Positions 1-59,377 of a stretch of 59,377 nt of DNA are shown here, piece by piece. The notes under the pieces were generated by a model. The model ran no database searches and was not told the DNA's origin. It saw nothing but the letters and a program-made list of their open reading frames with translations. The translations under genes and the position numbers were made by a program. Origin of the DNA: Paracoccaceae bacterium (lineage in GTDB: Bacteria; Pseudomonadota; Alphaproteobacteria; Rhodobacterales; Rhodobacteraceae); assembly GCA_027484915.1 (NCBI GenBank), contig JAIXSA010000041.1, positions 1 to 59,377 on the forward strand, written 5' to 3'. Within the stretch, counting starts at the first letter, position 1. The number at the start of each line of letters is the position of its first letter.

Positions 1-384
1 CTCGCCACGATCGTCGCCAACATCCTGCGCGGCAAGAACAAGCCGACCTTCACCCCCCACATGGACATGGGTGACAATGTCATCGTCATCAACGCCGACA
101 AGGTGCAGATGACCGGCAAGAAGCGCGACGACAAGGTCTACTACTGGCACACCGGCCACCCGGGCGGCATCAAGCAGCGCACCGCGCGGCAGGTGCTGGA
201 AGGCAACCACCCCGAGCGTGTGGTGGAAAAGGCCGTCGAGCGCATGATCACCCGCAACCGCCTGGGCCGTCAGCAGATGACGAACCTGCGCGTCTACGCC
301 GGGGCCGCCCATCCGCATGAAGCACAGCAGCCCACCGTTCTGGACGTCAAGGTCCTGAACCCGAAGAACACCCGGAGCGCGTGA
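1..384 (+). CDS. rplM: 50S ribosomal protein L13 (5' end outside window)
   Basis: Large-subunit ribosomal protein L13, which binds 23S rRNA early in 50S assembly. The reading frame is open from base 1 and no start codon fits the family N-terminus, so roughly the first quarter of the gene lies upstream of the window. The visible part carries the family's central region, including '[11 protein letters not shown]', '[13 protein letters not shown]' and the C-terminal '[14 protein letters not shown]'. The stop codon is followed two bases later by the rpsI ATG, the universal rplM-rpsI pairing, so both proteins are made from one message. Confidence 0.97.
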
Positions 385-386
385 TC

Positions 387-869
387 ATGGCCGATATCAA
401 ATCCCTCGATGACCTGAAGTCGGCTGTCGGTTCTGCCCCCACCGCCGTGGAAGCTGCCCCCCGCGTTCCGGTCCGCGACAAGCTCGGCCGTTCCTACGCG
501 ACCGGCAAGCGCAAGGACGCGGTCGCCCGCGTCTGGGTCAAGCCGGGTTCCGGCAAGGTCGTGGTCAACGGCAAGGAAATGGCGGTCTACTTCGCCCGTC
601 CCGTGCTGCAGATGATCCTGAAGCAGCCCTTCACCGTCGCCAACGTGGAAGGCCAGTTCGACGTCTACGCGACCGTCGCCGGTGGCGGCCTCTCGGGCCA
701 GGCCGGTGCCGTGAAGCACGGCATCTCGAAGGCACTGCAGCTTTATGAGCCCGCCCTGCGCGGTGCGCTGAAAGCAGCAGGCTTCCTGACCCGCGACAGC
801 CGCGTCGTCGAACGGAAAAAGTACGGCAAGCCGAAGGCCCGCCGCTCGTTCCAGTTCTCCAAGCGCTAA
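387..869 (+). CDS. rpsI: 30S ribosomal protein S9
   Basis: Small-subunit ribosomal protein S9; its C-terminal tail reaches the P-site tRNA. The protein is 160 residues, with the conserved core starting near '[17 protein letters not shown]' and ending in the diagnostic basic tail 'RRSFQFSKR'. The N-terminal extension of about 30 residues is usual in alphaproteobacteria. An in-frame GTG lies at 381 and would overlap the rplM stop; the ATG at 387 is preferred because it gives the normal MADIKS start. A strong intrinsic terminator follows. Confidence 0.97.
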
Positions 870-904
870 TTGTTTTCGTAGGGTGTGCTACAGCGCACCT
901 TCTG

Positions 905-933
905 AAAGGCCCGCCCTGGTGGCGGGCCTTTTG
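905..933 (+). terminator. Rho-independent terminator after rpsI
   Basis: A perfect 11-base-pair stem (arms 905-915 and 921-931, sequence AAAGGCCCGCC and its complement) closes on a five-base loop and runs into a short T-run. It lies 36 bases after the rpsI stop and ends the ribosomal operon. Confidence 0.85.
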
Positions 934-1026
934 CGTTGGGCCAATTGCTGCCGCCTGCGCCAGGCGGATGACGCTCGCCGGTCCGATCCGCGCTAGACTT
1001 CCCGCCTTGCAACGATGGAGGTCCAC

Positions 1027-1386
1027 ATGATCTCGGTTCGGTACATCGTGAACGACGTCGCGGCTTGCGTAGGCTTTTACCGCGACATCCTTGGCTTCAA
1101 AGTCGAGATGCATCCGGGTCCCGGTTTCGCCTCGCTCACGCATAGGGACCTGCGGCTTCTCCTGAATGCTCCGGGGCAGGGCGGTGCAGGTGTAGCCGGG
1201 GGCACACCGCAACCCGGCGGCTGGAACCGCTTCCAGATCGCGACGGACGACCTTGACCTTCTGGCCGCTACTCTGCGTGGCAGGGGTGTGACGTTCCGGG
1301 GCGATATCGTCGAGGGCCGGGGCGGTCGGCAATGCCTGGTCGAGGATCCCTCGGGCAACCTCGTCGAACTCTTCCAGCCCGCTTGA
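1027..1386 (+). CDS. VOC-fold (glyoxalase/bleomycin-resistance-like) protein
   Basis: A 119-residue protein of the vicinal oxygen chelate superfamily. It shows the two beta-alpha-beta-beta-beta halves: 'FYRDILGFKVE' near residue 16 marks the first and 'FQIATDDLDLLAATLRGRG' the second, ending in the typical 'VEDPSGNLVELFQP'. The family holds a divalent metal and acts on glyoxal adducts, dioxygenase substrates or antibiotics; the substrate here cannot be told. An ATG at 1015 lies upstream, but GGAG at 1017-1020 sits seven bases before the ATG at 1027, so the latter is taken as the start. It stands alone between two terminators. Confidence 0.85.
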   Translation: MISVRYIVNDVAACVGFYRDILGFKVEMHPGPGFASLTHRDLRLLLNAPGQGGAGVAGGTPQPGGWNRFQIATDDLDLLAATLRGRGVTFRGDIVEGRGGRQCLVEDPSGNLVELFQPA

Positions 1387-1413
1387 AAAAAAGGGCCGGG
1401 AAAAACCCGGCCC
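1386..1413 (-). terminator. Terminator of the minus-strand DUF1127 gene, possibly bidirectional
   Basis: An eight-base-pair stem (GGGCCGGG at 1393-1400 with its complement at 1406-1413) closes on an A5 loop. Read on the minus strand it is followed by a run of seven T (A-run at 1386-1392), the form expected of an intrinsic terminator for the gene that ends at 1454. It may also stop the VOC gene on the plus strand. Confidence 0.75.
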
Positions 1414-1453
1414 AGTCAGGGGTAAGAGCGAACGTCGCTCGGGGATTCTGGCG

Positions 1454-1657
1454 TCAGGGTTGCCAGAAGGGCTTGGTGCACTCCCGGCGCACCTCAAGCG
1501 GGTCAAGGCCGATGTCGCGCAGGAGATGCGCGTCCAGAGTGGCAAGACGCTGACGCTCGCGGTGGCGGGTCAGCGCGGCAAGGACTGCGGTCCGAAGGCG
1601 CGAAAGGATTCCGGACCGGGTGCGCAAGGGCAGGGTGAAGATATGTGTTTGGGGCAC
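1454..1657 (-). CDS. Small DUF1127 protein
   Basis: A small basic protein of about 67 residues ending in the DUF1127 signature: 'RLATLDAHLLRDIGLDPLE' followed by a short tail. DUF1127 proteins are abundant in Rhodobacteraceae; at least one, CcaF1 of Rhodobacter sphaeroides, has been described as an RNA-binding factor in sRNA maturation, but whether this paralogue shares that role is unknown. Two starts are possible: TTG at 1687 (77 residues) or GTG at 1657. GTG is preferred because AGAAGG lies five bases before it and because it leaves the palindrome at 1674-1687 in the promoter rather than the gene. It is transcribed away from the MocR regulator at 1749. Confidence 0.75.
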   Translation of the reverse strand: MPQTHIFTLPLRTRSGILSRLRTAVLAALTRHRERQRLATLDAHLLRDIGLDPLEVRRECTKPFWQP

Positions 1658-1673
1658 TTGAGCCTTCTTCGAT

Positions 1674-1687
1674 TTGTATTGATACAA
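1674..1687. promoter_or_regulatory. Candidate operator for the divergent MocR regulator
   Basis: The inverted repeat TTGTATTGATACAA (arms TTGTAT and ATACAA around TG) lies between the DUF1127 gene and the MocR gene. Its right half TGATACAA recurs as a direct repeat at 1754-1761, inside the first codons of the regulator. MocR proteins are known to bind repeated half-sites at their own divergent promoters, so autoregulation together with control of the DUF1127 gene is inferred. Confidence 0.5.
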
Positions 1688-1748
1688 TAAGCCTGTTCCG
1701 GTATGAACAACCTAATTCTGTCCCACAATGAGTCGCCAGAGGATTATT

Positions 1749-3152
1749 GTGACTGATACAACTTGGGCGCCCGATCTGACTCAATTCCCTGGTCCAAAGT
1801 ACCTGGCCCTGTCGCGCGCCCTGCGAGACGCGATCCGGGCAGGGCATTTACCCCCGAATTCTCAATTGCCTACGGTGCGTGACTTGGCCTGGCGCCTGCA
1901 GTTGACGCCGGGAACGGTAGCGCGCGCCTACCAACTTGCGACCCAGGAAGGTCTGCTTGCCGCCACCGTGGGGCGCGGGACATTTGTAGCAGCACAATCG
2001 CCCCGGCTTGGCCCGACCCAGGCATTGTATACGGAACGCGTGACGGGCGGGACGACGGGGCTGGTTGATCTGCGCCCTCCCCAGGTGCCCGAGGTAGGCC
2101 AGGCCGAAGCCTTGCGCGCCGCTCTCTTGGACATGGCGGCGGCTACGGGGCAGGGCTGGCTCGACTACACCAGCCAGATGGGCGAAGCCGCCTTGCGGGC
2201 CGAGATCGTCGGCTGGATGGGCGACCGCATCCTGGGGCCGATCGGACCCGAGGATGTGGCTCTGACCCACGGTGGCCAGAACGCGATCAGCCTCATCTTC
2301 GACTGCTGCCTGCGCGGCGAACGTCCCGTGGTGCTGATCGAGGAACTGGCCTATCCCGGCTTCCGCTATGCCGCCCGCGCCGCCCGGGCCGAGGTCGTGC
2401 CGGTCGAGATCGACGAGCATGGCATTGTTCCCGAGGCGCTGGAGGCCGCCTGCCGCCGCCACGGAGCCCAGGTCCTCTGCCTGACGACCGAGGCGCAGAA
2501 TCCCACCACCGGCCGGATGCCGGTCAAGCGCCGCCAGGAGATTGCCGAGATCGCCCGGCGCTATGACCTTCAGGTGTTGGAGGACGACTGCTATTCCGTG
2601 GCCGAAAGCGACATCCCCTCCCTGCGCGCGCTGGCCCCGGAGCGGGTCTGGCTGGTCGGATCGGTGTCGAAGACAATTTCGGCGGCCCTGCGCTTTGGCT
2701 ATGTCATTTGCCCCGCCGGCATGGGCGAGGCGGGGCGGCTCACGGCACAGCACGGCTTTTTTGCCCTGTCGCGCCCCGTGGCGGACCTGATGCTGCATCT
2801 GTTCCGGACCGGCGCGGCGCAGCGCATCAAGGCGGCAGTCCAGGCCGAATTCGCCGCGCGCCTGCAGGCGCTGGTCAATCGGCTCGGCGCCTATGACCTT
2901 GGGTGGCAGCCCGGGGTGCCGTTCGTCTGGCTGCGCCTGCCGATCGGTTGGCGCGCCTCGGCCTTCGTCCGCGCTGCCGAGGCGCGCGGCGTGCTGGTCC
3001 GGTCCGCTGACGAATACGCGCTTGTCCACGGTCGCGCCCCGAACGCGGTCCGCCTGGCCATTGCCGCCAACCTTCCGCGCGCATCCTTCGAGGCCGCCGT
3101 GCAGACGCTGTCCGACCTTCTCGCGCGGCCGCCTTCGGACCTCTCCGTGTAG
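1749..3152 (+). CDS. MocR-type (GntR family) transcriptional regulator with aminotransferase domain
   Basis: A 467-residue PLP-dependent regulator. Residues about 15-80 form a GntR winged helix ('LPTVRDLAWRLQLTPGTVA', ending 'GRGTF'). The rest is a fold-type I aminotransferase domain, with 'LTHGGQNAISLIF' and the PLP Schiff-base lysine in 'GSVSKTISAALRFGY' at about residue 308. MocR proteins use bound PLP with an effector (pyridoxal, GABA, taurine and others) as a switch; the effector is not deducible here. An ATG at 1728 is in frame, but GTG at 1749 has AGAGG just upstream and gives the usual 'TDTTWAPDLTQ' N-terminus. No PLP-biosynthesis or taurine gene is adjacent; the only divergent partner is the DUF1127 gene. 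Confidence 0.85.
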   Translation: MTDTTWAPDLTQFPGPKYLALSRALRDAIRAGHLPPNSQLPTVRDLAWRLQLTPGTVARAYQLATQEGLLAATVGRGTFVAAQSPRLGPTQALYTERVTGGTTGLVDLRPPQVPEVGQAEALRAALLDMAAATGQGWLDYTSQMGEAALRAEIVGWMGDRILGPIGPEDVALTHGGQNAISLIFDCCLRGERPVVLIEELAYPGFRYAARAARAEVVPVEIDEHGIVPEALEAACRRHGAQVLCLTTEAQNPTTGRMPVKRRQEIAEIARRYDLQVLEDDCYSVAESDIPSLRALAPERVWLVGSVSKTISAALRFGYVICPAGMGEAGRLTAQHGFFALSRPVADLMLHLFRTGAAQRIKAAVQAEFAARLQALVNRLGAYDLGWQPGVPFVWLRLPIGWRASAFVRAAEARGVLVRSADEYALVHGRAPNAVRLAIAANLPRASFEAAVQTLSDLLARPPSDLSV

Positions 3153-3276
3153 GGAAATCCCGACCTGTTGCATTTGGGACTCGCTCACGCGGAATGGCCA
3201 ATCCGTGAGTTGACCGAAGGACAAATGCTGCCGCACAGTCCGGACACGAGCAGAATTAAAAAAGAGAGCCCGAAAA

Positions 3277-3537
3277 ATGGGACTTCAATATGCATTCCAC
3301 GCGCCGCATGGCGGCGCGGACTTTCTTGGTTGGCGCAAGACCCGTCAGGGTGCGACCGAAATCGTCTATGACGACGGCGTCGCCCGCCGCATGATCTGGC
3401 GCGTTGCCACCGACGACCCGTCCGAAGCCCGGATCGCCGAAGCGCTGCGCGTCGCCGTCAGCTCCATCCGCGTCGTGCCGACACTTTACGACGAGCTGAA
3501 GAAACGGGCGATCGCCATCGAGCGCATCGCCGGTTGA
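3277..3537 (+). CDS. Hypothetical protein, 86 residues
   Basis: A small soluble protein that I do not recognise. It has no signal peptide or membrane span; the first half is Gly/aromatic rich ('MGLQYAFHAPHGGADFLGW') and the second half looks helical and charged ('YDELKKRAIAIERIAG'). Codon use is like that of the neighbours, which supports real coding. It stands alone, 124 bases after the MocR gene, and is followed by a GC-rich hairpin at 3543-3567. The ribosome site (GAGAG about 10 bases upstream) is weak. Confidence 0.6.
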   Translation: MGLQYAFHAPHGGADFLGWRKTRQGATEIVYDDGVARRMIWRVATDDPSEARIAEALRVAVSSIRVVPTLYDELKKRAIAIERIAG

Positions 3538-3542
3538 CCCAA

Positions 3543-3567
3543 GGCCGGGGCGCCCCCCGCCCCGGCC
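3543..3567 (+). terminator. GC-rich hairpin after the 86-residue orphan
   Basis: A nine-base stem (GGCCGGGGC at 3543-3551 with its complement at 3559-3567) starts six bases after the stop codon. The downstream tract is only moderately T-rich, so it is a probable rather than certain terminator. Confidence 0.5.
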
Positions 3568-3679
3568 CCGCCACGCGGCTTGATTTCCTTCCGTTTTGAT
3601 GGCCTCTTGCCTCGACGGGGTCCTTCGGTCTAATTTGATCAAATGACAAGGCTGCCGGAAGTGTGGCCGAACAGGGGGA

Positions 3680-4552
3680 ATGATGGCGCAAACGCCGGGA
3701 TCCGAGGCCAGGACGGGCCTCAAGCTGATCTCTCCGACAGCAATCTACGTGATTCTCCTGCTCGCCGTTCCCTTGGCGACAGTGCTGATGTATTCCGTGA
3801 TGACCGGCGGGCGGGGCAATGTGTCGCTCCCGCTGACGTTCGAGAACTACACCGAACTCGCCTCGAAATCTGTCTACGGCTACCTCCTCCTGAAATCGCT
3901 GATGGTCGCCCTGATCGTCACCGCGATTACCGTGCTTTTGGCCTACCCGGTCGCCTATTTCGTCAGCTTCCATGTTAAGCCCGAGCGCAAGAGCCTGTGG
4001 CTGTTCCTGATCACCATCCCGTTCTGGACCAGCTACATCATCCGCGTCAGCCTTTGGTTCGTGATCCTCGGCTACGACGGCGTCCTCGACAAAACGCTCA
4101 TGGCTCTGGGCATCATGGACACCCAGCTCAACTTCTCCTCCTACGGCATCCCGGCGATCATCTTCGTCCTCGCCCACGCCTACGCACCCTTCGCGGTCCT
4201 GCCGATCTTCGTCAGCCTCGAAAAGGTCGACCGCTCGCTCTTGGAGGCCGGACAGGACCTCGGCGAAAGTCGCTGGGTCACCTTCCTGCGCGTGACGCTG
4301 CCCCTGTCGATGCCCGGCGTCATCGCCGCCGCGCTGATCGTCTTCATCCCCACCGTGGGCGACTACGTCACGCCGAAACTGGTGGGCGACGGCAAGCAGC
4401 CCCTCATCGCCAACTTCATCGAGACCCAGCTTCTGAAACTGCAGGACTTCCCGCAGGGCTCCGCCTTCGCCGTCGTCTCGATGCTGATGGTCGCCTTTGT
4501 CAGCGTTCTCTTCGTGCTGGCCAACAAACGCTTCATCGGGGGCCAGAAATGA
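3680..4552 (+). CDS. Polyamine-type ABC transporter permease, PotB-like
   Basis: Inner-membrane permease of 290 residues, six predicted membrane spans beginning with 'AIYVILLLAVPLATVLMYSV'. The coupling (EAA) loop is seen as 'LLEAGQDLGESRWVTFLRV', followed by 'TLPLSMPGVIAAALI'. This matches the PotB/PotH class that pairs with PotC and PotA to import spermidine, putrescine or related substrates. The ATG at 3680 is preceded by GGGGG. Its stop overlaps the next gene by the ATGA arrangement, so the operon is translationally coupled. No periplasmic binding protein is encoded next to it. Confidence 0.88.
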   Translation: MMAQTPGSEARTGLKLISPTAIYVILLLAVPLATVLMYSVMTGGRGNVSLPLTFENYTELASKSVYGYLLLKSLMVALIVTAITVLLAYPVAYFVSFHVKPERKSLWLFLITIPFWTSYIIRVSLWFVILGYDGVLDKTLMALGIMDTQLNFSSYGIPAIIFVLAHAYAPFAVLPIFVSLEKVDRSLLEAGQDLGESRWVTFLRVTLPLSMPGVIAAALIVFIPTVGDYVTPKLVGDGKQPLIANFIETQLLKLQDFPQGSAFAVVSMLMVAFVSVLFVLANKRFIGGQK

Positions 4553-5358
4553 AGAAGGCCCCCTTCCTGCGCAGCTACACGCTCTTCTACCTCCTGTTCC
4601 TCTACAGCCCGATCATCCTGCTGCCGATCTTCGCCTTCAACGATAGCAAGGTCGTCGCCTTCCCGCTGGCCGGCTTCACGCTGGACTGGTTCCGCGAGAT
4701 GCTGTCGGACCAGAACCTGCGCATCGCCGCCAAGAACAGCCTGATCATCGCGCTTTCGGTGGCCTCGGTCTCGACCATCCTCGGCATCTTCGCCGCCCGC
4801 GCAAGCGTGCGCTACCGCTTCCCCGGCAAGGCACCGCTGATGGGCCTCATCATGCTACCCCTCGTCCTGCCCGAGATGATCATCGCCATGGCGCTTCTCG
4901 TGGTGCTTCTGTCGCTGAACGTGCCCCTGTCCCTCTTCACCGTCATCATCGGCCAGGTCCTGATCACCACGCCCTTTGCCGTCGCCATCCTGACCTCGGC
5001 CTTCCAAAGCCTGGACAAGTCGCTGGAAGAGGCCTCGATGGACCTTGGCGAAACCGCCTGGTCAACCTTCCGCCTGATCATCCTGCCCTTGGTGATGCCG
5101 GGGATCATGGCCTCGTTCCTGATCTGCTTCACCATCTCGTTCGACGAATTCATCATCTCGAACTTCCTCGGGTCCGGTCAGCCGATCCTCTCGGTCTACA
5201 TCTTCGGCCAGTTCCGCTTCCCCGCCAAAGTGCCATCCATGCTGGCTTTGGGAACCGTTCTGGTCTGTTTCTCGATCATCCTGCTTGGCATCGCCGAGTA
5301 CATGCGCCGCCGCGGCATCGCAAAGGCCGGTGGCAAAGATTCCGGAGGCTTCCTGTGA
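4549..5358 (+). CDS. Polyamine-type ABC transporter permease, PotC-like
   Basis: Second permease, 269 residues, beginning 'MKKAPFLRSYTLFYLLFLY'. The EAA coupling motif appears as 'LEEASMDLGETAWSTFRLI', then 'ILPLVMPGIMASFLICF', and the family signature 'SFDEFIISNF' is present (typical of PotC/PotI). It would form the heterodimeric membrane channel with the preceding permease. Start ATG at 4549 overlaps the upstream stop, and its own stop overlaps the GTG start of the ATPase gene. Confidence 0.88.
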   Translation: MKKAPFLRSYTLFYLLFLYSPIILLPIFAFNDSKVVAFPLAGFTLDWFREMLSDQNLRIAAKNSLIIALSVASVSTILGIFAARASVRYRFPGKAPLMGLIMLPLVLPEMIIAMALLVVLLSLNVPLSLFTVIIGQVLITTPFAVAILTSAFQSLDKSLEEASMDLGETAWSTFRLIILPLVMPGIMASFLICFTISFDEFIISNFLGSGQPILSVYIFGQFRFPAKVPSMLALGTVLVCFSIILLGIAEYMRRRGIAKAGGKDSGGFL

Positions 5359-6455
5359 CCTTTTCCGATGACCGTCCGACCATGATCGAGTTCAAGGACG
5401 TCCACAAATACTACGGCGACTACCACGCCCTGCGCGGGATCAACGGCACGATCAAGGCCGGTGAGTTCTTCTCGCTCCTTGGTCCCTCCGGTTGCGGCAA
5501 GACCACCCTCTTGCGCACCATCGCAGGGTTCGAGGATATCTCCTCGGGCGTGATCATGATCGACGGCAAGGACATGGCCGGGGTCGCCGCCAACGTGCGC
5601 CCGACGAACATGGTGTTCCAAAGTTACGCGATCTTCCCGCACATGAGCGTGGAAGAGAACGTTGGCTTCGGCCTTCGCAAGGACCCGCGCTCGAAGGAAG
5701 AGAAAGCCAAGGCCGTGGCCGAAGCGCTTGAGATGGTCGGCCTCAAGGGCTTTGGCAAGCGCGCGGCCCATGCGCTTTCCGGCGGCCAGCGCCAGCGCGT
5801 GGCGCTTGCCCGCGCGCTGATCCTGAAGCCCAAGGTCCTGCTCCTCGACGAACCGCTCTCCGCGCTCGACAAGAAGATGCGCGAACACATGCAGGTGGAA
5901 CTCATCAAGCTGCAGCGCCAGGTCGGCATCACCTTCATCCTCGTCACCCACGACCAGGAAGAGGCGCTGGTCATGTCCGACCGCATCGCCGTGATGTTCG
6001 AGGGCGAGATTGCCCAACTTGCCGACCCCGAAACCCTCTACCGCCGCCCGGCCACCCGCAAGGTCGCGGACTTCATCGGCACGATGAACTTCATCCCGGC
6101 CGAGATCCTGTCCGAAGCGGGCGACAAGGTGGAAGTCAACGCCAAGGGCCTTGGCCACGTGGCGCTCGATATTGCGCAAGCGCCGGAAAAGACCGGCGAG
6201 GCGCCCGTTGTCGGCCTGCGCCCCGAAACGCTGACGCTCCTTTACGACGACCAGAAAGCGCCCGAGCGCGAGACGGATGGCGTGATCGACGAGGTGATCT
6301 ATTTCGGCGACATGACCTATTACGACGTCTACCTCGGCGGGACGGACGTGGAAGTGCGCCTCTCGATGCGCAACGTCCCCGGTCGCCCGGTCCTCGACGT
6401 CGGCACCAAGGTCCGCGTCGCGTGGAGCCCATCGGCGCTCGTCCTCTTCCGCTAG
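5355..6455 (+). CDS. Polyamine-type ABC transporter ATP-binding protein, PotA-like
   Basis: Cytoplasmic ATPase of 366 residues that drives the two permeases. Walker A 'GPSGCGKTT', signature 'LSGGQRQRVALARAL', Walker B 'VLLLDEPLSALD' and the switch 'VTHDQEEAL' are intact. After about residue 240 a TOBE-type substrate/regulatory domain follows. The GTG at 5355 overlaps the PotC-like stop (GTGA) and has CGGAGG seven bases upstream, so it is chosen over the ATG at 5382. The order permease-permease-ATPase without a binding-protein gene means the periplasmic component must be encoded elsewhere. Confidence 0.9.
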   Translation: MTFSDDRPTMIEFKDVHKYYGDYHALRGINGTIKAGEFFSLLGPSGCGKTTLLRTIAGFEDISSGVIMIDGKDMAGVAANVRPTNMVFQSYAIFPHMSVEENVGFGLRKDPRSKEEKAKAVAEALEMVGLKGFGKRAAHALSGGQRQRVALARALILKPKVLLLDEPLSALDKKMREHMQVELIKLQRQVGITFILVTHDQEEALVMSDRIAVMFEGEIAQLADPETLYRRPATRKVADFIGTMNFIPAEILSEAGDKVEVNAKGLGHVALDIAQAPEKTGEAPVVGLRPETLTLLYDDQKAPERETDGVIDEVIYFGDMTYYDVYLGGTDVEVRLSMRNVPGRPVLDVGTKVRVAWSPSALVLFR

Positions 6456-6464
6456 GCAAAACTC

Positions 6465-6574
6465 CTCGTTCGACTTCGTCTCCTCGTCGTGGACGCCCCC
6501 CCGCGAGGAGGGACGAAGTCCCCGACGAGCACCCCCCACGCAACCCGCGAGGAGGGACGAAGTCCCCGACGAGC
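6465..6574. repeat. Short repeat cluster after the ABC operon
   Basis: A 30-base unit occurs twice in direct orientation at 6501-6530 and 6545-6574 (each begins CCGCGAGGAGGGACGAAGTC). A degenerate inverted copy sits at 6465-6486 (contains GACTTCGTCTCCTCG). The inverted and first direct copies can pair through about 14 bases around a short loop, which may end the ABC operon transcript. The cluster fills the gap between the convergent ATPase and SH3-repeat genes. Confidence 0.7.
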
Positions 6575-6579
6575 CGGTC

Positions 6580-7152
6580 CTAGTGGCTCTCCTCCTCGGC
6601 GCAGGCCATGTATGCGTCGAAGACCCAGCCGACCGCATTGTCTCCGGTCCATTTCTCGACATAGACCCACTGCTTGCCCGCATGCTGGGTCTGCGCGATG
6701 GCCCTGACCGTAGTCCCGTTGCGCAAGGTCGCAAAGACCTCGCCCCCCGGCGCATCGCGGGTGTTCAGCGGCGTGCCCGTCGGGTCCGCCACCTTGCAGG
6801 CGATGGGATCGATCGCAGTCGCGTAGGGCTCCGACGGCAGGCCCTTGGTCGTGCCCTCGCAGTCCAGATAGGCGCCAAAGACCCAAGCCCCGTCAAAGTC
6901 CGCCGCCAGTTCGCCGTCATCGAACTTCTCAACCAGCGCCCAAAGCCTGCCGTCGACCTCCCGGTGCTCGAGGAAGACCAGTGCCGTCCCGTTCTTCGCC
7001 GCCCCGACCACCGGCCCGTTGGGCGACAGGCGGATGTTCAGCGGCGTCCCCGTTGGATCGGCCACTGTGCAGACCGGTGCGCCCCCACAGGCCAGCGCGA
7101 CCCCGGCTGTTGCCAGCAGGGCAAGGGGAACAGCAAGAAAGCGACGGCGCAT
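6580..7152 (-). CDS. Secreted protein with two bacterial SH3 repeats
   Basis: A 190-residue exported protein. Residues 1 to about 21 form a Sec signal peptide ('MRRRFLAVPLALLATAGVAL'). Two similar SH3_3 modules follow, each opening with 'VADPTGTPLN' (about residues 29-95 and 120-180) and each ending in 'WVFGAYLDC' or 'WVFDAYMAC'. A pair of cysteines flanks each module and may form disulfides. Bacterial SH3 domains usually bind peptidoglycan or mediate protein contacts in the envelope; the actual role is unknown. The start has GAGAGG upstream. A cysteine near the cleavage site does not fit a good lipobox. Confidence 0.8.
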   Translation of the reverse strand: MRRRFLAVPLALLATAGVALACGGAPVCTVADPTGTPLNIRLSPNGPVVGAAKNGTALVFLEHREVDGRLWALVEKFDDGELAADFDGAWVFGAYLDCEGTTKGLPSEPYATAIDPIACKVADPTGTPLNTRDAPGGEVFATLRNGTTVRAIAQTQHAGKQWVYVEKWTGDNAVGWVFDAYMACAEEESH

Positions 7153-7290
7153 GGGACTACCTCTCGGGGCAAGTTCATTGCCGCAACTCTCGCCCTTGGA
7201 CCGGCCCTTGTCACCTGAGGAGAGCCTGACCCGGAATTCCCTTCTCGCAGTGGCATGAAGCTCCAGCGTGAGCGAGAAACCGACCAGCCC

Positions 7291-7367
7291 AAAGCTTAAG
7301 GCTTCCTGAATGCCCACAGCCAACCAGTTGATTTTCCTGGCGTCACAAACCGCGCCACGCGTGGCGC
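7291..7367. repeat. Structured intergenic repeat, copy A
   Basis: First of three related elements in this window (the others are 48763-48839 and 57813-57885, the last inverted). It opens with AAAGCTTAA, contains CCTGAATGCCCACAGCCAA and TTGATTTTCCTG, and ends in the perfect 16-base palindrome GCGCCACGCGTGGCGC (7352-7367), seven bases from the stop codon of the tetR gene. Confidence 0.75.
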
Positions 7368-7373
7368 CCCCGC

Positions 7374-7985
7374 TCACCGGTCCGGCGACAACAGCCCCAG
7401 CCCCCGCAGGTAGATCCCGATCCCGGTTTCCAGCAGGTCCTCCGCCGGCCACGGCTGCGGTCCCCCGTTCCCCCGCAGGAACAGCTCCACCACCCCGTGA
7501 CTGACCGCCCAGACATGGGCCGAGATCATCGAGGCGGGCGGCCGCCGCCCCTCCGGCAGACCCCGGACGAGCCCCTCCGCCGCCCGATCCATCGTCGCCC
7601 TCGCCTTGGCCGAGACCTGCGCGAGGTCCGGATGTTTCCCCGGCTGCAGCCCACTCTCGAACATCGCCTGGTAGTGGCCGGGATACTTCCTGGCAAATGC
7701 CAAGTAAGCCCGCCCCGTCGCCTCGAACGCCGTCAGCGGCGACGGCCGCCCCTCATCATAAGCGTACTCCAGCAGCGCCGCGAAGATGTCGAACCCCTGC
7801 CGCGCAACCTCGGCCAACAGATCATCCCGCCCCGCAAAATGCCGGTATACCGCCGCCGGCGTCACATCCGCCGCCTTCGCCGCCTCGGACAGGGTGAAGC
7901 CCTGCGGCCCCTTCTCGGCGATCAGCTCCAGCGCCGCCTCGACCAGCGCCTGCCGCAGATTGCCGTGGTGATACCCTCGCTTCAT
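7374..7985 (-). CDS. TetR/AcrR family transcriptional regulator
   Basis: A 203-residue TetR-type repressor. The N-terminal helix-turn-helix is '[19 protein letters not shown]' with the hallmark '[15 protein letters not shown]', about residues 28-55; the C-terminal ligand-binding domain is of the type '[14 protein letters not shown]' seen in WHG-domain TetR proteins. The start ATG overlaps the stop of ppk2 by ATGA, so it is the second gene of a two-gene operon and may respond to a signal linked to polyphosphate or nucleotide state, although TetR genes often control a different neighbour. Confidence 0.88.
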
Positions 7986-8848
7986 CCCCGCAGCTTCGGC
8001 CCGCCGCAGATCTTGCCGTCGACCTTGCCCACCGCCGCCGCATCCTTCCCCGCGTAATCGACAGCCGACAGGATCGTCTGGATCGCCGCAATCCGCGCGC
8101 GCTTCTTGTCGTCGGACAGGATCACCGTCCAGGGTGCGTATTTGAAATGGGTCTTGTCCATCGTCTCGTCGATGGCCGTGCAGTAGTCGTCCCACTTGCC
8201 CAGGCCGTCGATGTCGATCTGGGAGAGCTTCCACTGCTTCAACAGGTCCCCCTCCCGGTCGAGGAAGCGCTTCAGCTGCTCGGCCCGGCCCACCTCCAGC
8301 CAGATCTTCAGGAAGATGATCCCCTCATCGACGATCATTTGCTCGAATTCCGGCAACTGCCGGAAGAATTTCGCCCGCTGCTCCGGCGTGCAGAAGCCGA
8401 ACACATGCTCGATCATCGCGCGGTTGTACCAGCTGCGGTCATAAAGCGCGATCTCGCCCTTGGCCGGGAACCAGTCGACGTAGCGCTGGAAGTACCATTG
8501 CTGGCTTTCCCTCTCTGTCGGCTTGGACAGGGCCACCACATAGGCTTGCCGGGGGTTCAGGTTCTCGGTCACCGCCTTGATCGTCCCGCCCTTGCCGGCG
8601 GCATCGCGGCCCTCGAAGACCACGACCAACCGCTGACCTGTGGCTTTTAGACCCGCCTGCATCTTCGCAAGCTCGATCTGCAGCGCCTCCATCTGCGCGT
8701 CGTAGACCTTGCCCTTCATCTCCTCCCGGTAGGGATAGGACGCGGTCATGATCTCGTCCTTGCCGGCCTTCTCGATGGCCTTGCGCACCTCCTTGGGAGC
8801 GCCTTCGCGCAAATAGCGGCTGATCGCGCCGTCGAAGGGTAGGGGCAT
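7982..8848 (-). CDS. ppk2: Polyphosphate kinase 2 family protein
   Basis: PPK2-type kinase of 288 residues that transfers phosphate between polyphosphate and nucleotides. Walker A '[10 protein letters not shown]' lies at residues 79-88 and the Walker B/lid region '[10 protein letters not shown]' at about 135-144; the conserved 'WYFQRYV' and 'FLKIWLEV' segments are present. The single-domain length and sequence fit class I PPK2, which mainly phosphorylates nucleoside diphosphates, but class and nucleotide preference need a biochemical test. AGGAGG precedes the ATG. The gene is coupled to the following tetR gene by a four-base overlap. Confidence 0.92.
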
Positions 8849-8891
8849 CTGACTCCTCCTTACATTGCGGCCAGTATGGCGATTGGGCCGT

Positions 8892-9824
8892 TCAGCGCAA
8901 TGCGGCGCGGTCGATGGCTTCGATCACCTGGTCCACATGGGCGTGGTGCGGCATGTGACCGGCACCCGGGATCACGGTAAGCACGGCATTCGGCAGAAGG
9001 TTGGAGAGCGGCTGCGAATGGATCTGCAGCGGCACGATGGTATCGGCACTGCCGTGAACCAGTTCCACCGGCAGGGTAAGCGACGGATAGCGCGGCTCCA
9101 TTGTCACCAGTTCTGCGCGGAGTGCGTTCACCTGGGTGACATTGGCGGCCAACGTCGCGCGCCGCAAGGTAAGGGGCGTTCCAAGGAAGTCGTCATAGCC
9201 GGGCGGAACCGGGTCCGGGGCAAAGACGGCGTCGATGGCGCTGCGGACGTAACTGTCGGGCACGAAGGCCGAGGCGAGCGGCACCACGACCGCCCGCCCC
9301 ACCGGGTTCGATGTGGCGCGGTACCAGATGTCCAGCTTGCCGGGCCAGGGCATCGATGGGCTGGCGACAAGGACCAGCGCCTTCGGTCCGCCGTCCAGCG
9401 CCCAGGCCAGCGCGACCGCCCCGCCGTAGCTTTGGCCCAGCACGATGGGGTCAGTCACGCCCAGTTGTGCAACGCCTTCCTTGATGAAGCGCGCCTGCGC
9501 CAGAAGGCTGGTGTCATCCAGCGGATCGGAATGGCCCAGACCGGGGCGATCCACGACAATCACGCGGTAGCGGTCGGTCAATCGGTCCCGCAAGGAGAAG
9601 GTCAGGTCCCGGAGCGACCCGGATGCACCGTGGATCAGCACCAGGTCCGGACCTTCGCCCTTCATCTCGTAGTGCAGGCGGCGACCGTCCACGGTGACGA
9701 ACTGGCCGGAGGGTGGGTAGGCGGCCTCGGCTGCCGTTTCGCGGACAGAGGCCCGCCAGTGCGTGAAACCGGCGAGCGCTGCGATGGCAATGATAAGGCT
9801 AGCGGCCAATCTCTTCGATGTCAT
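8892..9824 (-). CDS. Alpha/beta hydrolase with N-terminal membrane anchor
   Basis: A 310-residue alpha/beta hydrolase. After an N-terminal hydrophobic stretch ('[16 protein letters not shown]'), the core shows the oxyanion region '[14 protein letters not shown]', the nucleophile elbow 'GQSYGG' and the catalytic histidine in 'GAGHMPHH', with the acid probably in 'HGSADTIVP'. The substrate is unknown. The chosen ATG at 9824 lies inside the end of metA (26-base overlap); a start at 9863 would lengthen the overlap and disturb the anchor. It probably shares the metA transcript. Confidence 0.8.
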
Positions 9825-10716
9825 ATGGCGTGGTCTGGTAGATCTCGTTGATCCAGTTGCCATATAGCAGGTGGGCGTGGCTTCTCCACCGGTTCAGCGG
9901 CGGCATCGCGGGGTTGTCATCCGGGTAATAGTTCAGCGGCACATTGATCGGAGTGCCGTTGGCCACGTCCCGGTCATACTCCTGCTTCAGCGTGTCGCTG
10001 TCGTATTCGAAGTGGTTGAAGATGTAGAGCGCGCGGTGCGCGGCATCCTCGACCAGGCAGGGGCCGACCTCGTCACTGCCGAGCAGGGTCTTCAGACCCG
10101 CAGCGGCATCGATCTCGGCCTGCTTCATTTCGGTCCAGCGGCTGACCGGGATCACGAAATCATCCGAGAACCCGCGCAGGTAGGGCGAGGTTGGGGAAAG
10201 GTTCTTGTGGCGGAAGCACCCGAAAGCTTTGGCGGGAAGCATATGCTTCTGCACGCCGTGGAAATGGTTGATCATCGCCATTCCACCCCAGCAAACGCCG
10301 AAGGTCGACTGCACGTGGGTCTGGGTCCATTCCATGACCTCGCAAAGCTCGTTCCAATAGGTGACCTCGTCGAAGGGCAGATGCTCGATCGGCGCGCCGG
10401 TGATGATGAGGCCGTCGAACTTCTCGCCCTTCACCGCCTGGAAGGGACGGTAGAAGGTCGCCATGTGTTCGGCGGCGGTGTTCTTCGTCTCATGGCTGGT
10501 CATGCGGATCAGCTGCAGGTCGATCTGCAGGGGTGTTGCCCCGATCAGCCGGGCGAACTGGTTTTCCGTCTGGATCTTCTTCGGCATCAGGTTCAAGAGC
10601 CCGATCCGGAGGGGCCGGATGTCCTGATGCGCGGCACGGGCAGGCGACATGACCATGACGCCCTCTGACCGCAGCACGTCATAGGCGGGCAGGGTTTCGG
10701 GCAAGGTGATCGGCAT
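9799..10716 (-). CDS. metA: Homoserine O-acyltransferase, MetA family
   Basis: First committed step of methionine synthesis: acylation of homoserine by an acyl-CoA. The 305-residue protein matches the MetA fold, with catalytic Cys142 in '[10 protein letters not shown]', the downstream His/Glu pair in 'IFNHFEYD' and the N-terminal '[14 protein letters not shown]'. Whether acetyl- or succinyl-CoA is used cannot be read safely from the family name. An upstream in-frame ATG at 10746 would add ten residues; ATG at 10716 has AAGGA at good spacing and the normal '[15 protein letters not shown]' start. The short leader shows no SAM-II riboswitch. Confidence 0.93.
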
Positions 10717-10777
10717 GGTCGGGGTCCTTGAGGCCTTGAGGGCCAAGAGCTAGGGGTTTCGTGTCAGGGTTTCAAGA

Positions 10778-11635
10778 CTACGCGCGCTCGATGGCGCGGG
10801 CCATGAGGGCGTCGAAATCCTGGGTGCTGGCGACCTCGCCGACCTCTTCGGCGGTCACGGTCACGCCCCAGCGTGCCATCGCGGCATAGCGCGGCTGGCG
10901 GTGGGCCAGGGCGCGCGCATAGGTCCAGCGGACAAAGTGGTCAGGATCGCAGGTTTCCTCGCTCACGGAATGGGTTGCGCGGTATTCTTCCCACGCGGCG
11001 TGAAGAAAGTGCGGCTGGTAGTACATCGGTTTCGGCGCGCGGTCGAAGCGGCGGACAAGCTCGGCCGTGTGTGCGTCCGACCCCTTGATCCAGACAAGAA
11101 GCAGCGTGTCCGAGAGTTGCGTCATCACCTGGTCCTGCGGGTCCTCGGGTTCCACCACTTCGCAGATCGAGCCAGAGGTGTCGCAGACGAAGTTCGGGTA
11201 GCCATAGATCTCTTCCGCGCGTTCCATGAAGCGGGCGGTGTCGAGCGTGGCGGCAATCTCGGCCTGGCGGTGCTGTTCCTGCCGCTTCATGTATTCGGCG
11301 AAGGGCACGCCGCCCTTGGTAGGGTCGCCGGGCTTGCCCAGATAGGTCGACAGGGGGGCAAGGTTGTCGAAGGTGATGTTCGACGCGATGTAGACGCTGT
11401 CGGTCATCAGAAGCTCGCGCAGAAGCGGGACCTTCATTGCTTCGCGCTTGAAGTTGTCGGCGATGAACTCGCCCATGTAGCGGGTACCAATCCGGTAATC
11501 GACCGAGTAGTGGAACCAGTCGCCGTGATCGCGCAGAAGGTTCGACAGGTAGGTCTTGCCAAGGCCCGACATGCCGAACAGCATCACGCGCTTGCGGGGG
11601 GCCTTCAGGTAGTCGGAACCAGAGCGGTAGATCAT
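10778..11635 (-). CDS. P-loop ATPase of unknown role
   Basis: A 285-residue protein with an N-terminal Walker A 'GMSGLGKT' (about residues 21-28), followed by 'HYSVDYRIGTRYMGEFIADN'. It resembles small kinase/NTPase-like proteins that are annotated only as 'ATPase' in Rhodobacterales. No membrane span or DNA-binding motif is visible. The start ATG is supported by GAGGTG. It lies 61 bases upstream of metA on the same strand and could be in the same transcript, but a link to methionine metabolism is not shown. Confidence 0.75.
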   Translation of the reverse strand: MIYRSGSDYLKAPRKRVMLFGMSGLGKTYLSNLLRDHGDWFHYSVDYRIGTRYMGEFIADNFKREAMKVPLLRELLMTDSVYIASNITFDNLAPLSTYLGKPGDPTKGGVPFAEYMKRQEQHRQAEIAATLDTARFMERAEEIYGYPNFVCDTSGSICEVVEPEDPQDQVMTQLSDTLLLVWIKGSDAHTAELVRRFDRAPKPMYYQPHFLHAAWEEYRATHSVSEETCDPDHFVRWTYARALAHRQPRYAAMARWGVTVTAEEVGEVASTQDFDALMARAIERA

Positions 11636-11686
11636 CGCGTCACCTCATCGCGCCCCTGTTAGCCGCGCGAAAGCCGTTCCACAACG

Positions 11687-11714
11687 AAAAACCCCGCCCG
11701 GAGGGGCGGGGTTT
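11687..11714 (-). terminator. Terminator of the FadL-like gene
   Basis: An eight-base-pair stem (CCCCGCCC at 11692-11699 with GGGCGGGG at 11704-11711) closes on a short loop. Read on the minus strand it ends in TTTTT, 20 bases after the stop codon at 11735. Confidence 0.85.
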
Positions 11715-11734
11715 CACGAGCCATGCAGCCAGGA

Positions 11735-12802
11735 TCAGAAGGTGTAGCCGATCTTGATGCCAACGCCGACGCCGGAGTTGTCGGTGAAGGCACCACTGAC
11801 CGGCGCGTTTGTCGTCGCATCGCCAATGTCGACGTAGCGGACGCCGCCCGTGATCTTCATGTTGTCCAACGTGTAGGTCGCGGCGAGGCCGATGCTTTTG
11901 AATCCGTCCGACGGGCCAAGGTTGCCCGTAGGCGCCCCATCGGCCTTTTCGTAGCCAATGGTCACTGCGCCAGCCCAGTTTGCGTTGATGCGGCGGCCGA
12001 TACCGAGGTTGTAGGTCGTCCGGTCCTTGGCGTAGTCCACAAGAGGCAGCGGGGAGCCGAGATCATACAAAGGCGGGTTGATAATGAAAGATGTCCAGTC
12101 GACCCAGCGGATCGAGCCGAACAGGAGGGTATCCTTTGCGATGCCGGTCTGGAACTCGAGGTTGACGGACTGCGGTACTTCGGTGTCGAAGCCCGCTGTC
12201 GAAGTCCCAAGTTCAACCGACTCCAGAGAGTGCGTGATGGCCGAATTGTAGGTCAGAGCCACGCGCGCTGCAATTTCCGGCTTCTCCCAGGCGACCCCGA
12301 CCACGTAGCCCACTTCGGAATCGTGGTTGGTCTGCAACGTGTAGCCGCCGGTCAGTGCCACGTCCCCGTGGACAGTCTGGTACCGCAGGCCGCCATAAAC
12401 AGAGACGTTGTTCTCAAACTGATAGCGCAGAAGCGCAGTCAGCGCGCTTGACGTCAGCTCTGCAACGGAACCCCCGGCCGGATACCCGGTGCCCGCGGCG
12501 TAGTTCACATTTGCGCCGATTGGCTCGTCGAGGATCATCGCAAAGTCCACGCGGTCGCCGATGTCCATCTTGTAGCCAAGGCTCCAAGAATTGTAGTCGC
12601 CCGCCATGTCACCCGAGCTTGATCCCGGCGCGAGCGGCGAGACACCACTGACGTCAGGAGCAAAACGTCCAAAGCTCAACTCGGCATAGCGCCCCTGTTC
12701 AAACAGGATCGCAACGGACTGCGCGGAGCGTTCGACACCCCCGGCGTCTGCACTGCCTGCGGCGGCAAGAGCGGCGGCCGTCACCACCAGATATTGTTTC
12801 AT
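11735..12802 (-). CDS. FadL/OmpP1-like outer-membrane protein
   Basis: A 355-residue outer-membrane beta-barrel. It has a signal peptide ('MKQYLVVTAAALAAAGSADA', cleaved after ADA) and many amphipathic strands, and ends in the outer-membrane insertion signature '...IKIGYTF' with a terminal Phe. Internal strands such as 'SLGYKMDIGDRVDFAMIL' fit the FadL family, which moves hydrophobic compounds such as long-chain fatty acids. The protein is shorter than E. coli FadL. The ATG at 12802 is chosen over 12811 because GAGG lies five bases before it. Base use looks slightly less GC-rich than in the neighbours. Confidence 0.78.
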   Translation of the reverse strand: MKQYLVVTAAALAAAGSADAGGVERSAQSVAILFEQGRYAELSFGRFAPDVSGVSPLAPGSSSGDMAGDYNSWSLGYKMDIGDRVDFAMILDEPIGANVNYAAGTGYPAGGSVAELTSSALTALLRYQFENNVSVYGGLRYQTVHGDVALTGGYTLQTNHDSEVGYVVGVAWEKPEIAARVALTYNSAITHSLESVELGTSTAGFDTEVPQSVNLEFQTGIAKDTLLFGSIRWVDWTSFIINPPLYDLGSPLPLVDYAKDRTTYNLGIGRRINANWAGAVTIGYEKADGAPTGNLGPSDGFKSIGLAATYTLDNMKITGGVRYVDIGDATTNAPVSGAFTDNSGVGVGIKIGYTF

Positions 12803-12896
12803 GTTCCTCATCCCTGAATTGAATTCCCGACCCGGGAACTCCCCCTTGGAGACAGGCTAAGACCTGCGACATTTTGGGTCAATCAATGACGCCACG

Positions 12897-13784
12897 TCAC
12901 GGTTTTGTGACGTCCGTCACCTGTGGCCGGGATGCGCCACCCCTCAGCGTGATCCAGATGCCAAGGAAGATCAGCGCCGCGCCCGCGAACAGGGTCGGCG
13001 GGACCTTTTCATCATAGAACAATGCGCCGACGACGGCGATGATCGGCAGGCGGGCGAAGTCCACCGGGACGACGGTGCTGGCCGGTGCCAGCGACAGCGC
13101 GGTCGTCAGCGAGAAATGCGCGGTGATCCCGGCGATGCCGATCAGGACCAGCCAGGGCAGGGTGGCCAGCGTCGGCAGGGTCACGGTGCCGAAGACCGTC
13201 ATGGCCAGGGTGCCGAACACCGCCTGCATCAGCGTCAGCCAGAACAGGATCGACAGGATCGGCTCACCCCGGGTCAGCGCCTTGGTCATGAGGTTCGTCG
13301 AGGCGAAGAAGAAAGCTGCTGCGGCGGCGGCAATGACGCCCGGCTCGATGTGGCCGAAGTCCGGCCGGGCCACGATCAGGACGCCCGCGAACCCCAGGGC
13401 CGCGGCGGCCAGCTTGGGGCGGGTCAGACGCTCGCCCAGGAAGATCGGCGACAGCAGGATCACCCAGATCGGCGAGGTGAATTCCAGCGCGAAGACCTGC
13501 GCAAGCGGGATCATGGTGATCGCCCAGAACCAAAGCGACTGGCCCGTGAAATGGAAGACGTTGCGCACCACGTGGCTCGGCAGCCGGTCGGTTCGGACAT
13601 CCGTCAGTTTGCGGAACGCGGCCGCAAGGACGACGACCAGCACCCAGCCGATCATCGAACGGTAGGCCAGAATCTCGAACGTGTCGTGCACGCCGTTGAT
13701 CTGCCGGGTGGCGATGGCCATTGCGGTGAAGGCGGCGATGGCTCCGATCATCCAGAGCGCGGCGGCAAGCGGTCGGTGGGTCAT
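12897..13784 (-). CDS. DMT superfamily (EamA) transporter
   Basis: Inner-membrane protein of 295 residues made of two EamA repeats, about ten membrane helices in all. Repeat one starts at 'AALWMIGAIAAFTAMAIATR' and repeat two at 'GVIAAAAAAFFFASTNLMTK'. The conserved 'PIWVILLSPIFLGERL' and 'VVPVDFARLPIIAVVG' ends of the repeats are clear. Members export amino acids, nucleobases or drugs; the substrate is not deducible. The gene stands alone between the FadL-like gene and the zinc dehydrogenase, all on the minus strand. Confidence 0.88.
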   Translation of the reverse strand: MTHRPLAAALWMIGAIAAFTAMAIATRQINGVHDTFEILAYRSMIGWVLVVVLAAAFRKLTDVRTDRLPSHVVRNVFHFTGQSLWFWAITMIPLAQVFALEFTSPIWVILLSPIFLGERLTRPKLAAAALGFAGVLIVARPDFGHIEPGVIAAAAAAFFFASTNLMTKALTRGEPILSILFWLTLMQAVFGTLAMTVFGTVTLPTLATLPWLVLIGIAGITAHFSLTTALSLAPASTVVPVDFARLPIIAVVGALFYDEKVPPTLFAGAALIFLGIWITLRGGASRPQVTDVTKP

Positions 13785-13900
13785 GCGCCGAACCCTCGCC
13801 GGGCGGGGCAGGAAAGTCCAGAGCTTGACTTGGGGGCATGCGGCTGCACCGCCTGCTCCAGGCCCTGTCAGCGGTGGCCGTCGCGGGCGCACATGGCAGG

Positions 13901-14890
13901 TTAATCCGGAACCACCAGAACCTTCACCTCTCCCGGTGCGGCAGGGGCAGTGATAACTGCCGCAGCCTCGGCCAACGGGATGACGCGCGAGATCAGCGGC
14001 GCGACGTTCACTGTGCCAGATGCCAGCATCGCGGCTGCCCGGGTCTGGGTAAAGGGGTTGATGAAGCTGTGCAGAAGCTGGATCTCGCGGAAGAGAAGGT
14101 CGAAGGGCTCGATCCGGACAGTTTCGCCCTGTGGCATGACGCCCAGGATCACCACCCTCCCGCCTGATCGGGTCAGGCGCGGTGCCATCTCTACCGTTTC
14201 GGCCACACCGGCGCATTCCAGCACCAGGTCTGAACCCTGCGGCAACAACGCCCGCGCTTCGGCCTCGGTTGCAGCCGTATGGGTTGCGCCGATCTCCAGT
14301 GCCAGGTCCCGTTTTGCCGGGTGGCGTGTGACAAGGGTGACCTCGGCCCCCGCGTTGCGGGCCAATTGCACTGCCAGAAGCCCGATCACGCCGCCGCCCA
14401 GGACAAGGACCTTCTCCCCTGGCACCGGCGCGCCAATGTCGACCCCATGCAGCGTGCAGGCCAGGGGTTCGGCAAAGGCTGCGTGGTGCGGGTGAAGGTC
14501 GGGCACGGGGACGGCACGGTGGGCCGGGATCGCCGCAAACTCGGCAAAGCCGCCGTCGCGGTGGATGCCGATGGCAACGTTGTTGCGGCACAGGTTGGTG
14601 CGGCCGCGCAGGCACTGGTCACAGGCCCCGCAGGCGATGTTGGGATCGCAGGCGATGCGGGTGCCAAGGGGCAGGGTGACGCCCGGACCTGCCGCGACCA
14701 CCTCGCCCGAAAACTCGTGGCCCAGGATGACGGGCGGCGCACAGGGAAACTCCCCCTTCAGAAGATGCCGGTCGGTACCGCAGATCCCCGCCGCCTGGAC
14801 GCGGACCAGCACTTCGCCCGCGCCGGGGGTCGGATCGGAAACCGCGACGACCTCGATCCGGCCTACCGCCTGCAACTGGACTGCGCGCAT
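13901..14890 (-). CDS. Zinc-dependent alcohol/polyol dehydrogenase (MDR family)
   Basis: A 329-residue medium-chain dehydrogenase. Catalytic zinc ligands sit in 'AGICGTDRH' and 'GHEFSGEV', and the structural zinc in 'CGACDQCLRGRTNLC'. The Rossmann fold shows 'VLVLGGGVIGLLAVQLA'. This is the sorbitol/threonine dehydrogenase-like branch, probably NAD-dependent. The ATG at 14890 is chosen over 14896 because GGAGG is six bases away. It is divergent from the nitroreductase, with an imperfect palindrome just upstream at 14908-14934. Confidence 0.85.
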   Translation of the reverse strand: MRAVQLQAVGRIEVVAVSDPTPGAGEVLVRVQAAGICGTDRHLLKGEFPCAPPVILGHEFSGEVVAAGPGVTLPLGTRIACDPNIACGACDQCLRGRTNLCRNNVAIGIHRDGGFAEFAAIPAHRAVPVPDLHPHHAAFAEPLACTLHGVDIGAPVPGEKVLVLGGGVIGLLAVQLARNAGAEVTLVTRHPAKRDLALEIGATHTAATEAEARALLPQGSDLVLECAGVAETVEMAPRLTRSGGRVVILGVMPQGETVRIEPFDLLFREIQLLHSFINPFTQTRAAAMLASGTVNVAPLISRVIPLAEAAAVITAPAAPGEVKVLVVPD

Positions 14891-14907
14891 CTGCATCCTC
14901 CCTTGGT

Positions 14908-14934
14908 CCGGCCCGATCATGCCATGATGGCCGG
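14908..14934. promoter_or_regulatory. Imperfect palindrome between divergent dehydrogenase and nitroreductase genes
   Basis: The core is ATCATG-C-CATGAT (14916-14928), flanked by CCGGCC on the left and GGCCGG on the right with one base of asymmetry. It begins 18 bases upstream of the dehydrogenase start and is a plausible operator; no cognate regulator is encoded nearby. Confidence 0.35.
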
Positions 14935-15036
14935 GCGCTGTCTCTGGGGTTCGGTGCGCGGACAGACGCCGGGGAAGGGCGGTTGCCACGGGCAGGGGCG
15001 CGGACTATCTGACAGGGCCAGCATAAGGATAATGAC

Positions 15037-15630
15037 ATGAGCCTTGATCAGCCCGCCGGTCGCCAGCCCGATCACCCGGTCGCCCCGCAATTCCCGGCGC
15101 GCTGGTCGCCGCGGTCCTTCACGGACCGGGCCGTCACGGAAGCCGAGGTGATGTCGCTGCTCGAGGCCGCCCGCTGGGCACCCTCGGCCTCGAACCATCA
15201 GCCATGGCGACTGGTTTGGGCGCGGCGCGGCGAGGATGGCTTTGCGGCAATCCGGGACACGCTGACCGGCAACAACCCGGTCTGGGCCGGAAAGGCGGGT
15301 GCGCTGTTCGTCGTGGCCTCGAAGGACACCGTCACGAACCGCGACGGGGACGAGGTCGCCAATCGCACCGCCGCCTTCGACACCGGTGCCGTCTGGATGA
15401 GCCTGGCCCTGCAGGCGCGGACGATGGGCCTTTATGCCCATGCGATGGGCGGGTTCGACAAGGACAAGCTGGCTTCGGCGGTTGCGCTGCCGGATGGCCA
15501 CACGCTGCACTGCGTGGTGGCCGTGGGCGAACAGGGCCCGGTCGAGGCGCTGCCCGACGATCTTGCCGCGCGGGAAAAACCCAGCACACGCAAGCCGGTG
15601 ACCGAGACTGCGCGGCACGGACGCTTCTGA
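15037..15630 (+). CDS. Nitroreductase family protein
   Basis: A 197-residue FMN-dependent oxidoreductase. The family N-terminus is clear: 'RWSPRSFTDRAVTEAEV' followed by 'LLEAARWAPSASNHQPWR', which binds the FMN phosphate. The middle part 'AVWMSLALQARTMGLYAH' matches the dimer core. Such enzymes reduce nitroaromatics, quinones or similar acceptors with NAD(P)H; the natural substrate is unknown. AAGGA precedes the ATG. It is transcribed alone and diverges from the zinc dehydrogenase 147 bases away. Confidence 0.88.
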   Translation: MSLDQPAGRQPDHPVAPQFPARWSPRSFTDRAVTEAEVMSLLEAARWAPSASNHQPWRLVWARRGEDGFAAIRDTLTGNNPVWAGKAGALFVVASKDTVTNRDGDEVANRTAAFDTGAVWMSLALQARTMGLYAHAMGGFDKDKLASAVALPDGHTLHCVVAVGEQGPVEALPDDLAAREKPSTRKPVTETARHGRF

Positions 15631-15790
15631 AGTCTCGGGTGACGCTATCGGCTAGGCACGAGGCTCATCTTGGCCTTATGGACCGCCTGCCGAAGGGCAA
15701 AGCGGTTTGCCTTGACACAGCGACACAGTCGAGAGCCGAGTGTGTCCTAAAGGTCAGGCGCAACTCCGACTTAAGGTCCGCGTGCAGCCC

Positions 15791-16519
15791 TCAGTCCGCT
15801 GCGGCGGCAGGAGGCGGGTATCGGGTACCGTCCACCACATTGTCGACCGCGACCGACCGCCAATCGAAGGCGCTGACTTCCTCGCGCTTCCGCACAAGGA
15901 TTTCGCTGTGGCAGTAAAGCTCGGTGATCGGGCGATAGCGCAGGTATCGGTCGGCCTGTTCGGTGAAGAACCCGGCGATTGGGTTGCTCAGGCCGCTGTC
16001 AACCAGATCATAGCCCAGACCGTCGTTGAACAGCGCCCGCAGGCCCATGTCCGAGAACTGGTAGAAGTTCCACGGCCGCTCATGCGCAATGTAGGAAAAA
16101 TGTGTCTCGACAAAGACATGCCCGCCGACCTTCAGAAGCTTGGTGATCTCTTCGGCGACGACCCAAGGCATGTGCAAATGCTCAAATACGGCCGAGGCGA
16201 AGATCAGGTCGAACTGCTCACCTTTTGGGAAGTGGTCGGTCAGCCGATGCGCGTCGCCCACCACGTCGACGTTGTCGCCGGGATAGAAGTCGAACCCGGT
16301 GTAGTCCGCTTGCGAAAAGCGGTGCCGGTGGTTCGCCCCTGTCACCACGCGCGAGCCGATTTCCAGGACGCGGATCCCCGGACGGTTGAACTCGCGCTCA
16401 AGATAGTCGGCCCATTGGGAATGGCCGACGATCTTCGGCGGGGCGATCCGATGGCGTTTGCGCAGGAAGGGCAAGGTTTCGACGAAGGCCTTGATCTTGA
16501 GCCTGTTTTGACCCTTCAT
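15791..16519 (-). CDS. Class I SAM-dependent methyltransferase
   Basis: A 242-residue protein with a Methyltransf_11-like fold. Motif I is 'VLEIGSRVV' (about residues 51-59), the acidic end of strand two is 'YTGFDFYPGDNVDVVGDAH', and motif IV is 'FDLIFASAVFEHL' followed by 'LLKVGGHVFVETH'. The substrate is unknown; the overall form is reminiscent of methyltransferases near sugar or polysaccharide genes, but no such genes are adjacent here. It ends the run guaA-methyltransferase on the minus strand (17-base gap), so co-transcription is likely. Confidence 0.82.
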   Translation of the reverse strand: MKGQNRLKIKAFVETLPFLRKRHRIAPPKIVGHSQWADYLEREFNRPGIRVLEIGSRVVTGANHRHRFSQADYTGFDFYPGDNVDVVGDAHRLTDHFPKGEQFDLIFASAVFEHLHMPWVVAEEITKLLKVGGHVFVETHFSYIAHERPWNFYQFSDMGLRALFNDGLGYDLVDSGLSNPIAGFFTEQADRYLRYRPITELYCHSEILVRKREEVSAFDWRSVAVDNVVDGTRYPPPAAAAD

Positions 16520-16536
16520 GCCAGGCTCCCCCCTGT

Positions 16537-18111
16537 CTATTCCAGCTCGATCGTCCCCGGCGGCTTCGAGGTGCAGTCGTAGAACACCCGGTTCACACCC
16601 TTGACCTCGTTGATGATCCGGGTCGCCGTTTCGCCTAGGAATTCATGCGTGAAGGGGTAGTAGTCCGCGGTCATGCCGTCGACGGAGGTCACCGCCCGCA
16701 GCGCCAGCGCAAAGTCGTAGGTCCGCCCGTCGCCCATCACGCCCACCGTCCGCATCGGCAGGATCGCGGCGAAGGCCTGCCAAATCTCGTCGTAAAGGCC
16801 GTGCTTGCGGATCTGGTCGATGTAGACCGCATCCGCCCGGCGCAGAATGTCGAGCTTTTCCTTCGTGATCTCGCCCGGGCAGCGGATCGCAAGGCCGGGG
16901 CCGGGGAAGGGGTGGCGGCCGATGAAGCTTTGCGGCAGGCCAAGCTCACGCCCCAGGGCACGGACCTCGTCCTTGAAAAGCTCGCGCAGCGGTTCGACCA
17001 GCTTCAGCCCCATCTTCTCCGGCAAGCCGCCAACGTTGTGGTGGCTCTTGATGGTAACGGAAGGCCCGCCGCTGAACGACACGCTTTCGATCACGTCGGG
17101 GTAAAGCGTCCCCTGCGCCAGGAACTTCGCCCCGCCAACCGCGGTCGCATGCTTCTGGAAGACGTCGATGAAGAGCTTGCCGATGGTCTTGCGCTTGACC
17201 TCGGGGTCGGAAACCCCCTCAAGCGCGCCGAGGAACAACTCGCTCTCGTCCGCGTGGATCAAGGGCATGTTGTAATGGTCCCGGAACATGGTCACGACCT
17301 GTTCGGCCTCACCCAGCCGCAGAAGCCCGTGGTCGACGAAGACGCAAGTGAGCTGGTCGCCGATCGCCTCGTGGATCAACACGGCTGCGACCGAGGAATC
17401 CACCCCGCCCGACAGTCCGCAGATCACCTTGGCGTCGCCCACCTGCTCGCGGATCTTGCGGATCGCCTCCTCGCGGTAGGCGCCCATCGTCCAGTCACCC
17501 TTGAACCCGGCCAGCTTGACAAAGTTCTCGTAAAGCTGCGCGCCTTTGGGGGTGTGGTGCACCTCTGGGTGGAACTGGACAGCATAGAAGTGGCGGGCAG
17601 GATCGGCGGTGATGGCAAAGGGCGCGTTGGGAGAGGTACCATAGACCTGGAAGCCCGGCGCGATCTTCGAGACATGGTCGCCGTGCGACATCCACACCTG
17701 TTCCTGCGCCTGCGGGCCCGCTTCGGCGGGGAACCAGCCGTGCAGGAAGGGATGCGTCAGGTCGGTCGGGGTGACATAGGCCTTGCCGAACTCGGCCGTC
17801 CCATGCCCGCCTTCGACGTGCCCGCCGAGGCAGTGCATCATCACCTGCTGGCCATAGCAGATCCCCAGGATCGGGACGCCCAGGTCGAAGACGCCCTTCG
17901 GCGGCATCGGGGCGTTCTCCCAGTAGACCGACGCAGGGCCGCCCGAGAAGATCACCGCCTTGGGCGCGAAGGCCTGCAGGAAGCCCTCGTCCACACGGTT
18001 GTAAGGGTGGATTTCGCAGTAGACGTTCAACTCGCGCAGGCGCCGCGCGATCAGCTGCGTCACCTGGGACCCGAAGTCGATGATCAGAAGGCGGTCGTGT
18101 GTCTGGCTCAT
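16537..18111 (-). CDS. guaA: GMP synthase (glutamine-hydrolysing)
   Basis: Converts XMP to GMP with ATP and glutamine, the last step of guanine nucleotide synthesis. The 524-residue protein has the N-terminal class I amidotransferase with nucleophile Cys85 in 'ILGICYGQQ' and the His/Glu pair in '[11 protein letters not shown]'; then the ATP-pyrophosphatase domain with '[11 protein letters not shown]'; and the C-terminal dimerisation domain ending '[11 protein letters not shown]', all of normal length. The ATG at 18111 gives the usual '[16 protein letters not shown]'. Confidence 0.97.
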
Positions 18112-18276
18112 GCGTCCGATTAGGCCGGGACGGGTGAAAGCGCAAGATACCCGCGCGTAAACCGATGTCGTTTGCGACCGCTGTCCATGTCGGTTTTGGA
18201 AAGGATTGGACGGTTTCGATTGCCGATCCGTGACGGTTTGACGGCATAAGGACGCAAACATCTCCCGGAGGCTGAC

Positions 18277-19818
18277 ATGAACGAAGTTGCAGGGCGCAGG
18301 TCGCGCAGTGGTGGTGGCGCCAGCCGCCGGGCGGAACGCACCGCAGTCAGCTTCGAGACCGCGCGCTTCATCCAGCGAAATATCCCGAACTTCGAGATCC
18401 TGAACGAAGAAGCGCTCCAGATCATCGAGCACAACGCCGAAACGGTGCTGGAAGAGATCGGCGTCAACTTCGTCGAAAACCCGGCCGCCTTGGCCCGCTG
18501 GCGCGACGCCGGGGCCGACGTGCAGGGCGAACGCGTGCATATCCCCCGTGGTCTCGCGCGGAAGCTGATTTCCACCGCGCCGAAGACCTACACACAGTAC
18601 GCCCGCAACCCTGAACGCAACGTGGAAGTCGGCGGCCGCAACCTCGTTCTGGCCCCCGTCTACGGCCCGCCCTTCGTTCGCGACATGGAAGGCGGTCGCC
18701 GCTATGCCACGCTGGAGGATTTCCAGAACTTCGTGAAGCTGGGCTACATGTCGAAGTGGCTGCACCATTCCGGCGGCACGGTCTGTGAACCCACGGACAT
18801 CCCCGTGAACAAGCGCCACCTCGACATGTTGCTCGCGCACATGACCCTGTCGGACAAGCCCTTCATGGGGTCGGTGACCGAACCCAGCCGGGCGCAGGAC
18901 TCGGTCGACATGGCCTCGATCCTGTTCGGCGCGGATTTTGTCCAGCAGAACACGGTGATGACCTCGCTCATCAATATCAACTCGCCGATGGTCTTTGACG
19001 GGATCATGATGGGTGCGCTGGAGGTTTATGCAGCGAACAACCAGGCATCCATCGTCTCGCCCTTCATCGTGGGCGGCGCGATGGCGCCTGTGACGGTCGC
19101 GGGCACGCTGACCCAGGTGCTGGCGGAAATCCTTGCGGGCGTCAGCTATTCGCAGCTCGTCCGCCCCGGCTCGCCGGTCATCGCCGGGGCCTTCGTGACC
19201 TCGATCGACATGAACTCCGGCGCGCCGACCTTTGGGACGCCTGAGGCCGCACACATCACCTATGGCGCAGGCCAGCTGGTGCGGCGACTGGGGTTGCCTT
19301 ACCGCTCGGGTGGGTCGTTCTGCGGGTCCAAGCTGCCCGACGCTCAAGCAGCTTACGAGACGGCGAACAGCCTGAACATGGCGCTTCTCGCTGGCGTCAA
19401 CTTCATGCTCCACGCCTGCGGCTGGCTGGAGGGGGGCCTTGTAAGCTCTTATGAAAAGTTCGTGATGGACGCCGACCAGCTTGGGACGCTCCACCACCTC
19501 GCCCAGGGCATCCAGGTCGACCTGAACGGCCAGGCAATGGACGCGATCCGCGAGGTCGGCCCCGGTGGCCATTACCTGGGTTGCAGCCACACCCAGGCGA
19601 ACTTCAAGTCGGCCTTCTGGCGGTCGGACCTCTTCGACTACAAGCCCTTCGAGACCTGGGCCGAGGAAGGCGCGCGCGACACGCAGGCGCTGGCCAACGA
19701 GAAGGTCAAGAAGCAGCTGGCGGATTACGTGGCCCCCGACATCGACGCCGGCACCCGCGAGGCGCTGGAGGCCTACGTCACCAAGCGCAAGTCCGAGATG
19801 CCGGACGCCTTCATCTGA
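18277..19818 (+). CDS. MttB family (non-pyrrolysine) methylamine-type methyltransferase
   Basis: A 513-residue TIM-barrel protein of the trimethylamine methyltransferase family. Unlike archaeal MttB it is read through without any in-frame UAG, so it is a non-pyrrolysine member. Characterised relatives transfer methyl groups from quaternary amines such as glycine betaine to a corrinoid protein; that function is inferred, not shown. Conserved stretches include '[19 protein letters not shown]' and '[20 protein letters not shown]'. CGGAGG precedes the ATG. No corrinoid protein or reactivase gene is next to it; it is a single gene closed by a terminator and divergent from guaA. Confidence 0.85.
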
Positions 19819-19826
19819 CGGACCAA

Positions 19827-19858
19827 AAAGGGGCGGCTAGACCGCCCCTTTCCTTTTG
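19827..19858 (+). terminator. Rho-independent terminator after the MttB-family gene
   Basis: A ten-base-pair stem (AAAGGGGCGG at 19828-19837 and its complement at 19842-19851) has a four-base loop and a T-rich tail (CCTTTTG), starting ten bases after the stop codon. It also lies immediately beyond the stop of the convergent DUF6477 gene. Confidence 0.85.
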
Positions 19859-19861
19859 ATT

Positions 19862-20146
19862 TCAAGCCATTCCGCCCCGACGCAAAAGCTGAGCCTCGGC
19901 CAAGAGCGCAATCAGCACCTCGATGTGCCGGGCCACCGAATAGCCCGCCTCGCCCGCGACGCGGGTCTCCTCCAGCTTCGCTTCGACCGAAATCAGCGAC
20001 GACACCGTGTCCTCGGGTGAGGCGGCTTCGGTCACATGGCGGCGCAGATCGCGTTCGCGCCGGTATTCCCCCAGACCGAAACGCGCGGCCCGCATCAGAA
20101 GCCGGGGGCGGCGCAAGGTGTCAAGCAGGGTGCGGCAGTCGGTCAT
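19862..20146 (-). CDS. DUF6477 family protein
   Basis: A 94-residue protein, 'MTDCRTLLDTLRRPRLLMRA' at its N-terminus and then 'ARFGLGEYRRERDLRRHV'. This arginine-rich opening is typical of a small family restricted to Rhodobacteraceae whose function is unknown. The C-terminal half is a helix with many Ala/Glu residues. An upstream in-frame start exists, but GGAGG sits seven bases before the ATG at 20146. It is divergent from a DUF6456 protein. Confidence 0.75.
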   Translation of the reverse strand: MTDCRTLLDTLRRPRLLMRAARFGLGEYRRERDLRRHVTEAASPEDTVSSLISVEAKLEETRVAGEAGYSVARHIEVLIALLAEAQLLRRGGMA

Positions 20147-20345
20147 GGGATCCTCCGTTGATGATTGGACGCATCTTGCGCTGACACAACCTTGCGTTGC
20201 GCAACCCACGGTTGCACCGCGCGCTGGTTACCAAAGAGTTTAAGATTTCCGTCGAATTGTTAAGGCCGGACGAAAGCTTAACGATCAGGTAACCAATTCC
20301 ACCCAAGGTTGCGTCTGTCCAAGGCTGGACCTATCGCAGCCCAGG

Positions 20346-21497
20346 GTGGACAAGGACAGGACGACTGAATTGCCCGAATTGACTGCTGCCAGCCTGCCAG
20401 ACTGGCTTCCTTCCGCGGTGCGTCACTACCTCGACCATACCGAAGACGGCACATCGCTGAGGGAGCTGGCACGGCGCGAAGGGCTTCATGCCTCGACCAT
20501 CCTGCGGCAGGTGCGGCGGTTCGAGAACCGTCGCGAGGACCCGCTGATGGACGAGGCGCTTTCGGTCCTTTCGCGTCACACTGTCCGCCACCCCGATGAT
20601 CCAGCCCGAAAGGATGACCAAACCATGTCAGTCCACCCGCGTCGTCACGACCCCGAGGATCAGCCACAGATCTGCGACGAACAGGCCCTGGTCCGCGAGG
20701 GGATGCGCGTCCTGCGCCGTCTGGCCGAGCCGAACGCGGTCATGGCCATTGCCCCTGACCTTGAAAAGGCGGTGGTGATCCGCGAACTGCCCGACGGGAA
20801 AAGCCTGCGGACCGCGGTGCTGGAACGCTCGGTTGCCCACGCGTTTGCTCTGAAGGATTGGGTAAGCTGCCGCAAGCCGGGACGTGTCTCGACCTACGGG
20901 ATCACCGCGGCCGGCCGTTCCGCCCTGAAGCGGATGGTGGACGAGGAAGACCGCCGCCGCCAGGGCATGGCCGAGGCCCAGACCCCCTTCGGCGACCAGC
21001 ACCGCATCTGGGGTGACCGCGAGGTGATCGACGATTCCGGCCCGCGCCGGGTGCGCTACAACCTTGCGGAAAGCCCGGTCGCCCTGCTTGGGCGCCGTCG
21101 GGACCGTGATGGCAAGCCCTTCCTGGACCCGGAACTGGTCGCCGCCGCCGAACGCCTGCGCGAGGATTTCGAGTTGGCCCAGATGGGCCCCCGCGTGGCC
21201 CAGAACTGGGACCGTTTCCTGACCGGCGGCGACCGAGGCGCGTTTCAGCCCGACGGCGGTTTGGGTGAGGGGCCGACGTCCGCCCGGTCACGCGTGGCGG
21301 CGGCGCTGCGGGACCTAGGGCCCGGGCTAGGCGACGTTGCCCTGCGCTGCTGCTGCTTCCTCGAAGGGCTTGAGGTCGCCGAAAAGCGGATGGGTTGGGC
21401 CGCGCGGTCGGGCAAGATCGTCCTGCGCATCGCGCTGATGCGCCTGCGGCGGCACTACGAGGACACGTATGGCAAGTCCGGCCCGCTGATCGGCTAG
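20346..21497 (+). CDS. HTH and DUF6456 domain protein, probable regulator
   Basis: A protein of about 383 residues. Near residues 36-62 a helix-turn-helix-like segment is visible ('TSLRELARREGLHASTIL'), followed by a linker and a C-terminal DUF6456 region that includes 'YNLAESPVALLGRRRD' and ends in 'YEDTYGKSGPLIG'. This architecture is frequent in alphaproteobacteria and suggests DNA binding, but no target is known to me. The start is uncertain: GTG at 20346 opens the frame and no good ribosome site is visible. Its stop overlaps the stop of the convergent lysE-type gene by four bases. Confidence 0.7.
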   Translation: MDKDRTTELPELTAASLPDWLPSAVRHYLDHTEDGTSLRELARREGLHASTILRQVRRFENRREDPLMDEALSVLSRHTVRHPDDPARKDDQTMSVHPRRHDPEDQPQICDEQALVREGMRVLRRLAEPNAVMAIAPDLEKAVVIRELPDGKSLRTAVLERSVAHAFALKDWVSCRKPGRVSTYGITAAGRSALKRMVDEEDRRRQGMAEAQTPFGDQHRIWGDREVIDDSGPRRVRYNLAESPVALLGRRRDRDGKPFLDPELVAAAERLREDFELAQMGPRVAQNWDRFLTGGDRGAFQPDGGLGEGPTSARSRVAAALRDLGPGLGDVALRCCCFLEGLEVAEKRMGWAARSGKIVLRIALMRLRRHYEDTYGKSGPLIG

Positions 21498-22066
21498 GCG
21501 CCGATGCCCCGGGCGATCAGCATGACCGAGATCGCCGCCAGCCAGACCGAGGCCAGCCGCCGCAGGACGAACAGCGCGCGCGGCTGGCCGATCCCGCCAC
21601 CGCGCAGCACTGCTCCCCCAGCCGCCCAGATCGCGGCCACCAGCACCACCAGCCCGGCGAAAAGCGCAAGGTTCAGCACCAGCCGGTCGGGCGACGGCAA
21701 AAGGACCAGCCCGAAGATCAGCGCCTTGGGGTTCAGCGCCGTGGTGACGAACAGTGTCCGCGCCCCGACTGACTGGCCGCCCGTGACCGCTGCCAGCGGT
21801 TGCCACAGCTTCACCGCCAGATAGGCCACCCACAGCGCCGCAGCCAGCGTCACCCCTTGCTGCAGCCCCGCATGATCGGCCAGCAGGGCCGCGCCGACCA
21901 GACTTAGCGGCAGGACCGACAGGAAATAGCCCGCAAGCTCGGCCGGAACCAGCCGCATCGCCCCTGTCCAGCCCCGCTCGGCCGCCGCCACCAGAACCAG
22001 CGAGTTCGTCGGTCCCGGCGTCAGCAGCAACAGCAGGATGGCAAGCGTCAGTTCAAATACGGTCAT
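21494..22066 (-). CDS. LysE/RhtB family exporter
   Basis: A 190-residue inner-membrane protein with five to six spans. The N-terminal signature 'LTLAILLLLLTPGPTNSLVL' contains the family's TPGPN-like motif, and 'FVTTALNPKALIFGL' carries the second conserved Asn-Pro-Lys segment. Family members export amino acids or related metabolites using the proton gradient. A perfect FNR-type box is found upstream at 22117-22130, so expression may depend on oxygen. No adjacent biosynthetic gene hints at the substrate. Confidence 0.85.
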   Translation of the reverse strand: MTVFELTLAILLLLLTPGPTNSLVLVAAAERGWTGAMRLVPAELAGYFLSVLPLSLVGAALLADHAGLQQGVTLAAALWVAYLAVKLWQPLAAVTGGQSVGARTLFVTTALNPKALIFGLVLLPSPDRLVLNLALFAGLVVLVAAIWAAGGAVLRGGGIGQPRALFVLRRLASVWLAAISVMLIARGIGA

Positions 22067-22116
22067 CGTCGCCTCCGGTTCCGAAGTGCTGATGGCAGGC
22101 TCGCGTCAAGTCAACC

Positions 22117-22130
22117 TTGATCCGCATCAA
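22117..22130. promoter_or_regulatory. FNR-type box upstream of the LysE-family gene
   Basis: The sequence TTGATCCGCATCAA is a perfect match to the FNR/Anr/FnrL consensus TTGAT-N4-ATCAA. Its centre is about 57 bases upstream of the LysE-family start codon, which fits activation or repression of that gene. It also lies past the stop (22204) of the next minus-strand gene, so it is truly intergenic. Confidence 0.65.
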
Positions 22131-22203
22131 GCGGACGGAGGCATCAGGACAGTCCGCGCCAGTTTCCGACCAAGGAGCCGAGTTTGAAAGGCAGCTCGAA
22201 AGG

Positions 22204-22857
22204 TCAGGCAAAGACCTGCAGTTGTTGCGCCCTGGCCCAGTCCACCAGCGGCATCGGCTTGGCCTTGACGATCTTCGTCTTGCCCCCCTCCCGGCAAAGC
22301 AGGATCGACCAGGCCTGTTCGTTGACGAAATAGGCGCAGACGTTGATGTCGTAGGGTGAGCCGCCGACCGTCTGGAACAACACATGCGTTTCGGCGTCGC
22401 CCATGATCTGTGCGGCGTTGTTGCCCTTGACCTGGGTGAACCTCCGGCCCGGGTCGGCCTGATGTGCGGCGATGCGCGCCTTCCACGAGGATTTAACGAA
22501 CATCGATTCAGGAGAGTTCGGCGACACCAGGGTTCCGACATGGGCGACGCGCTTCTGTGGCCCCCGCAGGTAGGTAAAGCACCAGCAGCCAGAGAGAGGT
22601 CCGGTCAGAACCGGTTGATCCATCCGGCAGTGCGTGATGGCTCCCTGACCGTATTCCAGAAACCGAAAGTTTGTCACAAGCGGGCCCGCCGGACCGTTCG
22701 GGTCGTCGTAGACCCGTGCGGCGACCATCTGGCTCTTGCCACGCAGGAAGCCTGGGGATCCTTGCATCATCTTGCCGTGTTCCACGGCCGAAAGGGTACC
22801 GCCGGGTGGTATCCGGAAGTCGATGTATTTTCCAGTGAGGGTGTCTAGGTTCGGCAT
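22204..22857 (-). CDS. Hypothetical protein, 217 residues
   Basis: I do not recognise this protein. It starts 'MPNLDTLTGKYIDFRIPPGG', has no signal peptide or membrane span, and carries a striking middle part, 'GPLSGCWCFTYLRG' followed by 'RVAHVGTLVSPNSPESMF'. A Cys in the first and a His in the second could form a catalytic dyad, but that is speculation. The C-terminal half has 'LFQTVGGSPYDINVCAYFV'. The ATG at 22857 is preferred over 22866 because AAGGA is eight bases away. It stands alone, with 137 bases to lysE and a 292-base gap to lipA. Confidence 0.65.
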   Translation of the reverse strand: MPNLDTLTGKYIDFRIPPGGTLSAVEHGKMMQGSPGFLRGKSQMVAARVYDDPNGPAGPLVTNFRFLEYGQGAITHCRMDQPVLTGPLSGCWCFTYLRGPQKRVAHVGTLVSPNSPESMFVKSSWKARIAAHQADPGRRFTQVKGNNAAQIMGDAETHVLFQTVGGSPYDINVCAYFVNEQAWSILLCREGGKTKIVKAKPMPLVDWARAQQLQVFA

Positions 22858-23149
22858 CGGAAACATCCTTCATGAAAATCTGTCAGAAGATCGCGGGGTC
22901 TTCTAAGGAATCTAAGTCGCAAAAGGGTCATGCAGCGCAGGGTTGCAGTCAAGGAAAACGAATGGATCTGCAGCCTTGCCGAGGCGGTTTCCCCAAAGCA
23001 GAAATTTCACCAGTTGCGGCTTTGTGAAACCGGCCGTGTCTTGCATTTCCCGCAACCGCCCACGGCAGCGGAAAGGGACCTCGCTGCGTTGCCTTGGACG
23101 CGAAAGGGGCTTATCTGGGGGAAAGACCAGCGGTCAGGGGGGATTTTCC
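22858..23149. other. Gap without a convincing gene, upstream of lipA
   Basis: The largest gap of the window. A plus-strand frame from 22930 to 23205 runs into the start of lipA but lacks family features and is judged a shadow. The sequence contains short inverted pairs (GTTGCGG with CCGCAAC, GGTTTC with GAAACC) that could fold in a lipA leader, but nothing firm can be assigned. Confidence 0.4.
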
Positions 23150-24094
23150 GTGCGCGACCTCAAGCTTCCCGAAGAGCGTCACCCCGAAAAGGCGCATCGG
23201 CCTGACAATGCCCAGCCGAAAAAACCGGCCTGGATCCGGGTGAAAGCCCCGACCTCCGAGGGTTACAAGAAGACCCGCGACATCCTGCGCGACAAGAAAC
23301 TGGTCACCGTGTGCGAGGAAGCGGGCTGCCCCAACGTCGGCGAATGCTGGAGCCAGGGCCACGCCACCATGATGATCATGGGCGAGATCTGCACCCGCGG
23401 CTGCACCTTCTGCAACGTCGCGACCGGCAAGCCGCAGACGCTCGACGCCTTCGAACCGGGCCGGGTTGCCCATGCCGTGTCAGAGCTTGGCTTGAACCAT
23501 GTCGTCGTCACCTCGGTCGACCGCGACGATCTTGACGACGGCGGGGCCGAGCATTTTGCCCAGACGATCCGCGCGATCCGGCACCGCTCGCCCGCAACGA
23601 CGATCGAGGTCCTGACCCCCGACTTCCTGAAATGCGCCCCCTCGGCGCTGGAGAAGGTGGTCGAGGCCCGGCCCGACGTCTTCAACCACAACCTCGAAAC
23701 CGTCCCCGGCCTGTATCACGAGGTCCGCCCGGGTGCCCGCTACTTCCACTCGCTCCGCCTGTTGCAGCGGGTCAAGGAACTTGACCCGATGATGTTCACC
23801 AAGTCCGGCATCATGGTCGGCCTAGGCGAGACGCGCCAAGCCGTGCTGCAGGTGATGGACGACATGCGCAGCGCCGACGTCGATTTCCTGACCATCGGTC
23901 AGTACCTGCAGCCGACGCCGAAGCACCACCGCGTTGACCGCTTCGTCACGCCAGAAGAGTTCAAGGCCTACGAGACCGCCGCCTGGGGCAAGGGGTTCCT
24001 GATGGTCTCGGCCACACCGCTGACTCGGTCCAGCTACCACGCCGGCGACGATTTCGCCCGTATGCGGGACGCCCGGCAGGCGGGGCGGGGCTAA
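23150..24094 (+). CDS. lipA: Lipoyl synthase
   Basis: Radical SAM enzyme that inserts two sulfur atoms into protein-bound octanoyl chains to make the lipoyl cofactor of 2-oxoacid dehydrogenases. The 314-residue protein has both iron-sulfur sites: the auxiliary cluster cysteines 55, 60 and 66 in '[12 protein letters not shown]', and the radical SAM triad 81, 85, 88 in 'CTRGCTFC'. The C-terminal '[10 protein letters not shown]' includes the conserved serine. Start is GTG at 23150 with an AGGGGGG ribosome site; no ATG fits. It converges on the porin gene, with an imperfect hairpin between them (24097-24128). Confidence 0.96.
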
Positions 24095-24133
24095 GGAAGG
24101 GGCGGCCTTGCCGGCATCCCCTGCCTTCGGGTT

Positions 24134-25009
24134 TCAGAACTTGTAGCCGACACCGATATCCAGGACCTCGTCTTGGCCGACGAGCTTGGTGCCGCCACCC
24201 TCCACGTACAGTCCGCTGTTCAGGTTGTAGGTCGCCGACAGTGAATAGGCGTCGGCCGAGTCCTGGATCAGCAGCGCATCCCCGCGCAGCGTCAGCGCGG
24301 TCACCACATCGACGCTGCCGTGCAGGCGCAGGGTGTTCGTCGTTTCGGTTTCATCGTTGTGGGTGAACGCCGCACCAAGATCGAACCGCTCGGCGTCGTG
24401 CAGCGCACCGATCTGCACCGTCGTGGCATCACTGCCCGGTGCCGTGGCAAACTCGCCATTTATGAACAAGGTCGTTGCCCCGCCGCTGTAGCGCATCACA
24501 CCCTGGGCAATATCGATGTTTGCATCGTTCAGGTGATGATACCCGGCGCCAAAGGTCAGGTTGCCGGTTTCCTGCTTCCAGGTGATCCCCGGCGTCATGC
24601 CCTTGTCAAACCCGTTGAAGATCGGGCCGAGCGTTCCACCAAGCATGCTGAATTCCAGGTCCACTGCGCGCGACGACGAAAAACGTGGCATCACGGCAAG
24701 GCTTTCGATCAGCGGACGAGGCGCGCCCACCGCGAACTCTCCCGCGCCGGTCGACAGGACCAAGGCCGCCCAGACGCTGGTCAGGTCCGATCCATCATCG
24801 AAGTAGGTCGAGTCGATCGACGCGTCGAAGCCCAGAAGACCGCCAGAACGCCAACTCGCGCCAACATCACCGTCCAGTGCCCAAAGACCCGAACCGGTGT
24901 CGACATACTCCAGTTTGACGTCGCCCCCGAAGGTCAGTCCATTGCCGTCCTGCGCGGCAAGAACAGTGGGGGACAGCGCAACAACTGCGGGAAGAAGATG
25001 CCTGATCAT
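24134..25009 (-). CDS. Porin-like outer-membrane protein
   Basis: A 291-residue beta-barrel protein. Residues 1-19 are a signal peptide ('MIRHLLPAVVALSPTVLAA'), followed by alternating strands such as 'GVMRYSGGATTLFINGEF'. It ends 'EVLDIGVGYKF', the outer-membrane insertion signature with terminal Phe. It resembles alphaproteobacterial general porins but is of unusual, short form. Specificity is unknown. The gene is solitary. Confidence 0.75.
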   Translation of the reverse strand: MIRHLLPAVVALSPTVLAAQDGNGLTFGGDVKLEYVDTGSGLWALDGDVGASWRSGGLLGFDASIDSTYFDDGSDLTSVWAALVLSTGAGEFAVGAPRPLIESLAVMPRFSSSRAVDLEFSMLGGTLGPIFNGFDKGMTPGITWKQETGNLTFGAGYHHLNDANIDIAQGVMRYSGGATTLFINGEFATAPGSDATTVQIGALHDAERFDLGAAFTHNDETETTNTLRLHGSVDVVTALTLRGDALLIQDSADAYSLSATYNLNSGLYVEGGGTKLVGQDEVLDIGVGYKF

Positions 25010-25135
25010 GGATGTTTCCGTTTCTGCTCGGGTTTTTCTGCAGAGTAATCCAAAATCGGCACTATGGAAAGCCAGCATCCTCAAGATCTTGTGAAGCTGG
25101 CGCTATGTTGTGGTTCGGTGTAGCCCCAAAGCAAT

Positions 25136-25157
25136 CGGGCGGGGTCGCCCCCGCCCG
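25136..25157 (-). terminator. Terminator-like hairpin after the cytochrome c' gene
   Basis: A perfect ten-base-pair stem with loop TCGC (arm CGGGCGGGG at 25136-25144, complement ending at 25157). It is 28 bases downstream of the minus-strand stop at 25185; the tail on that strand is only moderately T-rich. Confidence 0.6.
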
Positions 25158-25184
25158 TCTCATCAACACGCTCTTGACGGTCCG

Positions 25185-25649
25185 CTATTCCTCGGGCTGG
25201 CGATAGGCCTTGTGGCAGGCCGCGCAAGCCCCGCCCAGTCCTGCCATCCCCGCCTTTAGGCTTTCAAGGTCGGTTCCGGCCGCAGTCTGGAACGCACCAG
25301 AAGCCGAATTGAGGTCGGCGATCTTCTGCAGGAAATCGTCTTGGGCGGTCCAGATCGCCGGCAAGGCAAAGCTGTCGGTGGCTTTCTGGTATTCCGAGCC
25401 CGCCGGGAACTGGTCCATGCTCAGCACCGAGGCAATGGCCGCGATGTTGGCGGCGGCCTTGCTGGCCACGGCCGCGTCGTAAGGCGTCTCTTCCTTGGCC
25501 ATTGCCCCGACCTTGCCCAGGTCTGTGGCCATCTGCAGCATCAGCCCGTGCCGCATCTCGACCGCATCCGCGAAGGGGTCTTCTTCTTCCGCCACCGCAA
25601 CCGATCCCAGCACTGCGCTGGCTGCCGCAATCATCAGCAAAACTCTCAT
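25185..25649 (-). CDS. Cytochrome c'
   Basis: A periplasmic four-helix-bundle cytochrome of 154 residues. The first 20 residues form a signal peptide ('MRVLLMIAAASAVLGSVAVA'). The single heme site 'CAACHKAYR' lies at the extreme C-terminus (about residues 142-146), and 'MRHGLMLQM' near the mature N-terminus gives the distal residues, both hallmarks of cytochrome c'. These proteins bind NO and help resist nitrosative stress. ATG at 25649 is preferred over 25655 because GGGAG is six bases upstream. Confidence 0.9.
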   Translation of the reverse strand: MRVLLMIAAASAVLGSVAVAEEEDPFADAVEMRHGLMLQMATDLGKVGAMAKEETPYDAAVASKAAANIAAIASVLSMDQFPAGSEYQKATDSFALPAIWTAQDDFLQKIADLNSASGAFQTAAGTDLESLKAGMAGLGGACAACHKAYRQPEE

Positions 25650-25790
25650 CTGCATCTCCCTGCATGAGGTCGCTGCAGGAGACCTGCCAACGACCATGCA
25701 TTCAATAGCACAAGCGATTATGGGGGCGATCTATGCCTTTGGTTTACGGCGGTTTCTCGCTTGACGGGCCCAGGGCTGGCTGTTCTCCGC

Positions 25791-26678
25791 CTACTGGACG
25801 TCCGGGACGGCAAGAAGATACTCCGCCACGGCCTGCCGGTCGCTTTCCGGCAACCGCGCCATGTTCTCGACCACGTGCACCATATGGCCACCGACACTGT
25901 CGTAGTCGGGCGTGAAGCCTGTCGTCAGGTACTGCACGATGTCCGCCGCCGTCCAGCCAAGCTTGGCGGGAGTGATGTTCGGTATGCGTCCTTCGCCCGA
26001 CGGGTTCGGTGCACCACCCAGCCAGAGGGAGGTGTCCAGGCCCCCCAGCATGTTGCGGGGCGTGTGGCATTCGCCGCAATGGGCCATCGCCTCTGCGATG
26101 TAGCGACCGCGCGCAGCCGTGGGCGTCAGGTTCCCCGGCAGTGCCCAGTCCTTCGACAGGAACATCAGCTTCCAGACCCCGATCGTCTCTCGCCGCGAGA
26201 ACGGAAAGCCCAACTCGTGCGGCTGGCTCGGGGTCGCATCGGCGGGCAGGGTTTTCAGGAAGGCATAAAGGTCCGCCACATCCTGCATCTCCATCTTCGC
26301 GTAGGATGCATAGGGCAGGGCAGGGTAATAGTGCTCACCCTCCGGGCTTACCCCGCGGGTGATCGCGTTTGCCAGGTCCAGCATCGTCCAATTCCCGATC
26401 CCGTGCTCCGGGTCCTGGCTGATGTTCGGCGCGATGAAAGTGCCGAAGTCCGACGGGAACCGCTGCCCGCCCGACAGGACCAGCATCGCCTCGCCCTCGG
26501 CCTTTTCTGCCGCATGGCACGACGCGCAGCCGCTGGCCCAAAAGACCTGCTCGCCCCGAGCGGCGTCTCCAGTCAAGTCCGCCACTGCTGCGGCAGCCAG
26601 CGGCGCGGGCCGGGCCAACACGTAAAGCCCCCCGGCGCCGACCAGACCCAGCACGACCAGCCAGCGCATGATCCGCAT
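25791..26678 (-). CDS. Membrane-anchored diheme cytochrome c
   Basis: A 295-residue c-type cytochrome with two heme-binding sites, CASCH at residues 51-55 and CGECH at 201-205, each in its own cytochrome domain. An N-terminal hydrophobic segment ('WLVVLGLVGAGGLYVL') acts as anchor or signal. Axial Met candidates lie in 'YASYAKM' and 'HMVHVVENM'. It resembles the cytochrome subunits of periplasmic alcohol or aldehyde dehydrogenases, yet no such dehydrogenase is adjacent. It follows the hpt group on the minus strand and precedes cytochrome c'. Start ATG has GGAGG seven bases away. Confidence 0.87.
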   Translation of the reverse strand: MRIMRWLVVLGLVGAGGLYVLARPAPLAAAAVADLTGDAARGEQVFWASGCASCHAAEKAEGEAMLVLSGGQRFPSDFGTFIAPNISQDPEHGIGNWTMLDLANAITRGVSPEGEHYYPALPYASYAKMEMQDVADLYAFLKTLPADATPSQPHELGFPFSRRETIGVWKLMFLSKDWALPGNLTPTAARGRYIAEAMAHCGECHTPRNMLGGLDTSLWLGGAPNPSGEGRIPNITPAKLGWTAADIVQYLTTGFTPDYDSVGGHMVHVVENMARLPESDRQAVAEYLLAVPDVQ

Positions 26679-26737
26679 CACTTACCCTCCGATTTCAACT
26701 TTTCGGCGAGCCTAACTGACAGGCCGCCCGCGTCCAA

Positions 26738-26914
26738 TCACTGTTTCTGGCGCAGGCTGTTGACCGTCAACCAGTCTGGCCAGCCCAGGAAACGCTCGAC
26801 CGCCGCCAGCGCCAGGCACAACGCGACCACTCCCAGCACCAGCTTGACCCGTCCCTTCGAGGGCGGATTCTGCGCCCAGCGCTTGGCGCGCAAAAACCAG
26901 AGCACCTGGTTCAT
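26738..26914 (-). CDS. Small single-span membrane protein
   Basis: A 58-residue protein with a basic N-terminal part and one membrane span ('[18 protein letters not shown]'). The ATG overlaps the hpt stop by ATGA and a strong GGGGGAGG site is present, so translation is likely coupled to hpt. Function unknown; small proteins of this form are often found beside hpt in Rhodobacteraceae. Confidence 0.7.
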
Positions 26915-27465
26915 GCCTCCCCCGTGAAACGCACCTTGCCGATGTAGGGCAGGTTGCGGTTCCGCTGTGCGAAGTCGATGCCGTAGCCCACGACGAATTC
27001 GTCGGGGATCTCGAACCCCGTCCAATCCGCCTTCACAGCCACTTCCCGGCGCGAGGGCTTGTCCAGAAGCGCGCAGGTCTTCAGCCGCGCCGGTTCGCGG
27101 GCGTGAAGCAGATGCAGGACATGGGAAAGCGTAAAGCCCGTGTCGATGATATCCTCCACCACCAGCACGTCGCGCCCGGCGATCTCGCCCCGCAGGTCCT
27201 TCAGGATGCGCACCTCGCGGCTGGAGTGCATGCTGTCGCCGTAGGACGAGGCTTCCAGGAAATCCACTTCGACCGGCAGTTCGATCTCGCGCACAAGGTC
27301 GGCGATGAAGACGAAGGAGCCACGCAGCAGGCCCACCACCACCAGCTTGTCGGTGCCGTGGAAATGCTGGGTTATTTCCCGCGCCAGCGCCTCCACCCGT
27401 GCGGCTATGGATTTCGCGCTGATCATCTGGTCGATCACATAGGGGCGGTCGGGCATCGTGGTCAT
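26911..27465 (-). CDS. hpt: Hypoxanthine phosphoribosyltransferase
   Basis: Purine salvage enzyme making IMP or GMP from hypoxanthine/guanine and PRPP. The 184-residue protein contains the PRPP motif '[14 protein letters not shown]' (about residues 98-111), the flexible-loop region '[10 protein letters not shown]' and the C-terminal '[15 protein letters not shown]'. The length is normal. It is divergent from the COQ10/RatA-like gene and coupled to the 58-residue membrane protein. Confidence 0.92.
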
Positions 27466-27579
27466 CCGGTTGCGTCGCCCCCTTCCTAGCCGCCAAAGCC
27501 ACAGTTGCATAGGCCGTGACATGTCGCCCGCTTGATCTTGGCCGCGCCACGGGCCACATCTCGGGCGAAAGAGACGTCC

Positions 27580-28038
27580 ATGACCATCCATTCCGAAACC
27601 AAGCGCCTGCCTTACACCGCCCAGCAGATGTATGATCTGGTGGCCGATGTCGCGTCCTATCCGAAATTCCTGCCCTGGAATTCGGCCGCCCGAATCCGGT
27701 CCCGCACGCCCATCGCGGGTGGCGGTGAGGTGATGGAGGCGGACCTCGTCATCTCGTTCAAGGTCTTCCGCGAACGCTTCGGCAGCCGGGTGACGCTCTG
27801 GGCGGACCAGAAGAAGATCGACACCGAATACCTTGACGGCCCCTTTCGCCACATGCGCTCGAACTGGGCCTTCCGCGACATTTCTGGCGGCTGCGAGGTG
27901 GACTTCCACGTCGACTTCGAATTCCGCAACGCCATCCTGCAGGGCATCATCGGGGTCGTCTTCAACGACGCCATGCTGCGCGTCGTCCGCGCATTCGAAC
28001 GTCGCGCGGCCGAGCTTTACGGTCCCGCGCCCCTGTGA
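27580..28038 (+). CDS. COQ10/RatA-like START domain protein
   Basis: A 152-residue protein of the polyketide cyclase/START fold. The signature '[20 protein letters not shown]' followed by 'PWNSAARI' is typical of COQ10-like ubiquinone-binding proteins, which share the family with the RatA ribosome-association protein. In a respiring alphaproteobacterium a role as ubiquinone chaperone is the likelier reading. The ATG at 27580 is chosen; an upstream GTG-type extension lacks homology. Confidence 0.85.
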
Positions 28039-28095
28039 CGCGACGGAAACGGCGTCCGGCGGCGTGACAGCCATGCCACCGGACCGGAGTCACCC

Positions 28096-28959
28096 ATGCG
28101 TCTGCTCGCCTTGTTGCTGTCTTTTCTCTTCGCCCAACCCAGTGCCGCTGAAACGGTCCGCCTTGGCGACCGCTGGTACGACATCGCGCTGCCCGCCAAC
28201 CCAAGCGGCGCGCCCCTCATCCTTGCGCTGCATGGCGGGGGCGGGACCCCCGACCAGTTCGCATCTGCCTCGGGCCTTTCGCGGGCGGCGACCCGCGCCG
28301 GGTTCGCCGTGGCCTTCCCGGCCGGCTCCGGGCGGCGGGATGAGCGTCTTCTTACCTGGAACGGCGGCTACTGCTGCGGGTATGCCGCGCGTCGTGGCGT
28401 CGATGACGTCGGATTCCTCAAGCAGGTGATCGAAGACGCCTCCTCGCGGTTCGGCGTCGACGGCAGCGGTGTCTACCTGACGAGTATGTCCAATGGGTCG
28501 ATCCTGGCGGAAACCTTCGCCGCGCAGTACCCCTGCCTTGTCCGTGCCGTGGCAGGCGTCTCGGGCACGATGGATACCGGACGCATCCGCGTCCAGGGCA
28601 AGGTCCCTGCGATGATCATCCACGGCACCGCCGACACGATGGTTCCCTATGCGGGCGGGCAGGGCGACACCAGCCTCACCCGCACGAACTTCGCCTCGGT
28701 CGCGTCGGTGGTGAAGGCCTTCCTGACGCCCTGGGGGTCCACGACCCAGACTTCACGCAGCATCGACTCCAAGGACGACGGCACCTCGGTCACCGTCACC
28801 GACCATGCCCCAGGCAGCCGCGTGGTTCTCTGCCTGATCACCATCGAGGGCGGTGCGCACCACTGGCCGGGCGGCCGCAAGGCGCGGCTGAAAGAGGGCA
28901 AGACGCAGGAGATCGACGCCAACATCGAAATCCTGCGCTTTTTCAAGGCCAATCCTTAA
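28096..28959 (+). CDS. Secreted esterase, PHB depolymerase/feruloyl esterase (LpqC) family
   Basis: A 287-residue exported hydrolase. A signal peptide ('MRLLALLLSFLFAQPSAA') is followed by the esterase core: 'LILALHGGGGTPDQFA', 'NGGYCCGYAA' with the family's cysteine pair, the nucleophile region 'LTSMSNGSIL', the acid in 'HGTADTMVPY' and His in 'IEGGAHHWPGG'. It probably cleaves extracellular esters such as polyhydroxyalkanoates or phenolic esters. Its stop overlaps the stop of amtB on the other strand by three to four bases. Confidence 0.85.
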   Translation: MRLLALLLSFLFAQPSAAETVRLGDRWYDIALPANPSGAPLILALHGGGGTPDQFASASGLSRAATRAGFAVAFPAGSGRRDERLLTWNGGYCCGYAARRGVDDVGFLKQVIEDASSRFGVDGSGVYLTSMSNGSILAETFAAQYPCLVRAVAGVSGTMDTGRIRVQGKVPAMIIHGTADTMVPYAGGQGDTSLTRTNFASVASVVKAFLTPWGSTTQTSRSIDSKDDGTSVTVTDHAPGSRVVLCLITIEGGAHHWPGGRKARLKEGKTQEIDANIEILRFFKANP

Positions 28960-30134
28960 GAGGTCAGCTCATAAGCCCTCTCGCCGTGGACGGACAGATC
29001 CAGCCCGTTGAACTCGGTCTCGTCGTCCACGCGCAGCGGTGTGACCAGTGCCACCAACTTCACCAGCGCGAAGGTCAAGCCCACCGTCCACAGGCCCACC
29101 ACCGCCAGCCCGCCCAGCTGCGCGGCCCAGGTCCCGGCGCCGAAGACGGCGACCATCACCGTCCCGAAGATCCCGCCGACGCCATGCACCGCGAAGACGT
29201 CCAGCGTGTCGTCGATCCGCAGCTTGTTGCGGACCAGGTTCACCGCCTCCTGGCAGAGCACCCCGGCGAGGCCCCCGATCACCAGCGCCTCCACCGGCCC
29301 GACGAACCCGCTCGCAGGGGTGATCGAGGCGAGCCCCGCGATCGTCCCCGTCACCAGACCCACCAGCGAGGCGCGGCCGAATTTGATCCGCTCCCACAGC
29401 GCCCAGGTCAGCGACGCCGCCGCGGCCGAAAGATGCGTAACCGTCAGCGCCATCGCGGCCTGTCCGTTCGCCGCCAGGGCCGAGCCGCTATTGAAACCGA
29501 ACCAGCCCACCCACAGCATCGCCGCCCCGATCATCACCATCCCCGGCTGGTGCGGTGGCGTCGTCCGGTGCCTGCGCGGCCCCAGCACGACGGCGATCAC
29601 CAGCGCGGCCAGACCCGCCGTCTCGTGCACCACGATCCCGCCCGCCACATCTCGCACCCCCGTCTCACCGAACAACCCGCCATCGGCCAGCATCCCGCCC
29701 CCCCAGATCCAGTGCGCAACGGGTGCATAGACCACCAGCATCCACAGGGCCGAGAACAGCAGCACGAACCCGAATCCGATCCGCTCGACATAGGCCCCCA
29801 CGATCAGCGCGGGGGTGATGATCGCGAAGGTCATCTGGTAGGCGAAGAACAGGACCTCGGGCAGCGTGCCGGTCAGGCTATCAGCCGTAACGCCGTTCAG
29901 GAACGCCTTCCCGAAACCGCCCCACCAGCCGCCGGGCGACCCAAAGGCGATGGAGTAGCCCGCCACGAACCACAGCACGCTCATCAGGCAGGCGATGGCG
30001 AAGCAGTGCATGAAGACCGACAGCACATTCCGCGCCCGAACCAGCCCGCCATAGAACAGCGCAAGGCCCGGCAGGGTCATGAACAGGACCAAGGCGGTCG
30101 CGATCAGCATGAAGGCAGTGTCTGCGGCGTTCAT
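28956..30134 (-). CDS. amtB: Ammonium transporter
   Basis: Inner-membrane Amt/MEP/Rh channel of 392 residues with eleven spans. The N-terminal 'MTLPGLALFYGGLVR' is the family signature, and the pore histidines sit in 'VVHETAGLAAL' and 'FAVHGVGGIFG'. It is usually paired with the PII gene glnK, but no glnK is seen next to it. The ATG at 30134 gives the normal start; 63 further bases in frame would only add unrelated residues. A leader hairpin at 30143-30160 covers the G-rich ribosome site. Confidence 0.93.
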   Translation of the reverse strand: MNAADTAFMLIATALVLFMTLPGLALFYGGLVRARNVLSVFMHCFAIACLMSVLWFVAGYSIAFGSPGGWWGGFGKAFLNGVTADSLTGTLPEVLFFAYQMTFAIITPALIVGAYVERIGFGFVLLFSALWMLVVYAPVAHWIWGGGMLADGGLFGETGVRDVAGGIVVHETAGLAALVIAVVLGPRRHRTTPPHQPGMVMIGAAMLWVGWFGFNSGSALAANGQAAMALTVTHLSAAAASLTWALWERIKFGRASLVGLVTGTIAGLASITPASGFVGPVEALVIGGLAGVLCQEAVNLVRNKLRIDDTLDVFAVHGVGGIFGTVMVAVFGAGTWAAQLGGLAVVGLWTVGLTFALVKLVALVTPLRVDDETEFNGLDLSVHGERAYELTS

Positions 30135-30142
30135 CAAAGGTC

Positions 30143-30160
30143 CCCCCGGATATTCGGGGG
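30143..30160 (-). promoter_or_regulatory. Leader hairpin masking the amtB ribosome site
   Basis: Arms CCCCCG and CGGGGG with a six-base loop sit nine bases before the amtB ATG on the minus strand. In the mRNA the 3' arm is the G-run that should pair with 16S rRNA, so folding would hide the ribosome site. Regulation is inferred only. Confidence 0.35.
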
Positions 30161-30295
30161 CGACAAAGCGGGAAAGAACGGCCCGGAAAAGCGGCAAATG
30201 CAGTCAGTATTGCCCCTGAATGCAGCAATTCACCAAATGCCCGGAAATTAGGCGACTTGTCGGGCTGATTGCTCAATCCCGCAGCGCGGCAGAAA

Positions 30296-30772
30296 TCAGT
30301 CCAAAGCGCGCATCAACAGCCCCAGCGCATGATCCCGCGCCGCCGCCCGCACCTTGGCCCGGCCAAGCGCGCCGAACTCCACCGTCTCGACCCGCGTCTC
30401 GCGTCCCCGATAGGCCAGCCCGAAGCAGACCAGCCCTTCCGGCTTGAACTCCGACCCGCCCGGCCCGGCGATCCCGGTGATCGACACCGCAAGGTCCGCC
30501 ACCGAACGGCTCAGAGCGCCCTCTGCCATCTCGCGCGCAACCGCCTCGGACACCGCCCCATGCGCAGCAAGGGTTTCCGGCGACACCCCCAGCAGGTCGA
30601 CCTTCGCGGCGTTGGAATAGGTGACGAAGCCCCGCTCGAACACGTCCGAGGACCCCGCGATGTCGGTCAAGGCCGCCGCGACCATACCGCCCGTGCAGCT
30701 TTCCGCCGTGGCGATCCGCAGCCCCCAATAGCGCGCCTTTGCCAACAGATCGGCGACGTCTAGCCCAGCCAC
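30296..30772 (-). CDS. CinA C-terminal domain protein (NMN deamidase type)
   Basis: A 158-residue stand-alone CinA_C domain. The hallmark '[18 protein letters not shown]' and '[20 protein letters not shown]' are present. Characterised members (PncC) deamidate nicotinamide mononucleotide in the pyridine nucleotide cycle. The GTG start at 30772 lies inside the end of pgpA (13-base overlap), so translation is coupled. The order ispDF-pgpA-cinA is common in Rhodobacteraceae. Confidence 0.88.
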
Positions 30773-31266
30773 GGCTGCACCACCCCGTGATAAAGTCCCG
30801 CCAGCGCGACCGAACCAAGCCCCGCGAAGAGCCCGGCCCAAAGATCGTCCAGCATCACGCCCTTTGCCCCGCCCATCCGGTCGGCCCGGCCCACCAGCCA
30901 AGGCTTCCAGATGTCGAACAGCCGGAACAAGAGGAACGGTGCGACCCAGCCCGGCCAGGCACCGAACAGAAGGTCCTCCACCCCATGCCGCCAAAGCGGA
31001 ATGACGGTGAAAGACAGCGCCAGCAGTTGCCCGGCCACCTCGTCGATCACCACTTCCGATGGATCATCGCCCCCTGTTGTGCGCAGGTAGCGCGGCACGG
31101 CCCAGAACCCCAGACCTGTCGCCAGCACGAACCCCACCGGCACCGCCAGTGCAAACCCGGCTTCATGGGCTGCAACCGCCAGCGCCACCGTGATCGCGCT
31201 GGCCCAGGTGCCCGAGGCGGGCTTCAGATAGCCGGACCCGAAGAACGTGGCGACCAACGCGCTCAT
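30760..31266 (-). CDS. pgpA: Phosphatidylglycerophosphatase A
   Basis: Removes phosphate from phosphatidylglycerophosphate to give phosphatidylglycerol. The protein has 168 residues, with the family motif '[14 protein letters not shown]' at the N-terminus and '[11 protein letters not shown]' in the centre, '[12 protein letters not shown]' and '[10 protein letters not shown]' carrying the metal-binding acids. Several hydrophobic segments place it in the inner membrane. The start overlaps the ispDF stop (ATGA). Confidence 0.92.
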
Positions 31267-32387
31267 GTCTTCACCAGAACCGCCGTCGCCAACGCCGCAA
31301 TCCCTTCCTCGCGCCCGGTGAAGCCCAGCCTTTCCGAAGTGGTGGCCTTGACCGACACACGGCCCTCGTCCACCCCCATGATCCGCGCCAACTCCGCTTG
31401 CATCGCAAGGGCATGCGGGCCGATCTTCGGACGCTCGCAGACCAGCGTCACGTCGCAGTTGCCCAACTCATACCCCCGCGACCGCGCGAGCCCGATGGCA
31501 TGGGCCAGGAAAATGTGGCTCGCCGCACCCTTCCACTGCGGGTCCGAGGGCGGGAAGTGCCGCCCGATGTCCCCCTCGGCCAGCGCGCCATAGATCGCGT
31601 CAGTCAGGGCATGCATCCCCACGTCGGCGTCCGAATGGCCCAGAAGGCCCTTCCCGTGCGGCACCTTAACCCCGCACAGCCAGACATGGTCGCCCTCGCA
31701 AAAGGCGTGCACGTCATAGCCATTGCCCAACCGCACATCCATCTCGCGCCCCTTCAGGATCGCCTCGGCCCGGGCGAAATCCCCGGGATAGGTCAGCTTC
31801 AGATTGGTTTCCTCGCCGTCGACGATGGCCACGTCAAGCCCTGCCGCCCGTGCAACCTCGACATCGTCCGCGGCTCCGCCCGGATGGCTGCGATGGGCCG
31901 CAAGGATGGGCGCTAGGCGGAACGCCTGCGGTGTCTGCGCCCGGAAAAGGCCCGCCCGGTCCACCGTGCCCGAGACAAGCCCGCCCGCCCCGCGCCACAG
32001 GGCGTCGGACACCACCAGCGCCGGTGCCGCCCCATCGTGGCTTTGCAGGGCCGCACCGAGGCGCTCGATCAGCGCCCGGCTGACCAGCGGCCGCGCGCCG
32101 TCATGGATCAGCACGGCCTCGACCTGCGTCCCCTCCAGCGCACGCAGGCCCGCCTGGACCGAGGCATCGCGCGTCGCGCCACCGTCGACCAGAAGCGCAT
32201 CCGTTCCCAGGGCCAGCGCCCGCTCGCGGTCGTCGGGGTGGATGACCAGCACCACCCGCATCCCGGCGAAGGCGGCCAAAGTGTGCGCCAGCACCGGTTT
32301 GCCCGCCAGCATCTGCCACTGCTTCGGCACCTCGCCGCCCATGCGGCTGCCGCGACCGGCGGCGACGATGATGACGGCTGTCTGCAT
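31263..32387 (-). CDS. ispDF: Bifunctional IspD/IspF isoprenoid enzyme
   Basis: Two steps of the non-mevalonate (MEP) pathway fused in 374 residues. Residues about 1-215 are IspD (MEP cytidylyltransferase) with '[16 protein letters not shown]' and '[10 protein letters not shown]'. Residues about 217-374 are IspF (MECDP synthase) with the metal ligands in 'NGYDVHAF' and 'GHSDADV' and the end '[15 protein letters not shown]'. The fusion is usual in alphaproteobacteria. The ATG at 32387 has a GGAAGG ribosome site. It diverges from the dusB operon, sharing a 180-base promoter region. Confidence 0.95.
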
Positions 32388-32457
32388 GGCACCTTCCTTT
32401 GCCCTCATGCCTATTCCAGCCCGACCTGCATGACAATCTGGCGCTTTGCGCGAACGA

Positions 32458-32476
32458 TTGCACAAAATTTGTGCAA
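32458..32476. promoter_or_regulatory. NtrC-type palindrome upstream of dusB-ntrBC
   Basis: A perfect 19-base inverted repeat, TTGCACAAAATTTGTGCAA. Its inner 17 bases fit the classical NtrC pattern TGCAC-N7-GTGCA. It overlaps the predicted -35 element of the dusB promoter and lies about 92 bases upstream of dusB, which suggests NtrC autorepression or co-control with the divergent ispDF gene. Confidence 0.65.
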
Positions 32477-32497
32477 CGCATGTTTTTCAGTCATAAT
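32469..32497 (+). promoter_or_regulatory. Predicted sigma-70 promoter of the dusB-ntrBC operon
   Basis: A -35 TTGTGC (32469-32474), a 17-base spacer and a -10 CATAAT (32492-32497). The -35 element is the right half of the NtrC-type palindrome, so protein binding there would block RNA polymerase. Confidence 0.5.
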
Positions 32498-32567
32498 GAC
32501 CCCGCACTGCCTTGGTCCTGTGACCCGGCAGCGCTAGCACCATAAGCAACTGCACAAGGATAAGGCT

Positions 32568-33545
32568 TTGTCCCTGCCGCTTGGCCCATTGACGCTGACC
32601 CCACCGGTTTTCCTGGCCCCGCTCGCCGGGATCACCGACCTGCCGTTCCGCAGACTTGTCGCCCGTTTCGGCGCGGGCCTCGTCGTGAGCGAAATGGTCG
32701 CCAGCGCCGAAGTCGTTCGCGCCCAGCCCGAAGCCCGCGCCCGGGCCGAGCTTGGCTTCGGCGAGCAGGCGACTTCGGTCCAGCTGGCCGGCCGCGACCC
32801 CTACTGGATGGCCGAGGGGGCCAGGTTCGTCGAAGGGCAGGGCGCCCGCATCATCGACATCAACATGGGCTGCCCCTCGAAACGGGTGACGACCGGCCTT
32901 TGCGGCTCGGCTCTCCTGCGCGACCTCGACCTTGCGCTCACGCTGATCGAGGCCGTGGTCAAAGCCGTGAAAGTCCCCGTCACGCTGAAGACCCGCCTTG
33001 GCTGGGACGACACGCTCCACAACGCACCCGACCTTGCCAGGCGCGCCGAAGGCGCAGGCGTCCGCATGATCACCATCCACGGCCGCACCCGCTGCCAGTT
33101 CTACAAGGGCCACGCGAACTGGGCCGCCATCCGCGCCGTCAAGGAAGCCGTGAGCATCCCCGTCATCGCCAACGGCGACATCACCGACACTGCCACCGCC
33201 AAAGAAGCCCTCTGCCTCTCCGGTGCCGACGGCGTCATGATCGGCCGCGGCGCGCAGGGGGCACCTTGGAAACTGGCGCAAGTCGCCCACGACCTTTACG
33301 GCACCCCGGCCCCGAAGGTTCCCGAAGGCGGAACCCTTGGCCGGATGATCCTCGACCATTACGAGGATATGCTCACCTTCTACGGCCGCGACCTTGGCCT
33401 GCGCATGGCCCGCAAGCACCTCGGCTGGTACCTCGAGGAAGCGGGCCTTCCCCATGCCCGCGAGGCGATCCTCACCTCCACCGATCCGGCCGAGGTGATC
33501 CAGCTGATCGAACAGGCCTTCGCCGAGCTGGAGCTGGCCGCATGA
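32568..33545 (+). CDS. dusB: tRNA-dihydrouridine synthase B (NifR3)
   Basis: FMN enzyme that reduces uridines in the tRNA D-loop. The 325-residue TIM barrel includes 'LAPLAGITDLPFRRL', the catalytic Cys102 in 'NMGCPSKRV', 'HGRTRCQFYKGHANW' and 'GADGVMIGRGAQGAPW'. The start is TTG at 32568 with AAGGATAAGG upstream; no ATG fits. It is the first gene of the nifR3-ntrBC arrangement and its stop overlaps the ntrB ATG. Confidence 0.94.
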   Translation: MSLPLGPLTLTPPVFLAPLAGITDLPFRRLVARFGAGLVVSEMVASAEVVRAQPEARARAELGFGEQATSVQLAGRDPYWMAEGARFVEGQGARIIDINMGCPSKRVTTGLCGSALLRDLDLALTLIEAVVKAVKVPVTLKTRLGWDDTLHNAPDLARRAEGAGVRMITIHGRTRCQFYKGHANWAAIRAVKEAVSIPVIANGDITDTATAKEALCLSGADGVMIGRGAQGAPWKLAQVAHDLYGTPAPKVPEGGTLGRMILDHYEDMLTFYGRDLGLRMARKHLGWYLEEAGLPHAREAILTSTDPAEVIQLIEQAFAELELAA

Positions 33546-34639
33546 CCCCTTATCGCGCGCCCTATCCGGTGCCGGGGGTGATCTGGGCCTCGCTCCCGCT
33601 TCCCACGCTGCTGATCGACGCGCAGGCCCGCATCCTGGAAGTGAACCCCGCGGCCGAAACCTTCCTGAATGCCTCGGCCAAGGCGCTGAAGGACCAGCCG
33701 GTTTTCGACCGCCTCGCCATCGACGCCCCGATGGACGAGGCACTTGCCCGGGTCCGGGCAAACCAGTCCGCCCTGAACATCAACGACGTCGATGTGACCA
33801 CCGGCGAACGTCCGCCGCTGCAATGCACGATCCATCTCGCACCCATGCACGACAACCCCGGCATCGTGATGCTGATGCTGTCCCCCCGCGAACTGGCCGA
33901 CCGCCTCGGCCGGTCGATGGGCGCCAAGACCGCCGCGCGATCCGCCATCGGCATGGCCGAGATGCTGGCGCACGAAATCAAGAACCCGCTTGCCGGCATT
34001 TCCGGTGCGGCCCAGCTCCTCAGCATGAACCTGTCGCCCGAAGACCAGGAGATGACGGACCTCATCGTCGAGGAAACCCGCCGCATCGTGAAGCTGCTGG
34101 AACAGGTGGAGCAGTTCGGTAACCTTCGCCCACCTGAACGCAAGCCGGTCAACATCCACGATGCCCTGGACCGCGCCCGCAAGTCCGCACTTGTCGGCTT
34201 TGCGGCCCACATGACCATTGTCGAGGATTACGACCCCTCGCTTCCGGCAACCTTCGCCGACAGCGACCAGCTGATGCAGGTCTTCCTGAATCTGATCAAG
34301 AACGCCGCCGAAGCCTGCCGGAACGGCGGCACCATCCGGCTTCACACCTTCTACGACCTCAGCCTGCGCCTGCGCCGCAAGGACGGGCCCTCGGCGGCCC
34401 TTCCCCTGAATATCGAGATCATCGACGACGGCCCCGGCATCAAGCCCGAGATCGCCTCCAGCATCTTCGAGCCCTTCGTCTCGGGCCGCGAAAACGGCAC
34501 CGGCCTTGGCCTGGCGCTTGTCTCGAAGATCATCACCGACCACGAGGGCTGGATCACCGTCGACTCTGCCCCCGGTCGCACTGTGTTCCGCGTCTCCCTG
34601 CCGATGGCCCCCCGTGAAAAGAAGAAGGAAGCGAAATAA
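33542..34639 (+). CDS. ntrB: Nitrogen regulation sensor kinase NtrB (GlnL)
   Basis: Cytoplasmic histidine kinase of 365 residues that phosphorylates NtrC under nitrogen limitation, under PII control. A PAS domain covers about residues 10-120, the phospho-acceptor His144 lies in '[13 protein letters not shown]', and the ATP-binding domain has '[10 protein letters not shown]', 'DDGPGI' and 'GTGLGLALV'. No membrane span is seen, as expected. ATG overlaps the dusB stop; its own stop shares one base with the ntrC ATG. Confidence 0.95.
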
Positions 34640-36003
34640 TGGATGGCACCATCCTTGTCGCCGACGACGACCGCACGATCCGCACTGTCCTGACCCAGGC
34701 GCTGACCCGGGCGGGCTGCAAGGTCCATGCGACCTCCAGCCTCATGACGCTGATGCGCTGGGTCGAGGAAGGGAAGGGCGACCTTGTGATCAGCGACGTG
34801 ATCATGCCTGACGGCAACGGCCTTGATGCGCTGCCCCGGATTTCCAAGATGCGCCCCGGCCTGCCGGTGATCGTGATCTCGGCGCAGAACACCATCATGA
34901 CCGCGATCCAGGCCGCCGAGGCCGAGGCTTTCGACTACCTGCCGAAACCCTTCGACCTGCCGGACCTGATGAAGCGGTCCGCCAAGGCGCTGGACCAGAA
35001 GCGCCGCGCGCCCAAGGTCGTGGTCCCCGCGCGGGAAGCTGGGGATGACCTGCCGCTGGTGGGCCGCACCCCGGCGATGCAGTCGCTCTATCGCCTCGTC
35101 GCCCGTGTGATGAACACCGAGCTTGCCGTTCTCATCACCGGTGAATCCGGCACAGGAAAATCGCTGATCGCCCGGGCGATCCACGACTTCTCTGACCGCC
35201 GGACGCTGCCCTTCGTCGTGGCGCAGGCGGCGGACCTGCAAGGCGTCGATGGTCCCGCGACGCTCCTCTCCAAGGCCCGCGGCGGTTCTGTCGTCTTTGA
35301 CGAGGTTGCCGATTACGACGCCGACACCCAGGCCAGGGTCGTGCGGATGCTCGACATTCTGGGCGACAAGGCTCCCAGGGTCATGGCGACCAGTCAAAGC
35401 GACCTCTCCTCGCGCATGGATGCGGGCCAGTTCCGCCAGGACCTCTACTACCGTCTTGGCGGTGTGACCCTGCACGTGCCCTCCTTGCGCGAACGGGTCG
35501 AGGACATCCCCCTTCTTGCCGAACACTTTCTCACCAAGGGCGAGCGGGACCTTGGCACCGTCCGCCGCCTGTCGGCGGGCGCCATCGACCTCATCCGCGC
35601 CTATTCCTGGCCCGGCAACGTGCGGCAGCTTGAAAACACGATCCGCCGCCTGCTGGTCACCGCGTCCGAGACCGACATCGCCCGGGCCGAAGTCGAACAG
35701 GTCCTCGGCCAGCAACCCAGCCCCGAACCTCTGACCGGCGTGAACGAGGGCGACAAGCTCTCCGCCTCGGTCGCGCGTCACCTTAAGCGCTACTTCGACC
35801 TGCATGGCGGCCAGCTGCCCCCGCCCGGCGTCTACCAGCGCATCTTGCGCGAGGTGGAACTTCCGCTGATCGAGATCGCACTGGACGCCACCGCCGGAAA
35901 CCAGGCGAAATGTGCCGATCTTCTCGGCATCAACCGCAACACCCTGCGCAAGAAGATCACCGATCTCGACATCCGTGTGACCCGTCGCCGCAAGTTGATG
36001 TAG
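34639..36003 (+). CDS. ntrC: Nitrogen response regulator NtrC (no GAFTGA loop)
   Basis: Response regulator of 454 residues: receiver domain with phospho-acceptor Asp53 in '[10 protein letters not shown]', AAA+ domain with Walker A 'GESGTGKS' (about 168-175) and Walker B '[12 protein letters not shown]' (about 215-226), and a Fis-type HTH at the end ('[19 protein letters not shown]'). The stretch between Walker A and B is roughly 15-20 residues shorter than in enterobacterial NtrC and contains no GAFTGA. Rhodobacter capsulatus NtrC is known to lack this loop and to work with sigma-70 RNA polymerase, so the same is inferred here. Confidence 0.95.
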
Positions 36004-36009
36004 ACGGGC

Positions 36010-36022
36010 CACATTGAATGTG
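36010..36022. promoter_or_regulatory. Small inverted repeat between ntrC and ntrY
   Basis: CACATT-G-AATGTG, seven bases after the ntrC stop and followed by TCTTTTC. It is too tight to be a strong hairpin. A second feature of the gap is a G5-loop-C5 hairpin at 36067-36082 just before the ntrY start. Either may regulate the ntrC-ntrY junction; evidence is weak. Confidence 0.25.
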
Positions 36023-36089
36023 TCTTTTCGGTTTCACCTCGTCGCGCATCAAGATATAGTGGTCTGGGGGGAAAGAACCCCCGGTTGAC

Positions 36090-38393
36090 GTGCGGGACAG
36101 GGTGGATCGGGCAGTTCACAGGGATGTCTGGCTTAGGTTTTCGCGCCTGCGACGGCAGCGGCGGGTGCAGACGGCTGTCACACTCGGCCTCGTCTTCCTC
36201 GGACCGGTCCTGGCGGTGGCAACCTTCCTGGCGCTTGGCCCTTTCAACCAGGATGCAGGCTCGCCGACGCTGCGGCTGATCCTGCTGGCCGACCTGATCT
36301 ACGTCCTGGTCATCGCGGCCCTGGTGTTGGCCCGGGTCGTCCGCCTGCTTGCCGACCGCCGCTCTCAGTCCGCCGGATCCCGTCTGCACCTGCGCCTCTC
36401 CGGCGTCTTCATGCTGATCGCGCTGATTCCCACCGTGCTGGTTGCCGTCTTCGCGGTCCTCTCGATCAACATTGGCCTGGAAGGCTGGTTCTCCGACCGT
36501 GTCCGTTCTGTGGTCGGCTCCTCGCTCTCCGCCGCCCAGGCCTATGATGCCGTCCAGAAGGACGACCTCGCCGCCGACGTCGACACGCCTGCAGGCTACC
36601 TGAACGACGCCAAGCGCCGCACGCCCTTCCTGCGCGACGACCAACTTCGCCCGCTTCTGTCCCAGGCCCAGCAGGTCATCCAGCGTGGGCTGAAAGAGGC
36701 CTATCTTGTCGACGGCACCGGCGCCCTGAAGACTCGCGGCGAACGCTCCTACCTTTTCGACTTCGAAGCCCTCACTGAAGAACACCTGAAACTCGCGCGT
36801 GAGGGGAACACCGTCCTCATCCCCGACTGGTCGAACAACGAATTCCGCGCCCTCATCCGGCTCGAGGCCTATACAGACCGGTACCTTTACGTTACCCGCA
36901 CCGTCGACGGCTCGATCCTTTCGCTCCTCGACGAAACGCAGGAAACCGTCCAGCTCTACAATCAGCTGGAATCCGAACGCGGCCGGCTCCTCTTCAACTT
37001 CGGGCTGATCTACCTCGGCTTTGCGCTGATCCTGATCCTGGCCGCGATCTGGCTGGGCCTGTGGTTCGCCGAACGCCTGTCGCGCCCGGTGGGCCGCCTG
37101 GCCGGGGCAGCGGAAAGGGTAGGGGGCGGCGACCTCGATGTGCAGGTGACGGAAGAAGAGGGCGACGATGAGATCGCCTCCCTCGGCCGCCTTTTCAACC
37201 AGATGACCCGCCAGCTGAAAGGCCAGCGCGAGGCGCTTGTCGAAAGCCATGCCCAAACCGAAACCCGGCGTCGGCTCTTTGACTCCGTGCTGTCGAACGT
37301 GACGGCGGGCGTGATCGGCCTCGACAGCGACGGGGACATCGACTTCGTCAACCGCGCGGCCGAAAAGCTCCTTGATTTCGCCGACGGCCAGCCCGACATG
37401 CCGCTGGCCGCCGCCGTCCCGGAGTTTGCGCCGCTCTTCGATCGCCTGCGCGACGGGGCGGGGCTGGCCGTGCAGGAAGAGGTCCGCCTTACCCGTCGCG
37501 GAAAGCTTGAAAGCCTCCTCGTCCGCATGTCCACCCGGCGCAGCGAGTCGGGCGACCTGGAAGGATATGTGGTCGCCTTCGACGATGTGACCGACCTCGT
37601 CTCTGCCCAACGCATGGCCGCATGGGGCGACGTCGCCCGCCGCATCGCGCATGAGATCAAGAACCACCTGACCCCGATCCAGCTCTCTGCCGAACGCATC
37701 AAGCGCAAGTTCGCGACCCAGGTTCGCGACCATGAGGACCTGGAACAGTACACCGACGTCATCATCCGCCAGACCAACGACCTGCGCCGGATCGTCGATG
37801 AATTCTCCAAGTTCGCCCGGATGCCCGAACCCGACCGCCGCGACTGCGATCTTGCCGCCCTGCTGAAAGGCGCGGTCCTTCTGCAAGAAAACGGCCAGCC
37901 CGGCGTGCGCTTCGTCAAGGACATCCCGGCGGACGAGCTTCACCTCGACCTCGACGCCACGATGATCGGCCAGGCCTTCACGAACCTTATCAAGAATGCC
38001 GGGGAAGCGATTGAAGCCTATCAGGAAAAGACAAAGCCGCCCAGCTTTGTCCCTGAAATCCGCGTCTCGCTGACCGCCGACGACACCGAAGCCGTGATCC
38101 ACATCAGCGACAACGGCACCGGGTTGCCCCCAGACCGCGCCCGCCTGTTCGAGCCCTACGTCACCACCCGCGACAAGGGCACCGGCCTTGGTCTGCCCAT
38201 CGTCAAGAAGATCATCGAGGAGCACGGCGGGACGCTCGCCCTCCTCGACGCGCCCGTCTTCGACGGAAACGACCACCCCGGCGCGATGGCCGAAATTCGC
38301 CTGCCGCGCGCCCTTCGCAAACGGCCGCGCACCCATGTCCCGCTGGGTGCCGCGCCGACTGACAAGCCTCACGAGAAGGAAGCCCACCCATGA
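36090..38393 (+). CDS. ntrY: Membrane sensor kinase NtrY
   Basis: Sensor kinase of about 767 residues that pairs with NtrX in nitrogen, redox and envelope control. It has two to three N-terminal spans ('TAVTLGLVFLGPVLAVATFL', then 'LILLADLIYVLVIAALVLA' and 'GVFMLIALIPTVLVAVFAVL'), a periplasmic region, a further span near residue 310, HAMP, PAS (about 390-490), the phospho-acceptor His521 in 'ARRIAHEIKNHLTP', and ATP-binding motifs 'NLIKNAGEAI' and 'GTGLGLPIV'. The GTG at 36090 is a tentative start; another GTG at 36102 is possible. Its stop overlaps the ntrX ATG. Confidence 0.92.
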   Translation: MRDRVDRAVHRDVWLRFSRLRRQRRVQTAVTLGLVFLGPVLAVATFLALGPFNQDAGSPTLRLILLADLIYVLVIAALVLARVVRLLADRRSQSAGSRLHLRLSGVFMLIALIPTVLVAVFAVLSINIGLEGWFSDRVRSVVGSSLSAAQAYDAVQKDDLAADVDTPAGYLNDAKRRTPFLRDDQLRPLLSQAQQVIQRGLKEAYLVDGTGALKTRGERSYLFDFEALTEEHLKLAREGNTVLIPDWSNNEFRALIRLEAYTDRYLYVTRTVDGSILSLLDETQETVQLYNQLESERGRLLFNFGLIYLGFALILILAAIWLGLWFAERLSRPVGRLAGAAERVGGGDLDVQVTEEEGDDEIASLGRLFNQMTRQLKGQREALVESHAQTETRRRLFDSVLSNVTAGVIGLDSDGDIDFVNRAAEKLLDFADGQPDMPLAAAVPEFAPLFDRLRDGAGLAVQEEVRLTRRGKLESLLVRMSTRRSESGDLEGYVVAFDDVTDLVSAQRMAAWGDVARRIAHEIKNHLTPIQLSAERIKRKFATQVRDHEDLEQYTDVIIRQTNDLRRIVDEFSKFARMPEPDRRDCDLAALLKGAVLLQENGQPGVRFVKDIPADELHLDLDATMIGQAFTNLIKNAGEAIEAYQEKTKPPSFVPEIRVSLTADDTEAVIHISDNGTGLPPDRARLFEPYVTTRDKGTGLGLPIVKKIIEEHGGTLALLDAPVFDGNDHPGAMAEIRLPRALRKRPRTHVPLGAAPTDKPHEKEAHP

Positions 38394-39778
38394 GCATTCT
38401 CATCGTCGATGACGAACAGGACATCCGCGAACTGATTGGCGACATCCTGCGTGACGAAGGCTACCAGACGCGGCTGGCCGCCAATTCCGACGACTGCATG
38501 GCCGAGATCAACGCCGATCCGCCCGCCCTGATGATCCTGGACATCTGGCTCAAGGACAGCCGCATGGATGGGATCGACATCCTCAAGACCGTCAAGCGCG
38601 ACAATCCCGACATTCCCGTCGTGATTATCTCCGGCCACGGAAACATTGAAATCGCCGTCGCCGCCATCAAGCAGGGTGCCTACGACTTCATCGAAAAGCC
38701 CTTCAACATCGATCAGTTGATGGTCGTCGTTGCCCGCGCAATGGAAACCAGCCGCCTGCGCCGCGAGAACCAGGAACTGCGCCGCCGTGACGTCACCTCG
38801 ACCGAGATGGTCGGCTCCTCGCTCGCCTTCAAGACTTTGAAGGGCAACCTCGACAAAGTCACCAAGTCGAACGCGCGGGTTATGCTGACGGGCGAGCCCG
38901 GCACCGGCAAGGAAATGGCGGCGCGCTACATCCACATGCACTCGAATCGCGCGGCGGCCCCCTTCATCACCGTCTCGTCGGCTTCGATCGAGCCCGAGCG
39001 TATGGAAGAAGTGCTCTTCGGCCGCGAAACCCCCGACCGCGGCGTCGAACCCGGCCTTCTGGAACAGGCCCACGGCGGCATCGTCTACTTTGACGAAGTC
39101 GCGGACATGCCGCTGGGCACCCAGTCCAAGATCCTGCGCGTCCTGACTGAACAGCAGTTCACCCGGGTGGGCGGGGCCGACAAAGTGCGTGTTGACCTTC
39201 GCGTCATTTCCTCGACCTGCCGCGACTTGCGCTCCGAGATCGGGCTTGGCCGCTTCCGGCAGGAACTTTACGATCGCCTGAATGTCGTACCCATCGCCGT
39301 CCCCTCGCTGTCGGCCCGGCGCGAGGACGTGCCCGAACTAACCCTCCACTTCATGGACTGGTTCCACAAGACCCAAGGGCTGCCCGCCCGAAGACTGTCG
39401 GAAGAGGCGAACACCGTACTTCAGACGCTCCCCTGGCCCGGTAATATCCGCCAATTGCGCAACATGATAGAACGCATCCTGATCTTGGGCGACAGCACCG
39501 GGCCCATTGAGGCGTCCGAGATTCCCGGCAACGAACCCAAGGCCGAGGCTGAAAGTGCCCTGTCCCTCTCTGGCACCGTCGCGACCTTGCCCCTGCGTGA
39601 GGCGCGCGAGCTCTTCGAGCGAGAATACCTCCTTACCCAGATCAACCGCTTCGGCGGCAACATCAGCCGGACCGCCAGCTTCGTCGGCATGGAACGCTCG
39701 GCCCTGCATCGCAAATTGAAGTCGCTGGGCGTGGTCGGCGCGACCCGGGGCAGGGGCTTCGGCGACTTCGAGGAGTAA
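38390..39778 (+). CDS. ntrX: Response regulator NtrX (GAFTGA loop replaced)
   Basis: Response regulator of 462 residues. Receiver domain with Asp51 in 'LMILDIWLKDS', AAA+ domain with Walker A 'GEPGTGKE' at about 168 and Walker B 'GGIVYFDEVADMP' at about 229, C-terminal HTH 'GNISRTASFVGMERSALHRK'. At the GAFTGA position the sequence reads 'LFGRETPDRGVEPGLLEQA', so the domain keeps its length but lacks the sigma-54 contact motif. It probably acts as a sigma-70 type regulator. ATG overlaps the ntrY stop. Confidence 0.94.
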   Translation: MSILIVDDEQDIRELIGDILRDEGYQTRLAANSDDCMAEINADPPALMILDIWLKDSRMDGIDILKTVKRDNPDIPVVIISGHGNIEIAVAAIKQGAYDFIEKPFNIDQLMVVVARAMETSRLRRENQELRRRDVTSTEMVGSSLAFKTLKGNLDKVTKSNARVMLTGEPGTGKEMAARYIHMHSNRAAAPFITVSSASIEPERMEEVLFGRETPDRGVEPGLLEQAHGGIVYFDEVADMPLGTQSKILRVLTEQQFTRVGGADKVRVDLRVISSTCRDLRSEIGLGRFRQELYDRLNVVPIAVPSLSARREDVPELTLHFMDWFHKTQGLPARRLSEEANTVLQTLPWPGNIRQLRNMIERILILGDSTGPIEASEIPGNEPKAEAESALSLSGTVATLPLREARELFEREYLLTQINRFGGNISRTASFVGMERSALHRKLKSLGVVGATRGRGFGDFEE

Positions 39779-39912
39779 GGCCGTCGTCAGGGACCTGGGA
39801 CCTGCAAGGTACTCTCAACAGTTTTGGACTGATCGCAGTCACGGTGCCCGAACATTGACCCACCGGCCCCGATCTGACATTCAGGCCCAGACGACGGGTC
39901 GCGGGGAATCTG

Positions 39913-41289
39913 ATGAAGGTGATCATCTGCGGGGCGGGTCAGGTCGGCTGGCAGATCGCCCGCCACCTCTCCGGCGAAAAGAACGACGTCACTCTCGTCG
40001 ACACGAACGCCGACCTCGTCCGCCGCGCCACAGACACGCTTGATGTCCAGGGCGTTGTCGGTTTTGCCAGCCATCCCGATGTCCTGGCCAAGGCCGGGGC
40101 GCGTGACGCCGACATGCTGATCGCCGCCACCCATTCGGACGAGGTGAACATGGTCACCTGTCAGGTTGCCCATGTCGTCTTCAACGTGACCCGCAAGATC
40201 GCCCGCATCCGCGCGCAGAACTACCTCGATCCGCTTTACGGCACCCTGACCAACCAGGACGGCCTCGCCATAGACGTGGTGATCTCGCCCGAACGCGAGG
40301 TTGCCGAGGCCGCGCTCCAGCGCCTTGCCGCGCCTGCCACCTTCGACACTGAAAGCTTCATGAACGGCCGCGCCCAGCTTCTGGGCATCCAGCTGACCGA
40401 GGATTGCCCGGTCCTCAACACCCCTCTGCGCCAGCTGAACGAGCTGTTCTCCACCCTCCGCGCCATCGTCGTGGGCATCCGCCGCGAGGACCGTCTCTTC
40501 GCCCCCGACCCCGGCGACCAGCTTTATGCCGATGACCAGATCTACGTCTTCACCCAATTCGAGGACGTGAACCGCGCGCTGGAAATCTTTGGCAAGAAAA
40601 CGAAAAAGCAGGAACGCGTGGTGATCGTTGGCGGCGGCAACGTTGGTCTCGCCGTGGCCCGCGCACTGGAAGCCCGCACCGACCGCGTGCGCGCCAAGAT
40701 CATCGAGAAGGACCGCGCCACCGCCGAGGCAGCCGCCGACGCGCTGGAGCGGACCATCGTCCTGAACGGTGACGGGATGGATATCGACCTGTTGATGGAA
40801 GCCTCCATCGACCGGGCCGATGCGGTGCTGGCTGTCACCGACGACGACAAGACCAACCTTCTCGTCGCCGTGCGCGCCAAGCAGGCCGGCTGCCAGATGA
40901 CCATTGCGCTGGTCAATGACCCCACGCTTGCCCCCTTGATGGCGCCTTTGGATATCGACGCCTACATCAACCCCCGCGCCACGACCGTCTCGTCGATCCT
41001 GCGCCACATCCGCCACGGCCGCGTCCGCGCGGTCTACTCCATCGGCGACGCCGAGGCCGAGATGATCGAGGCGCAGGTTCTCTCCACCTCGCCCCTCGCC
41101 GGGCGCCTGATCCGTGACGTCGAATTCCCCGAAGGCGTGCTCGTGGGGGCCGTGATGAAGGGCGACAAGGTCCTGAAGCCGACTGGCGAGCTTCGGATCG
41201 AGACGGGCGATGTCATAGCACTCTTCGCGATGGCCAAGGACGTGCCCGAGGTTGAACGCCTCCTGCAAGTCTCGATCGACTTCTTCTGA
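39913..41289 (+). CDS. trkA: Trk system potassium uptake protein TrkA
   Basis: Peripheral regulatory subunit of Trk potassium channels, 458 residues. It has two Rossmann-type NAD-binding TrkA_N domains, starting 'MKVIICGAGQVGWQIAR' and, around residue 235, 'RVVIVGGGNVGLAVARALE', each followed by a TrkA_C domain. Normal length for the double-domain form. GGGGAA precedes the ATG. Its stop shares one base with the trkH ATG. Position downstream of ntrYX is conserved in alphaproteobacteria. Confidence 0.95.
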   Translation: MKVIICGAGQVGWQIARHLSGEKNDVTLVDTNADLVRRATDTLDVQGVVGFASHPDVLAKAGARDADMLIAATHSDEVNMVTCQVAHVVFNVTRKIARIRAQNYLDPLYGTLTNQDGLAIDVVISPEREVAEAALQRLAAPATFDTESFMNGRAQLLGIQLTEDCPVLNTPLRQLNELFSTLRAIVVGIRREDRLFAPDPGDQLYADDQIYVFTQFEDVNRALEIFGKKTKKQERVVIVGGGNVGLAVARALEARTDRVRAKIIEKDRATAEAAADALERTIVLNGDGMDIDLLMEASIDRADAVLAVTDDDKTNLLVAVRAKQAGCQMTIALVNDPTLAPLMAPLDIDAYINPRATTVSSILRHIRHGRVRAVYSIGDAEAEMIEAQVLSTSPLAGRLIRDVEFPEGVLVGAVMKGDKVLKPTGELRIETGDVIALFAMAKDVPEVERLLQVSIDFF

Positions 41290-42800
41290 TGCTGACCCGG
41301 CTGGCAGAACTGCCGCTTCTGGTAGTGCTCCTTGGGTTCTCCGGGGCGATGGCCCTTGTCCCCGCGCTGTATGCCCTTGGGGTGGACGACCTCGAACTTG
41401 CCCGCGCCTTTCTTTACTCGGCTCTGATCCTTCTCGTCCTGACCGTGATGCTGGGCATCGCCACCGCCGCCTACAGCCCGCGCGACCCGACCCGCAGCCA
41501 CCTCGCCGCCCTCGTCCTCGCCTATGCCGTGCTGCCCTTCGCCCTGGCACTTCCCCTGCGTGAGGCCGTGCCCGACACCAGCCTGACCAACGTCTGGTTC
41601 GAGATGATCTCGGCCTTCACCACCACGGGCGCTTCGGTCTATCCGCCCGAAAGATTGGCCGACCCGGTCCACCTGTGGCGCGCGACCGTGGGCTGGTTCG
41701 GCGGCTTTCTCATCATCCTAGCGGCCTACTCCATCCTGGCTCCGCTGAACCTGGGCGGCACCGAGGTGTCCTCCGGCCGTGTCCCCGGTCGCGGGGCCGT
41801 CGGCACGGCCCAGGTCGCCCGCACCGCCGATCCTTCCGTCCGTCTCACCCGCTTTGCCCTGCTGCTGTTCCCGGTCTACGGCGCGCTGACCTTCCTTTTG
41901 TGGTGCGGCCTCCTCATCCTCGGCGAACCCGGCATCTCGGCCCTGATCCATGCGATGGGCACGCTCTCGACCTCCGGCATCACCGGCAGCATCCCTTTCC
42001 AGGAAGCTCCTGCCGGCGCGGCCGGAGAGGTGCTGATCTTTCTCTGCTTCGCCTTCGCCATCACGCGTCGCGCGCTTCCCGGCATCCGCTTGGCCGAAAA
42101 CCGCCGCCCGCTCCTTCAGGACCCCGAACTGCGTCTTGCGACCCTCGTCGTCCTGGCCGTCACGCTGATCCTCTTCCTGCGCCACTGGTTCGTCGCCACC
42201 GGAGCCGAGGGCGACACCGCCGAAATGCCCCCCTCCTTCTGGGGCATCCTCTTCACGGCGGCCTCCTTCCTGACCACCACGGGCTATGTCTCTGCCGACT
42301 GGCAGACTGCCACCGAATGGTCCGGCATCGGCACCCCCGGCCTTGTCCTTCTTGGCCTGGCGATCATCGGCGGCGGGACCGCGACGGCGGCGGGGGGCGT
42401 GAAGCTTCTCCGCGTCTACGCGCTCCTCCGCCACGGCGAGCGCGAGCTTGAGAAAATCATCCACCCCAACTCCATCGGTCGTGGCGGCACCGAGGCCCGG
42501 CGCCTGCGCGGCGAGGGCGCGCAGTTTGCCTGGGTCTTCTTCATGCTTTTCGCCACCTCGATCGCCGTGGTCGCGGCGCTCCTGCTTCTGGCCGGGGTCG
42601 ATTTCGAACAGACGATGGTCCTGGCCATCGCCGCACTCACCACGACGGGTCAATTGGCCGAGCTTGGTGCAGCCGTGCCCATCGTCTACCAGGACCTGGG
42701 CGATACGGTGAAAATCATCCTCGGGGTGGCGATGGTGATTGGGCGACTCGAGACGCTGGCGCTCCTCGCCCTGATCCTGCCCGGTCGCAGCCGGGGCTAG
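41289..42800 (+). CDS. trkH: Trk potassium channel TrkH
   Basis: Membrane channel subunit, 503 residues, with about ten hydrophobic spans and four imperfect pore repeats. Selectivity-filter-like segments are seen in 'SAFTTTGASVYPPERL', 'GTLSTSGITGS', 'ASFLTTTGYVSADW' and 'AALTTTGQLAELG'. It conducts K+ under the control of TrkA. It is translationally coupled to trkA. Confidence 0.94.
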   Translation: MLTRLAELPLLVVLLGFSGAMALVPALYALGVDDLELARAFLYSALILLVLTVMLGIATAAYSPRDPTRSHLAALVLAYAVLPFALALPLREAVPDTSLTNVWFEMISAFTTTGASVYPPERLADPVHLWRATVGWFGGFLIILAAYSILAPLNLGGTEVSSGRVPGRGAVGTAQVARTADPSVRLTRFALLLFPVYGALTFLLWCGLLILGEPGISALIHAMGTLSTSGITGSIPFQEAPAGAAGEVLIFLCFAFAITRRALPGIRLAENRRPLLQDPELRLATLVVLAVTLILFLRHWFVATGAEGDTAEMPPSFWGILFTAASFLTTTGYVSADWQTATEWSGIGTPGLVLLGLAIIGGGTATAAGGVKLLRVYALLRHGERELEKIIHPNSIGRGGTEARRLRGEGAQFAWVFFMLFATSIAVVAALLLLAGVDFEQTMVLAIAALTTTGQLAELGAAVPIVYQDLGDTVKIILGVAMVIGRLETLALLALILPGRSRG

Positions 42801-42950
42801 CGGCAGCACCTAACAGCCTGATTTTTTGCGCTGGAAACTCCCGCGCGCGCGCTTCATACTTGGCACAGCCGTGACAAGCGGCAAGAACAGGGCAACGAAG
42901 AACGACCACGACGCGACAGTGAAGCGATAGAAAAACAAGGCACAAAAACG

Positions 42951-43184
42951 ATGGCCGCTGACAAGCAAAACCTGCAAGACGCCTTCCTCAACCATGTCCG
43001 CAAAGCCAAGGTCCCGGTGACGATCTTCCTGATCAACGGCGTCAAGCTTCAGGGCGTTATCACATGGTTCGACAATTTCTGCGTGCTCTTGCGCCGTGAC
43101 GGCCAGTCGCAGCTTGTCTACAAGCATGCGATCTCCACCATCATGCCGGGCGCGCCGATCAGCCTCTATGAAGGGGAAGACTGA
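42951..43184 (+). CDS. hfq: RNA chaperone Hfq
   Basis: A 77-residue hexameric RNA chaperone pairing sRNAs with mRNAs. The Sm1 motif runs through '[20 protein letters not shown]' and '[14 protein letters not shown]', and the Sm2 motif is '[12 protein letters not shown]'. The C-terminal tail is short ('SLYEGED'), as usual in this group. A 150-base gap precedes it, long enough for its own promoter. Its stop overlaps the proposed CTG start of hflX. Confidence 0.97.
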
Positions 43185-44515
43185 TCTCCCGACCACCTCA
43201 GGATGACGACGACCTCATCGCCCCGCGCGATGGTCAACGCCTGCGCGACACAGCCGCAGCCGCAACGCGCACCTTTGTCCTGCATCCTGCGCTGAAGTCG
43301 TCCAATGCCCGCCGCCTGCCCGAACACGGCCTGGCCGAGGCTGTCTCGCTTGCCGCAGCTCTGCCCGAGCTCGAGGTCCGTGGCGCCGAGGTCGTTCGCC
43401 TTGCCCGCGTCGCTCCCGGCACATTGCTCGGCTCAGGCAAGGTCCAGGAACTGAAGGACCGCTTCAAGGCCGACCACATCGATCTCGTCATCGTCGATGG
43501 CACCGTCTCGCCGGTCCAGCAGCGCAACCTGGAAAAGGAATGGGGGGTCAAGCTCCTCGACCGCACCTCGCTGATCCTGGAGATCTTCGCCGACCGTGCC
43601 CGCACCCGGGAGGGCGTCCTGCAGGTAGAACTTGCCGCCCTTAGCTACCAGCGCACCCGCCTTGTCCGCGCCTGGACCCACCTTGAACGCCAGCGCGGCG
43701 GCTTCGGCTTCGTCGGCGGCCCGGGCGAGACCCAGATCGAAAGCGACCGCCGCGCCATCGACGATCAGGTCGTCCGGCTGAAACGTCAGCTCGACCAGGT
43801 GGTCAAGACGCGCGAGCTGCACCGCGCCGCCCGCGCCAAGGTGCCGTTCCCGATCGTGGCCCTTGTCGGCTATACCAACGCCGGAAAGTCCACGCTGTTC
43901 AACCGGATCACCGGCGCGGAAGTCCTGGCCAAGGACATGCTCTTCGCCACGCTCGACCCCACCATGCGCGGCGTCGTGCTGCCGTCCGGCGCAAAGATCA
44001 TCCTGTCGGATACCGTGGGTTTCATCTCGGACCTGCCCACCCAGCTTGTCGCCGCCTTCCGCGCCACGCTGGAAGAGGTGCTGTCTGCCGACCGCATCCT
44101 CCACGTCCGTGACATCAGCCACCCTGAAACCGTGGAACAGGCTGCCGACGTGGCCGACATCCTGACCTCCCTTGGGGTGGGCGAGGACACGCCCCAGATC
44201 GAAGTCTGGAACAAGCTCGACCTCGTCGACGCCTCCCAGCGCGAGGCGCTCAGCTCACAAGCCGCGCACCGCCCCCGCGTTCTTCCGGTCTCGGCCCTGA
44301 CCGGCGAGGGGGTCGATAAACTCCTCACCCTCATCACCGGCACTCTCGACGCCGACCGGACCGAGGCGACCCTGATCATCCCCTTCTCGGACGGCCGCAA
44401 GCGCGCCTGGCTCCACGACCAGGCCATCGTGCAACATGAGGCCGAGGCCGAGGATGGTTGGCACCTCACCGTCCGCTGGACCGCCCGCCAGCAGAACCGC
44501 TACCGCAAGTTCTGA
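43181..44515 (+). CDS. hflX: GTPase HflX with probable CTG start
   Basis: Ribosome-splitting GTPase of about 444 residues. The N-terminal nucleotide-binding domain includes '[13 protein letters not shown]', '[16 protein letters not shown]' and '[14 protein letters not shown]'; the G domain has G1 '[12 protein letters not shown]', G3 '[12 protein letters not shown]' and G4 'VWNKLDLVD'. The conserved N-terminus is open back to 43172, but this interval holds no in-frame ATG, GTG or TTG until the TTG at 43424, which would cut off about 80 conserved residues. CTG at 43181 has AAGGGG upstream and overlaps the hfq stop as CTGA, matching the ATGA/GTGA couplings of this operon, and is taken as the start. 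Confidence 0.88.
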
Positions 44516-44660
44516 CCCAAGCCGCGCCCGCGCCCCGCTGCCGTCCCCGCAAGCGCCTTTCATCTTTGCCCCAATATCTCCGCCGGAGGCACTGCCCGGC
44601 CAGCCCGATGCACTCCGCTTCTTGACCAAGATGCTCCGCGTCCGGCAACGCCATACCCGA

Positions 44661-44689
44661 GCCTGTCTGCGTCCTTCACGCAGACAGGC
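44661..44689. repeat. Perfect 12-base-pair hairpin after hflX
   Basis: Arms GCCTGTCTGCGT (44661-44672) and its exact complement (44678-44689) enclose the loop CCTTC. It lies between the convergent hflX and GNAT genes. There is no T-run on either side, so a termination role is possible but not certain. Confidence 0.6.
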
Positions 44690-44749
44690 GAGACAAGGGA
44701 CTTGTGGCGAAAGCCGCTCCTTTTGGAAATCGTCCCGACCCGGCTGGAG

Positions 44750-45256
44750 TCACCGCCGGCGCGGGCGGGCAAGGTAGATGCTGTCGCACCATTCGTCGCG
44801 CCAGAGCAGCGTGCGCTCCGCCCGGTGCGTCTCGCGGAACCCCAGCCGGTCCAGCAGCCCAAGCGAGGCCGCATTGCGGGGATCAACCTCGGCCGTCAGC
44901 GCGGGCAGGTCGGGAAACTCGGCCTCCAGCTCTGCAATCACCGCTGTCATCGCCTCGAACGCCAGGCCCTGACCCCAATGCGCAGGCGACAGCAGGAAGC
45001 CCACCTCCGGCATCGCCCAGGCGCCGGCCTTGCCGATGACGAGGCCGTCCTTCTCGATCAGCCAGTCCCGGCTGTCCGGCGCCTGGTCCACCAGGAAGCG
45101 CAGCCAGGTCCGCGTCTCCTCCAGCGTCTCATGCTCGGGCCGCGACCAGTAGCGCATCACGCGCGTGTCCGACATCAACCGGTGCACGGCCTCCAGGTCG
45201 TCCCACGCCGCCTGCCGCAGCACCATCCGCTCCGTTCGCAGCGTCGGGACGCTCAC
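44750..45256 (-). CDS. GNAT family N-acetyltransferase
   Basis: A 168-residue acetyltransferase of the RimJ/RimL-like class. It opens 'VSVPTLRTERMVLRQAAWDD', has the acetyl-CoA region 'FLLSPAHWGQGLAFEAM' and the C-terminal 'RNAASLGLLDRLGFRETHR'. The substrate (protein N-terminus, small amine or antibiotic) is unknown. The GTG start at 45256 overlaps the penicillin-acylase stop as GTGA, so it is the second gene of that operon. Confidence 0.85.
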   Translation of the reverse strand: MSVPTLRTERMVLRQAAWDDLEAVHRLMSDTRVMRYWSRPEHETLEETRTWLRFLVDQAPDSRDWLIEKDGLVIGKAGAWAMPEVGFLLSPAHWGQGLAFEAMTAVIAELEAEFPDLPALTAEVDPRNAASLGLLDRLGFRETHRAERTLLWRDEWCDSIYLARPRRR

Positions 45257-47718
45257 TGCCCCTCCGGCGTCAGCACCATCACCCCCGCCGCCGCCGCCCG
45301 CGCCAGGTCCGGGTCCAGCGACATCGGGATATATTCGCCCCGCCGCCACAACTCGCCCAGATCGTCGTAATGCCGCGACAAGGGATGGCCCGACTGCCCC
45401 GTGGCCGTGATGAAGACCGAACTGTCGGGGTCGGCAAAGTCATAGACCCCGCGATAGCCGGCCGAATGCACGTTCTGATAGGGCTCCGGTCCCTCACCTC
45501 GCGTCACGCCCCGCATCAGCGTATCATCCCCGCCCGAGGTGGACTGCCGGATGTTCACGAAATACTTGATGAACGGCACTTCGCCCAGCACCGGATGGTC
45601 ATGCGTCGCCTGGTGCGCATCGCCCCAGCGCCAGCTCTCCAGGTTGTCCCCATAGCGCTCCGTCAGCTCCAGCAGCGCCTCGTCCAGCGCGATCCGCGCG
45701 ATGTCGGTGCAGCTTTCCACCGCCGCCGACTGGATCACGTCGCACCACACCGACGCGCCCCCCACGTTGCGATAGACCCGCTCGATGAAGACGGGGGAGA
45801 TATGGGTGAAGCTCTCCGACATCGACCCCAGCTCGTCCTGGATCAGCCGCTTCTGCAGCGCCCGCAGCCAGGCCTCGGCGATCAGGGGTTCCGGCAGATG
45901 CTCGTTCATCTCGCCGTTCCATTCGGCCAGAAGGATCAGCGCCCGCTGCCGCAACCGTTCCGGGGTCCCCTCCGGCGCCGCCTCGCCGGTGAACCACAAG
46001 TCCGCCCCGATCAGCGGCAGCAGCGACCGCGCCGTCGGGTTCACCGTGTCCAGTTGCGCCTCGATGAAGCTTTCCCGCGTATGCACCTCGCGCGCCTTCA
46101 TCAGCGTCAGCCAGCGCTGGATGCGCTGCGTGTCGCCCCAGTCGAAACTGACATGCTTCGGGAAGGGCCGGTCCACCGTCTTGTTGTTGGTGTTGCCCAG
46201 CAGACCCGAAACGGGGTTTACCACCCGCGGGTTGTCCTCGTAGGGCAGGATCCCTTTGAACCCGACCCGCGGATCCGACCCCAGCGCCGGCAGGCGGCCT
46301 TGCGACGGATGCCCCGGGTCCCGCGCCGGCAGCGCCCCCATCACCTGCAGCGCGATCCCGGTCCCGTCGGCCAGCATCACGTTCTGTGCCGGGGCAACCA
46401 CCATCCGGCCCGCCTCCAGCGCCTCCGGGATGCCTTGCGCCTTCATCAGCCCCATCGCACCGCTGATCGAGCGATCCTCGCCCGAGAGCGCCGTCCAGCT
46501 GATCGCCGCCACATGCCCGGCCGGCGTGATCGTCCCCAGGTCGTAATGCCCGCCCGGCAGGATCGGCCCGTTGCGCGACCAGCGCAGCGTCAGTGTCACC
46601 GGCTCGGCGTCCTTGACCTCGATGATCGACTGGCGGCTCTCGAAGGTCGCCCAGCCGTCCGGCGTCTGGTACTCCTCTGGGTTATCCGGGTTCAGCGTCT
46701 CGATCACCACGTCCTGGTCGTCGACATAGGCCGTCGTCAAACCCCAGCCCAGCTTTTCGGATCGTCCGACCAGCACCAGCGGCACCCCGGGGATCGTCCC
46801 GCCGATGACCCCGCCCGACTGCAGCTCCAGTCGCGCCAGATACCAGATTGTCGGCGCGGTCAGCCCCAGATGTGGGTCGTTCGCCAGAAGGCTTCCCCCG
46901 GCTGCAGACCGTTCGGGCATCGCCGCCCATGAGTTCGACGCCCCCGCCATCCCTGCGTCAGCCACTGGCGAAAACGGCCCTTCCGCGAACTCGACCGGCG
47001 CCATCAGGGGGGCCACGCCCGGCACCAGGCTGGCATAATCGGGCAAGGCGGTGACACCCTGGCTCGGGTCGTCGGGCAGGATGTCGGCCATTCGCTCGTT
47101 CGGCAGCAGCAGCGACACGCGGGCCCGCAGCACTTCGGTCTGCACCGCGCTTGAAAGCTGCAGCGACATCAGCTTCAGGATCGCGATCGAATCCGCTGGG
47201 GCCCAGACCGAAATCTGCGGCTCGAAAATGAAGAATTCCGGAGCACCCCGCCCGCGCGCACCCTGGTTGACCTCTTCGATCCAGGCATTCACCCCGGCGG
47301 CATAAGCCTCAAGCGCGCGCGTCGTCGCTTCGTCCTGCACCTGGGCAGACTGCAAGGCCAGACCGTAAAGATCATAGCGCCGCATCAACTCGTCCACCTT
47401 CACCGTGGCCGGACCGAAGATCTCCGACAGCCGCCCCTGTGCCGTCCGCCGCAGCATGGTCATCTGCCACAGCCGATCCTGCGCATGGGCAAAGCCCAGG
47501 GCGTAGAACACGTCCTCATCCGTCTTGCCGAAGATATGCGGCACGTTGTCGTTGTTGCGCACGATCTCGACCGGCGCGGTGATCCCGGCAACGGTGAAGT
47601 CCTCGTCATAATCGACCAGCGAGCGCGACAGGATGTAATAGGCAAGCAGCGCCAGGACGACGCCCAGGGCAAGCAGCCCCGACACGATCCGGATCAGCCA
47701 GCGAAAGGCGGTCAGCAT
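45253..47718 (-). CDS. Penicillin acylase family Ntn-hydrolase
   Basis: An 821-residue amidase of the penicillin/cephalosporin/AHL acylase family. A single N-terminal hydrophobic helix ('GLLALGVVLALLAYYIL') directs or anchors it to the envelope. The alpha chain begins 'GITAPVEIVRNNDNVPHIFG'; the autocatalytic cut is expected before Ser261 in 'AGASNSWAAM', exposing the N-terminal nucleophile of the beta chain. Substrates in the family include acyl-homoserine lactones and beta-lactams; which applies here is open. The stop overlaps the GNAT start. Upstream it diverges from the beta-hydroxyacid dehydrogenase. Confidence 0.9.
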   Translation of the reverse strand: MLTAFRWLIRIVSGLLALGVVLALLAYYILSRSLVDYDEDFTVAGITAPVEIVRNNDNVPHIFGKTDEDVFYALGFAHAQDRLWQMTMLRRTAQGRLSEIFGPATVKVDELMRRYDLYGLALQSAQVQDEATTRALEAYAAGVNAWIEEVNQGARGRGAPEFFIFEPQISVWAPADSIAILKLMSLQLSSAVQTEVLRARVSLLLPNERMADILPDDPSQGVTALPDYASLVPGVAPLMAPVEFAEGPFSPVADAGMAGASNSWAAMPERSAAGGSLLANDPHLGLTAPTIWYLARLELQSGGVIGGTIPGVPLVLVGRSEKLGWGLTTAYVDDQDVVIETLNPDNPEEYQTPDGWATFESRQSIIEVKDAEPVTLTLRWSRNGPILPGGHYDLGTITPAGHVAAISWTALSGEDRSISGAMGLMKAQGIPEALEAGRMVVAPAQNVMLADGTGIALQVMGALPARDPGHPSQGRLPALGSDPRVGFKGILPYEDNPRVVNPVSGLLGNTNNKTVDRPFPKHVSFDWGDTQRIQRWLTLMKAREVHTRESFIEAQLDTVNPTARSLLPLIGADLWFTGEAAPEGTPERLRQRALILLAEWNGEMNEHLPEPLIAEAWLRALQKRLIQDELGSMSESFTHISPVFIERVYRNVGGASVWCDVIQSAAVESCTDIARIALDEALLELTERYGDNLESWRWGDAHQATHDHPVLGEVPFIKYFVNIRQSTSGGDDTLMRGVTRGEGPEPYQNVHSAGYRGVYDFADPDSSVFITATGQSGHPLSRHYDDLGELWRRGEYIPMSLDPDLARAAAAGVMVLTPEGQ

Positions 47719-47811
47719 GTTGGACTGTCCATTGGGCCCTGTCCTTGACGGCGGGAAGCGGATCGGTTCCTAGTCGAAGCGCCGGTGAAGGGCAACACGC
47801 AGGGGGCGCAG

Positions 47812-48675
47812 ATGGCAAAAGTGGCATTTCTTGGCTTGGGAGTCATGGGATTCCCGATGGCGGGGCATCTGGCCGCAAAAGGACATGAGGTGGCGGTTTA
47901 CAACCGCACCGCTTCCAAGGCGGACGCCTGGACGTCAAAGCACAAGGGCCGCGCCGCCACAACCCCGCGCGAGGCCGCCACGGGGGCCGAGTTCGTGATG
48001 GCCTGCGTCGGCAATGACGACGACCTCGCCCAGGTCTGCACCGGCCCCGACGGCGCGTTTTCGGGCATGGCGAAGGGCGCGGTTTTCGTCGACCACACCA
48101 CGGTCTCGGCCCAGATCACCCGCAAGCTTGCTGTCGAGGCGGCCGCTCTCGGTCTCCACTTCGTCGACGCCCCCGTCTCGGGCGGACAGGCCGGGGCCGA
48201 AAATGGCCAGCTTTCCATCATGTGCGGCGGTGCGCCCGAGGATTACGCCAGGGCCGAGCCGGTGATGGCCGCCTATGCCCGCATCTGCCGCCTGATCGGG
48301 GACAGCGGGGCAGGGCAGCTTGCCAAGATGATGAACCAGATCTGCATCGCGGGCCTGATGCAGGGCCTGAGCGAAGCCTTGGCCTTTGGCCAGAAAGCGG
48401 GCCTTGACGGCGAAAAGGTGGTCGAGGTCATTTCGCAGGGCGCTGCCGGGTCCTGGCAGATGGTCAACCGCCACAAGACCATGCTGGCCGACAAGTTCGA
48501 CTTCGGCTTCGCGGTGGACTGGATGCGCAAGGACCTCGGCATCTGCCTGGAAACCGCCGACCAGATCGGCGCGCGCCTGCCGGTGACGGCACTTGTGGAC
48601 CAGTTCTACAAGGACGTGCAACTGATGGGTGGGGGGCGGAACGACACCTCCAGCCTGATCCGCCGTCTCAAATAG
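47812..48675 (+). CDS. Beta-hydroxyacid dehydrogenase (3-hydroxyisobutyrate dehydrogenase family)
   Basis: A 287-residue NAD(P)-dependent enzyme. The N-terminal Rossmann motif is 'VAFLGLGVMGFPMAGHLA', the substrate motif 'FVDAPVSGGQAGAENGQLS', and the catalytic Lys lies in 'GAGQLAKMMNQI'. The family covers 3-hydroxyisobutyrate, tartronate semialdehyde and succinic semialdehyde reductases, and the exact substrate is unclear. The ATG at 47812 with AGGGGG upstream is preferred over the frame start at 47785. A hairpin follows the stop. Confidence 0.88.
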   Translation: MAKVAFLGLGVMGFPMAGHLAAKGHEVAVYNRTASKADAWTSKHKGRAATTPREAATGAEFVMACVGNDDDLAQVCTGPDGAFSGMAKGAVFVDHTTVSAQITRKLAVEAAALGLHFVDAPVSGGQAGAENGQLSIMCGGAPEDYARAEPVMAAYARICRLIGDSGAGQLAKMMNQICIAGLMQGLSEALAFGQKAGLDGEKVVEVISQGAAGSWQMVNRHKTMLADKFDFGFAVDWMRKDLGICLETADQIGARLPVTALVDQFYKDVQLMGGGRNDTSSLIRRLK

Positions 48676-48728
48676 GGCACGAGTCAGCGCACCGCTCACG
48701 GTCCAGACCGACAGGCTATTGCGTCAAG

Positions 48729-48749
48729 CGGTGGGCAAAACGCCCACCG
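48729..48749 (+). terminator. Hairpin after the beta-hydroxyacid dehydrogenase gene
   Basis: An eight-base perfect stem (CGGTGGGC and GCCCACCG, loop AAAAC) starts 53 bases after the stop codon. It lacks a T-run. It directly precedes repeat copy B. Confidence 0.5.
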
Positions 48750-48762
48750 TCCGCCCGCGCCG

Positions 48763-48839
48763 AAAGCTTAACACTTCCTGAACGTCCGCAGCCAAGCCCT
48801 TGAAATCAAAGGGCTTGGAAAAGTGCCCACGCGCGGGCA
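48763..48839. repeat. Structured intergenic repeat, copy B
   Basis: Second copy of the repeat family. It opens AAAGCTTAAC, contains CCTGAACGTCCGCAGCCAAG, then a perfect ten-base hairpin (CCAAGCCCTT at 48792-48801, complement 48809-48818) and ends in the near-palindrome TGCCCACGCGCGGGCA (48824-48839), two bases short of the stop codon of the SYLF gene, the same placement as copy A beside the tetR stop. Confidence 0.75.
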
Positions 48840-48841
48840 GC

Positions 48842-49399
48842 TTAGGGAATGATCCGGGTATACTTGATCCCCGCCAACGAGGCCCCGGCAATCAGCCCCT
48901 GCTGCCCGAAGACCATCGCGATCACCTCGTCCAGCTCGGTCGTCTGCTTGCCGATGCTGGCCCCCTCTTCCGGCGAGGCATAACGGATGTCCGCCCCTGC
49001 CGCCCAGCCCGAGGACCGCCGAAACTTCTCCAGCGCCTCGGGGGACATGAAGAACAGGGTATGGGCGTACTGCTGCGCCCCGATCTGCAACCCGAACGAC
49101 CCCTTGGCCGCAGAATAATAGTCGACCGTCACCCCCTGGATCCGCAGCGCGCCGCGCCCGAAGGCCCCGCCGAACCCCGCGCCGACTTCGGTCATCAGGG
49201 GCATGTACAGGACCCCGGACGCCCGGCTCGCCAGGTCCCGGGTGCCTGGATACTGGGTGAAGAGGAAGTCCTCGGTCGCATCGACCCGCGCCTCGATCTG
49301 GCCCGCACCGTTGGAGCCGATCCCGTTGTTGCAGGCTGCCAGCCCGAAGGCCCCCGCACCCAGCAACAGCCCGCGCCGCGTCATCATCATGTCGGTCAT
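48842..49399 (-). CDS. SYLF/YSC84 domain lipoprotein
   Basis: A 185-residue exported protein. The N-terminus combines a twin-arginine-like 'TRRGLLLGAGAFG' with a lipobox 'GLAAC', so Cys23 would be lipidated after possible Tat export. The remainder is a SYLF (YSC84) domain, seen in 'GVLYMPLMTEVGAGFGGAFG', 'YYSAAKGSFGLQIGAQQYA' and 'GLIAGASLAGIKYTRI'. SYLF domains bind phosphoinositides in eukaryotes; the bacterial role is unclear. It is a single gene. Confidence 0.85.
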   Translation of the reverse strand: MTDMMMTRRGLLLGAGAFGLAACNNGIGSNGAGQIEARVDATEDFLFTQYPGTRDLASRASGVLYMPLMTEVGAGFGGAFGRGALRIQGVTVDYYSAAKGSFGLQIGAQQYAHTLFFMSPEALEKFRRSSGWAAGADIRYASPEEGASIGKQTTELDEVIAMVFGQQGLIAGASLAGIKYTRIIP

Positions 49400-49506
49400 C
49401 CCACCGCCCTTTCATGCCTCACGGGGTCTCTCAGCCCCTTGGTTGGAAACCTAGCCGCTTTCCACGCGCCTGTCATGCCCCGATGCCGGTACAGGCAACC
49501 GGACGC

Positions 49507-50097
49507 CTAGGGTGTCAGCGTGGCATAGAGCGCGAAATCCTCTGCCGCCGCCGCGCGCAAAAGCGTGGTCGTCTCGCCCGACAGCTCGGTCGCCCCGGGC
49601 GGAGACACGTTAAGACGCGGCAGAATCACTTCACAGCCCAGCCGCTCCTCCAAGAAATGGACGAAGCTGTCGATCTCCTCGTAGCGGAACAGCCGGTCGA
49701 CGCCCACGCCCTGCCGCGGCCGCAGGAACTTTCCCTGGCTGCCCACGTCCGCGAAGTCCGGCCGCGGGTCCTGACACCAGGCCCGGACGAAGTCGTCGAA
49801 GCTCATCCCCCTGGTCGACTTCCCGGCATCCGTTTCCTCCCGCTGACGGAACCGGTACCAAGATCCCAGCCAATCCGTCGGCTCGCGCATCAGCGCCACC
49901 AGCGTGAAAGTGTCCTTGGACGCGGCTTCCAGGAACGGGCCGATGAAGCGCCGGTAGCGATGGACCGTGGTGTGCTTCAAAAGAGGAGGCCTCTGGATGG
50001 ACACCGCAGCCAACGATTCGAGCGCCGCCGCAATCGCGGTCGATCCGGTTTTCGGCGTGGCCAGAAACGCAAGCCTCTGCTCCCAGAACACCAGCAT
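49507..50097 (-). CDS. Sulfotransferase-like protein
   Basis: A 196-residue protein with a P-loop-like 5'-phosphosulfate site 'FLATPKTGSTAIAAAL' at its N-terminus, followed by 'TLVALMREPTDWLGSWYRFR', the pattern of the 3'-phosphate-binding segment. It is shorter than most sulfotransferases and the acceptor is unknown. The ATG at 50097 is preferred because AAAGGG precedes it; a GTG at 50127 is in frame. It diverges from recA. Confidence 0.72.
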   Translation of the reverse strand: MLVFWEQRLAFLATPKTGSTAIAAALESLAAVSIQRPPLLKHTTVHRYRRFIGPFLEAASKDTFTLVALMREPTDWLGSWYRFRQREETDAGKSTRGMSFDDFVRAWCQDPRPDFADVGSQGKFLRPRQGVGVDRLFRYEEIDSFVHFLEERLGCEVILPRLNVSPPGATELSGETTTLLRAAAAEDFALYATLTP

Positions 50098-50203
50098 TCC
50101 TGGCCCTTTCCCCAGAAAAATCCGCACATCGCCCGGTTGTCCCGGATTTTCGTCAACACTCCCTTAACCAAACCGCGCCCAAACTGCCACCGTGAGATTT
50201 AGG

Positions 50204-50232
50204 TTGAATTGTTCCCTATTTGTGCTCATAAG
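50204..50232 (+). promoter_or_regulatory. Predicted recA promoter
   Basis: A -35 TTGAAT (50204-50209), a 17-base spacer and a weak -10 CATAAG (50227-50232). The expected start of transcription falls at the edge of the SOS box. Confidence 0.45.
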
Positions 50233-50237
50233 TGCAA

Positions 50238-50252
50238 GAACACTTGGGGAAC
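50238..50252. promoter_or_regulatory. SOS box (LexA operator) of recA
   Basis: GAAC-ACTTGGG-GAAC is an exact match to the alphaproteobacterial LexA site GAAC-N7-GAAC (equivalently GTTC-N7-GTTC). It lies 50 bases before the recA ATG and just past the predicted -10. A near-match GTTC-N7-GTGC at 50211-50225 may be a secondary half-site. Confidence 0.8.
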
Positions 50253-50301
50253 ATTGGCAAGGATTGCCGCTCCCATGCGGCTGTGAAATAAGGAGAACGA
50301 C

Positions 50302-51368
<1,067 letters not shown>

Positions 51369-51372
<4 letters not shown>

Positions 51373-51917
51373 CCTCGCACGTCACATACGACGAGCTCAT
51401 GGCCGCGCTGCCGGGGGTGCTTTCCGCACCCAAGACCGGCAGCGCGGTCGAACTTCTGTGTCTCCGTCCCGATTTCGGCCAGCGCCGCTTTGTAGACGGG
51501 ATCACGGTGACAAAGGCACAGGGTATACCCGGTGAACGCTGGGGCACCGCGCCCTGGCTGAAGTTGCCCGACGGCACGGGCCACCCTGGCATCCAGGTCT
51601 CGATCCTGCCGCGCGGGGTGCTGGACCTGATCTGGCGCGACCGGGAAACCGTCGTGCATCCCGGTGATACCTTCGTCTGCGATCTTGACATGACGCACGC
51701 CAACTTGCCTGTCGGCACCCTTTTGGCGGTCGGAACCGCGGTCCTGAGGGTGTCCGAGGTCTGGAACGACGCCTGCGCCAAGTGGAAGGTGCGCCACGGC
51801 GAGGCGGCCTTCGATTGGGTCCGTGCGCACCCGGAGTTGCGCCTGCGCGGCGTCCTTTGTTCGATCGAACAGGACGGCGTGATCCGCAACGGCGATGCGG
51901 TGGAAGTCCAGCGCTAG
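51369..51917 (+). CDS. MOSC domain protein
   Basis: A 182-residue single MOSC domain. The order of strands ('[16 protein letters not shown]', '[10 protein letters not shown]', '[18 protein letters not shown]') fits, and '[12 protein letters not shown]' carries a cysteine of the type used for persulfide or molybdenum-cofactor chemistry. MOSC proteins act in molybdenum cofactor sulfuration or N-hydroxylated base reduction (YiiM/YcbX-like); the role here is unknown. The GTG start overlaps the recA stop, so it is likely coexpressed with recA. Confidence 0.8.
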
Positions 51918-51956
51918 ACGCCTTTTTTCCTTGAGGGAAGGCCCGACTGTGGACAG

Positions 51957-51972
51957 GCCCCCTGCGGGGGGC
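51957..51972 (+). promoter_or_regulatory. Hairpin in the alaS leader
   Basis: A six-base GC stem (GCCCCC with GGGGGC) closing on TGCG, about 46 bases upstream of the alaS start. It lacks a T-run; it could be a weak terminator of the recA-MOSC transcript or a leader element. Confidence 0.3.
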
Positions 51973-52018
51973 TACATGGGGACCGAATTCCCGCATCCTG
52001 CCCAAGGACCGCCCCCAC

Positions 52019-54673
<2,655 letters not shown>

Positions 54674-54674
54674 C

Positions 54675-54965
54675 ATGCCGACCGCCCTCTGGATCGCCCA
54701 CGTCCACGTCACCGACACCGAGGCCTACGCGAAGTACGCCAAGGGCGCGACCGAGGCCATCGCGGCCCACGGCGGCGTCTTCCTGGCCCGCGGCGGCCGC
54801 TATGTGCAGCTGGAAGGCAACGACCGGCCTCGCAACGTCGTCGCGCGCTTCCCCAGCCTGGAAAGGGCGGTGGAGTGCTACAACTCCCCAGCCTACCAGG
54901 CCGCCCTTTCCCATGCGAAAGGCGCGTCCGTCCGCGACCTTATGGTCGTCGAGGAGATCGAGTAG
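54675..54965 (+). CDS. DUF1330 family protein
   Basis: A 96-residue protein with the dimeric ferredoxin-like fold of DUF1330: 'MPTALWIAHVHVTDTEAYAK' at the start, and 'VVARFPSLERAVECYNSPAY' in the centre. No enzymatic function is established. It begins one base after the alaS stop and so is translationally coupled. Confidence 0.88.
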   Translation: MPTALWIAHVHVTDTEAYAKYAKGATEAIAAHGGVFLARGGRYVQLEGNDRPRNVVARFPSLERAVECYNSPAYQAALSHAKGASVRDLMVVEEIE

Positions 54966-55084
54966 GGTTTTCCCGAAACCTCGCCTTGAATTGACCGGAT
55001 GAACTTCCCCGGCCCCAAAGCTTTCTGCTAGACTCGCAGAAAAAGAGAGGCCGGGCAGATGATCCATTCGAAAAGGGCAGGCTG

Positions 55085-55879
55085 ATGTGCCGTTGGGCCG
55101 CCTACACCGGCGCGCCGATTTTCCTGGAGGAGATCGTCAGCCGCCCTGGACACTCCCTCATCCACCAGTCGCACTGCGCCACCCAGTGCCACACGGCGAT
55201 CAATGCCGATGGCTTCGGGATCGCTTGGTATGGCGTGAAGCCTGAACCGGGCCTCTTCCGCGACGTCCTGCCCGCCTGGTCGGACCCGAACCTGAAAAGC
55301 CTGACCGCCCAGGTCCAGTCGCATCTGTTCCTCGCACATGTCCGCGCCAGCACGGGCACCGCTACCAGCCGCAACAACTGCCACCCGTTCACGCATGGCC
55401 GGTGGAGCTTCATGCACAACGGCCAGGTCGGCGGTTATGACGCCTTCCGTCGTGATGCCGACATGATGATCCCCGAAAATCTGTATGGTCACCGCAAGGG
55501 TGCGACGGACAGCGAGGCGCTGTTCCTGGTGGCGCTGGCAGAGGGGCTTGACGACGACCCGCGCGGTGCTCTCGAAAGGGCGGCGGCCAGGTTCATCCGG
55601 CTTGCGCGGCAGAAGGGTGCGGCACCGCATCTGCGAATGACCGCAGCGCTGAGCGACGGCCGCAATCTTTATGCGGTCCGTTATGCAACCGATGACGCAG
55701 CGCCCTCGCTGTACCACCGCTGGTCGGAAAGCCGGGGCGGCATGGCCGTGGTGTCCGAACCACTGGAGGCCGAGGAAGACGGCTGGATCGAAGTCCCAAG
55801 CGCCAGCTTCTGCACCTTCGACGGCGAGACTGTCCTCCTCGAGGATTTCCTGCCCTGCCGACTGGCCGCTGCCGCCTGA
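55085..55879 (+). CDS. Class II glutamine amidotransferase
   Basis: A 264-residue Ntn-type amidohydrolase. The second residue is Cys ('MCRWAAYTG'), the nucleophile after Met removal; 'INADGFGIAWYG', 'LAHVRASTGTATSRNNCHPF' and 'FMHNGQVGGYDAF' are the family motifs. It resembles YafJ and EgtC (gamma-glutamyl cleavage). No ergothioneine genes are adjacent, so the YafJ-like reading is preferred. A 28-base palindrome follows the stop. Confidence 0.88.
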   Translation: MCRWAAYTGAPIFLEEIVSRPGHSLIHQSHCATQCHTAINADGFGIAWYGVKPEPGLFRDVLPAWSDPNLKSLTAQVQSHLFLAHVRASTGTATSRNNCHPFTHGRWSFMHNGQVGGYDAFRRDADMMIPENLYGHRKGATDSEALFLVALAEGLDDDPRGALERAAARFIRLARQKGAAPHLRMTAALSDGRNLYAVRYATDDAAPSLYHRWSESRGGMAVVSEPLEAEEDGWIEVPSASFCTFDGETVLLEDFLPCRLAAAA

Positions 55880-55891
55880 TATAGCTCCGGC

Positions 55892-55919
55892 GTAGGGTGG
55901 GCGATATCGCCCACCCTAC
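55892..55919. repeat. Perfect 28-base palindrome between convergent genes, copy 1
   Basis: Half-site GTAGGGTGGGCGAT joined directly to its reverse complement, with no loop bases. It sits 12 bases after the amidotransferase stop and seven bases before the typA stop. An identical copy lies at 59263-59290. The position suggests bidirectional termination or a mobile REP-type element. Confidence 0.85.
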
Positions 55920-55926
55920 CTTTGGG

Positions 55927-57744
<1,818 letters not shown>

Positions 57745-57812
57745 TGGGGTCCGTCCTATAGGGTTGGCGCGGCCTTACAGGGTTTTCCCGACGCTGGCCA
57801 GAGGGGCTGCGG

Positions 57813-57885
57813 TGCCCACGCGTGGGCAGCTTTCCGGCTACAGGAAAATCAAGGACTTGGCTGCGGGCATTCAGGGTTTGTTAAC
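57813..57885. repeat. Structured intergenic repeat, copy C (inverted)
   Basis: Third copy, in reverse orientation. Reading on the minus strand it shows GTTAACAAACCCTGAATG, then CCCGCAGCCAAG, then TTGATTTTCCTG, and ends in the perfect palindrome TGCCCACGCGTGGGCA (57813-57828). It keeps the same 12-base distance between the TTGATTTTCCTG box and the palindrome as copy A. It lies between the typA start and the YitT-family stop. Confidence 0.75.
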
Positions 57886-57899
57886 CGCCTACCTGCCGC

Positions 57900-58523
57900 T
57901 CAGGCGGCGATATAGCGGTCGCGGCGATGGTTGACGGCGAGAAACAGCGAAAAGACCGCTGCGCCGAGGAAGCTGTAGGCGAGCGTGTCGAACGGCATCA
58001 CCAGCGCAGCGAGCCCGAAGATCACCACATCGGACAACAGCTGCGCATGGCCTGCGGGAAAGCCGGTGCGGTCCTGAAGTTCGATCCAAAGGACCGAAAG
58101 CCCGCCGAAGCTGCCGCCGTGGCGGATTGCGGCCAGAGCCGCAATCCCGAAGAGAAGTCCAAAAAGGATGGCGGCCACGGCGGGTTCGATGCGGCCAAGC
58201 TCGATCCAATGCGGCAGCACCGCCACCAGCCCGGACAGCGCCGCCGTGGTGACCAACGTCTTCAGGGCAAATGCCGCGCCCATCCGCCGCCAGGCAAGGC
58301 CCAGGAAGGGCAGGGTCACGGCGAAATAGACGGCAGGGAAGGGCAGGTCGGTGACATGGGCGATCAGCACCGCAATGCCGGTGGTCTGCCCGGTGACAAA
58401 GCCCATATGCGTCAGGATGTGCATCCCGAAGGCGGCCATGATGACCCCGAAGCCAATGCCTTGCGCATCGTCGACGGCACTGTGTCGGGGCCGGTCGGAG
58501 ATCTGGTCGGGACGGTCGGGCAT
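57900..58523 (-). CDS. YitT family membrane protein
   Basis: A 207-residue inner-membrane protein with about five spans; 'GIGFGVIMAAFGMHIL' begins the first and 'GFVTGQTTGIAVLIAHVT' the second, followed by 'FGGLSVLWIELQDRTGFPAG'. This fits the YitT/DUF161 group, whose function is unknown (a transport role has been suggested). ATG at 58523 with GGAG is chosen over an upstream start. It diverges from the RibD-like reductase. Confidence 0.78.
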   Translation of the reverse strand: MPDRPDQISDRPRHSAVDDAQGIGFGVIMAAFGMHILTHMGFVTGQTTGIAVLIAHVTDLPFPAVYFAVTLPFLGLAWRRMGAAFALKTLVTTAALSGLVAVLPHWIELGRIEPAVAAILFGLLFGIAALAAIRHGGSFGGLSVLWIELQDRTGFPAGHAQLLSDVVIFGLAALVMPFDTLAYSFLGAAVFSLFLAVNHRRDRYIAA

Positions 58524-58571
58524 CGGCGGCTCCGCTAGGATATATGGGTCATATGTGCTGACGTAAACCAA

Positions 58572-58586
58572 GTCAATAATATTGAC
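58572..58586. promoter_or_regulatory. Palindromic operator between divergent YitT and reductase genes
   Basis: GTCAATA-A-TATTGAC is a perfect 15-base inverted repeat in an AT-rich pocket, about 50 bases upstream of the YitT-family start and 90 bases upstream of the reductase start. It does not match FNR or LexA consensus; the cognate regulator is not in the window. Confidence 0.4.
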
Positions 58587-58678
58587 CTTCTGTGCCTGAT
58601 GTTCCCGTTAGGTTCTTGACGCATCCTTCCCGCCGCGCAACACCGCACGCCTTTCTGCTGCAGCTATTGGAGGACGAC

Positions 58679-59224
58679 ATGACCAGACATCTGCCATCGG
58701 CCGAAGTGTTCATTGCCACCAGTTTCGACGGTTACATCGCGCGCCCGGACGGGGACATCGACTGGCTCACCAGCCGCCCGGTGCCCGAGGGTGAGGATTT
58801 CGGCTATGCGGCCTTCCAGGACGGGATCGGCGCGATGGTCATGGGGCGGGAAAGCTTCGAGAAGGTGCTGACCTTCCCGGACTGGCCCTACAAGACTCCG
58901 GTGGTGGTTCTAAGCCGTACGCCGGAGAAGGTGACGGTGCCAGACCCGCTGAAGGACAAGGTCCGGGTCAGCGGGAAGGGTCCGCGGGCGGTACTGGAGG
59001 AGCTGGGGGCCAGGGGTGTCGCCCGGGTCTACATCGACGGCGGCCAGACGATCCGCAGTTTCGTGGCCGAAGGTCTGGTGCGCCGCATGATCGTGACCTT
59101 GATCCCGGTGCTGCTGGGGCAGGGCCGCCCGCTTTGGGGCCATGGGGCCGGCGACGTGAACCTGACGCTCGTCTCGACGCGGCACTGGGAGAACGGGTTC
59201 GTGCAGGTGGAATACCGCGCATAA
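58679..59224 (+). CDS. Dihydrofolate reductase/RibD C-terminal family protein
   Basis: A 181-residue protein of the DHFR-like fold (RibD_C). It opens 'AEVFIATSFDGYIARPDGDI' and contains 'MVMGRESFEKVL' and 'VARVYIDGGQTIRSFVAEG', as in the YyaP/YwjB group of reductases. The substrate is unknown; the protein is too far from FolA or RibD to assign either. GGAGG sits seven bases before the ATG. A hairpin and a 28-base palindrome follow. Confidence 0.85.
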   Translation: MTRHLPSAEVFIATSFDGYIARPDGDIDWLTSRPVPEGEDFGYAAFQDGIGAMVMGRESFEKVLTFPDWPYKTPVVVLSRTPEKVTVPDPLKDKVRVSGKGPRAVLEELGARGVARVYIDGGQTIRSFVAEGLVRRMIVTLIPVLLGQGRPLWGHGAGDVNLTLVSTRHWENGFVQVEYRA

Positions 59225-59229
59225 GGAAA

Positions 59230-59253
59230 GGGCCGGAGGTTTCCCCCCGGCCC
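59230..59253 (+). terminator. Hairpin after the RibD-like gene
   Basis: A seven-base stem (GGGCCGG with CCGGCCC) around a ten-base loop begins six bases after the stop codon. There is no T-run. Confidence 0.5.
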
Positions 59254-59262
59254 CAACGCCAA

Positions 59263-59290
59263 GTAGGGTGGGCGATATCGCCCACCCTAC
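59263..59290. repeat. Perfect 28-base palindrome between convergent genes, copy 2
   Basis: Identical in sequence to the element at 55892-55919 (half-site GTAGGGTGGGCGAT). It lies between the stop of the RibD-like gene and the stop of the minus-strand fragment at 59296. Confidence 0.85.
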
Positions 59291-59295
59291 GATCG

Positions 59296-59377
59296 TCAGC
59301 CTTTCAGCGCCTTGTTCAGGTACTCGTCGACCTTTTCCAGATAGCCCATTGTGGTCAGCCACTTCTGGTCCGGCCCC
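59296..59377 (-). CDS. C-terminal fragment of an unidentified gene
   Basis: Only the last 26 codons are inside the window. The protein ends 'GYLEKVDEYLNKALKG' preceded by 'GPDQKWLTTM'. The frame is open to the window edge. The amphipathic, Lys-rich end is compatible with a periplasmic solute-binding protein but is too short to assign. Confidence 0.5.
   Translation of the reverse strand, partial: GPDQKWLTTMGYLEKVDEYLNKALKG

Follow-up and report, generated by a model that had tools for sequence, protein, structure and literature searches.

A family of small palindromic repeats numbers ~105–130 copies in a genome of Tabrizicola in the wide sense. The element is a fixed module of ~75–78 bases that combines a hairpin palindrome with an IHF-type box. 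Copies are inherited vertically, in place, and the layout is kept while the letters drift to a mean identity of 0.59. The family is read here, with confidence that is about evenly balanced, as a vertically kept composite 3′-end element, in which an mRNA-terminal hairpin would be joined to an IHF-type DNA site.

Three copies (A, B and C) are found by weight matrix in the window, that is, the whole 59,377-nt stretch of contig JAIXSA010000041.1 that was analyzed. Whole-element matches refer to R1, a sequence-only model for which 25 of an initial 30 loci were used, window copies included. The features of the three copies are as follows:

7294..7369, + strand: copy A, whole element (R1 match, E 2.8e-16)
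7296..7310, + strand: copy A, TTAA-N7-TGAA pair (TTAA at 7296-7299), read from the sequence, with spacing as in the consensus
7321..7333, - strand: copy A, perfect IHF-type consensus AATCAACTGGTTG, from a pattern scan of the window
7352..7367, unstranded: copy A, palindrome GCGCCACGCGTGGCGC, separated by 6 nt from the stop codon of a TetR-type gene (7374-8234, - strand; Pfam)
48766..48841, + strand: copy B, whole element (R1 match, E 6.7e-20)
48768..48782, + strand: copy B, TTAA-N7-TGAA pair (TTAA at 48768-48771), read from the sequence
48793..48805, - strand: copy B, imperfect IHF-type box (CAA-N4-TTGAAA on the plus strand), read from the sequence and not a perfect match
48824..48839, unstranded: copy B, imperfect palindrome TGCCCACGCGCGGGCA, separated by 2 nt from the stop codon of a Ysc84-type gene (48842-49399, - strand; Pfam)
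57812..57886, - strand: copy C, whole element (R1 match, E 2.5e-19)
57870..57884, - strand: copy C, TTAA-N7-TGAA pair (TTAA at 57881-57884), read from the sequence
57847..57859, + strand: copy C, perfect IHF-type consensus AATCAAGGACTTG, from a pattern scan of the window
57813..57828, unstranded: copy C, palindrome TGCCCACGCGTGGGCA, 68 nt upstream of the typA start (typA at 55927-57744, - strand; Pfam)
57900-58571, - strand: yitT, the upstream neighbor of copy C, ending 15 nt before the TTAA of copy C (Pfam)

The original prediction had described three intergenic elements in this window, and reading of the sequence confirms all of them at their places: behind the end of the TetR-type gene, behind the end of the Ysc84-type gene, and in the gap between yitT and typA. 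It was also right that 12 bases separate TTGATTTTCCTG and the palindrome in both A and C. The middle of copy B (TTGAAATCAAAG) is unlike those of A and C, and its palindrome is imperfect. Neither the IHF-type box nor the anchoring to stop codons formed part of the prediction.

In the orientation of copy A, the element consists of a TTAA-N7-TnAA pair, CGCCCRCAGCCAA, four loosely kept bases, TTGAWWTC, a loose AAA spacer and the 16-base palindrome, with CGCCCRCAGCCAA running into a CAA-N4-TTGAWW box. The second half of the TTAA pair reads TGAA, CTAA or TAAA in nearly all copies of this genome. Two palindrome words prevail here, TGYCCACG-CGTGGRCA and GCGCCRCG-CGYGGCGC, together with mixed ones in which the TGY/GCG order occurs 16 times and the opposite order twice. 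The palindrome center is one base shorter in 5 of 103 copies. While the fixed distances are partly a product of the ungapped scan, the best matches of the gapped R1 model span positions 2–77 without large shifts. The consensus holds one palindrome per element and, by eye, no visible terminal inverted repeats; it has no paired inverted palindromes, and few of the retrieved loci hold two elements. For instance, single stretches of 3–8 kb at L031, L156 and L254 contain two elements each, so copies can lie close together.

A search of the whole genome for further copies, which the original prediction had named as its check, returned at least 134 R1 matches at E ≤ 1 (best 1.7e-20), mostly in intergenic DNA. 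This search scored 150 candidates, so that the true count may exceed 134, and a few weak matches are palindromes that had been counted before, matched from their reverse side. Allowing up to three mismatches, the core pattern occurs at 84 places in the genome compared with nine for the reversed pattern. Approximately 110 of the 134 places were retrieved (30 loci plus 80 stretches), and the ungapped weight matrix recognized 105 distinct copies in them, 103 of which scored ≥44 bits; later counts rest on these 103 copies unless stated otherwise. The same matrix gave nothing above 0 bits on three shuffled windows. Since six of the 110 retrieved loci lack an ungapped copy at 28 bits, a few copies are probably partial or carry small insertions. 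Only three of 5253 pairs of copies reach an identity of 0.85, and the spacers of copies within this genome are 0.40 identical. Taken alone, the palindrome core CCRCGCGYGG is not enriched in the window (three matches, all inside elements, with 2.8 expected).

Of all helices tested across the 103 copies, none covaries as strongly as the palindrome, with a z of 6.5 for five pairs and 4.0 for the next axis. For its three outer pairs, 192 of 309 cases match, compared with 131.3 expected from shuffled halves (none of 5000 shuffles was as high). Comparison between species is the better test: among 33 ortholog pairs, drawn from 24 places of this genome, some of them set against several species and thus not all independent, both arms had changed in 20 (in three of which the difference stems partly from a one-base shift), one arm in six, and neither in seven. 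The outer arms of these pairs contain 43 compensatory positions and 20 one-sided ones, and when right arms were exchanged between loci in 2000 trials, compensatory positions averaged 13.1 and never exceeded 29. The selected pairing claimed originally is thus borne out by the covariation and by the excess of compensatory change, but not by the number of perfect palindromes, which at 21 of 103 is not above the 17.9 expected from the halves.

In 20 species the palindromes behind the Ysc84 gene include TGTCCAC-G-GTGGACA, TGCCCGCG-CGTGGGCA, GTGACCGCG-CGCGGTCAC and CCTGTCCACG-CGTGGACAGG; some of them pair poorly (G029, G031), and the stems of G031, G029 and G023 were placed by eye. Roughly ten of the 20 orthologs have a shorter center. 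Because the center can be one base shorter, a hairpin suits the palindrome better than a dimer site. Single-sequence RNA folding of copies A, B and C is mostly unremarkable, with z of −2.7 for the plus strand and −1.4 for the minus strand of B, and −0.6 to 0.8 for the other four. A second stem, formed around the IHF-type box in the middle of the element, catches the eye in copy B and some orthologs; it was considered and rejected, as its axis shows no covariation among the 103 copies. Middle stems of ≥7 bp are slightly enriched, occurring in six of 103 copies (mean of 2.0 and maximum of 5 in 40 shuffles).

Placement relative to genes differs between the two ends of the element. Genes were called with a crude codon model trained on the window, plus a stricter stop-codon test, and the positions given here are therefore those of gene ends and not of mapped transcript ends. 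Of the 103 palindromes, 62 fall between −12 and 15 nt past the stop codon of the gene reading into the element, 48 of these at 0–4 nt, compared with nine copies whose TTAA end is equally close to a gene end. This location fits two of the labels originally suggested, namely "REP-like" and "3′ UTR structure". No recognized gene end occurs near the palindrome in ~38 of the 103. The element lies most often between convergent genes (39 of 104 copies vs. 7 of 43 gaps in the window), and 17 of 104 copies, including copy C, lie 39–100 nt before a start codon. In the sense of the incoming gene, the hairpin is often followed by GNTTT(T)C: a TTT is present within 10 nt past the hairpin in 60 of 103 copies and a TTTT in 28, and the T count is 3.17 there vs. 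1.79 on the other side. The hairpin is GC-rich, but a simple terminator scan did not call copy B. One copy (L078, 1540-1617) sits directly before an alphaproteobacterial tmRNA gene (1616-1970, Rfam RF01849); since its palindrome abuts the predicted 5′ end of the tmRNA, this copy may overlap the tmRNA promoter.

The box in the middle of the element conforms to YAA-N4-TTGATW, which corresponds on the opposite strand to the IHF consensus WATCAANNNNTTR. The full consensus is matched by 52 of 103 copies, all at one offset, and the YAA-N4-TTGA core by 85 of 103; about one-third of the boxes read TTGAA, a weaker match. Perfect consensus sites number 81 in this genome, compared with 12 for the reversed pattern, and 52 of the 81 are held by the element. 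Both perfect sites of the window fall in copies A and C (0.24 expected; three of 100 shuffles reach two). Relatives with few copies have 26 (G026), 33 (G027), 37 (G013) and 12 (G002, incomplete) perfect sites. A high number of IHF sites does not need the element, because 66 (G032), 35 (G033) and 124 (G034) were counted in genomes from other genera that lack R1 matches. The box is thus a predicted IHF site.

Vertical inheritance is evident at many places. For example, 24 of the 30 top copies of G010 and G001 occupy the same place as a copy of this genome (G000), and the other six have no counterpart among the places retrieved. Spacers are 0.69 identical between orthologs. The Ysc84 gene adjoining copy B was found in 30 of 32 genus genomes, and in 20 of these 30, deep branches included, an element follows its stop codon in the right orientation (matrix scores of 4 to 91, with the low ones judged by eye).

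The yitT locus of copy C provides a view of empty sites. Of 28 loci, seven carry an element at equal distance, five have typA as neighbor but are empty, and 16 have another neighbor and are not comparable. The empty sites (G001, G020, G022, G024 and the more distant G026) measure 65–66 nt from the yitT stop to the typA start (75 nt in G026) vs. 157–162 nt when filled, amounting to a clean presence/absence of ~92 bp. Given that G001, G020, G022 and G024 form one branch (support 0.90) among filled ones, in a branch order taken from a small two-gene tree, clean loss is the more likely event and gain the less likely one. No target duplication is readable at this one locus with empty sites, where the species have strongly diverged. 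There were no empty sites among the loci already retrieved, because nearly all of these had been chosen for holding an element; loci taken by their neighboring gene did yield them. The yitT matches of G015, G016, G017, G024 and G030 contain one or two stop codons within the alignment, and a second copy, ~50% identical and mostly adjacent, occurs in about half of the genus genomes.

Within the genus, R1 matches at E ≤ 0.01 were found in 31 of 32 genomes. Counts range from 0 in G002, 2 in G026, 3 in G027 and 6 in G013 to between 20 and >70 in most others, at most 77 matches per genome having been scored; the four low counts may reflect either loss or another palindrome word. The model also gave one weak match each in two of 29 genomes of other genera and, at E ≤ 1e-4, matches in 14 of 295 genomes of the family, two of them in this genus. 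A second model, R2, was built from the part left of the palindrome in 34 copies of six genera, and at E ≤ 0.01 it matched 35 of 149 genomes, eight of them with ≥5 matches. In total, 12 genera carry the element in numbers, Tabrizicola sensu lato included, with ~295 genomes sampled from the family.

Genera whose palindromes differ still have the CAA-N4-TTGAWW box and the TTAA pair. Palindromes of other genera include TGTCCCACGCGTGGGACA, GCGTCCGAGCTCGGACGC, GGTCCACGCGTGGACC, GCGTCCCACGGTGGGACGC, GTGTCCCATCGTGGGACAC and CCCTGTAACACAGGG, based on three to six copies in ten genera and one copy in G077. The ACGCGT core proposed at the outset is consequently not general, as other genera have, e.g., CCACCGTGG, CGAGCTCG, CATCGTG or CTGTAACACAG. 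The most deviant dialect found is that of G190 (L229–L233), which joins the same left part and box to a short hairpin of other sequence (CCTGTAACACAGG). At the places compared within the genus, the GCGCC word occurs mostly in G001, T. thermarum and R. calidifons, and the TGCCC word mostly in G010, bin.65 and X2_MetaBAT.20. As these two sets differ at the same places, words tend to change by lineage, in place, and the common descent of orthologs is still visible in the spacer (0.69 vs. 0.40) despite the change of word. Four genomes of the family (L205, L207, L215 and L216) have a similar string, CAAGCCATTGATATTGACTCGG, with neither TTAA pair nor palindrome; it is probably a separate, conserved promoter-like motif. 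Copy B had no match among plasmid records, and copies of two other genera matched two records and one record, respectively. In the best such match, plasmid pLA6_002 (Paracoccaceae bacterium La 6), the element is flanked by ves and hutU, and its palindrome side faces the hutU end.

Several known systems resemble the element in part. It shares with REP/BIME sequences the character of a high-copy, intergenic palindromic unit (103 distinct copies), but it is neither a REP/BIME nor an ordinary MITE by definition, because there is no Y1_Tnp domain in 32 genus genomes, no inverted pair of palindromes and no visible terminal inverted repeat. The Y1_Tnp/RAYT domain (PF01797) was found at E ≤ 1e-5 in none of 32 genus genomes, compared with five of 14 control genomes. 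REP/REPIN sequences with RAYT (PMC2817692) likewise form >100 palindromic intergenic copies, often near stop codons; the element differs from them in the lack of Y1_Tnp/RAYT in those 32 genomes, in its single hairpin, and in its long vertical inheritance with compensatory change. E. coli supplies working models for the function: REPs located ≤15 nt from a stop codon stall ribosomes (PMC12306157), and BIMEs are described as barriers to supercoils (PMC6907758). Also among them are the RIB/RIP elements (IHF-binding BIME-1), which other papers, citing Boccard and Prentki (1993), describe as dispersed palindromic repeats that carry an IHF site and lie where transcription units end. In RIBs, two inverted REPs flank the IHF site, whereas here a single palindrome lies on one side of a predicted IHF site and the TTAA-N7-TnAA pair on the other. 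On the best reading the element would work like RIB/BIME-1, but it is not a member of that family.

The Correia/NEMIS repeats of Neisseria are also small repeated intergenic units, and their long form has an IHF site; they possess terminal inverted repeats and target duplications, in contrast to the element, in which none were recognized (PMC2229807). DNA uptake sequences resemble the element in having lineage-specific words and in the association of inverted pairs with terminators (PMC3630211), but they run to thousands of copies, compared with about a hundred copies of a long, rigid element here. An uptake role was rejected: the half-word TGCCCACG occurs as a single site six times in the window vs. 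4.0 expected and is not over-represented. Rfam yielded no family at gathering score in the window and none at E ≤ 1 in eight loci of five genera. Literature searches with the sequence strings and titles gave no description of the element among open-licence papers, and one may exist elsewhere. As a palindromic 3′-end repeat with an IHF-type site, the family belongs to a known kind and is unusual in its dialects, its long maintenance in place and its lack of a RAYT domain.

On the composite 3′-end reading, whose parts on RNA function, IHF binding, termination, mode of spread and cause of the dialects we infer from sequence, the hairpin would form at the mRNA end on the strand of the incoming gene, mostly 0–10 nt behind the stop codon. 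Most likely it would cause weak intrinsic termination, block 3′ exonucleases, or slow the final ribosome. The remaining 50 bp should act as DNA, since they lie downstream of the hairpin. Set in a rigid frame with the TTAA-N7-TnAA pair, the IHF-type box would probably be bent by IHF into a compact complex that could halt RNA polymerase or mark a gene boundary, most often between convergent genes. Copies presumably spread long ago as ~92-bp units and are now inherited in place, their letters drifting while boxes, spacing and pairing stay. The reading is favored by the position behind stop codons, the T-rich stretch past the hairpin, the selected pairing, the IHF-type box at one offset, the vertical inheritance and the presence/absence of ~92 bp. 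Against it count the ~38 copies with no gene end near the palindrome, the 17 before start codons, the terminator scan at copy B, the mostly unremarkable folds, the low share of perfect palindromes, the TTGAA boxes, the many IHF sites of genomes that lack the element and the crude gene calls. A plain terminator would not explain why there are one or two hairpin words per genome. These may reflect either a word-specific factor, as in the neisserial uptake dialects (PMC3630211), or a copying process that homogenizes the hairpins. A tentative extension, on balance unlikely to hold, would make the words dialects of a fast-evolving, sequence-specific factor. Together with IHF, and without a REP transposase, this factor would act on about a hundred gene ends to set transcript ends or chromosome boundaries, and a shift in its specificity would cause both arms to change in place.

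Other explanations divide the same evidence differently. The copies could be remnants, without host function, of a non-autonomous mobile repeat of the MITE or REPIN kind that was moved in trans, with IHF aiding transposition and gene ends being favored. The >100 dispersed copies, the clean presence/absence of ~92 bp at one locus and the strong variation in copy number within the genus (0 to >70 matches) are what such a repeat would leave behind. This origin is nevertheless doubtful: there was no recent burst, given the mean identity of 0.59 and the three of 5253 pairs at ≥0.85, orthologous places are kept, pairing is maintained by compensatory change, and the Y1_Tnp/RAYT domain (0/32 genus genomes), terminal inverted repeats in the consensus and a readable target duplication at the one empty site are all lacking.

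Regulatory DNA sites offer a different kind of alternative. A dimeric regulator or chromosome organizer on the palindrome might form a nucleoprotein complex with IHF, leaving the RNA hairpin incidental. Few and lineage-specific words would be expected of a protein with changing specificity, the spacing between palindrome and IHF-type box is rigid, and the mixed palindromes (TGY/GCG, 16 vs. 2) resemble two half-sites. Yet a center one base shorter, as in 5 of 103 copies and ~10 of 20 Ysc84 orthologs, would turn the half-sites against each other, and anchoring to the stop codons of incoming genes points to RNA, which leaves a purely double-stranded site distinctly improbable. Very improbable indeed is a CtrA-type site, in which the TTAA-N7-TnAA pair would be a CtrA box and the element would control neighboring promoters. 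The CtrA motif, TTAA-N7-TTAA (PMC9437464), does have the spacing of this pair, and a few copies of other genera (L166, L170 and L176) contain it exactly; the 17 of 104 copies that precede start codons and the one before the tmRNA gene would also suit such a role. However, the window contains no exact motif, the second half of the pair is almost always TGAA, CTAA or TAAA in this genome, and the commonest setting is that between convergent genes (39 of 104).

Why palindromic repeats persist in bacterial genomes is a long-standing question, studied mostly in genomes with a RAYT transposase. In the present family, about a hundred copies per genome stay at the same gene ends across the genus, with no RAYT domain found. 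If the function of the composite 3′-end element is real, the family would be a simple system in which to ask whether IHF and a 3′ hairpin define transcript ends, and it would also let one ask what enforces a genome-wide word.
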